A stretch of 44,289 bases of DNA, from assembly GCA_024276425.1 (NCBI GenBank), contig JAJRXF010000094.1, positions 67,152 through 111,440 on the forward strand, in the 5' to 3' direction. Position 1 is the stretch's first letter, and each line of letters starts with the position of its first letter. This stretch comes from Actinomycetes bacterium (GTDB taxonomy: Bacteria > Actinomycetota > Acidimicrobiia > Acidimicrobiales > SZUA-35). Made by a program: the position numbers and the translations under genes. Of the stretch, positions 1 through 44,289 are shown piece after piece. Under the pieces are notes generated by a model. It searched no databases. It saw nothing but the letters and a program-made list of their open reading frames with translations, and had not been told where the DNA came from.

Positions 1-1310
1 AACTCCTTGAGAAAGAGGCCCGCCACGAGGGCTCCGCCGTAGGGACCATTGCCAATGTTCTTCAGATCAGCAATGTTGGAGTCCAATTGTTTGCGATACT
101 CCTCGGGCAGAGGCAACCGCCAGACCTTCTCACCGGTCAAGGCGGCGGCGTCTTCCAGGCGCCTCACCAACTCGTCGCTTGTACCAAGAATCCCAGCGAT
201 CTTGGTCCCAAGTGCGGCGGACACCGATCCGGTCAGAGTGGCGATATCAATCATCACGTCTGGCTTGCTCTCGGCTGCCAGTGACAACGCATCGGCCAAG
301 ACAAGCCGACCCTCGGCATCGGTATTGAGCACCTCCACGGTCTTCCCGTTCCTCGCCCGAAAGACGTCGCCCGGCCGGAAGGCATCGCCATTGATCATGT
401 TGTCCGTTAGGGGTATGTAGGCCGAGACCGAGACCTTCACCTTTAGAGCCGCCAGTGTGGTCATGACACCAAGCACGACGGCTCCGCCGGTCATGTCGAC
501 CTTCATTGTCATCATGCCCGATGAAGTCTTAATGGAAAGGCCGCCGCTGTCGAAGGTTATGCCCTTTCCAACCAAGGCAACCTTGGCTTGTGAGCGTCCC
601 GCGGGGACATAATCTAGCCTGATAAACCGCGGCGGATGAGTTGACCCTTGGTTGACGGCGAGCACTCCACCGAGTTTCTCCCGGGCGATTCGCTTTTCGT
701 CCCAAACCTGAATCTTGAGACCGGACTCCTTGGCCACTTCCTTGGCCTTGGCGGCAAAGGCGACGGGAGTCATTGTTCCACCAGGCTCATTGACAAGATC
801 GCGCGCCAACATGACCGCCCGGACAATGGCCTGGGCCTGATTGAATGCTGCCCGCACCCCAGGTCCACTGGCCACAATCGTCGCCTTCTTCAACTTGGGA
901 GGCTTGTCAGTTTTTAGCGGCCGGTAGGCATAGCTGGCCAGACCCAAACCTTCGGCTACCGCCCCGACCGCCTCAGCCGGAGTCATTGGGCCGGGTGCCT
1001 CAGCCAGGGTGCATGCCACCGCCTGGTGTCCCCCAACAGAACGAACGTAGGCGGCCGCCGCTGCTCGTAGCGATTCTTGGTTGAGCTCATCCCTAGGTCC
1101 GAGCCCTACAAGAACTCTGATTGGTTCGTCGGCCGATCCGGCAAGAACCAGCGTCTGCCCGAGCTTTCCCTCGAAGCCGCCAAGATCGGCGCTTCGCCGA
1201 TGATCCGGAGAAAGTTGGTCAAGGGCATCACTGGTGACTGGGATGTCATAGGCGGTTGCGCTCTTGGGCATGCGAGTGGAGAGGTTTATCGAGGCCATGA
1301 ATCCGATCAT
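1..1310 (-). CDS. pepA: Leucyl aminopeptidase (M17), C-terminus cut by window edge
   Basis: Cytosolic two-metal aminopeptidase that removes N-terminal residues from peptides. Reading the minus strand gives the M17 signatures VGKGITFDSGG (about 540-575) and NTDAEGRLVLADAL (about 300-345), which carry the metal-binding Asp/Glu and the catalytic Arg. The frame runs off the left edge at DLKNIG..GGALVAGLFLKE, so roughly the last 60 residues of the usual 500 are missing. Start candidates in frame are ATG at 1310, 1298 and 1271. I chose 1310 because an AGGA lies just upstream, but this is weak. The gene begins 26 nt after the stop of the polymerase gene and probably shares its transcript. The family call is firm; only the start is uncertain. 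Confidence 0.93.
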   Translation of the reverse strand, partial: MIGFMASINLSTRMPKSATAYDIPVTSDALDQLSPDHRRSADLGGFEGKLGQTLVLAGSADEPIRVLVGLGPRDELNQESLRAAAAAYVRSVGGHQAVACTLAEAPGPMTPAEAVGAVAEGLGLASYAYRPLKTDKPPKLKKATIVASGPGVRAAFNQAQAIVRAVMLARDLVNEPGGTMTPVAFAAKAKEVAKESGLKIQVWDEKRIAREKLGGVLAVNQGSTHPPRFIRLDYVPAGRSQAKVALVGKGITFDSGGLSIKTSSGMMTMKVDMTGGAVVLGVMTTLAALKVKVSVSAYIPLTDNMINGDAFRPGDVFRARNGKTVEVLNTDAEGRLVLADALSLAAESKPDVMIDIATLTGSVSAALGTKIAGILGTSDELVRRLEDAAALTGEKVWRLPLPEEYRKQLDSNIADLKNIGNGPYGGALVAGLFLKE

Positions 1311-1336
1311 AGGATCCTGTGCACCCACTGCACCGC

Positions 1337-2236
1337 TTATGCTGGCTTTGGCAATTCTTGACGACGTGTCAATGTTTCAGCGAACAAGTCGCCAAGGTCG
1401 GCGACCCGGTCCAAAACCTCCTCCGCTCGAAAGGACATCTGCTGGCCACGGGCACCCTCTTCTACCTCGGCCCAGGTAACCGGGGTCGACACCGTCGGTT
1501 GAGGTTTTGCTCGCAAGGTGTAGACCGCAGCAGTGGTCTTGTGGACAGAGTTCTGTGACCAATCAACAAACACCTTTCCCACCCGCTGGGATTTGGCCAT
1601 CGTGACCAGAACGTGATTGGGGTGTTGCTTGGTCAGCAACTGTCCGACGGCCAAAGCAAAACTGGAGGCATGTTGATGACTGTGACCAGAATTCAGAGGC
1701 ACATAGACCTGCAGCCCTTTGGATCCGGAGGTTTTTGCCATGGCCACAAGCCCAACGGACTCAAGAACTTCGACCAGCAGGAGAGCAACCTGGCAACATT
1801 GGGTGATGGTGGCTGGCAAACCGGGGTCAAGATCGAAGACAAGCATCGTTGGATTCTCAATGTCATTGCTGCGCGCCATCGGCGCATGAAGTTCCAACGC
1901 CGCGAGATTGGCTGTCCAGACTAGGGCCGCTGTCTCCTCGATAAGGCAATAGTGGATACCACCGGAACGATCGCCGGGGCCCAGTGCGGTCGGCATCCAT
2001 TTTGGACGGTACTCCGGGCACCGCTTGGCGTAGAACGACTGTCCTTCGACCCCATCGGGGAATCGGCGCAAGGTTATGCAACGTCCAGCCAGATGAGGAA
2101 CCATGACCGCGGCAATTCTGGCGTAGTAGTCGATGACCTGGGACTTTGTGAACCCAGCCTCGGGGTACAGAACCTTGTCGAGATTGCTGAGATGCAGGGT
2201 TCGTCCCCCAACGCGAACCCCGGGTTGGGAGATCAC
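1337..2236 (-). CDS. LigD-type NHEJ polymerase/primase domain protein (stand-alone)
   Basis: Archaeo-eukaryotic-primase-type polymerase that fills and extends DNA ends during non-homologous end joining. The 299-residue product has the catalytic FDLDP (residues 134-138, Asp135/Asp137), the SGSKGLQVYVPL nucleotide-binding motif (170-181) and VDWSQN (224-229, third acidic residue). It is only the polymerase domain; no ATP-dependent ligase or 3'-phosphoesterase module is attached. The open frame extends upstream into ku, but that part is a shadow of ku. The start is GTG at 2236, with GGAGG 6-7 nt upstream, 19 nt after the ku stop. Such split polymerases are known in actinobacteria. The partner ligase is not in this window. 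Confidence 0.9.
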   Translation of the reverse strand: MISQPGVRVGGRTLHLSNLDKVLYPEAGFTKSQVIDYYARIAAVMVPHLAGRCITLRRFPDGVEGQSFYAKRCPEYRPKWMPTALGPGDRSGGIHYCLIEETAALVWTANLAALELHAPMARSNDIENPTMLVFDLDPGLPATITQCCQVALLLVEVLESVGLVAMAKTSGSKGLQVYVPLNSGHSHQHASSFALAVGQLLTKQHPNHVLVTMAKSQRVGKVFVDWSQNSVHKTTAAVYTLRAKPQPTVSTPVTWAEVEEGARGQQMSFRAEEVLDRVADLGDLFAETLTRRQELPKPA

Positions 2237-2255
2237 CGGCTGCCTCCGAGGCGGC

Positions 2256-3146
2256 CTAAGCCGACTTCTTGTCGGCAATATCGGTGACGGCAGCCAGATT
2301 GTTCTCGGCTTCGTTTTCGTCCACGACGGGAGCCTCCTTTGCCGACGGATGCCGTGTTCTAGCTTTCTTGGCTGCGCTAACACTCGCTTCGAGAGCAGCG
2401 AGCAGATCGACAACTCCTGGATCCTCTGCTGCGGCCGAAGTTGCCACTGCGGTCAACTCTCCCGCCGACTTTCGTTCGATGAGATCCAGAATCTCCAACC
2501 TATAGGTATCCTCATAACGACTTGGCTCGAATTCGGTCACGAGGGATTCAATGAGTTGATTGGCCATTGAACGTTCCGCTTCGGTTACCTCTACCTTCTC
2601 CAACTGCTCGAAATCGGGGATGTCCCTGGCGTCTAAGATCTCATCGTGATAGATCATGGTTGACAGAACAAGTTTGCCCTCAATGGGTCGGATGGCAGCC
2701 AGATGCTGTTTTGTCCGCATGACAAAGGTGGCTATGGCCACCTTTCCTGATTCGGCCATGGCCTCGGCCAACAGGGCATAGGACTTGGCAGCCAACTCAT
2801 CAGGAACCAGAAAATAGGCGGACTCGTAGAAAACCGGATCAATGTCACCCTGATCGACAAAATCGGTGATGTCAATCATGCGAGAAGTCTTAGGGCTAAG
2901 CGAGGCAAAGTCTTCTTCGGTCAGGACAACGTACTGGTCCTTCATGACCTCGTATCCCTTGACTATCTCGTCATAGGGAACCTCTTCGCCGTCCAGAGCT
3001 GAGACCCGCTTTTGTTTGATCCTGGCATGCGTTCGGCCGTCCAACTGATTGAAACGGACCGACTTGCGACTAACAGCAGAATACAGCTTTACCGGAATCG
3101 AGACCAACCCGAAACTAATGGCTCCACTCCATATGGCACGAGGCAT
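2256..3146 (-). CDS. ku: Bacterial Ku protein (NHEJ end binding)
   Basis: Homodimeric ring that threads onto double-strand DNA ends and recruits LigD-type enzymes. The 296-residue sequence begins MPRAIWSGAISFGLVSIPVKL, the conserved bacterial Ku opening, and continues with the beta-barrel core (for example YDEIVKGYE and the FYESAYFLVPDE region). A Lys/Ala-rich C-terminal tail (about 240-296), typical of actinobacterial Ku, follows and may bind DNA or the ligase. It is the first gene of a likely ku - polymerase - pepA run, with the next start 19 nt after its stop. The ATG at 3146 gives the conserved N-terminus exactly. Confidence 0.95.
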   Translation of the reverse strand: MPRAIWSGAISFGLVSIPVKLYSAVSRKSVRFNQLDGRTHARIKQKRVSALDGEEVPYDEIVKGYEVMKDQYVVLTEEDFASLSPKTSRMIDITDFVDQGDIDPVFYESAYFLVPDELAAKSYALLAEAMAESGKVAIATFVMRTKQHLAAIRPIEGKLVLSTMIYHDEILDARDIPDFEQLEKVEVTEAERSMANQLIESLVTEFEPSRYEDTYRLEILDLIERKSAGELTAVATSAAAEDPGVVDLLAALEASVSAAKKARTRHPSAKEAPVVDENEAENNLAAVTDIADKKSA

Positions 3147-3220
3147 CTGTAGGCTTCTCCCCTCTGACGGGCGGACACACCGAAGGGTGGTGTGAGCTTG
3201 AACCCTAAGCTAATCGGTCG

Positions 3221-3258
3221 TTCTGTGTCTTGAGTAAGATTCTGTGTCTTGAGTAAGA
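3221..3258. repeat. 19-bp perfect tandem duplication upstream of ku
   Basis: The unit ttctgtgtcttgagtaaga occurs at 3221-3239 and is repeated without a gap at 3240-3258. It lies between ku and the 3' end of the upstream membrane-protein gene, so it could carry or disturb the ku promoter. It is one of several short perfect tandem duplications in this window. Confidence 0.9.
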
Positions 3259-3271
3259 AGTTTGATGGCGA

Positions 3272-4138
3272 TTAGGGTAATCCAGCACCGTTAAGCGCCG
3301 CCCTGGCTACCAGATCAACCCCAAAGGCCGTCAGAATCGCCAGATACAGCAGGCCCGTAGCGGCCATGACGGCCGCATACTCACGCTCTCGCAAGGCGGC
3401 GACAGTCACACCCACCAGGCCGATGGTGGTGACTACACAGGCAACCCAAAACCATCCCAGCATCCCGTTGTAGCCGTCGGAGATAGTCCCGTTAAGAACC
3501 GAGATCATCCCAGTGGGAACGAGCAACAAAACCACCTCGGGCAGCCAGGTCACGCCAGTCCATTTCACTAGTTCATTTAGCGGTGCCCGTCGCAGCCCTG
3601 GTTGTACGAGATACCAGTGTCCAAGCAGCATGGCATCACTGACCGCGCCGAGAAAAAAAGCGCCCATCAAGATTCGAGCCGTCTGCAACCAGATCGGATC
3701 GCCGGCAGCGAATCCCGCACCAAACAACCCGACGGACCCAAAAGCCGGTGCGATGAGATCGAGCCGCGGGTTGAACTCTGGACCGTTCATAGCTTTTGTT
3801 CGCTCTTGGAGATCGATCCCGGTCATGGTTGCGACCCGTTCGCTTCGCTGCTCGGTCAGCGCTCGTTGACCGGAGACGCCTTGAGATTTGCGAATCATGG
3901 ACTGGGCCTGGGCGATAAGGAGGCCAACCAGAACCCCAGCGGACCCGATCTCGCGAATCGGACGAACCCCGTATCGAAGACCCAGAAAGAGGGCCAGGGC
4001 CGCCATCACTCCATAAGTGAGCCGTATCATCCAACTGTAGCCAAGACCAACCTCTCGTCGGCGGGTGGTCACCCAAAGGAAGAACAGGCCGCCGGTGGCC
4101 CACTGCAACAAAACCGTTGATCCATGAAGGTCAAGCAT
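3272..4138 (-). CDS. Multi-pass membrane protein of unknown function
   Basis: I do not recognise the family. The 288-residue product is very hydrophobic, with about seven or eight predicted membrane segments (around residues 5-23, 40-55, 66-78, 130-147, 155-175, 196-214, 230-250 and 258-275). A charged loop near 80-120 contains many Arg, Gln and Glu. A GHWYLVQPGLR sequence lies near residue 172. No cofactor motif is visible. It starts 8 nt after the stop of the M24 peptidase gene, so the two are probably co-transcribed, but that does not reveal its function. Confidence 0.72.
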   Translation of the reverse strand: MLDLHGSTVLLQWATGGLFFLWVTTRRREVGLGYSWMIRLTYGVMAALALFLGLRYGVRPIREIGSAGVLVGLLIAQAQSMIRKSQGVSGQRALTEQRSERVATMTGIDLQERTKAMNGPEFNPRLDLIAPAFGSVGLFGAGFAAGDPIWLQTARILMGAFFLGAVSDAMLLGHWYLVQPGLRRAPLNELVKWTGVTWLPEVVLLLVPTGMISVLNGTISDGYNGMLGWFWVACVVTTIGLVGVTVAALREREYAAVMAATGLLYLAILTAFGVDLVARAALNGAGLP

Positions 4139-4146
4139 GAATGGGT

Positions 4147-5256
4147 TTAGGCCTCGACCACAGCAAGGCCTCGGTCGGCGTTGTTCAGCGAGCGCGGCCC
4201 TTCTTCGGTTGACACCACGATGTCTTCAAGCCTTGCCCCCCATTTTTGCGGGATGTAGAACCCGGGCTCGATAGAAAACGCATTCCCGGCTTCAAGAAGT
4301 TCGGTATTGCCCTCAACGAGATAAGGATCTTCATGAGCCTCGACGCCGATTCCGTGACCTAACCGATGGACAAACCATTGGTCCAGATTTCCCGAAGCCA
4401 AACCAGACCGAGCAACCTGGTCGATTGATTCAAGACTGACTCCCACTACGGCCGCAGCCGTGGCATTCGCCTGAGCGGTTTGCAATATCTCATAAGACTC
4501 AAGGAACTCGGCCGACGGTTCGCCCGTAAACACACAGCGAGTTATATCGCTGCAATAACCAGGCATACCCTCCGGCTCAGCGGTGGTCCCCCCAAAGTCG
4601 CACAACACAACCTCGCCAGCTCGAATGACCCGATCGCCTGCGTGATGGTGGGGACTGGCAGCGTTCTCTCCGGCCGCCACAATGGCGAAGTTCACCTTGG
4701 CGTGACCTTCCTCAAGGATTCTGGCCCCCAGTTCGGCCGAGACCTCCGCCTCAGTCCTTCCAATCAGCGGTATCTGCCCCGACTGAAGTTCGGCGGCAAT
4801 GCGATCGACTCCATCCGCCGCCCTTTGCAGCGCGGCAATCTCTTCTGGATCTTTTTTGGCTCGCAACGGCCCGACTATGGCACCGCCCCGGTGCCAAGTC
4901 CGACCAGGCAAGGCCTCTTGCAGAGCAAGGGTGAACCGACTCCACGTATGGTCACCAATGGCGATAGTGGCCGCTGAACCAACCGCAGCCACAACATTGG
5001 CGATGGCGTCATCGGTCTCGCCCCAACCCTCGACGGAAAAGACATCGGGCCGCTCCACGACCCGAGGAACCTCAAAGGCCGGAATGAACAGGGAGGCGGT
5101 GGTGTCGCGTGGAACAACTAGCATCGTCAGACGCTCCAGGGGCATGGCCTCATAACCCATCAACCAGGGAAGGTCCGGGCCGACCGAAAGAAGCAGGACC
5201 TCAATGTTGGCCTGCTCCATGGCTTCTTGGACTCGACGAAGACGATCAGCGAACAT
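4147..5256 (-). CDS. M24 family metallopeptidase (Xaa-Pro aminopeptidase/dipeptidase type)
   Basis: Cytosolic dimetal peptidase with the pita-bread fold, expected to cleave peptides with proline in the second position. The 369 residues comprise an N-terminal creatinase-like domain (about 1-130) and the catalytic domain. All five metal ligands are visible: Asp220 (LCDFGG), Asp237 (CSDITR), His301 (LGHGIGVEAHEDP), Glu330 (FSIEPG) and Glu344 (RLEDIV). His204 in SPHHHAG matches the substrate-binding His. The sequence does not separate aminopeptidase from prolidase specificity, so no symbol is given. The ATG at 5256 gives a standard N-terminus. The downstream membrane gene follows after 8 nt. Confidence 0.92.
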   Translation of the reverse strand: MFADRLRRVQEAMEQANIEVLLLSVGPDLPWLMGYEAMPLERLTMLVVPRDTTASLFIPAFEVPRVVERPDVFSVEGWGETDDAIANVVAAVGSAATIAIGDHTWSRFTLALQEALPGRTWHRGGAIVGPLRAKKDPEEIAALQRAADGVDRIAAELQSGQIPLIGRTEAEVSAELGARILEEGHAKVNFAIVAAGENAASPHHHAGDRVIRAGEVVLCDFGGTTAEPEGMPGYCSDITRCVFTGEPSAEFLESYEILQTAQANATAAAVVGVSLESIDQVARSGLASGNLDQWFVHRLGHGIGVEAHEDPYLVEGNTELLEAGNAFSIEPGFYIPQKWGARLEDIVVSTEEGPRSLNNADRGLAVVEA

Positions 5257-5460
5257 GGCTTGAGACTATCGCCCCAAAGTGGTCAGCCTGATTCTGGGGC
5301 CAGCCTTCCGGCACAAAGCTTCGACAGCAGATCTGACACGAAGACAGAACGCCGACAGAGTCAACCTGCCCATGCCCCGGCTTTAGGTCCGATGGCCCTC
5401 AACGCAACGCCGCAGGATCCGATGGAGAGATGCGGGAACCTGAGAGCAAGCGGAGTCGAA

Positions 5461-6201
5461 ATGAGGAACAACAACCAGCAAAGCAACCGGAGCCGGATCA
5501 TTGTCAATGACGATCGTTACCGGCAGGCCGAACTGCTCCTCGATCGACGAGTCAGCGAGGTTGCGCCCCGGCTGACTGACCGTTTAGAGATGGTGCGCCA
5601 CCGATATGACCTTTCATGGTCCTCATTGCTGCAAACCCAACGCTGCATTGAACAAGCGGTTGGCAATGGCACCGAGCAACCTTCACTTTGGCTTTATTGG
5701 GAGGAAACGGCCTATCCCAGGTCGGTGCCGCTTCTCGAACACGCGCTCGAGGTCATCAATCAGGAGATGACTGTGCTGGGTGATGCCGTCTCTCGCTTCA
5801 CCCTGACTGCCCGACGGCTTGAAGGCATCGAACCAGCCATCATGGTTGACTCCATCGAGAGAGCCTTGACCGAGGTGCGCCGGGTCGGGATCGACCCCAG
5901 CACGCTCAACGAGATCGGGCAGCGCTGGCAGAAGCGCCTTCGACGGGCTGCAATCCGCCGAGCCGCAGTGCGAATACTGACCAAGGAGACCAGGGAGGCT
6001 AACCTCCACATCATGCAGGCCGAGATGGAGTTGTTGGCCTCAGCCCCCTGGGCTCACCTTGATCGACTACTCATGGCCTTTGAACTTGCTCACTCTGACA
6101 TTCGTAGCCACTTCGGAGATCGGCTATCCAGCCTTACCGAGCTACCCAACGCGACCCGAACCCACACGGAACGACAACAATTGCCGAGCCCGGTCCGCTG
6201 A
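5461..6201 (+). CDS. Hypothetical helical protein
   Basis: Unrecognised 246-residue protein. It is rich in Arg, Leu and Glu with long helix-forming stretches (for example around residues 20-60 and 150-200) and no membrane segment or signal peptide. The frame is open back to 5227, but that part overlaps the start of the M24 gene. I place the start at ATG 5461, which has GGAG eight bases upstream. The frame is long and has ordinary codon usage, so it is probably a real gene. Function unknown; the upstream 5257-5460 stretch holds nothing else that I recognise and may contain its promoter. Confidence 0.6.
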   Translation: MRNNNQQSNRSRIIVNDDRYRQAELLLDRRVSEVAPRLTDRLEMVRHRYDLSWSSLLQTQRCIEQAVGNGTEQPSLWLYWEETAYPRSVPLLEHALEVINQEMTVLGDAVSRFTLTARRLEGIEPAIMVDSIERALTEVRRVGIDPSTLNEIGQRWQKRLRRAAIRRAAVRILTKETREANLHIMQAEMELLASAPWAHLDRLLMAFELAHSDIRSHFGDRLSSLTELPNATRTHTERQQLPSPVR

Positions 6202-6278
6202 GGCATGACAGAGCTAGAGACCTACCCCTGATCACCTCGCTGTCCGGGGATCATCCATCGGCGAGGCTATTCCGAAGC

Positions 6279-6575
6279 TTGGATCGACGAACTCTTCACG
6301 ATCCCTGGCATCCTTGGTCAGTGCATCCCCTCAGCACCATCCTCTTCATCTTGGGCTATGGGCTTGCCCTCCCCATCGGGGCCAAGTTCGGCGTAGTCCG
6401 GTCGACTCAAAACCGCTTGGCCCTCATCGGACATCAAGCTGGTGTCGGTCTAGCCGCCCTTGGCTGGGCCCTGCGAGCGTCCGTTGGCATGTTCTTCATC
6501 CACGTCGTTTGGCTAATCATGGCCAGGATCTGGTTCGGAATCGAGCGGAACAAAGGCGAGGGACAAAGGCAATAA
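6279..6575 (+). CDS. Small membrane protein of unknown function
   Basis: Small protein with up to 98 residues and about three hydrophobic segments (roughly 19-36, 46-66 and 68-86), ending in a charged ERNKGEGQRQ tail. No family is recognised. The frame starts at TTG 6279; a GTG at 6321 is an alternative, and neither has a strong ribosome site. It is convergent with the lipBA gene and ends about 50 bp from it. Confidence 0.5.
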   Translation: MDRRTLHDPWHPWSVHPLSTILFILGYGLALPIGAKFGVVRSTQNRLALIGHQAGVGLAALGWALRASVGMFFIHVVWLIMARIWFGIERNKGEGQRQ

Positions 6576-6582
6576 TCTCGAA

Positions 6583-6632
6583 CCTTCAGTCTCAATCCTT
6601 CAGTCTCAATCCTTCAGTCTCAAACCTTCAGG
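6583..6632. repeat. 14-bp tandem repeat, about 3.5 copies
   Basis: The unit ccttcagtctcaat is repeated at 6583-6596, 6597-6610 and 6611-6624 (last base changed), followed by a partial copy. It fills the gap between two convergent genes and runs into the last codons of lipBA. Confidence 0.9.
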
Positions 6633-8397
6633 CCGGGCCCCTCAGGAGGATCTCGGGCCTGGCCGCCCGAAGTGCCGCCGCCGCATGGTGACTAGATCTT
6701 GTCAAAGGGCTAGCCTCAATGTGGACGATCCCTAGTTCGGACTCGCCTATTGTCTTCAACGCGTCGAACTCATCCGGGGTCCACCACCGGTGAACCGGCA
6801 CGTGATGAGTCGTCGGCCGTAGATACTGACCAATGGTGACAATGTCCACACCCAACGCCGCCAGGTCGCTCAACGTGGCAACAACCTCATCGAACCCTTC
6901 GCCCATACCAACAATCAAACCGGACTTGGTGATCAAGTTCGCCCGCTTAGCCCGGGCCAGGACAGCCAAACTTCGGGCGTATCCGGCGGAAGGCCGCACC
7001 GCACGCTGAAGTCGAGGAACCGTCTCTATATTGTGGTTCAGCACATCGGGGTGCGACTCGATGATCACCTGCAAGCTTGCTGCCTGGCCGTTCAGATCAG
7101 AGATGAGAACCTCAACGCCCGTCCCCGGGGACTCTGTTCGAACCGCCTCAATAGTGCGAGCAACGAGACTGGCACCTCCGTCAGCAAGATCGTCGCGAGC
7201 CACCATGGTCAAGACCACGAAATCTAGCCCTAGCTCGGCAATCACCTGAGCAATTCGGTCAGGTTCTTGGTTGTCAACTGCTCCAGGCTTACGCGTGTCA
7301 ACGAGACAGAAGCCGCAAGCGCGAGTGCATCGATTCCCCAACAGCATGTAGGTTGCCGTACCTTCATTCCAGCACTCAAAAATGTTCGGGCAGCCAGCTT
7401 CTTCACATACCGTGGCCAGGTTGAGACGCCGTGAACGTTGTTGGAGCTCACGGAACTTCGGTTCAGTTTTCAGCTTGACCCGCATCCAGTCTGGTTTAGG
7501 AGCACGAACGTCAAGCCCACCATGGACGCCAGCCGAAGCGAGACGACCTCCCAGCCGGACAGAAACCCCACTGCCAGGAGTTGTCGAGCGAGCAACCTCT
7601 GCTTGGTCCGGAGCGCGACTCCGTTCCGGTTTGATGGGCTCACCCGGGCCCTCGCCCCGCGAAAACGCTGAGAGGTCAGAGTCGACCTGTCGCCAGGCAA
7701 CATCTTGTCTGGTGGCGAGTCCTCCCCCACTCAAAACTTTTGTCGCGTGGCTCGCTACCAGATTCACGACCTCTTCCATCGTTGCGCTAACACCCTCGTT
7801 GCGGAGTGAAGTAACGCCCTTGTCCGCAATGCCACACGGGATCATATGAGCAAACCAATCCAGGTCAACATCGACGTTCAAGGAGAACCCGTGCATGGAT
7901 CGACCGCGACTCAAACGGACACCGATAGCGGCGATTTTTCGGGCATTCGGCCCGTCGTGGTCAAGCCAGACTCCCGGTTGTTCGGGCAGCCGATCGGCCT
8001 GCAGGCCCAGGTCAGCGAGGGCCGAGATGATGATCTCTTCAACCGAACGCACATAGGCAAGCGTGTCTGCCATTCCTCCACCACGATGGCCCGGAACGTT
8101 CATGATCGGATAGCCCACAAGTTGACCTGGACCGTGAAAGGTAACGTCACCGCCCCGATCGGCTTTGAACACTTGGGCGCCAACGGATTCCGGGTGAACC
8201 AGTAGGTGCTCAGGTTTGGCCCTGACCCCCATGGTGTAGACGGGTGGATGCTCAAGAAGAAGCAAGTGATTGCTCCGACCAGTAAACAGTTGCCTCTGAA
8301 GGTCGAGAGACTCCTCATAGGGAACGCGACCAAGCCAACGCACATGGAGCGGACTGTCCCCTTGTTCTCGCCTGGCTCTGGGCGATGTCCCGATCAC
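6628..8397 (-). CDS. lipBA: Fused octanoyltransferase-lipoyl synthase (LipB-LipA)
   Basis: Single 589-residue polypeptide with both steps of lipoyl cofactor synthesis. The N-terminal LipB half (about 18-225) moves octanoate from acyl carrier protein to E2. It shows RGGDVTFHGPGQ (81-92), the catalytic Lys154 in RKIAAIGV and Cys188 in MIPCGI. A low-complexity linker (about 225-300) follows. The C-terminal LipA half inserts two sulphurs. It shows Cys331/336/342 for the auxiliary 4Fe-4S cluster, CTRACGFC (357-364) for the radical-SAM cluster and RSSHHA (567-572). The frame is unbroken. The start is GTG 8397, 10 nt after the E2 stop and preceded by GGACAGC. Both enzymes are normally separate proteins. 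It lies directly behind the E2 gene it should modify. Confidence 0.93.
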   Translation of the reverse strand: MIGTSPRARREQGDSPLHVRWLGRVPYEESLDLQRQLFTGRSNHLLLLEHPPVYTMGVRAKPEHLLVHPESVGAQVFKADRGGDVTFHGPGQLVGYPIMNVPGHRGGGMADTLAYVRSVEEIIISALADLGLQADRLPEQPGVWLDHDGPNARKIAAIGVRLSRGRSMHGFSLNVDVDLDWFAHMIPCGIADKGVTSLRNEGVSATMEEVVNLVASHATKVLSGGGLATRQDVAWRQVDSDLSAFSRGEGPGEPIKPERSRAPDQAEVARSTTPGSGVSVRLGGRLASAGVHGGLDVRAPKPDWMRVKLKTEPKFRELQQRSRRLNLATVCEEAGCPNIFECWNEGTATYMLLGNRCTRACGFCLVDTRKPGAVDNQEPDRIAQVIAELGLDFVVLTMVARDDLADGGASLVARTIEAVRTESPGTGVEVLISDLNGQAASLQVIIESHPDVLNHNIETVPRLQRAVRPSAGYARSLAVLARAKRANLITKSGLIVGMGEGFDEVVATLSDLAALGVDIVTIGQYLRPTTHHVPVHRWWTPDEFDALKTIGESELGIVHIEASPLTRSSHHAAAALRAARPEILLRGPA

Positions 8398-8407
8398 GGC
8401 TGCTGTC

Positions 8408-9937
8408 CTAAGCCAATTCAGTGGACCAATCGCGGGTCTCGATAATCTCGCGAACCCTGGCCAAGAATGCGGCCGCGTAGGCTCCGTCGATAGCCCGATG
8501 GTCCCACGCCATAGCCAGGACCCCAACCGAGTGAATGGCGATGCTTTCATTGCCGTAGGCATCACGAACGACGACTGGCTTTCGCTTCACCGCATCGGTT
8601 GACAAGATCGCAACCTGAGGCTGGTTGATGATGGGGAACTGCATCATGGTGCCATAACTCCCCGCATTGGTCAGCGTGAAGGTCCCTCCACTCATCTCGT
8701 CTGGCGACAGCTGTTTTGCCCGAGCTCGCCGCGCCACATCAGAAATATCTCGGGCAATGGCCCGCATGCGTTTACCGTCGGTATCGCGAACGACCGGAGC
8801 AAGCAGGCCCTGGAAGTCGAGGTCGACCGCAATGGCCATATTGATGTAGTTGTGCACAATGAGTTCTCCGTCGCCCACCGAAGCATTGAGGTGTGGGTAC
8901 TCACGGAGGGCATCGACCACTGCTCTGGTGATGAATGGCAAATATGTCAGGCTGAACCCTTCTTGTTCCTTAAAGGCGGCCCCGCTGGCCTTTCGAACCT
9001 GTTCGACTCCTTCGTAGTCGATCTCTACCGCCGTAAGTGTGTGAGGCGCCACCGTCTTGGACATGACCATATGCTCGCCGGTACGAAGACGGATCTTGGA
9101 GAGGGGAACAATAGTGTCCCGAGCACCGGCCTGAACCAGTGGGGCGGCCGAGGAAGCCACAGTTGGGACCGGAGCCGATGCCGCCGGGGCCGGAGAAGCG
9201 GGGGCCGGGGCCGGAGAAACGGGGGCCGGGGCCGGAGAAACGGGGGCCGGGGCCGGAGAAACGGTGGCCGGAGTTGGAGCAGGAGTCATGGGAGTGGCCG
9301 GGCTTGATACGGGAGCACTAGCAACTGAGGCTGGGGCCACTGTGACTGGTGGCGCAGCAATGGCTGACTCGTCGGCCAGAGGCTGAAGCTGGTTCGATTC
9401 AATGTGTCGCTGCACGTCATCGCGCGAAACTCTACCACCCAGCCCAGTACCTCGAATGTCAGCCGCGTCGATGCCGTAGTCATTGACAAGCCGTCGAACG
9501 ACAGGAGAAAGGACCTTGTTCCCGGCGCCGCCGATGGGGCTTGGTGCGGCAGGGGGTGCCTGTGGCACCGCTGCTACCGGTGCCGGAGCGGAAGCCACCG
9601 GCGCCGGAGAAGAAGCTGGGCTGTCTGGGGCTGGGGCAACTGGAGCGACAGCCGGCTCCGGCACTGGAGCGACAGCCGGCTCCGGAACTGGGGCGACAGC
9701 CGCACCATCACCAACAACGGCTAGTACGGTGCCCACCTCGACAGTTTCGCCCTCGGGAACCAAAATCTCACTCAGGGTTCCTGCGATAGGGGACGGGACT
9801 TCGGTATCAACCTTGTCGGTCGATACTTCAAAGAGGACCTCGTCTACCGCAATTGTCTCGCCGACCTCCTTGAACCATCGGGTAATGGTTCCCTCGGTCA
9901 CGGTCTCGCCCAGCTGGGGCATTTCGATCTCAGCCAC
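8408..9937 (-). CDS. sucB: 2-oxoacid dehydrogenase E2 (dihydrolipoamide acyltransferase)
   Basis: E2 core of a 2-oxoacid dehydrogenase; the lipoyl arm carries the acyl group from E1 to CoA. In order: one lipoyl domain (1-78) with Lys42 in STDKVDTEV; an Ala/Pro/Val linker; a peripheral-subunit-binding domain (about 140-180); a second Ala/Pro linker with PAPVSPA repeats; and the acyltransferase domain with His480 and Asp484 in MAWDHRAIDG. The sequence type is the SucB/DlaT kind, which in actinobacteria is known to serve the pyruvate complex as well. With aceE and lpd nearby, I infer use by pyruvate dehydrogenase. The ATG at 9937 gives the standard N-terminus. It is followed at once by lipBA. 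Confidence 0.93.
   Translation of the reverse strand: MAEIEMPQLGETVTEGTITRWFKEVGETIAVDEVLFEVSTDKVDTEVPSPIAGTLSEILVPEGETVEVGTVLAVVGDGAAVAPVPEPAVAPVPEPAVAPVAPAPDSPASSPAPVASAPAPVAAVPQAPPAAPSPIGGAGNKVLSPVVRRLVNDYGIDAADIRGTGLGGRVSRDDVQRHIESNQLQPLADESAIAAPPVTVAPASVASAPVSSPATPMTPAPTPATVSPAPAPVSPAPAPVSPAPAPASPAPAASAPVPTVASSAAPLVQAGARDTIVPLSKIRLRTGEHMVMSKTVAPHTLTAVEIDYEGVEQVRKASGAAFKEQEGFSLTYLPFITRAVVDALREYPHLNASVGDGELIVHNYINMAIAVDLDFQGLLAPVVRDTDGKRMRAIARDISDVARRARAKQLSPDEMSGGTFTLTNAGSYGTMMQFPIINQPQVAILSTDAVKRKPVVVRDAYGNESIAIHSVGVLAMAWDHRAIDGAYAAAFLARVREIIETRDWSTELA
9192..9269. repeat. In-frame 21-bp tandem repeat in the E2 linker
   Basis: Three complete 21-bp units (9192-9212, 9213-9233, 9234-9254; the first differs by one base) and a partial fourth encode the heptapeptide PAPVSPA. 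They form part of the flexible Ala/Pro linker between the subunit-binding and catalytic domains of E2. The unit length keeps the reading frame, so copy number can change without harm. Confidence 0.88.
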
Positions 9938-10016
9938 GTTGAGGTGTGCTCCTGATTTGATAGGTGTTTACGTCTGCTAGCAATGACCCATGGGCTACCC
10001 GCCCAGGGTTGAAGAA

Positions 10017-11423
10017 CTATCCGTGAAGCGACCGGCCGGTAAGAGCCATAACGCTCTCGCCAAACAACTCGCTTATTGTTGGATGAGGTTGAATAAACTG
10101 AGCGACCTCGGCGGCGGTAGCCTCCCAGTTAACAGCCAGGTAACCCTGACCGAGCTGCTCGGTGACCCAAGGTCCCACCAAGTGAACACCAAGAATTCGG
10201 CCGCCGTTCCCGTCGGGCAACTTCTCGGCAATAATTTTGACGAGTCCCTCGGTTTCGCCCACGATCATGGCCCTGGAATTACCGGCATAACGATGTTTGG
10301 ACACCACAATGTCAAAGCCCTGTTCTTTGGCCTGCTGCTCGGTGAGGCCAGCAAAGGCAACCTCTGGCTGACAGTAGATGCACCAGGGCAACTTGTCATA
10401 GGCAACCGGACGGGGATCCTCATCGAGGATGTCAGTGATGGCCACGATGGCCTCCATGAATCCTACATGAGCGAGTTGAGCGGTATCAATCACATCACCA
10501 ACGGCCCAGACACCGGGAACACCGGTGCGACAGTACTCATCGGTCTGGATAAACCCACGGTCATCGACCACGACCTGAGTCGCGTCCAAACCAAGGGTCT
10601 CAGAGAACGGCCGTCTGCCAATGGACACCACGACCGTCTCAGCGGTTACCGACTCGCCCTCGCCAAAAGACACCGTTACTCCGTCGGGTCCGGTGCTCTG
10701 ACCGGTCACCATCACCCCAGCTCGAACCACGATGCCACGCTTCTTGAAGCTGCGCTCAATAACCTTGATCAGGTCTCGGTCACAGTTGATGAGAATGCTC
10801 GGCGCCGCCTCCAAAATGGTGACCTTTGTTCCCAGGTCGCTCATCATCGATGCGAACTCTACTCCGATGGCTCCTCCACCGATTACTATCGCCGACTTGG
10901 GTAATGATGGGATCGAGAGCATCTCATCCGATGTCACGATCTGGCGAGAGTCGACTGGAAACCCGGGAATGGTCCGAGGGACGGAACCCGCTGCCAATAT
11001 GACTGAGTCGGCGGTAATGGTGACCTCACCGGAGGAGCCTCCCGAGATCGACACGGATCGGTGATCGGCCCCAAGACGGCCAGTACCATCAAAAATGGTG
11101 ACCTTGCGGTTCTTGAGCAACCCGGTAACACCGCCAACGAGCCGATCCACAATCGATTGCTTGCGGGCCATCGTTACCGACCAGTCGATCCCCTTGAGAT
11201 CGGCCAGGATTCCAAATTCACCAGAGTGAGAAACAACCCGTTGAATTGCGGCAGTCTCCAGTAGTTCTTTGGCCGGAATACAACCGACGTTGAGGCAGGT
11301 TCCGCCGAGCTTGTGTCGCTCGACCAGGGCAATGCTCAGGCCAGCGGATGCCCCGTACAGGGCAGCCCCGTAGCCAGCGGGACCGCCACCAATAATGATC
11401 ACATCGAACTGCTGGTTGGACAG
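10017..11423 (-). CDS. lpdA: Dihydrolipoyl dehydrogenase (E3)
   Basis: FAD disulfide oxidoreductase that reoxidises dihydrolipoyl groups of E2 with NAD+. It shows the FAD dinucleotide fold (FDVIIIGGGPAGYG), the redox-active pair in GGTCLNVGCIPAKELLE, the NAD-binding GGGAIGVEFA, the second FAD motif VWAVGDV and the C-terminal His-Glu pair in QPHPTISE. A GTG at 11402 would remove FDV from the first strand. An in-frame TGA lies a few codons farther up, and the only other start-like codons are CTG. CTG at 11423 has GGAGG 8 nt upstream and gives an ordinary N-terminus, so I use it (468 residues). It precedes sucB by 79 bp. Confidence 0.93.
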   Translation of the reverse strand: MSNQQFDVIIIGGGPAGYGAALYGASAGLSIALVERHKLGGTCLNVGCIPAKELLETAAIQRVVSHSGEFGILADLKGIDWSVTMARKQSIVDRLVGGVTGLLKNRKVTIFDGTGRLGADHRSVSISGGSSGEVTITADSVILAAGSVPRTIPGFPVDSRQIVTSDEMLSIPSLPKSAIVIGGGAIGVEFASMMSDLGTKVTILEAAPSILINCDRDLIKVIERSFKKRGIVVRAGVMVTGQSTGPDGVTVSFGEGESVTAETVVVSIGRRPFSETLGLDATQVVVDDRGFIQTDEYCRTGVPGVWAVGDVIDTAQLAHVGFMEAIVAITDILDEDPRPVAYDKLPWCIYCQPEVAFAGLTEQQAKEQGFDIVVSKHRYAGNSRAMIVGETEGLVKIIAEKLPDGNGGRILGVHLVGPWVTEQLGQGYLAVNWEATAAEVAQFIQPHPTISELFGESVMALTGRSLHG

Positions 11424-11428
11424 AACAA

Positions 11429-11436
11429 CCCCCTCC
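11429..11436 (-). promoter_or_regulatory. Strong ribosome-binding site pointing to a CTG start of lpdA
   Basis: The minus strand reads GGAGGGGG here. The GGAGG core is 8 nt from the CTG at 11423-11421 but about 29 nt from the first GTG at 11402. An in-frame TGA just upstream excludes a longer frame, so this site decides the lpdA start. Confidence 0.6.
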
Positions 11437-11608
11437 AGGAACTGTTTCCGTCAGGCGAGCCTAGCTGCACAATTCTTCCTCGCTGGGTGCCAGGACGAGC
11501 AACTCTCTCCAGTGATCTAGGGCCACCTTCGCAACCTCACGTAGGGTGCCGTGCCGGTGACTCTCGGTCGGCCCATTGAGTCGTTGCCATTTGGGCCTAA
11601 CTCTCGCT

Positions 11609-11698
11609 CTAGAGATACAAAACAACCTGCAAGGCGAAGGCAACGAGAATCGCTAAGCCGCATATGAGCGACAACACCATCAGCATTCGAGTACTCAC
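11609..11698 (-). CDS. Putative 29-residue single-span membrane peptide
   Basis: A short frame reads MSTRMLMVLSLICGL followed by AILVAFALQVVLYL and a TAG. After a short Arg-containing start, nearly every residue is hydrophobic, forming one membrane helix. The start is GTG 11698 or ATG 11686; GAGAGG lies about 10 nt before the ATG. It sits in the otherwise empty 11424-11813 stretch upstream of lpdA and on the same strand. Such mini-proteins are easily missed and equally easily imagined, so this is a moderate call. Confidence 0.4.
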   Translation of the reverse strand: MSTRMLMVLSLICGLAILVAFALQVVLYL

Positions 11699-11813
11699 CT
11701 CTCGATTCTAGCCCTGGGGTGGCTCGCCTTGATATCGCCATCGGTTAGAACCGCATAGATACCAAGCCGGACCGACCACTACATTTTGGCGATCTGCGAC
11801 CGATACAGACGGT

Positions 11814-12860
11814 ATGGGTCTGTTCAAAATGGGCAAGAAAAAGCGCGAGTCCAACGCTGCTGGCGACGTCGATCAGTGGCTCAAATCTCTGGAGACCGAT
11901 GCCGATCGCACGGACCAAACCGACATTCCGATAGCAGACACCTTCCCGGTCGATCAAGCAGAAATGCCGGAGAACCCACACGAAACTCCAAATCCGCCTC
12001 TTCAGGAGGGTCGTCGCGAAAGCGACCAGCCGACATCCTCGACCGAAGAAGCCCCAAGCGACCTTTGGCATCTGCCCAACATGAAGGCTGAGCCTGGGCT
12101 GGATAACACAACGAAGGAGCAGTTGGTCGATTCCGGACCCCCTCATGGCCAGGACCAAGAAGCCCTTGTTCCAACGATCGATCCTGCACTGACGGGTTTC
12201 GTCGTCGACGCGCCAGACGCCGCGGCTAGTGTTAGCTCCGAGCCAACGACTTCCACCGACACTCCCCTATGGGGCTTGTCATCATCGGCCCCAGCCAGCA
12301 CCGAGCTTGCTGGCGGCACCGCAACAATGCCAACACAAAACTTGGCCTTCGATGATCAAACAATCGACCCAAACCAAACAGCCGCGGGAACCGAGCCGAT
12401 CAATGCGTTTATGGAGGCCCACACTCCCGACGCCCTCCAGGTCCCCCAAGGCGCTGCCCACCCCTTTGACCCATCGGAGTTGGGGGACAACTCGACCGTG
12501 TTCGATAGTGGCGACTTTCGAGATCACCCCGATCTAGGGGTTGTCATTGACCCCCCGGCGGCCGGGGAGCCAACCAATGACCAAGTCCAAATGGATGATC
12601 CGCCAAGTATCAAACACGACAGCGACGGAGTCGAAACATCGATCAGTGTGCCCAGCGGCGAACAGGCGGCAACCCTGCTTGCCATCCTCGGCCTGGGCCG
12701 AGACGCTTCCTGGAACGAGGTCCGAGACGCCCACCGATCGCTGATCTCAGACCATCAGGCCTCAGGAGAATCGGACCCGGAAAGGGCCGAACTTGCGCGA
12801 TCGATTCGCCGAGAAATAAATGCGGCCTACGTGGCCCTCCGTCTCCTTCAAGTTCCCTAG
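11814..12860 (+). CDS. Disordered protein with a C-terminal J-like domain lacking HPD
   Basis: 348-residue protein. Residues 1-275 are low-complexity, rich in Pro, Asp, Glu, Thr and Ser, and probably unstructured, after a basic start (MGKKKR near residue 6). The last 65 residues resemble a DnaJ domain: LLAILGLGRDASWNEVRDAH as helices I-II, then SLISDHQ, then a helix ending REINAAYVALRLL. In true J-domains the loop reads HPD, which activates DnaK. Here it reads SDHQ, so stimulation of DnaK is doubtful. The ATG at 11814 is used, with ATG 11829 as an alternative. It is convergent with the RNase HI gene, 10 bp away. Confidence 0.72.
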   Translation: MGLFKMGKKKRESNAAGDVDQWLKSLETDADRTDQTDIPIADTFPVDQAEMPENPHETPNPPLQEGRRESDQPTSSTEEAPSDLWHLPNMKAEPGLDNTTKEQLVDSGPPHGQDQEALVPTIDPALTGFVVDAPDAAASVSSEPTTSTDTPLWGLSSSAPASTELAGGTATMPTQNLAFDDQTIDPNQTAAGTEPINAFMEAHTPDALQVPQGAAHPFDPSELGDNSTVFDSGDFRDHPDLGVVIDPPAAGEPTNDQVQMDDPPSIKHDSDGVETSISVPSGEQAATLLAILGLGRDASWNEVRDAHRSLISDHQASGESDPERAELARSIRREINAAYVALRLLQVP

Positions 12861-12870
12861 GTACAGATCC

Positions 12871-13794
12871 CTAGCTATCCGGAATCGGGGCCGGGTCAAT
12901 AGCAATCACGGACAGACCGGCCTGGGTTAGCTCGGCCGACAAGTCTGGGTTCCCAACAATAATGGCTCCAACAACTGCCTCGGACATCCACCGGTCTCGT
13001 TCCTGTACCGCCTGACCCGGTTTTGCTTCATCACCAGCCAGGGTGACAACCCAACTTGCCCGCCTTCTTGCGACCTCAAAGCGGCCCTTATGTTCGGATG
13101 GCCAATCAGCAGCAGGATTCGAGAAGGGCAAAACAACGGCCAGTTCGACCCCTCGCCGAAGAGCAATCTCGGCCCCCTCAAGCTCAACTCCTCGCCGCAA
13201 ACCCGACACCAAGAGATCCCCGCTGGCCAATTTGGCGATCTCCCCATCTAGCCGTGGGCGAGTCTCCCGATCGAGCGCACCCTGGCCAGTTAGCCAGATG
13301 GAATGCTCTTTTGGCCAGGGAACCGCAACCGCCTCACCAAGTCCTTGTGCAGCCGCACCGGCCAACAAGGAAATCTGTTCGTCTCTGGCTGCCACCGCGA
13401 GTTGATCGGCAATGTCGTTGAACTCGTCGCCCGAGTGCCCCTTTACCCAGGTGAAGGTCAGTTCTTCTTCCCGCTTGAGGTAAAGGCTTATGAGAGGCTC
13501 CCAAAGATCACGGTTGGCCACCGGCTTCTTTTGGGCGTTTTTCCAACCCCTTTGTAGCCAGCCTTCAAACCAGCGATCGTTGAAACACTTCACCACATAG
13601 GTGGAATCCGAAATCACGTTGACCGGGCCATCAACGGCCCGCAGTCCCTCGAGTACGGCTCGGACTTCCATTCGCTGATTGGTGGTATTGGTCTCACCCC
13701 CGCTTCCACTCCGACCATCTTTTGCCACCCAGCCCCAACCGCCAGGACCGGGGTTGCCCGAACAAGCACCATCGGTATAGAGATCAACAACCAT
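12871..13794 (-). CDS. rnhA: RNase HI fused to a YspA/DUF1273-like SLOG domain
   Basis: The N-terminal half (1-140) is a complete RNase HI, which cuts RNA in RNA-DNA hybrids: YTDGACSGNPGPGGW with Asp8, Glu43 in RMEVRAVLEGL, Asp63 in ISDSTY, and His120 and Asp130 in KGHSGDEFNDIAD. The C-terminal half (about 163-295) is Rossmann-like. It has WLTGQGAL, LLVSGLRRGVELEGAEIALRRG, AVVLPFSNPAADWP and QERDRWMSEAVVGAIIV, matching in order the motifs I know from YspA/YpsA (DUF1273) SLOG proteins related to DprA. SLOG domains bind nucleotide-like ligands. RNase HI normally ends near residue 155, so this is an unusual fusion. The ATG at 13794 gives the standard RNase HI start. Confidence 0.9.
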   Translation of the reverse strand: MVVDLYTDGACSGNPGPGGWGWVAKDGRSGSGGETNTTNQRMEVRAVLEGLRAVDGPVNVISDSTYVVKCFNDRWFEGWLQRGWKNAQKKPVANRDLWEPLISLYLKREEELTFTWVKGHSGDEFNDIADQLAVAARDEQISLLAGAAAQGLGEAVAVPWPKEHSIWLTGQGALDRETRPRLDGEIAKLASGDLLVSGLRRGVELEGAEIALRRGVELAVVLPFSNPAADWPSEHKGRFEVARRRASWVVTLAGDEAKPGQAVQERDRWMSEAVVGAIIVGNPDLSAELTQAGLSVIAIDPAPIPDS

Positions 13795-13869
13795 TGCACA
13801 CCCCCGTCTCAGCCACTTGCCCCTCGATTAAGCCGCCAGCCTAGAGGTGCCGGGACTTACCGAGGAGTA

Positions 13870-13890
13870 ACCCGCGGGTATGACCCGCGT
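13870..13890. promoter_or_regulatory. Palindrome and half-repeat upstream of aceE
   Basis: ACCCGCGGGT (13870-13879) is a perfect 10-bp palindrome. The half ACCCGCGT follows at 13883-13890, 18 bp before the aceE start. The position fits a regulator site, but no known operator is matched. Confidence 0.25.
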
Positions 13891-13907
13891 CCGGGCACAA
13901 TGTCGGG

Positions 13908-16598
13908 ATGACAATCGATGGCTTCCTTGGCCAACTTCCCGACATTGATCCCGACGAAACCTCCGAATGGCTTGAATCGTTAGACTCGGTGGCCAGTTCG
14001 TACGGGAAAACTCGGGCTCGCTACCTCCTTGGGCGGCTCAATGAGCGAGCTCGCGAGCTTCACCTGGGGAACTCCGCCTCAATCACGACCGATTACGTCA
14101 ATACCATCCCAACCGAGCGCCAGCCATTCTTTCCCGGCGACGAATACCTTGAGCGCCGCATCCGAGCGTTCATTCGGTGGAACGCGGCCGCGATGGTTGT
14201 TCGAGCTAACAAGAAGGCCGATGGCATCGGCGGCCACCTCTCATCATTCGCATCATCAGCCTCACTGTACGAGGTTGGATTCAACCACTTTTTCCGGGGC
14301 AAGGAGAACGGTACTCCAGGTGACGCCGTCTACTTCCAGGGCCACGCCGCTCCCGGCATCTATGCCCGGGCATTTATGGAGGGACGTCTGGATGAAAGCG
14401 AACTGGACAACTTCCGGCTCGAGGTTGGTGGAGGAGGCCTGTCCAGCTACCCCCACCCCCGGCTCATGCCCGATTTTTGGGAGTATCCAACTGTGTCCAT
14501 GGGACTCGGTCCAATCAACTCCCTCTACCACGCGCGGTTCTTGAAGTATCTTCATAACCGCCATATTGAAGATACCGACCAATCACGGGTGTGGGCTTTC
14601 ATCGGAGACGGCGAATGCGACGAGCCAGAGACCCTCGGGTCTATCTCTCTGGCCGGACGCAACGGCTTGGACAACCTCACCTGGGTCGTGAACTGCAACC
14701 TCCAACGTCTCGACGGCCCCGTGCGGGGAAACGACAAGGTGATTCAGGAGTTGGAGGGGGTCTTCCGTGGGGCCGGTTGGAACGTCATCAAGGTTGTCTG
14801 GGGCGGACGCTGGGACGAACTGTTGCAACGCGACGTTGATGGGCTCCTTCTCAACAAGATGAACTCCACCGTCGACGGCGAATTTCAGCGCTATGCGGTG
14901 GAAACCGGTGGATACATCCGCGAAAACTTCTTTGGTCCCGACCCCCGCCTTCGCAAATTGGTCGAACACCTCAGCGATGACGAACTCCGGGCTTTGCCCC
15001 GAGGTGGCCACGACTACCAAAAGGTGTATGCCGCCTATAAGGCAGCGGTCGAACATGTTGGCCAACCAACCGTCATCCTGGCCAAGACAGTCAAGGGCTG
15101 GACCCTTGGCCAGGGTTTCGAGGGTCGCAATGCCACACACTCGATCAAAAAGATGACCAAAAAGCAGATCCTTGAGCTACGCGATCGACTGCACCTCAAT
15201 AGTGATATTTCTGAGGAATCCCTCGAAGATGGCATCCCTCCCTATCTGCGATTGGCACCCGACTCTCCCGAACGCCAGTACATGCTCAGTCGACGCAGGG
15301 CACTAGATGGCGCGCTGCCGCTTCGACAACCGACCATTCGTCGCCCACTAGATATGCCCTCGGACAAGCCCTTCGCTACCTTCCTTGAAGGGTCCGGGGG
15401 GCGCGCGGTGAGCACCACCATGGCCTTCACCTCAATGCTGAGAGAAATGATGCGTGAGGACGACTTCGGGCCACGCGTGGTCCCGATCGTGCCGGACGAG
15501 GCCCGCACCTTTGGCATGGACTCCATGTTCCGAGAATTCGAGATTTATGCCCCATTCGGACAGAAGTATCAGCCGGTCGATCACGAGTTGCTGCTTTCCT
15601 ACAGCGAAAGCGCGACGGGTCAGTTTCTCGAAGAAGGCATCACCGAAGCCGGAGCCATGGCTTCATGGATCGCGGCCGCCACCAGCTACGCCCATCAGGG
15701 CGTACCAATGGTTCCGTTCTTCACCTTCTATTCCATGTTCGGGTTCCAACGTGTTGGCGACCTGATTTGGTCAGCCGCTGACTCACGAGCACGAGGCTTC
15801 CTCATGGGAGCGACGGCGGGACGAACAACGCTAATGGGCGAAGGACTCCAGCACCAAGACGGACACAGCCTGCTCCTGGCCTCGACCATCCCGGCCTGCC
15901 AGGCCTATGACCCAGCCTTCGCCTATGAGCTATCGGCCATCATCCAGGACGGCCTGAAGCGAATGTACGTCGATGATGAGGACATCTTCTACTATCTCAC
16001 CCTCTACAACGAGAACTATGATCAGCCAGCAATGCCAGCCAACTCCAGGGACGGCATCCTGCAGGGCCTCTATCACTGGGCCAGCAGTCCAGAGGGAGTC
16101 GAACCTCGTGCCTCGGTGATCTTTTCGGGCACCACCCAAGGTGCGGCCCGAGAGGCCCAAGCCGAATTGGCGAAGCGTTGGGGGGTCGGCGTTGAGCTCT
16201 GGAGTGCCACCAACTACAAGCGCCTGCGCGAGGACGCCCTCGCGGTCGAACGCTGGAACCGTTTGCACCCTCTGGAGGAACAGCAGGTGGCCTATGTCAC
16301 TCAACAGTTGGCTAAGGCCAATGGACCCGTGATAGCAGTCAGCGACTATGTCAGAGGTGTACCCGAACAAATCTCTCGATTCGTCCCCCAGCGATTTACG
16401 GTCCTTGGTACCGACGGAATGGGTCGCAGCGACACCCGCGAGGCACTGCGTTCCTTCTTTGAAACCGACATGCCGAGCATCGTCATCACTGTTCTGTCTT
16501 CCCTAGTTTGTGATGGGGTGTTGACTCACCAGGCAATCGTTGATGCCTTGGAACACTACGGCGTCGATGTTGACCAACCGGCGCCCTGGACGCGCTGA
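13908..16598 (+). CDS. aceE: Pyruvate dehydrogenase E1, homodimeric type
   Basis: Thiamine-diphosphate enzyme that decarboxylates pyruvate and acetylates the lipoyl arm of E2. The 896 residues match the roughly 890-residue single-chain AceE found in actinobacteria and proteobacteria, not the alpha/beta type. The ThDP/Mg motif reads AFIGDGECDEPETLG, ending in NCNLQRLDGPVRG, and the substrate region GHAAPGIYARAFMEGR is present. The C-terminal transketolase-like domain is complete. The ATG at 13908 gives a normal N-terminus, though no strong ribosome site is seen. It is transcribed away from the lpd-sucB-lipBA block about 2.5 kb to the left, whose E2 and E3 are its likely partners. Confidence 0.96.
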   Translation: MTIDGFLGQLPDIDPDETSEWLESLDSVASSYGKTRARYLLGRLNERARELHLGNSASITTDYVNTIPTERQPFFPGDEYLERRIRAFIRWNAAAMVVRANKKADGIGGHLSSFASSASLYEVGFNHFFRGKENGTPGDAVYFQGHAAPGIYARAFMEGRLDESELDNFRLEVGGGGLSSYPHPRLMPDFWEYPTVSMGLGPINSLYHARFLKYLHNRHIEDTDQSRVWAFIGDGECDEPETLGSISLAGRNGLDNLTWVVNCNLQRLDGPVRGNDKVIQELEGVFRGAGWNVIKVVWGGRWDELLQRDVDGLLLNKMNSTVDGEFQRYAVETGGYIRENFFGPDPRLRKLVEHLSDDELRALPRGGHDYQKVYAAYKAAVEHVGQPTVILAKTVKGWTLGQGFEGRNATHSIKKMTKKQILELRDRLHLNSDISEESLEDGIPPYLRLAPDSPERQYMLSRRRALDGALPLRQPTIRRPLDMPSDKPFATFLEGSGGRAVSTTMAFTSMLREMMREDDFGPRVVPIVPDEARTFGMDSMFREFEIYAPFGQKYQPVDHELLLSYSESATGQFLEEGITEAGAMASWIAAATSYAHQGVPMVPFFTFYSMFGFQRVGDLIWSAADSRARGFLMGATAGRTTLMGEGLQHQDGHSLLLASTIPACQAYDPAFAYELSAIIQDGLKRMYVDDEDIFYYLTLYNENYDQPAMPANSRDGILQGLYHWASSPEGVEPRASVIFSGTTQGAAREAQAELAKRWGVGVELWSATNYKRLREDALAVERWNRLHPLEEQQVAYVTQQLAKANGPVIAVSDYVRGVPEQISRFVPQRFTVLGTDGMGRSDTREALRSFFETDMPSIVITVLSSLVCDGVLTHQAIVDALEHYGVDVDQPAPWTR

Positions 16599-16614
16599 GG
16601 TAACCAACATCGTC

Positions 16615-16652
16615 TCGACAAGCGCTTCGCTACTATCGACAAGCGCTTCGCT
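16615..16652. repeat. 17-bp direct repeat downstream of aceE
   Basis: tcgacaagcgcttcgct occurs at 16615-16631 and 16636-16652 (period 21 bp). The second copy forms part of a hairpin. Confidence 0.88.
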
Positions 16653-16657
16653 TTGTC
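16638..16657 (+). terminator. Possible aceE terminator hairpin
   Basis: GACAAGCG pairs with CGCT-T-TGTC around a CTT loop, giving an 8-bp stem with one bulged base, 40 nt after the aceE stop. No T-run follows, so an intrinsic terminator is only possible. Confidence 0.3.
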
Positions 16658-16746
16658 CTACCATCTTGCCTTACGGTGTCAGGCATGGCTAGTCCGTCCG
16701 ACACTCCAGCTACCGCCTACTGCCCAGTACAACTTGTGAGGACCCA

Positions 16747-17885
16747 ATGACGGCAACTGACTACGAGATGCTCGGTCGCAACGACCCGAACGACATCGAT
16801 CAAATCTTGTTAATGACCAACACCGAGGTCGATGAGACAATTTCGGTCGTCAAGAATGAGGCTGACACCGTCTTCACCTGGGACTACGAAAAGGCTACTC
16901 GCCCCCGGCTCAACAAACTGTACGAAAGGCCAAACACTCCATGTGGGATGGGGAAAGGGACCTCGATTGGGCAACGGATGTCGACCTCGACAAGGTTGTG
17001 GCCGACATCGCGGTGCTCAGCGAGGTACAGAACGGTCCGATCACTCGCCTGGCAGAAGAGCCCGGCAGTCCATTCCAAAACTGGGGTGAGAAGGAATGGC
17101 AACAACTCGACAAGGAATCACTGAACTGGCAACTCAGCCAGTTCATGCATGGCGAGCAGGGAGCGCTCGTTGCCACGGCCAAGATCGTTGAGACGGTGCC
17201 CTGGATCGACGCAAAGTATTATGCATCGACCCAGGTCATGGACGAGGCCCGCCATGTCGAAGTTTTTGCCAAGTACCTCGATACCAAACTCGAGGGCAAT
17301 TACCCGATAAACGTGCATCTCAAGCATCTGCTGGATGACATCATCAACAACAGCCAATGGGATATGACCTATCTCGGCATGCAGATCATGGTTGAGGGGC
17401 TGGCACTGGCCGCTTTTGGCTACCTCCACATGATGACCTCAGAGCCGCTACTCAAACAGCTACTCCGCTACGTCATGAGCGACGAAGCCCGCCATGTCGC
17501 CTTTGGAGTGCTCACGCTGGAGGAGCACTATCAGCATCTCTCGCTGGCCGAGATTCAGGAGCGCCAGGAGTTCGCCTTTGAGGCGGCGGTTCGCATGCGT
17601 GATCGGTTCCTCCAACAAGAAGTCTGGCACCGGATGGGAGTTACCGACATCCGTCCAATCGTTGAGGCTCGACTAGGTGCGAGTGAGGAGGAGAAGCAAT
17701 TCCAGCGCATGCTCTTCTCTAAGATCGTTCCCAACTGCCGAAAGCTCGGCCTCCTGGATGCGGGTGAAGGCTGGCTTCGCACCAAATTCGAGGAAATCGA
17801 CGTTATTCAGTTTGAGCATATGGAGAGCACCGACACCGAGTTCGCTGATTTCGCCCTCGGAAGCGACGACGAGACCTCCGTCTAG
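16747..17885 (+). pseudogene. Ferritin-like diiron protein, interrupted by a -1 frameshift
   Basis: The N-terminal part is read from ATG 16747 (GAGG 7 nt upstream) to about 16926. The rest continues in the next frame to 17885. Joined, they give about 378 residues of a ferritin-like diiron protein of the kind common in actinobacteria. Iron ligands look intact: Glu in MHGEQGAL, Glu and His in DEARHVEVF, Glu in MVEGLAL, and Glu and His in DEARHVAFG. The break lies in GAAAGG at 16924-16929: one more A would restore LNKLYEKAKHSMWDGERDLDW-like continuity. It is either a real one-base deletion in an A run or a base-calling error. The reaction is unknown; an oxidase or oxygenase role is likely. Confidence 0.8.
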
Positions 17886-17899
17886 CCGGGCCCCATCAC

Positions 17900-19201
17900 C
17901 TATGGATTGGCCACCTGGCTGGATTGGGTCTGCTCATAAACGTGAATAACCCCCGAGTAGGTGGCAACCCAAACCTCCCGAGACTCCGGATCAAACGTGA
18001 CCCCAATTGGCTTGTCCGCAGTCTTGAGCGTCTGCAAGATCTCGAAATCTGACGATCGAACACTGGTCATGGTGTTGGACTCATAGTTGACTACGTACAG
18101 TGTTCGTCCATCGTCGGCAATGGCCATCGTGCGCGGTGCGGCCCCCGTTCGCACCGTGGCGATCACCTCACCGGAGGCCAGGTCAATTTTGACGACCGCA
18201 CCTGCTCCATTCAGGGTGGCATAGAGGGTTCGGTCATCGGGGCTGAGAACAAGGTGCCTGGGTGCCGGGCCCACTCCCCTAATCCAGGTGGTCTGGAAGT
18301 CTCCCAGGTTGACCACGGCAATATCGCTACCTCCCATCACCGTGGCGTAGGCCGTTTGCGAATCGGAGGAGACAACGATGCCACGAGGGTGGCGACCCAG
18401 AGGAACAGAGCCGACTAGGTCTCCGGAGGCCAGATCAACAACTGACATGTCGAACGAACACCAGTTGGTTACCAACAAATACTTGTTGTCTGGCGTGACC
18501 ACCAAAAACTTCGGGACGGACCCAACCTCATAGACCTCATCTATTGGGGAGTTCGATGACCCGATAAGCTTGGTATCAATCCGGTAGACGAAACTGTTTT
18601 GTCCCTCTCCTCGTCCGCAGTCATCACCGGCGGTAGAGCCAAAGCCCGGTCCGTACATGCGATAGTTGGACACATAGCCGTAGCGACCATCCGGGCCAAA
18701 GGCCGCCTCCACCGGTGCTCCCCGGTATTCGCCTGGTTCGACATCGATTCCAAAGAGCGATAAGTCGACCGTGTCGGGGATAGTGGCCACCAGGTTCTGA
18801 TCTCGGTCAAAAACGGAGATCGTGTGGCGGTACATCATGTTCTGAGCAAAGAAGAGTCCCTGGCCCGAGGCGACCACCGACTTGGATGCCAGGTCTCCCG
18901 TTAGGTCGCCTATTCGGCTCAGAACGAGTTCGTCCGATGACACCACGGTGGTCGAGGTCGGGGCGAGGGTGGTCGAGGTCGGGGCGAGGGTGGTCGAGGT
19001 CGGGGCGAGGGTGGTCGAGGTCGGGGCGAGGGTGGTCGAGGTCGGGGCGAGGGTGGTCGAGGTGGCCAATTCGACTCTGGCCTCGCCGCCAGTACAACCG
19101 GCGAAAGCCAGAGCCAGGCCGGCAGCGAGCCCCGAGACCCCAGGAGTGATCCGCCCCTGACCACCTCGCCCAATTCGCTCCATCCACACTCGAACCAGCA
19201 T
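17900..19201 (-). CDS. Lipoprotein with a YVTN-type beta-propeller
   Basis: Exported lipid-anchored protein. Basic residues, then a hydrophobic stretch, end in a lipobox LAFAGC, where the Cys would be acylated. A Thr/Pro-rich spacer of five TSTTLAP heptapeptides follows. The remaining 340 residues are propeller blades of the type YLLVTNWCSFDMSVVDLASG and TLYVVNYESNTMTSV, typical of 40-residue YVTN repeats. The spacer probably lifts the propeller from the membrane, and the ligand is unknown. The frame is open to 19231, but the ATG at 19201, two bases after the stop of the upstream hydrolase gene, gives a good signal peptide. An ATG at 19183 is also possible. Confidence 0.82.
   Translation of the reverse strand: MLVRVWMERIGRGGQGRITPGVSGLAAGLALAFAGCTGGEARVELATSTTLAPTSTTLAPTSTTLAPTSTTLAPTSTTLAPTSTTVVSSDELVLSRIGDLTGDLASKSVVASGQGLFFAQNMMYRHTISVFDRDQNLVATIPDTVDLSLFGIDVEPGEYRGAPVEAAFGPDGRYGYVSNYRMYGPGFGSTAGDDCGRGEGQNSFVYRIDTKLIGSSNSPIDEVYEVGSVPKFLVVTPDNKYLLVTNWCSFDMSVVDLASGDLVGSVPLGRHPRGIVVSSDSQTAYATVMGGSDIAVVNLGDFQTTWIRGVGPAPRHLVLSPDDRTLYATLNGAGAVVKIDLASGEVIATVRTGAAPRTMAIADDGRTLYVVNYESNTMTSVRSSDFEILQTLKTADKPIGVTFDPESREVWVATYSGVIHVYEQTQSSQVANP
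18947..19067. repeat. In-frame 21-bp tandem repeat, five copies plus a partial one
   Basis: Five identical 21-bp units (18947-18967, 18968-18988, 18989-19009, 19010-19030, 19031-19051) and part of a sixth encode TSTTLAP on the minus strand. They form the spacer behind the lipobox of the propeller lipoprotein. Perfect DNA identity points to recent expansion. Confidence 0.95.
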
Positions 19202-19203
19202 GC

Positions 19204-20043
19204 TTAACTGCGTCGACATCGTTCTAGCCACCCCAGTAGAATGGCAACAGCACGCGGGTCATGGCGTAGTTGGTGACCCGCTCCGCCAACCAGTCTCAAG
19301 TCGGTTGAGCTATGAGCGTCGGCAATGGCTCGAGCGTCGAGTTGGGGTACGACCTCATCTACCACACCATGCAAGACCAACAAAGGTCTTGGCTCAAACG
19401 CCTGGGCCGCCACTGTTGGTCTGGCTGCTCGCAGCTCAGCCTTCCAGCCAAGTAGATCGGTGGGAAAGTCCTCACTCTTGATTGCGCCGACATCCTTGGC
19501 GTGGCGCAACAGCCGATCTGGTTGCTGAGCCCAATCGTTAAAGTCGGCTGGCGAACCAAGCATGGCGACGCCGGCAACGGCATCGTCTGTTACGGCACCA
19601 ATTAGACCAACGGACCCGCCAGTCCCGGTTCCACAAACCCAGATTCGGTCGACCCGTTCCAACGATCGCATGTACATCAGCCCGGCCTGAACATCCTCGA
19701 CCCACCCATTGAGGCTGAAATCTCCCGTTGAAGTACCACAACCGCGAAACCGGATAGCCAGTGCGATCCAGCCCATCTCCGTTGACAACCGATTAGCGAA
19801 ACCCACCATGTCCAGGCCAATGTGAGCGGCGTCGATGGCCCCTGAAGGGAATCCATGCAGGAACAACACCGCAGGCGCCTTTTGGCGGCCGGGAGGCTGC
19901 GCGAGGTGGGCCTCCAGTTCGACCCCACCACTCGAAGGAATTCGAACGGATTCAGACAGAGCCAGGTCCCGAATACAATCGGTAGCCCCGGTTTTTGGCT
20001 TCAACCAATGTGTCTGGTCCGAAACTGAGGTAGGTGCCCGCAC
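19204..20043 (-). CDS. Alpha/beta hydrolase with Thr at the nucleophile position
   Basis: Alpha/beta-hydrolase fold: LFLHGFPSG oxyanion region, a nucleophile elbow, an acidic residue in HGVVDEVVPQLDA and the His in GAGHQLRHDP. The elbow reads VCGTGTGG, where GxSxG is normal, so Ser is replaced by Thr. It may be weak, inactive or use Thr. Substrate unknown. The frame opens at 20043, but the first 25-30 residues overlap the 67-residue gene in another frame. The homologous part begins at SESVRIPSSGGVELEAHL. Real starts could be TTG 20004, or CTG 19959 overlapping the TGA of the upstream gene. Confidence 0.78.
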   Translation of the reverse strand: MRAPTSVSDQTHWLKPKTGATDCIRDLALSESVRIPSSGGVELEAHLAQPPGRQKAPAVLFLHGFPSGAIDAAHIGLDMVGFANRLSTEMGWIALAIRFRGCGTSTGDFSLNGWVEDVQAGLMYMRSLERVDRIWVCGTGTGGSVGLIGAVTDDAVAGVAMLGSPADFNDWAQQPDRLLRHAKDVGAIKSEDFPTDLLGWKAELRAARPTVAAQAFEPRPLLVLHGVVDEVVPQLDARAIADAHSSTDLRLVGGAGHQLRHDPRAVAILLGWLERCRRS

Positions 20044-20155
20044 TCATGAGTTCATCAATGATGGATTCATTTGTCATGGCGTCCACGTCATAGACAATCA
20101 GGTTGCGCTTGTCTCCGACAAACTGAAAATGCTCAAACTTGGCTGGTCGCTTCAT
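19952..20155 (-). CDS. Small conserved-looking 67-residue protein
   Basis: MKRPAKFEHFQFVGDKRNLI continues to a Gly-rich end (YRLYSGPGSV). The balanced composition, the beta-strand/helix pattern (NLIVYDVD, then SIIDELMSAGTYLSFG) and the tight overlap with the next gene make it look like a real cytosolic protein. I cannot name its family. The start is ATG 20155; TTG 20161 is also in frame. Its stop overlaps the proposed CTG start region of the hydrolase, suggesting coupled translation. Confidence 0.6.
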   Translation of the reverse strand: MKRPAKFEHFQFVGDKRNLIVYDVDAMTNESIIDELMSAGTYLSFGPDTLVEAKNRGYRLYSGPGSV

Positions 20156-20486
20156 TGACAAGAAACTCTAGCTCTCACGCCTGATGCTTGGCGACTTGAT
20201 GGCTACTTGCCACCACTATTTAAGCAACAAATTCGTACGCGAAACAGGTTTTGGGGACAACCAACTTGGCCGTCCCCAAAGGGCCTGTGCCTGTCCAGTG
20301 GACAGACATGTACTTGTGGAACCCCGAAGGGCACTCTGTTCGCGGTCACAAACGTCCAAGACGTCCAACGACTAGCGGACAGCCACCTCCAAGATTCCAA
20401 AGTTTGGCTTATTCAACTTGGATCACCTCCTTCCTCTGACTCGGGAACGAGTATGACAGAGACATCGCCATCCGTCGCCCGAATTT
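20156..20486. other. Intergenic stretch with inverted repeats
   Basis: About 330 bp between two minus-strand genes with no convincing frame on either strand. It contains a strong stem-loop at 20245-20287, a short one at 20291-20305, and a small repeat acgtccaa around 20352-20368. It could be the leader of the 67-residue gene or a separate non-coding RNA. Confidence 0.5.
20245..20305. ncRNA. Candidate structured element (two adjacent stem-loops)
   Basis: TTTGGGGAC (20250-20258) and GTCCCCAAA (20272-20280) are perfect 9-bp complements around a 13-nt loop. They are flanked by CAGG (20245-20248) and CCTG (20284-20287), which extend the stem across an internal loop. Three bases later CTGTCC-AGT-GGACAG (20291-20305) forms a second stem-loop. 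No T-run follows on either strand, so a simple terminator is unlikely. Riboswitch, small RNA or protein-binding site are all possible; the strand is not known. Confidence 0.4.
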
Positions 20487-21017
20487 CTAGTTTTCGCCAC
20501 CAGTCAAATCGCCCTCTTGAGTTTCACCAGCGCCCAGTTTGGGCGGCTCATAGGGGGCATCCAACAAGGGCATTTCCTCAATATCGATCCGCACCTTGAC
20601 TGGATCGTCCAAATGAATGGCTCCCATGAACTGCAGATAGGCCGAATTGGCCTCGATCACCGCGGCGGCATGATCCCGCTCGACCTCTAGTCCCACAAGA
20701 TCGGCCCGCTCCATTACGTAGTCAACCGGATCGAATTCCTCAAAAACAATCGGGCCATCGCTGTCATTGTCTGGGGCCCAATGATAGGCCTGGATCCATT
20801 CGGTGTGCAGCCGAATTAGTCGACGAACATCCTCATAGCTCAGTACCGAAGAGACCTCGGTGGGAATGGCGTCGCCAACAAAATCGATGGCCTCATGGGC
20901 ATCGATGACGATTTGGTTCGGCATGTTGGCCGTCTTGTTGACCGCGGAACCAACAAAGACCAATCCGATGGCTACCACGGTCACAGCCGTAATCAGGATG
21001 AGGAAAAGAGGTACCAC
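20487..21017 (-). CDS. Membrane-anchored protein of unknown function
   Basis: 176 residues. One hydrophobic N-terminal segment (about 3-25, FLILITAVTVVAIGLVFVG) is followed by a mostly acidic soluble domain with a helical, Glu/Asp-rich pattern and a low-complexity C-terminal tail (residues 158-176). This predicts a protein fixed to the membrane by its N-terminus. I do not recognise the family. The start is GTG 21017, with no clear ribosome site. Confidence 0.62.
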   Translation of the reverse strand: MVPLFLILITAVTVVAIGLVFVGSAVNKTANMPNQIVIDAHEAIDFVGDAIPTEVSSVLSYEDVRRLIRLHTEWIQAYHWAPDNDSDGPIVFEEFDPVDYVMERADLVGLEVERDHAAAVIEANSAYLQFMGAIHLDDPVKVRIDIEEMPLLDAPYEPPKLGAGETQEGDLTGGEN

Positions 21018-21108
21018 GAAACAGACACTAGAGGGACCGACTGGCTTTAGCGGCGCGATCCCAAATCAAGCGGCGGAATCAAGGCCCGGCATCTCAACAC
21101 CCGGTGAC

Positions 21109-22212
21109 CTAGAGGCCAATACGTTGGGCCAATAGCTCCCGGTGGTAGGCCGGATCCCCGAACATCAACTCTGAACTCTTCGCCCGCTTGAAATAGAGGT
21201 GGGCTGGGTGCTCCCAGGTAAATCCGATGCCGCCATGGATCTGGATGTTTTCGGCCGACGCGTGAAAGTAGGCCTCGGAGCAATATGCCTTAGCCAGGCT
21301 GGCTACGGAGGGGAGTTCATCATTCAGTTCAGCGGCGCACCCAAGGCCGTAGTAGGCAGCCGACTTGGCCGACTCGACCTCAAGAAGCATGTCGGCACAC
21401 TTGTGTTTGATGGCCTGGAAGGAACCAATGGGGCGACCAAACTGCACCCGATCCTTGGCGTATTGAACGGCCATTTCCAACACGAACTGGGCTCCACCAA
21501 CCTGCTCGGCCGCAAGCGCAACGGCCCCAAGATCTAACACCGTGCTCAGCGTGTCCCAGCCTCCGCCATCGCTGCCGATCAGGGTTCCTTGTGCTCCGTC
21601 TAGTTCGATCTTGGCCTGCTTGCGGGTCTGGTCCATAGTGGCAAGGGCCGTTGTGGTGACGCCATCGGCGGAGCTGTCAACGGCATAGAGGCTAATCCCA
21701 GCGGCACTCTTGGCGGCTACGATCAGCAAGGAAGCCGTAGCCCCGTCGATCACAAAACTCTTGGTTCCGGTGATCTTGCCGTCCGCATCAACAGTCGCCT
21801 CAATGCCATCGGCATCCCAGCGGCCATTCTCTTCGGTGAACGCTAAGGCGGCAATGGTTTCGCCCGAAGCGATACCCGGAAGATAGTTCTTCTTCGCGTT
21901 GTCGTCCTCGGAATGCAAGATGGCCAGTGAAGCCAGGAGCCCGGATAAGAAGGGGGCGCAAAGCAAGCGTCGACCCATTTCTTCCAAGACGACGCCTAGC
22001 TCAACAAAGGTGAAGCCCTGCCCCCCATACTCCTCGGGAATGATCAGACTTTGCAGACCCATCTGTTCGGCCATCTGAGACCAGACGGCCTTGTCGTAGC
22101 CTTCGTCGGTCTCCATGAGCTCTCGAACTGCTGCCTCCGATGATTTCTCGTCCATGAAGGAACGAACGAATTCGCGGAGTTGTTCTTGTTCCTCAGTAAA
22201 AGCAAAGTTCAT
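21109..22212 (-). CDS. Acyl-CoA dehydrogenase family protein
   Basis: FAD enzyme that introduces the alpha-beta double bond in acyl-CoA. 367 residues with the N-terminal helical domain (MNFAFTEEQEQLREFVRSF), the IIPEEYGGQGFTFVE signature, the middle beta domain with ALAFTEENG, and the C-terminal RVQFGRPIGSFQAIKHKCAD and IQIHGGIGFTWEHPAHLYFKR. The last motif is that of the FadE group which in actinobacteria often forms mixed complexes in steroid or branched-chain degradation. Substrate is not determined here, and no partner subunit is adjacent. It is divergent from the toxin-antitoxin genes. Confidence 0.92.
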   Translation of the reverse strand: MNFAFTEEQEQLREFVRSFMDEKSSEAAVRELMETDEGYDKAVWSQMAEQMGLQSLIIPEEYGGQGFTFVELGVVLEEMGRRLLCAPFLSGLLASLAILHSEDDNAKKNYLPGIASGETIAALAFTEENGRWDADGIEATVDADGKITGTKSFVIDGATASLLIVAAKSAAGISLYAVDSSADGVTTTALATMDQTRKQAKIELDGAQGTLIGSDGGGWDTLSTVLDLGAVALAAEQVGGAQFVLEMAVQYAKDRVQFGRPIGSFQAIKHKCADMLLEVESAKSAAYYGLGCAAELNDELPSVASLAKAYCSEAYFHASAENIQIHGGIGFTWEHPAHLYFKRAKSSELMFGDPAYHRELLAQRIGL

Positions 22213-22256
22213 GTGGCAAAGCTACGGCCCCCTCTCGGCCCGAACCAAATCGAGAT

Positions 22257-22274
22257 GTGTACACTCGTGGACAC
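22257..22274. promoter_or_regulatory. Putative antitoxin operator (two TGTACA-like boxes)
   Basis: GTGTACAC (22257-22264) and GTGGACAC (22267-22274) are spaced one helical turn apart, about 30 bp before the antitoxin start. The core TGTACA is the known hexamer of YefM/Phd-type operators, so autorepression by the antitoxin is inferred. The boxes lie in the short gap shared with the divergent acyl-CoA dehydrogenase gene. Confidence 0.45.
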
Positions 22275-22303
22275 ATTGCTTGGGCGTCATCTATTGTCCG
22301 GGG

Positions 22304-22678
22304 ATGACAGCGAACAGCGACAGCCACCCAAACCCTAAAGACACAACCCCTTCCTTGAGTCGCTCAGTCACTGCCTCTGCTCACAAAGCTGCCTTTGCTC
22401 ACACAATCGGTGTGCGCCAGCTTCGAAGCACCGTGGCGGCCACGTTGCGGCGAGCAGCCGCGGGGGAACGCATTATCGTCACCGCCGATGGCCAACCAAT
22501 GGCCCAACTCGGGCCGCTGACCCCCAACCCTCGGGGGCTCACGCTCTGGGATCTAGCCTCCGCCGGTCTGATCGAACCACCAGCAAGACACGATCAACCG
22601 GACCCACCAACGCCCCTTCCGGTCCCCGCCGACGTAAAGGCCGATCGCCTGCTGGAGTCGGTCCGAGGTCGCCGATGA
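22304..22678 (+). CDS. Phd/YefM-type antitoxin
   Basis: 124-residue antitoxin partner of the PIN toxin downstream. The DNA-binding part is a Phd/YefM fold: TIGVRQLRSTVAATLRRAAA, then GERIIVTADGQPMAQLGPL. A Pro-rich, probably flexible C-terminal tail ending DRLLESVRGRR would wrap and neutralise the toxin. The N-terminal 35 residues before the fold look unstructured. The ATG at 22304 is chosen because the longer frame (to 22115) overlaps the divergent dehydrogenase gene. The stop overlaps the toxin start (ATGA), the usual arrangement for such modules. Confidence 0.85.
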   Translation: MTANSDSHPNPKDTTPSLSRSVTASAHKAAFAHTIGVRQLRSTVAATLRRAAAGERIIVTADGQPMAQLGPLTPNPRGLTLWDLASAGLIEPPARHDQPDPPTPLPVPADVKADRLLESVRGRR

Positions 22679-23094
22679 GCGACGCTACCTTCCTGGACAC
22701 ATCCGCCCTAATCCGACGTTACCTGGCTGACCGAAACCGGAAGCTCGTGGTCGATGTGATGAGTGAGCCCGGAGCCTGGGTGGCGAGCGCCCTGGCCAAA
22801 ACCGAGCTGCAGCTAGCACTTTTCGGGGCATCGCCAACCCCATCGGCGCAGAGAGCCTTGTGGGCCCGAGTTCGCGAGGATTGGGATGGCTTCTGGGAGA
22901 TACCCATTGATCGGCGGTGCCTGACTCGAGCAGCCGAGATTGGCGCCCGCTACGGGTTGGCCACAGTCGACTCCATCCATCTGGCGGCAGCCGACCGACT
23001 CCCCCGCCCGGTCCGATTCCTCACCTTTGACCGCCAACAAATCCCAGCCGCCGCCGATCTTGGGTTGCGTGTCCTAAGCCCCTTCGGCGACTGA
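22675..23094 (+). CDS. vapC: VapC-type PIN-domain toxin
   Basis: Predicted Mg-dependent RNase of the PIN family, in which VapC toxins cut tRNA or rRNA. 139 residues with the four acidic residues of the fold: Asp8 (FLDTSALI), Glu44 (KTELQLAL), Asp99 (TVDSIHLAAA) and Asp119 (LTFDRQQ). The length is normal. The start overlaps the antitoxin stop by four bases, so translation is coupled. The RNA target cannot be predicted from sequence. Confidence 0.88.
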   Translation: MSDATFLDTSALIRRYLADRNRKLVVDVMSEPGAWVASALAKTELQLALFGASPTPSAQRALWARVREDWDGFWEIPIDRRCLTRAAEIGARYGLATVDSIHLAAADRLPRPVRFLTFDRQQIPAAADLGLRVLSPFGD

Positions 23095-23163
23095 ACTCGC
23101 CCGAATAACCAGCTCAAAGGCCGGGGAAGTGCTTGACTATCCAGGAGGCAAGAAAGGCAGACA

Positions 23164-24444
23164 ATGACCGATCACAAGTGGGGCTTTCGCACCCGGGCTC
23201 TACATGCCGGTGGCCAACCCGACTCGGCTACCGGGGCCCGGGCAGTTCCCATCTACCAGTCAACAAGTTTTGTGTTCGAGGACACCGCGGATGCCGCCGA
23301 CCTTTTCGCACTGCAAAAGTACGGAACCATTTACAGCCGGATCTCCAACCCGACCAACGCGGCCCTCGAAGAGCGCATCGCCAGCCTCGAAGGAGCAATC
23401 GGCTCGGTGTCAACCTCAAGTGGCCAAGCCGCCGAATTCTTGACCCTCACCACCGTGGCCGGAGCCGGAGACCATCTCGTGGCAGCCGCCAGCATCTACG
23501 GAGGCAGTTACGCCCTGCTGTCCATCACACTCAAGCGTCTTGGAATCGAGACAACATTTGTCGACAATGCCAAGCCCGAAGCCTTCGACGCCGCCATCAG
23601 GCCCGAAACCAAGGCCCTCTACACCGAGATTATCGGCAATCCATCCGGGGCCGTTGCCGATGTGCAGGCCCTGGCCGACATCGCCCATAGCCACGGGCTT
23701 CCGTTGATCGTTGATGCCACCTTCGCCACCCCCTATCTATGCCGCCCCATGGAGTTTGGGGCCGACATCGTGTTGCATTCGGCCACGAAGTTTCTTGGCG
23801 GACACGGCACGACTATTGCCGGTGTGATTTCCGAATCCGGTCAGTTCGACTGGGCCAGCGGGCGGTTCCCTCACATGACCGAGCCGATCCCGGCCTACAA
23901 CGGCCTGCGCTGGGTTGGAAACTTCGGTGAATACGCCTTTTGTACCGCCCTTCGCTCCGAGCAACTCCGTGACGTCGGGGCGTCACTCTCACCCCACAGC
24001 GCCTTCCTCATCCTCCAAGGCATTGAAACCCTTCCGTTCCGCATGGATGCCCACGTTGCCAACGCCAATGCTGTAGCCCAGTGGCTGCAGGATGACCCAC
24101 GTGTCAGTTGGGTCGCCTACGCCGGTTTGAACAGTTCTCCCTACCAAGAACTGGCGACCAAGTATCTGCCGCTTGGGGCTGGAGCCATCTTCACCTTCGG
24201 AGTCAAGGGTGGCCGGCAAGCTGGCAAGGACTTCATCGAGAGACTGCAGCTAATCAGCCATCTGGCCAATGTTGGCGATGCCAAGACATTGGTCATTCAC
24301 CCGGCCTCAACCACCCACCAACAGATGGGTGACAGCCAACTGGCTGAAGCTGGGGTTGGTGCAGACACCATCCGGCTGTCGGTCGGGTTGGAGGACTTGG
24401 ACGACATTGTGTGGGACCTCGATCAAGCATTGGATGCATCATGA
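23164..24444 (+). CDS. metY: O-acetylhomoserine sulfhydrylase family PLP enzyme
   Basis: Cys/Met-metabolism PLP enzyme that makes homocysteine from O-acetylhomoserine and sulfide. 426 residues with the typical opening GFRTRALHAGGQPDSATGARA, YGTIYSRISNPTN, the PLP Lys209 in HSATKFLGGHG and the late motif TLVIHPASTTHQQ. The extended 426-residue length and the insert before the last motif point to MetY and not to a 390-residue cystathionine gamma-synthase. AAGGC lies close upstream of the ATG. The next gene overlaps by ATGA. I see no recognisable SAM riboswitch in the 70-bp gap upstream. Confidence 0.92.
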   Translation: MTDHKWGFRTRALHAGGQPDSATGARAVPIYQSTSFVFEDTADAADLFALQKYGTIYSRISNPTNAALEERIASLEGAIGSVSTSSGQAAEFLTLTTVAGAGDHLVAAASIYGGSYALLSITLKRLGIETTFVDNAKPEAFDAAIRPETKALYTEIIGNPSGAVADVQALADIAHSHGLPLIVDATFATPYLCRPMEFGADIVLHSATKFLGGHGTTIAGVISESGQFDWASGRFPHMTEPIPAYNGLRWVGNFGEYAFCTALRSEQLRDVGASLSPHSAFLILQGIETLPFRMDAHVANANAVAQWLQDDPRVSWVAYAGLNSSPYQELATKYLPLGAGAIFTFGVKGGRQAGKDFIERLQLISHLANVGDAKTLVIHPASTTHQQMGDSQLAEAGVGADTIRLSVGLEDLDDIVWDLDQALDAS

Positions 24445-24920
24445 CGAGCTGGGTTGAACCAACCGCGATCGAACGCAAGAGGCTCCTTGACCAGTCCCAA
24501 TCGATCGCTATTATCGGGGCGTCCGCCAATCCAGCACGGGCCTCGAATTTTGTGCTGACCTACCTTCGTTCATCGGTTTGCGACTTCATGCTGTACCCCA
24601 TCAACCCAGGCGAAACCGAGATTCAGGGTCTCAAGTGTTACCCAAGTCTGGATTCGCTTCCAGGGGTCCCCGATCTGGTTGACGTCTTTCGCAAACCGCA
24701 AGACTGTCCCCAAGTTGCCAGGGATGCAGTGGCGGTTGGAGCCAAGGTTCTGTGGCTCCAACTTGGGGTCTGGAGCGACGAGGCGGCCAATATCGCCCAC
24801 CAGGCTGGCCTTGATGTGGTGATGAACCGGTGCACTAAAATCGAACACGCCCGCTTTGCTGGCGGGCTTCATCTCGCCGGTTTTGACACCGGTGTGATTA
24901 ACAGCACACGATCCCGATAG
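24441..24920 (+). CDS. CoA-binding domain protein
   Basis: 159-residue single-domain protein of the YccU-like CoA-binding Rossmann family: SIAIIGASANPARASNFVLTY, YPINPGETEIQGLKCYPSL, VDVFRKPQDCP and VVMNRCTKIEHAR. The conserved Cys near the end (MNRCTKIE) is typical. Its ATG overlaps the metY stop, so it is co-translated with it. I recall this pairing in other bacteria, which suggests a role tied to sulfur or methionine metabolism. The actual ligand and function are not established. Confidence 0.88.
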   Translation: MTSWVEPTAIERKRLLDQSQSIAIIGASANPARASNFVLTYLRSSVCDFMLYPINPGETEIQGLKCYPSLDSLPGVPDLVDVFRKPQDCPQVARDAVAVGAKVLWLQLGVWSDEAANIAHQAGLDVVMNRCTKIEHARFAGGLHLAGFDTGVINSTRSR

Positions 24921-24930
24921 ACCCCGGTCA

Positions 24931-25761
24931 TCAAGATTGGGCCATGGCATCACCTGGCAGTGGGCCCTCACCGGCGATGGCGGCTTGGAAACGCCGCATT
25001 CCGGCCAGCCAGCGATCGACGTCGGTCGCCTTGCGGCTGAGGTAGGTGGCAACCTCGGGGTGAGGCAGGATGTGGAAACGCTCCTCAGCCATTGCATCGA
25101 GACAAATGGCGGCCACGTCGTTGGCCTCAAGCACGCCATCTCCACCAGCCACTCCCTGGCCTATGTCTGCGTCCTCGCCGAGCGAGTCGGGGCTGTTGGC
25201 CACGATATTGGTGCGGACCGCCTGAGGACACAGCACCGATACTCGGATTCCTTGGTGATGGTGGGTAATTGAGAGCCATTCGGCCAAGGAAACTGCGGCC
25301 GACTTGGTGACCGAATAGGTCATCGACCCAATCTGGCTCAACAACCCGGCAGCGGAGGCCGTATTGAGCAGATAACCGCCGCCATTGGCGATCATCGAGG
25401 GAAGAACGGCCCGGGCGGCATAGATGTGGGCCATCACATGAACCTCCCACATGGCCTGAATCCGCTCGTTGGTGTCTTCCAGTCCGGCAGTGGTGACATA
25501 GCCGGCGTTGGAGGCAAAGACATCAATCGGGCCCTGTGTCGCTAACACCGACTCGACCATCTCACCCAAGGCCGTCTCATCGCGAACATCAAGCTGGAAC
25601 GAGGTGCCGCCAACCTCGTTGGCCACCTCACGAGCTGCGACCCCATCAAGGTCGGCCACCACCACATGACGAGCTTCCGCAGCCGACGCGGCGCGAGCCA
25701 AGGCCGCTCCAATACCCGAGCCACCACCGGTAATAACCACAACCTTGTCCGCAAGATCCAT
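24931..25761 (-). CDS. Short-chain dehydrogenase/reductase
   Basis: NAD(P)-dependent oxidoreductase of the classical SDR fold, 276 residues: TGGGSGIG cofactor motif at 11-18, ASNAGYV (the NAG motif), and the catalytic Tyr and Lys in TYSVTKSAAV, with Ser in NTASAAG. VADLDG after the second strand suggests NAD. The substrate is not predictable. ATG 25761 has AGGG at suitable distance; ATG 25782 is in frame as well and adds MPLGSNS. It stands alone and convergent with the CoA-binding gene. Confidence 0.9.
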   Translation of the reverse strand: MDLADKVVVITGGGSGIGAALARAASAAEARHVVVADLDGVAAREVANEVGGTSFQLDVRDETALGEMVESVLATQGPIDVFASNAGYVTTAGLEDTNERIQAMWEVHVMAHIYAARAVLPSMIANGGGYLLNTASAAGLLSQIGSMTYSVTKSAAVSLAEWLSITHHHQGIRVSVLCPQAVRTNIVANSPDSLGEDADIGQGVAGGDGVLEANDVAAICLDAMAEERFHILPHPEVATYLSRKATDVDRWLAGMRRFQAAIAGEGPLPGDAMAQS

Positions 25762-25812
25762 GGAGTTGGACCCTAGAGGCATGATCCCGGCCGATGCGAA
25801 CTCAAAGCCCTA

Positions 25813-25860
25813 TTCAGCCGCGACAGTTCAGCCGCGACAGTTCAGCCGCGACAGTTCAGC
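25813..25860. repeat. 14-bp tandem repeat, 3.4 copies
   Basis: ttcagccgcgacag is repeated at 25813-25826, 25827-25840 and 25841-25854, followed by six more bases of the unit. It lies just before the BTAD remnant. Confidence 0.92.
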
Positions 25861-25906
25861 CTGTTGTGGGGCGATTCTCCGCCCAATGGATGGAACGGGG
25901 CCTTCA

Positions 25907-26094
25907 GTGCGCTGGATGGCCGAACGCGCCATCCAGATCAACCCCTGCGAGAACAGGCATACCGACTGGCCATTCGGGCTAGTTTGGCTGGCGGCGACCG
26001 AGCACTTGGTGCCCAAATTTTGCAACGATGCAGAGCCACACTTCAGACCGAGCTTGCAATCGAACCCTCGGCCGAAACCATCGGCCTCCTTTAG
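25907..26094 (+). pseudogene. Remnant of a BTAD/SARP-type transcriptional activator
   Basis: Two short frames together read as the C-terminal part of a bacterial transcriptional activator domain. Piece one gives RWMAERAIQINP (frame of 25907-25945). Piece two gives LREQAYRLAIRASLAGGD, then ILQRCRATLQTELAIEPSAET, and ends at TAG 26094. In intact BTAD proteins these motifs follow each other directly. One missing C in the CCCC run at 25942-25945 explains the shift. No DNA-binding domain is present upstream, so only a tail of the gene survives. The rest of 25762-26209 holds the tandem repeat and nothing else I can name. Confidence 0.65.
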
Positions 26095-26209
26095 GCCGAC
26101 CGCTGAGAGCAGGCCGATCCGAACTGAATCTCGGTTTGAAACCACCGGTCGTGCCGTGAGATATTTGCCCAATTCCACCTCAGCCGAGAGTCACGAGCGA
26201 GGCAAACCA

Positions 26210-27745
26210 ATGACCGCACCAACCGCCAACCGAGATACCAAGAGTCAAACGTCTACCAGTACTGAACCCAGCGACAAAACTTCAGTCAACCATGTTGATG
26301 TGCTCATCGTTGGAGCAGGGATCTCCGGACTCGGGGGCGCCTACCATCTCCAAACCCAATGCCCGAACAAGTCGTTCGCGATTCTGGATTCCAAGAGCGA
26401 GTTCGGCGGGACCTGGCGAACCCACACCTACCCCGGCATTCGCTCCGACAGTGATCTTTTTACCTTTGGCTACCGATTCAAACCCTGGACCGGTGCCCCA
26501 ATCGCCACGGCCGAGGAGATCCTGAGTTACCTCGGCGAGATGATCGAGGAAAACCACCTGGACGACAAAATCAACTACGACCACCAGGTCGAGTCAGCCT
26601 CATGGTCCAGCGAAGCCAAACGTTGGACACTTTCGGGATACCACACCAAAACCAATAGGCGCTTCGTTTACACCGCCAACTTCTTGTGGATGTGCCAGGG
26701 GTATTACCGACACTCCCAGGGATACACCCCCACATGGGAGGGCATGGAAGACTTCGCAGGCCAAATCGTCCATCCCCAGACCTGGCCAGACGATCTGGAT
26801 TACGCAGGCAAGAAGGTAATCGTCATCGGTTCTGGCGCAACGGCCGCAACCCTTATTCCTGCCATGGCTCCCGATTGCGAGCATGTCACCATGCTGCAGC
26901 GCTCACCGACGTTCTTTGCCACCGGACGCAATGCCAACGAACTGGCTGACATGTTGCGCGAGATCGATATCGACGAAGCCTGGATACATGAAATCGTCCG
27001 CCGTCGAGTACTTTTTGATCAAGCAGCCTTTTCCAAGATGTGCGTTGAATACCCCGACGAAGTGCGCAAGGAACTCCTTCAAGGCGTTCGTGACTACCTC
27101 GGTGAGGACTACCCAATCGAGACCCACTTCAACCCGCGCTACCGGCCATGGCACCAGCGCGTGGCTTTCGTCCCCGATGGGGATCTCTTTGAAGGAATCA
27201 AGAGCGGCAAAGCCTCGGTCGTGACCGAGGAAATCGAACGTTTCACCAAGAACGGTATCCTCCTCAAGTCCGGAGAGACCCTCCAAGCCGACCTCATTGT
27301 CACCGCAACCGGTTTTGATCTAAATGTCCTGGGCGACATCAGCTTCAGCATCGACTCAGAACCCCTTGAATTCCACGAGACCATCACCTATCGAGGTGCC
27401 ATGTTCACCGGGATACCCAACATGGTTTGGGTCTTTGGCTACTTCCGGGCAGCATGGACTTTGCGAGCGGACATGCTTGGCGACTTTGTGTGTCGACTGC
27501 TCAAACATATGGACAACCGGGGTGCCTCCGTGGTTACTCCAACCCTCCAGGATGACGCCCAAGGGATGAACCTGCTCCCCTGGGTCGATCCAGATAACTT
27601 CAATCCCGGGTACCTCCAACGTGGTCTTCATCTGCTTCCTCAACAAGGCGACCGAGAACCATGGATTCACGGGCAGGACTACTCGGTCGAAAAGGACGCA
27701 TTCCCAGCCGCTGACTTGGATGATGGCAACCTCGTCTACGCCTAG
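26210..27745 (+). CDS. Flavin monooxygenase, Baeyer-Villiger type
   Basis: FAD/NADPH monooxygenase of about 511 residues. The FAD fold GAGISG is at 35-40, FGGTWRTHTYPGIRSDSD follows, and the fingerprint FAGQIVHPQTW at 182-192 fits the Baeyer-Villiger pattern FxGxxxHxxxW. The NADPH site GSGATA is at 207-212, and TATGFDLN lies further on. Such enzymes turn ketones into esters or lactones, or oxidise heteroatoms; the substrate here is unknown. The start is ATG 26210 with GAGG 8 nt upstream. The open frame reaches back to 25745, but that part covers the repeat and the BTAD remnant. The deacylase gene follows on the same strand. Confidence 0.9.
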   Translation: MTAPTANRDTKSQTSTSTEPSDKTSVNHVDVLIVGAGISGLGGAYHLQTQCPNKSFAILDSKSEFGGTWRTHTYPGIRSDSDLFTFGYRFKPWTGAPIATAEEILSYLGEMIEENHLDDKINYDHQVESASWSSEAKRWTLSGYHTKTNRRFVYTANFLWMCQGYYRHSQGYTPTWEGMEDFAGQIVHPQTWPDDLDYAGKKVIVIGSGATAATLIPAMAPDCEHVTMLQRSPTFFATGRNANELADMLREIDIDEAWIHEIVRRRVLFDQAAFSKMCVEYPDEVRKELLQGVRDYLGEDYPIETHFNPRYRPWHQRVAFVPDGDLFEGIKSGKASVVTEEIERFTKNGILLKSGETLQADLIVTATGFDLNVLGDISFSIDSEPLEFHETITYRGAMFTGIPNMVWVFGYFRAAWTLRADMLGDFVCRLLKHMDNRGASVVTPTLQDDAQGMNLLPWVDPDNFNPGYLQRGLHLLPQQGDREPWIHGQDYSVEKDAFPAADLDDGNLVYA

Positions 27746-27783
27746 TTCGACCCATGCTGGCTTCGCTGGCTAGATTTGATGCC

Positions 27784-29538
27784 ATGACTGACTCCCCAGA
27801 AAGCTTCGATCTTGTTATCCGGGGAGGTCAGGTGATCGACGGGTCCGGTTCGCCGGGACAGATAGCTGATATCGCCGTCCGGGACGGCCTGGTAGTCGAG
27901 GTTGGGGAGGTTCTCGGCACTGGCACCCAGGAGATCGACGCCGCCGGGCTCATTGTCACTCCTGGTTGGGTAGATATCCACACCCACTACGACGCTCAAG
28001 CAACATGGGATCCCGAGCTCACACCCTCAGGATGGCACGGTGTCACAACGGTTGTTGTGGGGAATTGTGGAGTCGGATTCGCTCCCGTAAACCCTGATGA
28101 GCAAGAGTTCCTCGTCCGGGTCATGGAAGGGGTTGAAGACATCCCCGGAGCCGCATTAACCGAAGGCATTAATTGGGGATGGGAAACATTCCCGGAGTAC
28201 TTAGATGCCCTCGACAAGCTCGATTGGGTCTGCGACGTTGGCACCCAAGTCCCGCATGTCGCTGTCCGCACCTACGTCATGGGTGAGCGTGGTTCCCTCA
28301 ACAATGAAGCGACACGAACTGAGCGGGAACAGATGGCCACGATCACCCGTGAGGCGCTCGACTCCGGGGCGCTCGGTTTCAGTACCAGCCGCACACCGCT
28401 TCACAAGACCATTGAGGGTGCACCGGTGCCAGGAACCTTTGCCGAGGAGAACGAACTAATCACCATTGCGGGGGCCATACGAGATGCTGGCCATGGTGTT
28501 TTCCAGGGCGCCCTCCATCATCCCGAGGTTCCCGACTCCTTTCGCTGGCTTCGCCAAATCGCAGCTATTACCGGAGGAAACGTCACCTTCAACCTCAACC
28601 AAATCGATTCGAATCCCGACGTCTGGCAGGAAGTCCTACCCCTCCTAGACAAGGCCAACGCAGATGGTTTGTTGGTCAACGCCCAGGTGGCTGGTCGGGC
28701 GATCGGGATTCTGATGAGTTGGGAAGGAACCGTGCATCCCTTCGTCGGACACCCGACGTGGAAGCAGATTGCAGACCTCCCGGTAGAAGAACGCCTCAAG
28801 AAGCTCCGCGACCCCGCGATTCGTTCGGCCATGCTCAGCGAGACATCGGGAGATCTAACCAGCTTCAACCTGTTCGTCACCACCTCTTTTGACAAGATGT
28901 ACCCCTTCACGGGAGAAACCGACTACGAACCAAAACCGAGTCAAAGTCTCCAGGCCTTGGCTCAATCTCAGGGCACGGGGTCAGCCGCAGAGTTGGCTTA
29001 TGACCTCCTGCTTGAAGCCGGGGGTAAGGGACTTCTTTACTTCCCACTGATGAACTACACCGCTGGCAACCTGGATCTGACCCATACCCTTCAGCGCCAT
29101 CCTCATACCTTGATGGGGCTTTCCGATGGCGGTGCCCACTGTGGAGCCATCTGCGACGGTGGAATGCCGACATTCATGATCACCCATTGGACGCGAGACC
29201 GAGAGGGTGAACGGTTCGACCTGCCGTGGATGGTGCACCGCCAAACCCGTCAAACCGCCGAACACTACGGCTTGTACGACCGAGGCCTACTCCAGCGGGG
29301 ATATCGGGCCGACATCAACGTGATCGACTACGACAACCTCGATGTCGAGCCAGCCCAGATTGCCTATGACTTGCCGACCGGAGCCAGACGCTATGTACAA
29401 CGAGCCCGCGGTTACCGGGCCACAATCTGCGCTGGTGTGGTGGTGGCCGAGAACGGCATCTTCACCGGACAATACCCTGGACGGCTGATTCGTGGCCCCC
29501 AGCCACGCCCACCACTAGACGCTGGGGTCGCCAACTAA
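27784..29538 (+). CDS. N-acyl-D-amino-acid deacylase family amidohydrolase
   Basis: Zinc amidohydrolase of the D-aminoacylase type, which frees D-amino acids from N-acyl forms. 584 residues: the small N-terminal sandwich, then VDIHTHYDAQ with His66 and His68, and NCGVGFAPV with the metal-bridging Cys95 typical of D-aminoacylases. Next come GALHHPE and the catalytic Asp in LSDGGAHCGA, and the C-terminal sandwich ADINVIDY. It is somewhat longer than the 480-residue classical enzyme, matching a longer actinobacterial branch. ATG 27784 is preferred to the 27754 frame opening. The D-amino-acid oxidase-like gene nearby supports the assignment, but the acyl group and side chain are unknown. Confidence 0.86.
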   Translation: MTDSPESFDLVIRGGQVIDGSGSPGQIADIAVRDGLVVEVGEVLGTGTQEIDAAGLIVTPGWVDIHTHYDAQATWDPELTPSGWHGVTTVVVGNCGVGFAPVNPDEQEFLVRVMEGVEDIPGAALTEGINWGWETFPEYLDALDKLDWVCDVGTQVPHVAVRTYVMGERGSLNNEATRTEREQMATITREALDSGALGFSTSRTPLHKTIEGAPVPGTFAEENELITIAGAIRDAGHGVFQGALHHPEVPDSFRWLRQIAAITGGNVTFNLNQIDSNPDVWQEVLPLLDKANADGLLVNAQVAGRAIGILMSWEGTVHPFVGHPTWKQIADLPVEERLKKLRDPAIRSAMLSETSGDLTSFNLFVTTSFDKMYPFTGETDYEPKPSQSLQALAQSQGTGSAAELAYDLLLEAGGKGLLYFPLMNYTAGNLDLTHTLQRHPHTLMGLSDGGAHCGAICDGGMPTFMITHWTRDREGERFDLPWMVHRQTRQTAEHYGLYDRGLLQRGYRADINVIDYDNLDVEPAQIAYDLPTGARRYVQRARGYRATICAGVVVAENGIFTGQYPGRLIRGPQPRPPLDAGVAN

Positions 29539-30554
29539 CCGCAGCGATCAAAGCCGTTTCGAAGCTGGGTCCAACCAGAGTTCTCAGCCCGATCTCGATA
29601 GGCCACAAGCTCGGGGTAGTCCCTGAAGAACTCAAGCTTTGCCTGCACCTCCGGGGCGACCTCGACCGAAAACACAAAAGCCGAGAATGACTCGGCAAAA
29701 TCTTCCTCGGGGTGGCTCGCCGCGTAAGTCCCCAAGAAGGCCGGATTCAGAAGGCAGCGGGTATCGCCACCTTCCGCGTCAACCACACCCGAGCGGGGCA
29801 GCGACGCCAGAACCTCCTCGTCCCAGAAAGCCTCGACCCAGTCCGCAATATAGGATCCATCCTCGAAACAAAAGAAGCCGTTGTAGTAGGTGTCACAACC
29901 AACAGCGACCAACTTGTCATAGTATTGCCCTGGCAACTGGGTAAAGACGTGGCTGAGTTCGTGAGCCATGGTGAGTCGGAGTTCCTCTGCGTCTCCAGCG
30001 GCGGAATACACATCCACGGCAATGAGAAAGTCCTGATAGGGCGGATCGGAAAGTGGCCCAGCAAAAGCAGCCAACGCGTCCGACTCCACTCCAGCAAACA
30101 GACGAATGGGCTCAAGGTGCATCGGGTCGGCGAACTCATTGAGTGCAGACCAAGCGTCAAGCACAACACGATTGTCGGACCCATAGCAGAGCTCTCCAAG
30201 GCGCCCGCGATCGACTCGATAAACAGCAACAACTCTTCCGTTTTCCTCTCCGACAACTTCGGCGTTGCAGGCAACCTCGTCGGGTCGCGGCCTCGTCAGT
30301 TTCCCCGATGACCCCTCACGGGTGGCTTCCCTAGCGAGCTGTTCTGCTGGGCCCGCTTCGGCCACGCCACCCATGGCTTCATTAGCTCCAGAACCACTCG
30401 ACTTTGGCTGCTCGGAGACCAATCTGGCTGATACAGCCTCGTTCAGAGCCGACAACCGTCCGGACACTGCGAGAACAAGGGCCAATCCAGCAACAACGAA
30501 AACGCCCAAAACAACCAGACCGGCGCTGGGTCCTAGACGTGTTGGGCGAGACAC
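29535..30554 (-). CDS. Membrane-anchored putative zinc metallopeptidase
   Basis: 339 residues. One N-terminal transmembrane segment (about 10-30, SAGLVVLGVFVVAGLALVLA) is followed by a low-complexity stalk (33-92) and an extracytoplasmic domain. MAHELSHVFTQ (HExxH at 198-202) and EEDFAESFSAF (283-293) supply the two His and a downstream acidic ligand of a gluzincin-like site. Several Cys (96, 123, 220, 229, 267 and near the C-terminus) could form disulfides. The exact peptidase family is not recognised. The frame opens at 30677 but would overlap the divergent flavoprotein gene, so I use GTG 30554. Its last 4 bases overlap the deacylase stop in opposite orientation. Confidence 0.75.
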   Translation of the reverse strand: MSRPTRLGPSAGLVVLGVFVVAGLALVLAVSGRLSALNEAVSARLVSEQPKSSGSGANEAMGGVAEAGPAEQLAREATREGSSGKLTRPRPDEVACNAEVVGEENGRVVAVYRVDRGRLGELCYGSDNRVVLDAWSALNEFADPMHLEPIRLFAGVESDALAAFAGPLSDPPYQDFLIAVDVYSAAGDAEELRLTMAHELSHVFTQLPGQYYDKLVAVGCDTYYNGFFCFEDGSYIADWVEAFWDEEVLASLPRSGVVDAEGGDTRCLLNPAFLGTYAASHPEEDFAESFSAFVFSVEVAPEVQAKLEFFRDYPELVAYRDRAENSGWTQLRNGFDRCG

Positions 30555-30602
30555 CGCCCAAACGATAGGGCCACCGAGCCGAGAACCGCTACGTTCTGTT
30601 TT

Positions 30603-31769
30603 ATGAAGAGCCAGAACCGAATCGGAATCATTGGCGGCGGTATTGCTGGCATGAGCGCCGCCTACTTCCTTTCTCAACGTCTCGGCGGTGAAAATCTCGT
30701 ACTAATCGAGGCCGAAGATCAACTAACCCACCACACCACCGGACGCTCAGCCGCAGTACTGATTGAGAACTATGGCGAAGTACCCGTCCGCGGCCTCACC
30801 AAGGCTGGCCTGAATTTCCTGAAGCAACCACCAGAGGACCTCGTCGACGGCCCAATCATCAGCCGACGCGGCAGCCTCTTTGTTGGCACCCCCAACGAAG
30901 ACGATGAGATCCAACGGCTCATCGCCGAAGCCGAGGCAGTCGGGGTGGACCAAGAGGAAATATCAATGGAGGCGGCTAACAAGCTTTGCCCGTTCCTACG
31001 CCCAGGTATCCACTCGCGCGCTCTGTATGAGCCTCAGGCCAGCGATATCGACGTGGCTGGCCTACATCAGGCATTTCTGCGAGGGTTCCGCCGTGCTGGT
31101 GGAACAATCATCACCTCAACTCGAATCGACGACATCGCCAAAATAAGCACCGGCTGGCGCCTCGGCTCGCTTATCCGACCCGGAACACTGTCCACCCAGG
31201 GGTCAACAACATTCCAGGTTGATTTGGTGGTAAATGCGGCCGGAGCTTGGGGAGATGTGGTGGCGCCAGCTGCTGGAATCACCCCACTCGGCCTCGAACC
31301 GAAACGCCGGACCGCCTTCATGATCAAGAGTTCTTTCCCCGGATCGGCCAACTGGCCGATCGTCTCCAACGCCGAGCACACGTGGTACGTCAAGCCTGAT
31401 GGCAGCCAGTTCATGTGTTCACCGGCCGACGAAACCCCAAGCGAACCCTGCGACGCCAAACCGGAGGAACTCGATATTGCCCTCGCTATCGATCGGATTA
31501 ACGCCGCTACCACCCTCGATATCCGAAGTATCTCCTCACAGTGGGCCGGGCTGCGGACTTTCGCTCCAGACCGATCGCTCGTGATTGGTCCTGACCCAGC
31601 CGACAGTACCTTTGTCTGGATTGTTGGACAGGGAGGCATCGGCATACAGACCTCGCCCGGCGCGGGCCAACTGCTTGCTGATCTGGTTGTAGATGGAAAC
31701 CCGGGTGTCGCATTCGAGGGCCTCAACCTCGACCTCGCCGGGCTTGTACCTGACCGCATCACCGGCTAG
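30603..31769 (+). CDS. FAD-dependent D-amino-acid dehydrogenase/oxidase family protein
   Basis: DAO-family flavoprotein of 388 residues: FAD motif IGIIGGGIAGMSAAYFLSQR at the N-terminus, HHTTGRSAAVL typical of D-arginine dehydrogenase-like members, VVNAAGAWGD, KRRTAF, and the final FAD contact GQGGIGIQTSPGAGQ. The family oxidises amines or D-amino acids to imino acids. Resemblance to the DauA branch plus the N-acyl-D-amino-acid deacylase about 1 kb upstream suggests a D-amino-acid substrate, but sarcosine-type amines remain possible. Its ATG lies 48 bp from the divergent metallopeptidase start. Confidence 0.86.
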   Translation: MKSQNRIGIIGGGIAGMSAAYFLSQRLGGENLVLIEAEDQLTHHTTGRSAAVLIENYGEVPVRGLTKAGLNFLKQPPEDLVDGPIISRRGSLFVGTPNEDDEIQRLIAEAEAVGVDQEEISMEAANKLCPFLRPGIHSRALYEPQASDIDVAGLHQAFLRGFRRAGGTIITSTRIDDIAKISTGWRLGSLIRPGTLSTQGSTTFQVDLVVNAAGAWGDVVAPAAGITPLGLEPKRRTAFMIKSSFPGSANWPIVSNAEHTWYVKPDGSQFMCSPADETPSEPCDAKPEELDIALAIDRINAATTLDIRSISSQWAGLRTFAPDRSLVIGPDPADSTFVWIVGQGGIGIQTSPGAGQLLADLVVDGNPGVAFEGLNLDLAGLVPDRITG

Positions 31770-31940
31770 GCAGAAGTTGGGTGTCAGTTCTCCGAATTTT
31801 CTCAGACTCGGTGCAATAGTTTGCGAGATTCAGATGATTTGGCTGGCACGATTCAGGAATCGGAGTCCGACGGCTTATAGTTCCCTATGTGGACCAGCGG
31901 AGTGGCGGCAATCGCCGCGGCCAAAAACGTGGGCATCTTT

Positions 31941-31954
31941 CCCACCATGGTGGG
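31941..31954. promoter_or_regulatory. Perfect 14-bp palindrome touching the start codon
   Basis: CCCACCATGGTGGG is perfectly self-complementary and ends one base before the ATG of the large secreted protein. Its right half (GGTGGG) covers the ribosome-binding position. It could be an operator or, as RNA (5-bp stem, CATG loop), hide the ribosome site. Confidence 0.4.
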
Positions 31955-34519
31955 ATGGCCCGAAGGATGCACCTTGTTGGCCTAGGCGTTCTCCTCGGCA
32001 CGATCTTTGGCTTGCCCGCCATCGCTCTGGCTGCAATCACCACTGTCGACTTCAATCAGGCGGTGGTCTCAACCGAGGCTCCGCTCCTGGAGCTCTACGA
32101 CTATCAAAGCGCTCAGTCTTGGACCTTGAGTACCCCAACCGATTGGAGTTTGGGGCTCTTTGATGACCAAACTACCCAGGATCTGACCGACGAGTTCGGA
32201 AACCCCTTTGACCAGATCAGCCTGAAACCCATCGGGCCCACTGGGGTTAGTCCCCCAAAAACTGACGATCTGGCGTGGTGGGACACCAACTGGAATGTTC
32301 GTCAATGCGTGGTACTCGACCACACCGCACCCGGAGCGACGACCGTCACCGAGTACCAGATTCGGATCCCCCTGGATGTCTCTCAGCTCATCGCCGAAGG
32401 CTTCCTCCAGGCCGACACCGGTGACCTTCGAGCCCTGGCCAATGATGGGATCACCCAACTCCCCCTCTGGGTCGATCCGCTACTCGACGCCGTCTGGGTT
32501 CAGGTCGACACCATTGCTGCAGGCCAAGTCCAAACCGTGTGCCTCTACTTCGATCACGAAACCGGAGGCCAGGCGCCCCTTGCCATCCATTCCGAAGAAG
32601 CAGTTTTTAGCTATTCAACCCCCAAACCCATTTACTACGCCGTCCATGATCGTTATAACGAAGTTGTGCCGGTTGAGGTAGCCGCCTACCTGGACAATAC
32701 CCAATTCGACCTTGACGGCGTGACCCAGACCACACTCAACCGCAACCAACTTCTTACCGTGGACGGTGTTTTGCCTGAGACGGTGGTTTCGACCACTGGA
32801 CCGTTGTCTTTCCGCTCACCGGGAAATGGATTCGACACCCTGGTCCCCATTTCCTGGGCCCAAACCAACTTTGTTGTCCCATCCGAACGTCTGACCGGTC
32901 AACGGCTTTCGATGTATTCACCATTTGGCAACGCCACCGTCAATGTGTTCGAAGGTGGCGGCCTCGCCCCCAACTCGACTATCACCATTCCAAGCAACAC
33001 CGCGGTTTGGATCGAAGCCCCCGGCGATCTCATCAACAACGAATCCATCGTCGTGGAATCCGACCTGCCCATCTTGTTGTTTCATGACGTCACCACCAAC
33101 CGCGATGCTTTCCCGGTTGTTCCGTTCCTGGACGACGAATGGTTCGGTGTCGCCTCCACACGAGGCCACTATGGGGCCTCCATGAACGGTACCCAAATCG
33201 ATGAGTATCGCTCGGACACCACGGCCGAACTCGACTGGTCCCTGAACCGAGGGGACCACGTTGCGACTGCACGAGGGGGAAACCAAGGTGGTGGATCTGA
33301 AGCGGGTGTACGACTAGTCCTTGATACATCGGCCATCCCAGATCCCGAGATTAGCCCGGTAGGAGCCCAGTTCAACGCCATCAGCCAGGCCGACAGCGAC
33401 GGATATGAGTCAGTTTCGTTCTTCCCGGCCCAGGAACTCAACAGCCGGTACCTGCTCCCGACCAATTCCCAATACATCGCCGTGTCCTGCCCGACACCGG
33501 GAACCATCATTGAAATTACTCCTGCGCTCGGTCCTGCGACCACCATGACCTGTCAGGGGGTCGGGACGGTCGGCTGGGCCAAGGACACCCAACTCATTCC
33601 GGTCATCCCCAGCACCGTCGACATCACCGGGACCGTGCTCGGCAGCGCAACCTCAGTCGAGTCCCCGGGGGGCGAGCCCTTCTACCTCTACTACGAAAAC
33701 AACGCCAGCAATGGCGAAACCAACGTGTTGGGACTGAAGCAAGCCCGTCAGTACACCTGGCCAGAACCCGCTATGACCGAGAGACTTGAGGGCCTTTTCC
33801 CCGCTGAGGGTCTCTGGCTGAGTCCGGAGTTGGCTGTTCCATCTGGTAGTGGGGTGTTTGGTCAAATCGATTTCCTCGCCAGCCTGTTCCCGAACACTGA
33901 CGTCCAAATCCAGATCGCCACCGATCCTGCCCCTGCTCCCACCAATTTTGTTGGCCCCGACGGCACCGGTGCAACGAGCTTTCGTCCCGTCGATCTTCCC
34001 TCAGCCCTGGATTTTGCTCATGACGGTGACGCCTTCCTCCGGGCCCGAGTCAAACTGGTGACGACGGATCGCACGGTGTCGCCCCGATTGTCCCGTGTCA
34101 CCATCGGATACAACCTGCCGCCACTTCGTCGAAGCCTCGGATCACCCAGCCTGATTACGGCCGTGGTGGGGGTCAGCCCTGATCCCAACGAGGTTTACCT
34201 CTTTCGGGTCAAGGGGCCCAATCCAGCCCTGACCAACGCCACCCTCGGCCTTTGGGCCGACACCCTCAGCCCCACGGTCGCCGATCTCAACCTTCGATTG
34301 GAGAACCTGGCCAACGGGATCGATGCCCCCCAAGTGGGGGTCCCCCCCTCCGTTGGGCCCCAACCCTTTGGCCCGACCAGCCCCTACTCAGTTGTTGGAC
34401 TCATTACCCTCAACGCGCCCGCCTCTAGCGGCTCCCTCGATGGCCGACTACAAATCGATCTTGATGGATCAGGGATTCTGGCCGAAACCGATTACCGTGT
34501 TGAGGTCTCAACCCCATGA
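31955..34519 (+). CDS. Large secreted beta-rich protein with a DUF2341-like region
   Basis: 854 residues, exported: MARRMHLVGLGVLLGTIFG and IALA form a signal peptide. Residues about 105-210 (AWWDTNWNVRQCVVLDH, later LPLWVDPLLDAVWVQVDTI and QTVCLYF) resemble DUF2341, a beta-sandwich found in surface proteins. Then come long Thr/Asn/Val-rich stretches with repeated patterns (ESDLPILLFHDVTTNRDAF and FLDDEWFGVAS; YLLPTNSQYIAVSC) recalling IgGFc-binding/adhesin-like sandwiches. No catalytic motif or wall-sorting signal is visible. The ATG at 31955 gives the best n-region; the frame opens at 31889. The stop overlaps the next start by ATGA. Binding or matrix role is inferred only. Confidence 0.78.
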   Translation: MARRMHLVGLGVLLGTIFGLPAIALAAITTVDFNQAVVSTEAPLLELYDYQSAQSWTLSTPTDWSLGLFDDQTTQDLTDEFGNPFDQISLKPIGPTGVSPPKTDDLAWWDTNWNVRQCVVLDHTAPGATTVTEYQIRIPLDVSQLIAEGFLQADTGDLRALANDGITQLPLWVDPLLDAVWVQVDTIAAGQVQTVCLYFDHETGGQAPLAIHSEEAVFSYSTPKPIYYAVHDRYNEVVPVEVAAYLDNTQFDLDGVTQTTLNRNQLLTVDGVLPETVVSTTGPLSFRSPGNGFDTLVPISWAQTNFVVPSERLTGQRLSMYSPFGNATVNVFEGGGLAPNSTITIPSNTAVWIEAPGDLINNESIVVESDLPILLFHDVTTNRDAFPVVPFLDDEWFGVASTRGHYGASMNGTQIDEYRSDTTAELDWSLNRGDHVATARGGNQGGGSEAGVRLVLDTSAIPDPEISPVGAQFNAISQADSDGYESVSFFPAQELNSRYLLPTNSQYIAVSCPTPGTIIEITPALGPATTMTCQGVGTVGWAKDTQLIPVIPSTVDITGTVLGSATSVESPGGEPFYLYYENNASNGETNVLGLKQARQYTWPEPAMTERLEGLFPAEGLWLSPELAVPSGSGVFGQIDFLASLFPNTDVQIQIATDPAPAPTNFVGPDGTGATSFRPVDLPSALDFAHDGDAFLRARVKLVTTDRTVSPRLSRVTIGYNLPPLRRSLGSPSLITAVVGVSPDPNEVYLFRVKGPNPALTNATLGLWADTLSPTVADLNLRLENLANGIDAPQVGVPPSVGPQPFGPTSPYSVVGLITLNAPASSGSLDGRLQIDLDGSGILAETDYRVEVSTP

Positions 34520-35079
34520 CCACCAAACCCCAGCCCGACACCACTGCACCGTCCCACCAAGGCGTCAACTATGACGAACTCGTTATCAGCGCGGCCAAGG
34601 CTGCATTCTTGGTATTCGCGGTCAAGATCGTGTCGGTCTATGGGCTGGCCAAGATCTACGGGGCGACACTTTCGTTGAATCTCTGGCGAGGGTTCCTGCC
34701 CCACCTGGCCTTCTCAACCTCTGAGGAGACGTTCTCCTCCATCGTGACCTGGTCGACACTGGCCATGGCTACTGCCGCCCTTCTACTCGCCGCGTTCACC
34801 GTTGCCCGGAGCGCCAACCGGGAACGCCAACGCCTCTGGGGTCGATTGGTAGCTGGGGTAGTGGTACTTGAAACACTCGCCCTTCAGGTCTTTCGGCAGT
34901 CCAGCGGAGGACCCGCCGTTCAGTGGCAATGGTCATGGCTTGTGGTCGTGACCGGAGTCGCTGGCATCATCTTGTTAGCGGTTCCCCTCTGGAACGACCG
35001 CGCGGCGAGATCAAGAACCTCATCCGACAGTGACTCGACACCAGCCAATCAGGTAAACAATCGAACGGAGTCTCGCTAA
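34516..35079 (+). CDS. Four-span membrane protein in the envelope operon
   Basis: 187 residues with about four membrane segments (near 27-50, 74-95, 110-125 and 136-156) and a hydrophilic, Ser/Asp/Asn-rich C-terminal tail (about 160-187). No enzymatic motif is present; in particular I see no signal-peptidase Ser/Lys signature. It is coupled by ATGA to the large secreted protein and by TAATG to the next gene, so the three are made together. It may anchor or help to export its neighbours. Family unrecognised. Confidence 0.7.
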   Translation: MTTKPQPDTTAPSHQGVNYDELVISAAKAAFLVFAVKIVSVYGLAKIYGATLSLNLWRGFLPHLAFSTSEETFSSIVTWSTLAMATAALLLAAFTVARSANRERQRLWGRLVAGVVVLETLALQVFRQSSGGPAVQWQWSWLVVVTGVAGIILLAVPLWNDRAARSRTSSDSDSTPANQVNNRTESR

Positions 35080-35720
35080 TGGGCCCCCAAGCTCAACGAT
35101 CCGGAACCTTTACCAAGACCAGCGCGATTGCCGCCATTTTGGTCATTCTCCTTGCCGTTCCCGTGGCCGCAGAGGTAGCGATCCAGAACTTCATGGCCGC
35201 GGACGTGCTGACCTCTGATGCCTGCTTCTCCAAGAGTGCCGGTGCCGACGCCGCGGCCGCTAGCGGGTTCTTTACCTTCGACTCGACCACGACCGTAACC
35301 GATGGTGGAGTTGACCTCATCCAAGAGACCAGCACGATCCGAGCCTTCGCTGGTGACCGCCTTTTGTACAGCGATGCCATTGTGTTCGCGAATAACTGTG
35401 GCGCCGACATCACCGTCACCTTTATTAGCGCCCCCGATCCTGCCGGGAATCCTGCAATCGACCCCCCAGTCGGTGGTGTTTGGGCAGATATCAACCTTCG
35501 CTTCTATCTGGCTGACCCAACGGGCTTAACTATTCCGGGCCTCCCAGGCTCCTGGGTCGAGATGCTGGCCGTTGACGCCGGGGTCGCCACCACTCCGGGC
35601 TCGGTTGTGATCCCTAACGGCCAAAGCCGTTCCATGGCTGTCACCATCGATACCGACGGTGCCGCCGTCTCGGGATCAACTGGAACACTTCGTTGGATTG
35701 CGGCGGCCAACAACGGCTAG
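35079..35720 (+). CDS. Small secreted beta-rich protein of the envelope operon
   Basis: 213 residues. A basic start (RSGTFTKTSA) and the hydrophobic IAAILVILLAVPVAAEVA form an uncleaved or late-cleaved signal segment. The rest is Thr/Ala/Val-rich, predicted all-beta, and has two Cys (DACF near residue 46 and NNCGAD near 107) that could form a disulfide. The layout (N-terminal hydrophobic helix plus about 180-residue sandwich) recalls fibre or pilus subunits such as TasA-type proteins, but no specific motif proves this. It is the last gene of the coupled operon; its stop overlaps thrB from the other strand by four bases. Confidence 0.7.
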   Translation: MGPQAQRSGTFTKTSAIAAILVILLAVPVAAEVAIQNFMAADVLTSDACFSKSAGADAAAASGFFTFDSTTTVTDGGVDLIQETSTIRAFAGDRLLYSDAIVFANNCGADITVTFISAPDPAGNPAIDPPVGGVWADINLRFYLADPTGLTIPGLPGSWVEMLAVDAGVATTPGSVVIPNGQSRSMAVTIDTDGAAVSGSTGTLRWIAAANNG

Positions 35721-36559
35721 CCCAGCCGAGCCCCAGCCTCATCAACCTCGACCATTAAGACATCGCCACCAGTGGGAAGAGCCAGAACAACCGCGTCCAT
35801 CTTGTCCGCGGCCACCACCATGACCACCGTTGGGCCTGATCCACTCAGCCAAGCCGCTGAGGCTCCGGCCGCCAGGCCCGACTCAAGAGCGCGCCGAGTG
35901 TCTGGGGCGGCATCGAGGCGAGATGGCTGATGAAGCCGATCCTGGGTAGCCCGCTCCAATAGAGTCAGGTCTCCTTCGTAAAGAGCCGAAATCAAAAGCC
36001 CCAACCGACCGAGATTGAACACCGCATCAGAGCGTTCAATCTGGGAGGGCATGATGGCCCGAGAGGCATCGGTTGGGGTGGTGGCGTTGTGGGGAACCCA
36101 GCACAGTAGCTGGCCGGGCATGGTCAGGCTCATCCGATGATTGAGATCGCCAGCAATCACGTGCAAACCACCAAAGACTGCGGGTGCAGCGTTGTCTCCA
36201 TGGCCTTCCAATTCGGCCACAACGCGGTAACCGGCTCGCCTTGCCGCCGAGATTTCCATTCCCTTCTGCACAAAAGCGAGCACCGCCCCCGCGGCACGGG
36301 CGGCAGCGGAGAAGCCCAACCCACGGCTGGGGGCGAAATCGAAGTCAAACCAGATGGGCTCGACACCGCCGGCTCGCTCATAGGCAACTCGAGCAACATG
36401 GTCGGGGCCACACGGATCGGAAGCATCATCGCTCACCGGATCACTAATCATGGCGTCCGACACTTGGACGTGTCGGTTGAGTGCGAGACCAAGCACATCA
36501 AAGCCTGGTCCGAGATTGGCCGTTGAGGCCGGCGCGTAGACGATGGTCACGCCGTTCAC
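35717..36559 (-). CDS. thrB: Homoserine kinase
   Basis: GHMP-family kinase that phosphorylates homoserine in threonine synthesis. 280 residues: YAPASTANLGPGFDVLGLAL at the start, the ATP-binding loop SRGLGFSAAARAAG, EGHGDNAAPAVFGGLHV (typical of ThrB), and AAWLSGSGPTVV. The ATP loop usually reads GLGSSAA; here the first Ser is Phe, which may lower or tune activity. The length is slightly below the usual 300. ATG 36559 is used. No thrC or hom is adjacent, so it stands apart from its pathway. Confidence 0.9.
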   Translation of the reverse strand: MNGVTIVYAPASTANLGPGFDVLGLALNRHVQVSDAMISDPVSDDASDPCGPDHVARVAYERAGGVEPIWFDFDFAPSRGLGFSAAARAAGAVLAFVQKGMEISAARRAGYRVVAELEGHGDNAAPAVFGGLHVIAGDLNHRMSLTMPGQLLCWVPHNATTPTDASRAIMPSQIERSDAVFNLGRLGLLISALYEGDLTLLERATQDRLHQPSRLDAAPDTRRALESGLAAGASAAWLSGSGPTVVMVVAADKMDAVVLALPTGGDVLMVEVDEAGARLG

Positions 36560-36674
36560 GTTAGGCCATCACAGCCTCCGACATCCATATCGCGGGTACT
36601 CAGCACAAGTGAAGAGATGGCTTTAGTCGTCCTCGCTGGGCATGAGGAGTTAGGTTGCTCTAGCCTGGCACTCC

Positions 36675-37475
36675 ATGGAACTCACCAATGCCCATGTTGT
36701 GATAACCGGAGGATCCCGGGGAATTGGAGCGGCGATGGCAAGAGCCTTCGCCGACGCTGGTGCAGAGGTCTCTCTGGTCGCTCGAAGCGCTGACGCGATC
36801 AAAGAATTGGCTGGCGAGTTGGGTGGTCGCGCCTTCCCCGCTGACCTCCTCGATCCCAACCAGGTAGACGAACTCATCCCACGAATCGAACAAGATGCCG
36901 GGGCTGTTGACGTGCTGGTCAACAACGCCGGGCTTGACACAAACCAGTTCTTCCACACAGTCGATATCGGACAAATCCGGGATGTCTCCGCCCTCAATCT
37001 CGAAGTCCCAATGGTGTTAACTCGGGCCGTCATCGGTGGAATGCTCGCCAGGAACCGGGGGCACCTTGTGTTTACCAGCTCCCTTGCTGGTTCCAGCGGC
37101 TTCCCCGGACTCGCGGTCTATGGCGCCACCAAGGCTGGGCTAACGAACTTCGCCGCCGCTCTCCGCATGGAACTCAAAGACACCGAAATCCACGCCACCG
37201 TCGTTGCTCCAGGTCCGGTCGATACCGACATGTGGGGTCACCTGGAAACCCAAGAGAAGCTGGCCCCAATGCTCAAGCGTCTGCGTGCCGCCCAACTCAT
37301 CCCGATGAAGACCCCCACCTATATCGCCGAACAAACGGTGGCTGCAGTCATCGCCAATCGCCGACACGTTCGTACCCCTCGAAGGCTGGCCCTGAATGGC
37401 ATGCTACGCGAAGCACCAACCCGGATTACCGAGGCCGTGTTGGCTGGTGTGCCACTCGGTCCGCAGCCGAAATAG
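36675..37475 (+). CDS. Short-chain dehydrogenase/reductase
   Basis: 266-residue classical SDR: VVITGGSRGIGAAMARAFAD near the N-terminus, VDVLVNNAGLDTN, catalytic Ser in TSSLAGSSG and the YGATKAG Tyr/Lys pair. VARSAD after the second strand favours NADP. It has a longer C-terminal part with LRAAQLIPMKTPTYIAEQ and an Arg/Leu-rich tail, as in acyl-lipid-modifying SDRs, but the substrate is unknown. The ATG at 36675 gives the standard start. Its nearest neighbour is another SDR on the opposite strand. Confidence 0.9.
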   Translation: MELTNAHVVITGGSRGIGAAMARAFADAGAEVSLVARSADAIKELAGELGGRAFPADLLDPNQVDELIPRIEQDAGAVDVLVNNAGLDTNQFFHTVDIGQIRDVSALNLEVPMVLTRAVIGGMLARNRGHLVFTSSLAGSSGFPGLAVYGATKAGLTNFAAALRMELKDTEIHATVVAPGPVDTDMWGHLETQEKLAPMLKRLRAAQLIPMKTPTYIAEQTVAAVIANRRHVRTPRRLALNGMLREAPTRITEAVLAGVPLGPQPK

Positions 37476-37513
37476 CCTTAGAGCACTGCCCCCTGGCTGA
37501 GAGCCATCTCAGC

Positions 37514-38272
37514 TCAGGCCATCGTCAGACCGCCGCTAACGGACAACGTTTGACCCGTGACAAAACCTGCTTCGTCACTAGCGAAGAAGCCAATGGCAGG
37601 AGCCACATCGGCGGGGACGGCAATCCGACCCATCGGAATGGCTCGGCTGAGCGACGAAACAAGTTTCTTACCTCCGTCGGGCATGGTCTGGCCGAACTCG
37701 GCCAAGAGGGCCGTGTCGGTTGGTCCAGGGCATACAACATTGACGGTCACCCCCTTCTTGGCTAACTCCCGAGCCAGGGTCTTGGAGAAGGCTATGACTC
37801 CGCCCTTGGCCCCGGAATACACCCCTTCCAGCGATGAGCCAACCCGACCCGCATCGGAGGCCACGTTCACGATTCGGCCCCAACCCCGTTCCGTCATCCC
37901 CTTGGCCACGGCCTTGTTGCAGCGCAGCATTCCCACATAGTTGATGTCGATGATCTCATGCCAGAACTCCTCGTCGGTATCAAGAAAGGGGTGCATGCGA
38001 TCCCAACCGACTGCGTTTACCAGAACCTCTATGGGTCCAAGCTCCGCTTCAACCGCAGCCACCGCCGCCTCGACCGAAGAACCCTCAGTCACGTCCATCA
38101 CTACTCCCATGGCGCGCCCGCCTTCTGCTCGAATTCCAGCGGCCACATTGTCCGAAGTTGCGCCATCCAAATCGGCGACGGCAACCGCTCGTCCGTTTCG
38201 AGCGAGCCACCGAGCGGCCTCGCTTCCGATTCCGCCGGCTCCGCCAGTGATCAGGGCAATTCGCTGTGTCAT
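37514..38272 (-). CDS. Short-chain dehydrogenase/reductase (FabG/BadH-like)
   Basis: 252 residues from ATG 38272: RIALITGGAGGIGSEAARWL, DLDGA (favouring NAD), VLVNAVGWD, ASDAGRVGS, YSGAKGGVIAF and a C-terminal GFVTGQTLSVSGG. The overall pattern is close to 3-oxoacyl-ACP reductases and to 2-hydroxycyclohexanecarboxyl-CoA dehydrogenase (BadH). An acyl-CoA substrate is likely but unproven. The frame opens at 38299, which would overlap the divergent LLM start. The two coding starts are 25 bp apart. Confidence 0.9.
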   Translation of the reverse strand: MTQRIALITGGAGGIGSEAARWLARNGRAVAVADLDGATSDNVAAGIRAEGGRAMGVVMDVTEGSSVEAAVAAVEAELGPIEVLVNAVGWDRMHPFLDTDEEFWHEIIDINYVGMLRCNKAVAKGMTERGWGRIVNVASDAGRVGSSLEGVYSGAKGGVIAFSKTLARELAKKGVTVNVVCPGPTDTALLAEFGQTMPDGGKKLVSSLSRAIPMGRIAVPADVAPAIGFFASDEAGFVTGQTLSVSGGLTMA

Positions 38273-38297
38273 GTCAGGCACATTAGTGTCCCGAGTC

Positions 38298-39329
38298 ATG
38301 GAATTCGATCTGATGGTGAGCCCAAGTCGCTGGAGAGAAGCGGCCGAGTTGGCAGGCCAAGCCCAAGCTGCCGGGGTTTCCGGCCTCGTGTTCGTAGAAA
38401 CCGCTCACACCCCATGGATGAGCATCGCAGCCGCCTCCATGGCGGCACCAGAGTTACATTTCGCCACCGGTATTGCCGTTGCCTTTCCCCGGTCCCCCAT
38501 GATTGCCGCATCAATGGCCTGGGAATTGGCCGACAACACCAAAGGAAAGTTTCGTCTTGGTCTCGGTAGCCAGGTGAAGGCTCACATTGAGCGCCGCTAT
38601 TAGGCCGAATTCGATCCACCAGGTCCCCGTCTCAAAGAGTATGTGGAGGCGGTCCAGGCTTGCTTTCGTGCCTTCGGGGGGGAGGAGCGCCTCGCATATG
38701 ACGGCAAGTACTACCAGTTCAGTTTGCTGCCAGGGCAATGGTCTCCGGCGAAACATCCCTACCGCGACATTAAGGTCGATGTGTCTGCGGTGGGTCCCTG
38801 GATGTCCCGGATGGCAGGAGAGGTAGCCGACGGTGTTCACGTGCACCCGCTGCACTCCATTCGTTCCCTTCAAGACGTTCTGATTCCAAGACTGGCCGAA
38901 GGTGCCGCTCGTGTGGATCGAGACGTCGATGACGTCGATCTTATAATCCCGGTGTTCGCCATCGTTGGCGACAGCCAAGAAGAGCAGGCGGCCACCAAGG
39001 ATTTCGCCAAACAGCAGATCGGCTTCTACGGCTCAACAAGGAACTATGCCTTCCAGTTTGAGATATTGGGCTTTGAGGGACTATCAGCAAGTCTTAATGA
39101 ACGGCTCAAGGCTGGAGACCTTGAGGGGATGAAGGCGCTTGTCAGCGATGATGTTTTGGAACACTTCTCGGTCACGGCACGATGGTCCGAGCTAGCCGAT
39201 CGTCTGGTCGATCGCTACCAGGGCACGGCGACGCGTCTTGTCATGTACTCCGCCCAAGCCGACATTGCCACCAATCCCACCAACCTGGCCAAGTGGGGCG
39301 CCACGGCCAAGGCGGTTCGAGCCAGCTAG
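38298..39329 (+). pseudogene. Luciferase-like (F420-type) oxidoreductase split by an in-frame TAG
   Basis: From ATG 38298 the frame encodes an LLM-class TIM-barrel oxidoreductase: MEFDLMVSPSRWREAAELAG, FVETAHTPW, LHFATGIAVAFPRSP and LGLGSQVKAHIERRY. It then meets TAG at 38601-38603. The same frame goes on with AEFDPPGPRLKEYVEAVQAC, LPGQWSP, MAGEVADGVHVHPLHS and reaches a normal stop at 39329. Read through, it would be a full-length 343-codon protein, so the only lesion is one nonsense codon. Either the gene is dead, the base is wrong, or the codon is read through. The family is known to use F420 or FMN; the substrate is unknown. Confidence 0.82.
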
Positions 39330-39348
39330 CCGAAGACTTGTCTCTATT

Positions 39349-39414
39349 CCCAAACCCAAGTCAGACCCAAACCCAAGTCAGACCCAAACCCAAGTCAGAC
39401 CCAAACCCAAGTCG
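39349..39414. repeat. 17-bp tandem repeat, 3.9 copies
   Basis: cccaaacccaagtcaga is repeated at 39349-39365, 39366-39382 and 39383-39399, with a last copy truncated at 39414. It lies between the LLM gene and the GltB-like gene and probably carries no gene. Confidence 0.95.
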
Positions 39415-39452
39415 TCCTGCACTTGCCGTGCACGATGATCTAGGTTGGCCCG

Positions 39453-41024
39453 ATGTCCATCTGGTTGATTATTCCACTCATTGTTCTAGGACTCATCGTC
39501 GGAGTTGGCATATACGACATCACTCAAAAAAGACACTCGATCCTACGAGCGTTCCCGGTAATTGGCCATATCCGCTACTGGCTCGAATCGATTGGTCCCG
39601 AGTTGCGCCAGTACGTGGTGGCCGACAATAGCGAGGAACGGCCCTTTAACCGGGACCAACGCCGCTGGGTTTACGCCTCGTCCAAGTTGCAGAACCCCTA
39701 CTTCGGCTTCGGAACTGAGTCCAAGCTCGACTCCACCCAGCACCTCATCATTCGCCACAGTCCGTTTCCGTTCCAGCCAGATGCAACCAACCCACAAAGC
39801 CAGATTCCGGCGGGCAAAGTGATTGGTGAGTGGAACAACCGGCCTGGCGCGTTTCGACCCGAGTCAATTGTCAATACCAGCGCCATGAGTTTCGGTTCGC
39901 TCTCGGGTCCGGCAATCGAGGCCATAAACCGGGGAGCCAAGATCGCCGGTTGCATGCAAAACACTGGTGAAGGCGGAATTAGCGTTCATCACCGCCACGG
40001 AGGCGATCTGATTTTCCAGCTTGGCACCGGCTACTTCGGGGCCCGTGGGGCCGATGGGAGATTCTCGATGGACAAGTTGGTCCAGACGGTGTCCTCCGCT
40101 CCGGTAAAGATGATCGAGATCAAGCTGTCGCAGGGGGCCAAGCCGGGGCTGGGCGGGGTTTTGCCCGGACCCAAGGTGACCAAGGAGGTGGCGGAGGCTC
40201 GGGGTGTGCCCGTCGGCGTCACCGTTGCCAGTCCGAGTTCGCATCGAGAGTTTGATTCGATTCCCACCATGATCGATTTCATTGAGCGGATAGCCGATGC
40301 CAGCGGTCTCCCGGTCGGTATCAAATCTGCGGTCGGTGATCAAGCGTTCTGGCCTGAGTTAGCCAATGGGATGAAGGCCAAGGGTGCCGGACCAGATTTC
40401 ATTGCCATCGATGGCGGTGAAGGTGGAACGGGAGCCGCCCCGCTGGTGTTCACCGATCACGTTGCTCTACCCTTTCGGGCTGGATTCGCTCAAGTCTTTC
40501 GTTCTTTCGCTGGCGCGGGGATGGACAAAAACGTTACCTTCATTGGTGCAGGAAAACTTGGCTATCCAGGCGAGGCTCTCCTTGCACTGGGCCTCGGCGC
40601 TGACATGATTTATGTGGCGAGGGAAGCCATGATGGCCATTGGCTGCATTCAGGCGCAGCGCTGCCACACCGGCCATTGCCCCACGGGGATTGCAACGCAC
40701 AATAGGTGGTTCGTCCGAAGCCTCGACCCCACAAACAAGTCGGCCAGACTGGCCAACTACATCATCTCCCTGCGCCACGGCCTCCTTGATCTGGCTCATG
40801 CCTGTGGGGAACCCCACCCGTGTTTGGTCACCGGAGCTGCCATTGCCCTTCTTGACCACGGCCATCTGACCGAACCTCTGTGGGATCGGTTCAACTATGA
40901 CCCAAGTTGGTTGGCGGTCACCCCAGGGGCTCGAAAAGAGCTTGGCGAACTGTTCGAGCAAGTGAGCAGTGGCGAGTCAGCGAAGCAGATCCTCTCCCCT
41001 GAGCCCTCCCGCGGCTCAATGTGA
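39453..41024 (+). CDS. FMN-binding glutamate-synthase-like protein with membrane anchor
   Basis: 523 residues. An N-terminal membrane segment (about 3-23, WLIIPLIVLGLIVGVGIYD) precedes a stand-alone GltB-type FMN domain: NTSAMSFGSLSGPAIEA, NTGEGGISVHH, IKLSQGAKPGLGGVLPG, IDGGEGGTGAAPLVF and the 3Fe-4S Cys set in CIQAQRCHTGHCPTGIATH. The glutaminase and GltD parts of real glutamate synthase are missing, so the protein probably oxidises or reduces another substrate at the membrane. The family is widespread but poorly studied. ATG 39453 is used; the tandem repeat lies just upstream. Confidence 0.9.
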   Translation: MSIWLIIPLIVLGLIVGVGIYDITQKRHSILRAFPVIGHIRYWLESIGPELRQYVVADNSEERPFNRDQRRWVYASSKLQNPYFGFGTESKLDSTQHLIIRHSPFPFQPDATNPQSQIPAGKVIGEWNNRPGAFRPESIVNTSAMSFGSLSGPAIEAINRGAKIAGCMQNTGEGGISVHHRHGGDLIFQLGTGYFGARGADGRFSMDKLVQTVSSAPVKMIEIKLSQGAKPGLGGVLPGPKVTKEVAEARGVPVGVTVASPSSHREFDSIPTMIDFIERIADASGLPVGIKSAVGDQAFWPELANGMKAKGAGPDFIAIDGGEGGTGAAPLVFTDHVALPFRAGFAQVFRSFAGAGMDKNVTFIGAGKLGYPGEALLALGLGADMIYVAREAMMAIGCIQAQRCHTGHCPTGIATHNRWFVRSLDPTNKSARLANYIISLRHGLLDLAHACGEPHPCLVTGAAIALLDHGHLTEPLWDRFNYDPSWLAVTPGARKELGELFEQVSSGESAKQILSPEPSRGSM

Positions 41025-41113
41025 CCCAAACGGCGGGAGTGGTACAACTGGTTCGAGGCACTCCGTTAGCTTCCGTGTTCTTGGCTGTTCCCGAGTGTTC
41101 GGCTGGTCCTACT

Positions 41114-41139
41114 CGTTGGGTTCTCTGGTTGGGTTCTCT
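41114..41139. repeat. Short 13-bp direct repeat
   Basis: gttgggttctct occurs at 41115-41126 and 41128-41139, between the GltB-like gene and the AhpD-like remnant. Confidence 0.8.
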
Positions 41140-41149
41140 CAGCCCCCCT

Positions 41150-41674
41150 CAACCAGCGGGTCGCTGCTCAAGTCGGCAATGGCAGCAAGATCTACCGGGG
41201 TTGAGCAGCGACGTTCTGGCTGCCACCCACTCAAGTTGGACGCGGCTCATTCCCTTGACAATCTGGAGGTCCGCCATCTCCTCATAGCTCAGATAGAGGA
41301 CCCAATGCAGATCCCTTTGAGCGGCATCGTCGGCTGCCACTCCGCTGAGTGCGGTAATGGCCCCAGCGGCTCCGATCATGGGCACCCAGGCCGAACGCAT
41401 CTTGGCCTTTGTCGGGAAGCTGCATCCACGGCCGATTCTGGCAGGACGGCCTGGGATCTAGTGCTGGGTAGCCGGCCATCGAGCGAAGCGCGAGCAACCT
41501 CGGCCACGGCGACTCGCTCGGCGCCCGTCCACCAGGCACCGGCGGAGGCCAGACGATCCCATTCTCGCTGTAATCCTGCAACAGTCGAACTCGGCAAGGG
41601 CACAATGGCAAGGGCACAATGTCGTTACAGCCAGCGTTCATATCAAGCAGAAAATGGTCTGGCATGGGACCCAA
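41150..41674 (-). pseudogene. Degraded AhpD/carboxymuconolactone-decarboxylase-like gene
   Basis: Minus-strand pieces in different frames look like parts of one actinobacterial AhpD-like protein. The upstream piece (41376-41603) gives LQREWDRLASAGAWWTGAER, then VAVAEVARASLDG. The downstream piece (41149-41400) gives VLYLSYEEMADLQIVKGMSR and VQLEWVAARTSLLN. In intact members the CxxC redox pair would come next; here the frame decays. Between 41593 and 41620 a perfect 14-bp tandem duplication shifts the frame of the first piece. Removing one copy joins MPDHFLL..NDIVPLP to SSTVAGLQ. A large part between the pieces seems lost. Family assignment is from memory of motif order. It lies 12 bp behind the acetoacetyl-CoA synthetase gene. 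Confidence 0.55.
41593..41620. repeat. Perfect 14-bp tandem duplication inside the AhpD-like remnant
   Basis: ggcaagggcacaat at 41593-41606 is repeated at 41607-41620. Because 14 is not a multiple of three it changes the reading frame of the remnant on the minus strand. Confidence 0.93.
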
Positions 41675-41686
41675 GCTAGCCGCCCC

Positions 41687-43663
41687 TCAGTCGGGGAGGC
41701 GATCGACAAATTGCTCCAGGGCCTCCGGGTTCGCCAGCGCTTCCAGATTCTTCACTGGTCGGCCGTGCACCACATTAGTGACCGCCATCTCGACGATCTT
41801 GCCCGAACGGGTACGCGGAATCTCGGTGACCGAAACGATGACGGCGGGTACGTGGCGGGGGGAACATTTGGTTCGAAGATCGGTTCGGATCTTTTGTTCC
41901 AACTCCGGTGTCAGCTCCTCCCCTTGGACCAGACGAACGAACAGCACGACTCTGGTGTCGTTGTCGTGCTCCTGCCCGATGGCGATGGCCTCGGTGATCT
42001 CGGGCAATTGTTCGACCACCCGATAGATCTCTGCTGTCCCGATCCGCACCCCAAAACTGTTCAGCGTGGCATCGGAACGACCATGGATGATCATGCCTCC
42101 ATTTTCGGTCCAGGAGGCGAAGTCTCCATGAGCCCAAACCCCATCGAAGCGATCGAAGTAGGCGGCCTGATAGCGACTGCCATCGGAATCTCCCCAAAAC
42201 TCCAGTGGCATCGAGGGAAACGGGGTGGTGCAAACTAGCTCCCCCTTCACTCCGGGGCCCTCCGGGTGGCCATCGTCGTTAAACACTTCAATTCCCATGC
42301 CCAGATTTCGAGCCTGGATCTCACCAGCCCAGACCGGGCGGGTGGGGTCACCCGACACCAGGCAGCCGCAAAGGTCTGTTCCCCCCGACATGGAAGCCAG
42401 ATGCACGTCGGCCTTGACCGAAGAGTAGATCCATGCGAAGCCCTCATGACTCAGCGGCGACCCCGTTGAGCAGATGGTTCGCAAGGCTGACAGATCGTGA
42501 GTCTTGATCGGCTGCAAGCCAGCCTTCATGGCCCCGTCGATGAACTTGGCCGAGACACCGAAAAGACTGAGTTTGCGGTTCTGAGCCAGATCGAACAGCC
42601 TGTCCGGGTTGGGGAAGGTTGGGTTACCGTCGTACAAGACGATCGTGGCGCCACAAGCCAACCCAGAGGTCAGCCAGTTCCACATCATCCACCCGCAGGT
42701 GGTGAAGAAGAACATCTCGTCCCCCGCCTTCACATCGGAATGCAATCGGTGCTCGCTCAGATGCTTAAGCAGCACCCCAAGTGAGCGGTGCACGATGCAC
42801 TTGGGTTTTCCCGTTGTACCGCTTGAATACAGGATATAGATCGGGTGGTCACCGGGGAGTTGCTCGAAGGCAAGGTCGGCCCCTAGGTTGGCGGCAATCA
42901 CCTCAGGCCATAGGACGGACCTAGGGATGCTGGCCATGACCGGGGAGTTGGCCACGTCCAACTGGGATGCCAGATTGGGTACAACCAGAACCGTCTCCAG
43001 CGATGGCAAACGATCAACAATCTCGCCTAGGCGGCCAAGGCAATCGAAGGACTTGCCGGCGTAGTGGTACCCGTCGGCCGCGATCAGGACCTTCGGTTCG
43101 GTTTGCCCGAAACGGTCCACGACCCCCTCAACCCCAAAGTCGGCGGAGGTCGAGGTGAAGACCGCCCCAATGGATGAGGCGGCCAGGAAGGCCACGATGG
43201 TTTCGGGAATATGAGGCATCCAGGCTGCAACCCGGTCACCAGCCACCACCCCCAGCTCACGAAAGTAGGAAGCCATGGACGCCACCTCCGAACGAAGGTC
43301 GACCCAAGACACCTGGCGGGTAGTGCCATCCTCGGAGACCGAAACGATGGCGGACTCCTTGGCGCCTGGCCGTTCGGCCAGCAGATTCTCGGCGAAGTTC
43401 ATGGTGGCATCGGGCAGGAAGCGCCATTGGTGAAACTGTTCTCCCGGCTCGACCAGGCGCTGCCCGGGTTCACCTACCACACCGCACCAGTCCCAGATGG
43501 CGCGCCAAAACTGCCCCGGCTCATCAACCGACCATTGCCACAGGTCCTGAGAGTTTGTCGCCTCGGGCCGCATGGTGAGGCGAAAACAGTCCGTCTCAGT
43601 CGCGGCGATACGTTCTTCTGTCGGTGTCCACAAGGCCATGGGCACAATCGTAGTAGTGGGCAT
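41687..43663 (-). CDS. Acetoacetate-CoA ligase
   Basis: AMP-forming ligase of the acetyl/acetoacetyl-CoA synthetase group, activating acetoacetate (or a related acid) with ATP and CoA. 658 residues: WRAIWDWCGV and FLPDATMNFAENLL typical of acetoacetyl-CoA synthetase, the P-loop ILYSSGTTGKPKCIVH, the adenylate motif GGTDLCGC, WAHGDFASW, GRSDATLNSFGVRIGTAEIY and the C-terminal catalytic Lys region RTRSGKIVEMAV. The frame opens at 43822 but that overlaps the HNH gene. ATG 43663 starts 6 bp after its stop; ATG 43639 (MALWTPTEERI) is also plausible. Confidence 0.92.
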   Translation of the reverse strand: MPTTTIVPMALWTPTEERIAATETDCFRLTMRPEATNSQDLWQWSVDEPGQFWRAIWDWCGVVGEPGQRLVEPGEQFHQWRFLPDATMNFAENLLAERPGAKESAIVSVSEDGTTRQVSWVDLRSEVASMASYFRELGVVAGDRVAAWMPHIPETIVAFLAASSIGAVFTSTSADFGVEGVVDRFGQTEPKVLIAADGYHYAGKSFDCLGRLGEIVDRLPSLETVLVVPNLASQLDVANSPVMASIPRSVLWPEVIAANLGADLAFEQLPGDHPIYILYSSGTTGKPKCIVHRSLGVLLKHLSEHRLHSDVKAGDEMFFFTTCGWMMWNWLTSGLACGATIVLYDGNPTFPNPDRLFDLAQNRKLSLFGVSAKFIDGAMKAGLQPIKTHDLSALRTICSTGSPLSHEGFAWIYSSVKADVHLASMSGGTDLCGCLVSGDPTRPVWAGEIQARNLGMGIEVFNDDGHPEGPGVKGELVCTTPFPSMPLEFWGDSDGSRYQAAYFDRFDGVWAHGDFASWTENGGMIIHGRSDATLNSFGVRIGTAEIYRVVEQLPEITEAIAIGQEHDNDTRVVLFVRLVQGEELTPELEQKIRTDLRTKCSPRHVPAVIVSVTEIPRTRSGKIVEMAVTNVVHGRPVKNLEALANPEALEQFVDRLPD

Positions 43664-43668
43664 GGGAT

Positions 43669-44289
43669 CTAGCCGGAGTCTGGTGGTAGATCGGACGCAG
43701 ATTTCCCCTGGGCAAGACGCCGGAGCCAGCGATGAAGCCGGTCGGGTTTCGCGTCCCCAAAATGCACTCCGTCCGGACGATGGATTCGAAGGTGACGGTT
43801 GGGCAATAGCTTGATAGTCCATTTGCCCTCATGTACCCGGTGATGGTGCGTAGAGCACAGGGGTACGAGGTTGTCGAGATCGGTGAGGCCGTCGGGATCC
43901 CATTCCAGAATGTGGTGGGCCTGACACCATGAAATCGGGCGATCACAGTCATGCCAGGCACAGGTGGCGTGCAGAGTTTTGAGGGCGGCCCATTGTGCGG
44001 GGGTGGCGGTGCGATGCTGACGCCCGACGTCGAGGGGCAGGCCTTCCGGGTCGACGGTTACTTGTTGTATGACGGCATCGCAGCAGAGTCGAGCCACGGT
44101 TTGGGGTGGCAGGCTGCGGCCATCGCTGGTTTGGGCGATCGACGCGGAGTGGGGGCCACCAGCCAGGGTTTGCTGGTCGGCCACCATGATGATGGTGGGG
44201 CGGCCTTGGTTTCCATTGCCATGGCTGGCCAGTTCGCACAGAGCCGCTGCCGCCAGATTGGGGGTGAGGTGAAGTGGTTCGGTAGACCC
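43669..44289 (-). CDS. HNH endonuclease of the DUF222/13E12 type, N-terminus outside window
   Basis: The frame is open to the right edge, so the N-terminal part is missing. The visible 206 residues include an Ala-rich helical stretch (LAAAALCELASHG), LCCDAVIQQVTVDPEG and the HNH nuclease: CAWHDCDRPISWCQAHHILE, then WDPDGLTDLDNLVPLCSTHH and HRVHEGKW. Cys pairs likely bind a structural zinc, and HH/N/H form the active site. Such 13E12-repeat proteins are abundant in actinobacterial genomes; their targets are mostly unknown. The next gene begins 6 bp after its stop. Confidence 0.88.
   Translation of the reverse strand, partial: GSTEPLHLTPNLAAAALCELASHGNGNQGRPTIIMVADQQTLAGGPHSASIAQTSDGRSLPPQTVARLCCDAVIQQVTVDPEGLPLDVGRQHRTATPAQWAALKTLHATCAWHDCDRPISWCQAHHILEWDPDGLTDLDNLVPLCSTHHHRVHEGKWTIKLLPNRHLRIHRPDGVHFGDAKPDRLHRWLRRLAQGKSASDLPPDSG

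Follow-up and report, generated by a model that had tools for sequence, protein, structure and literature searches.

A LipB–LipA fusion encoded behind an E2 gene and carried in one frame throughout the Acidimicrobiia loci read

We analysed a gene in the window (the whole stretch of DNA under study, 44,289 nucleotides) that encodes the octanoyltransferase LipB and the lipoyl synthase LipA as one uninterrupted polypeptide. It lies on the minus strand directly behind an E2 acyltransferase gene, the catalytic and cluster residues of both enzymes are intact, and the same architecture is the rule in the whole class Acidimicrobiia. Judged from its sequence, the product is very probably a bifunctional octanoyltransferase/lipoyl synthase that carries out ordinary LipB-then-LipA chemistry, with the two steps coupled by proximity, and that probably arose through one ancestral stop-loss fusion.

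Both enzymes in one open frame behind E2

LipB transfers the octanoyl group of octanoyl-ACP to the lipoyl lysine via a cysteine thioester, after which two sulfurs are inserted by LipA (PMC9307952). The original prediction had placed both enzymes, with their catalytic residues, in one unbroken frame, joined by a linker of about 75 residues and separated from the E2 gene by 10 nt. It was correct on each point and omitted only the strand. As can be seen from Table 1, the linker is 72 residues long; the gap to E2 spans 8398-8407, and the 589-residue frame, read from a GTG at 8397 to the stop codon at 6628-6630, contains no internal stop. Both domains score above the curated cut-offs of their families: the LipB half matches TIGR00214 with 152.9 bits (cut-off 83.55) and NF010925 with 199.1 bits (cut-off 155), both within residues 14-225, and the LipA half matches TIGR00510 with 336.7 bits (cut-off 310.25) over residues 300-576. 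Pfam places LplA-B_cat at residues 27-217 (5e-41) and Radical_SAM at residues 353-511. The nearest solved structure by sequence is M. tuberculosis LipA (5exi, E 1.2e-86), and M. tuberculosis LipB (1w66, E 1.8e-44) aligns to residues 15-224. The Lys-Cys dyad of LipB and both cysteine motifs of LipA, named in the prediction, are present and invariant in all 58 aligned fused proteins, as are Ser568 and Ser569 of the C-terminal RSS motif.

Table 1. Features of the fused gene and its neighbours (window coordinates)
Feature	Coordinates	Strand	Details
Fused lipB-lipA gene	6628..8397	minus	589 codons + stop, GTG start
LipB octanoyltransferase domain	7723..8355	minus	residues 15-225; NCBIfam match, PDB 1w66
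Lys154, LipB catalytic dyad	7936..7938	minus	58/58 aligned fused proteins
Cys188, LipB acyl-thioester cysteine (PCG motif)	7834..7836	minus	58/58
Linker	7507..7722	minus	residues 226-297, 72 residues; 20-90 residues in relatives
Conserved linker element DLSAFSRGEGPG	7642..7677	minus	residues 241-252; alignment of fused relatives
LipA lipoyl synthase domain	6658..7506	minus	residues 298-580; NCBIfam match, PDB 5exi
Cys331, Cys336, Cys342 (CX4CX5C), auxiliary [4Fe-4S] cluster	7372..7407	minus	58/58
Cys357, Cys361, Cys364 (CX3CX2C), radical-SAM cluster	7306..7329	minus	58/58
Arg567-Ser568-Ser569, C-terminal RSS motif of LipA	6691..6699	minus	invariant columns
E2 acyltransferase gene, one lipoyl domain	8408..9937	minus	nearest SucB_Actino, below cut-off
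Dihydrolipoamide dehydrogenase-like gene (flavoprotein disulfide reductase)	10017..11402	minus	further upstream of E2

We compared the window gene with that of a same-genus relative. The dN was 0.22 for LipB, 0.41 for the linker and 0.20 for LipA, and, because these values are low against a dS that is high or saturated, the LipB and LipA halves, and less strongly the linker, evolve as protein. Both halves are under purifying selection. The source genome, which is 96% complete, holds no further LipA or LipB; searched with the fused protein up to an E of 10, it yielded nothing besides the fused gene itself. Another of its contigs encodes a distant LplA-type protein of about 312 residues (L084; G000:C23:7910-8374), flanked by an MraZ-like and an HNH-like gene, which scores 16 bits against the LplAB model (cut-off 550). 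The space between the fused gene, at its convergent end, and its neighbour holds 3.5 copies of a 14-base tandem repeat, CCTTCAGTCTCAAT (window 6583-6631), which extends into the stop codon of the fused gene.

The neighbouring E2 consists of one lipoyl domain, an E3-binding domain and an acyltransferase domain, and scores 393.6 bits against SucB_Actino (cut-off 423.45). Its Ala/Pro-rich linkers are encoded by 21- and 24-base tandem repeats (window 9165-9271 and 9638-9702). The dehydrogenase-like gene beyond it probably encodes E3, judging from a CLNVGC motif and from its position. The gene order is conserved: of 75 class loci, 69 have E2 upstream on the same strand, and in 67 it is the immediate neighbour.

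Given this arrangement, the LipB half would load octanoyl from octanoyl-ACP onto Cys188, with the participation of Lys154, and transfer it from there to the lysine in the lipoyl domain of E2. On the same octanoyl-lysine, the LipA half, carrying two [4Fe-4S] clusters, would then use SAM to insert two sulfurs. Joining the enzymes would set their ratio at 1:1 and keep LipA beside the product of LipB. The likely client is the E2 of the neighbouring gene, on which one chain may carry out both steps.

Distribution and origin of the fusion

We read 151 loci with a LipA frame, 126 from Acidimicrobiia and 25 from other Actinomycetota. LipB and LipA share one frame in all 126 class loci, a count that includes the window's own gene twice (L001 and L083) and may count a few genomes twice under different names (the linkers of L002 and L074 are identical); none of the 25 loci outside the class carries the fusion. 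Similarity to the fusion was the route to 80 of the loci, and those drawn from even whole-genome samples, where they were ranked on match score or hand-picked, agree with them. Matches were found in 276 of 296 evenly drawn class genomes and in 145 of 149 genera, and the nearest relatives carry the titles Acidimicrobiia or Acidimicrobiales.

The assembly that contains the window is a draft of 203 contigs, in which two genes might have been joined artificially during assembly or binning. Such an artefact has a negligible probability and is refuted by the relatives, as the same open junction occurs in a same-genus genome (72% identity); it is open in one frame in every class locus read, across many independent assemblies, and is therefore not an assembly error. 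The fusion behind E2 that had been predicted is genuine; its implied rarity did not hold. The prediction would have been undercut by an architecture already common and described: common it is, and a literature search, thin on subscription journals, found no paper describing a LipB–LipA fusion.

Some class rows carried the flag '1 TGA'. The four that were read (L101 and L107-L109) have no stop between LipB and LipA, so the TGA is most likely located downstream of LipA. Long frames around LipA at loci outside the class (L125, L128 and L130-L133) had no LipB in frame. Outside Actinomycetota, where plasmid records only were covered, 3 of 214 had one place covering at least 80% of the query; the best rows were two joined pieces and, where annotated (H5 and H6), lipA and lipB are separate genes. 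Four assemblies titled Bifidobacterium breve or Ferrithrix thermotolerans (L041, L058, L075 and L079) also carry the fusion. Their titles look misassigned; the two that were placed in the tree, L058 and L075, cluster with records of Ilumatobacteraceae.

In 17 of the 25 loci from other Actinomycetota, lipB directly precedes lipA with a stop between them, and in these unfused pairs the LipB stop and the first LipA cluster motif are 110-306 bases apart. In the LipA tree a single branch parts fused from unfused rows (support 98/93). In the LipB tree the fused rows do not form one group and the best topology needs two changes; the AU test does not reject a single clade (p 0.32). The most likely and simplest account is that adjacent genes of one operon fused once, near the base of Acidimicrobiia, since the fused LipAs fall on one well-supported branch; two fusions are possible, because the fused rows do not come together in the LipB tree. 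By the single-fusion account, an ancestral E2-lipB-lipA order would have lost the stop between lipB and lipA near the class base, and the fusion would have been kept since.

The linker and coupling of the two steps

The linker ranges from 20 to 90 residues among the fused class loci (median 53). Its middle is hypervariable, with a mean majority fraction of 0.11 and 72% gaps at residues 261-270. The more conserved DLSAFSRGEGPG element on one side of it recurs in a loose form in 78 of 125 linkers; the unfused LipB tails read did not show it. This element, roughly (D)L(S/A)xF(S/T)RGxGxG across many fused proteins, could be a docking element. A second more conserved flanking element, RLGGRLASAGV (residues 281-291), corresponds in position to the N-terminal extension that mycobacterial LipA itself carries.

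We modelled the fused protein with AlphaFold2, using as input alignments of the window protein and the fused proteins of relatives. The predicted model matches 5exk_E with Z 42.4 (rmsd 1.9 over 300 residues) and 1w66 with Z 30.3 (rmsd 1.6 over 203 residues). The pTM was 0.91 for the window protein, with its 72-residue linker, and 0.92 for a relative with a linker of 20 residues (L063); in the window protein the middle of the linker had low predicted confidence. As a general expectation, two loosely tethered domains of such size would give a clearly lower pTM. Values above 0.9 in two members with very different linkers thus suggest a fixed arrangement of the LipB and LipA domains.

How far the fusion goes beyond making the two enzymes together can be weighed from these results. 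The chances seem about even that it only provides LipB and LipA in a 1:1 ratio, the domains acting independently and a neutral stop loss having been kept by descent. The two genes were neighbours before fusion, each domain resembles a stand-alone enzyme, and the linker drifts widely in length and sequence, all of which fits such a history; however, reversal to separate genes is seen in 0 of 126 class loci, and pTM is high in both models. At the other extreme, the protein might be a rigid two-site unit, in which a bound lipoyl domain moves from LipB to LipA without leaving, so that one encounter serves both steps. We regard this active hand-over as rather unlikely: it draws on the pTM obtained with both long and short linkers, on the class-wide retention of the fusion and on the recurrent linker element that is absent from the unfused LipB tails read, but pTM informs on domain placement and not on substrate transfer, and the linker varies strongly. 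Transfer of the octanoyl-E2 intermediate inside one protein, as suggested in the original prediction, is made more plausible by the class-wide retention and the pTM of 0.91-0.92.

It is very improbable that LipB and LipA exist as two chains in the cell, with LipA also made from an internal start or with the linker cut by a protease. A variable linker middle of low predicted confidence would suit such cleavage or restart. However, the linker is not enriched in start codons with Shine-Dalgarno-like sequences: they make up 12 of 7500 linker codons, against 42 of 18750 within LipB and 52 of 23703 within LipA. This argues against a separately started LipA, and no conserved start codon was seen. We favour the bifunctional enzyme with proximity-coupled steps, although its hypervariable linker middle offers no pointer to a precise hand-over path.

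Relation to known lipoate assembly enzymes

As the fusion shows, lipoate assembly allows its two de novo steps to be joined, and this joined state is retained across an entire class of widespread bacteria. It is a natural construct with which to ask whether the octanoyl-protein intermediate leaves between the LipB and LipA steps, and the covalent pair would be of use in structural work. If active hand-over is true, lipoate assembly would include a real substrate transfer that has become fixed throughout a class of bacteria. Annotation pipelines may label the fused protein as LipB only or as LipA only.

The fusion consists of known enzymes in a known order, here as a class-wide covalent pair, and is apparently undescribed; the passages on fusions in a 2023 survey of lipoate assembly (PMC10332631) concern LplA-LplB and not LipB-LipA. 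With M. tuberculosis LipB (1w66; TIGR00214 and NF010925) it shares the catalytic domain, the Lys-Cys dyad and the fold. The stand-alone LipB ends soon after this domain, whereas the fusion adds a C-terminal linker and a complete LipA. With M. tuberculosis LipA (5exi/5exk; TIGR00510) it shares both cluster motifs, the RSS motif and the fold, and the N-terminal extension of its LipA resembles the mycobacterial one, which, however, starts a protein instead of being joined to LipB. The bifunctional lipoate-protein ligase/lipoyl synthase LplA_LipA_fuse (NCBIfam NF053790) likewise has an acyl-attaching enzyme before LipA, but there the partner is an LplA-type ligase, and here it is LipB. The window protein falls outside that family, scoring 328.4 bits (cut-off 800) through its LipA part only (model positions 330-604). 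The adjacent lipB-lipA pair of other Actinomycetota has the same gene order and short spacing; there a stop codon between the genes yields two proteins, whereas the fusion is one.
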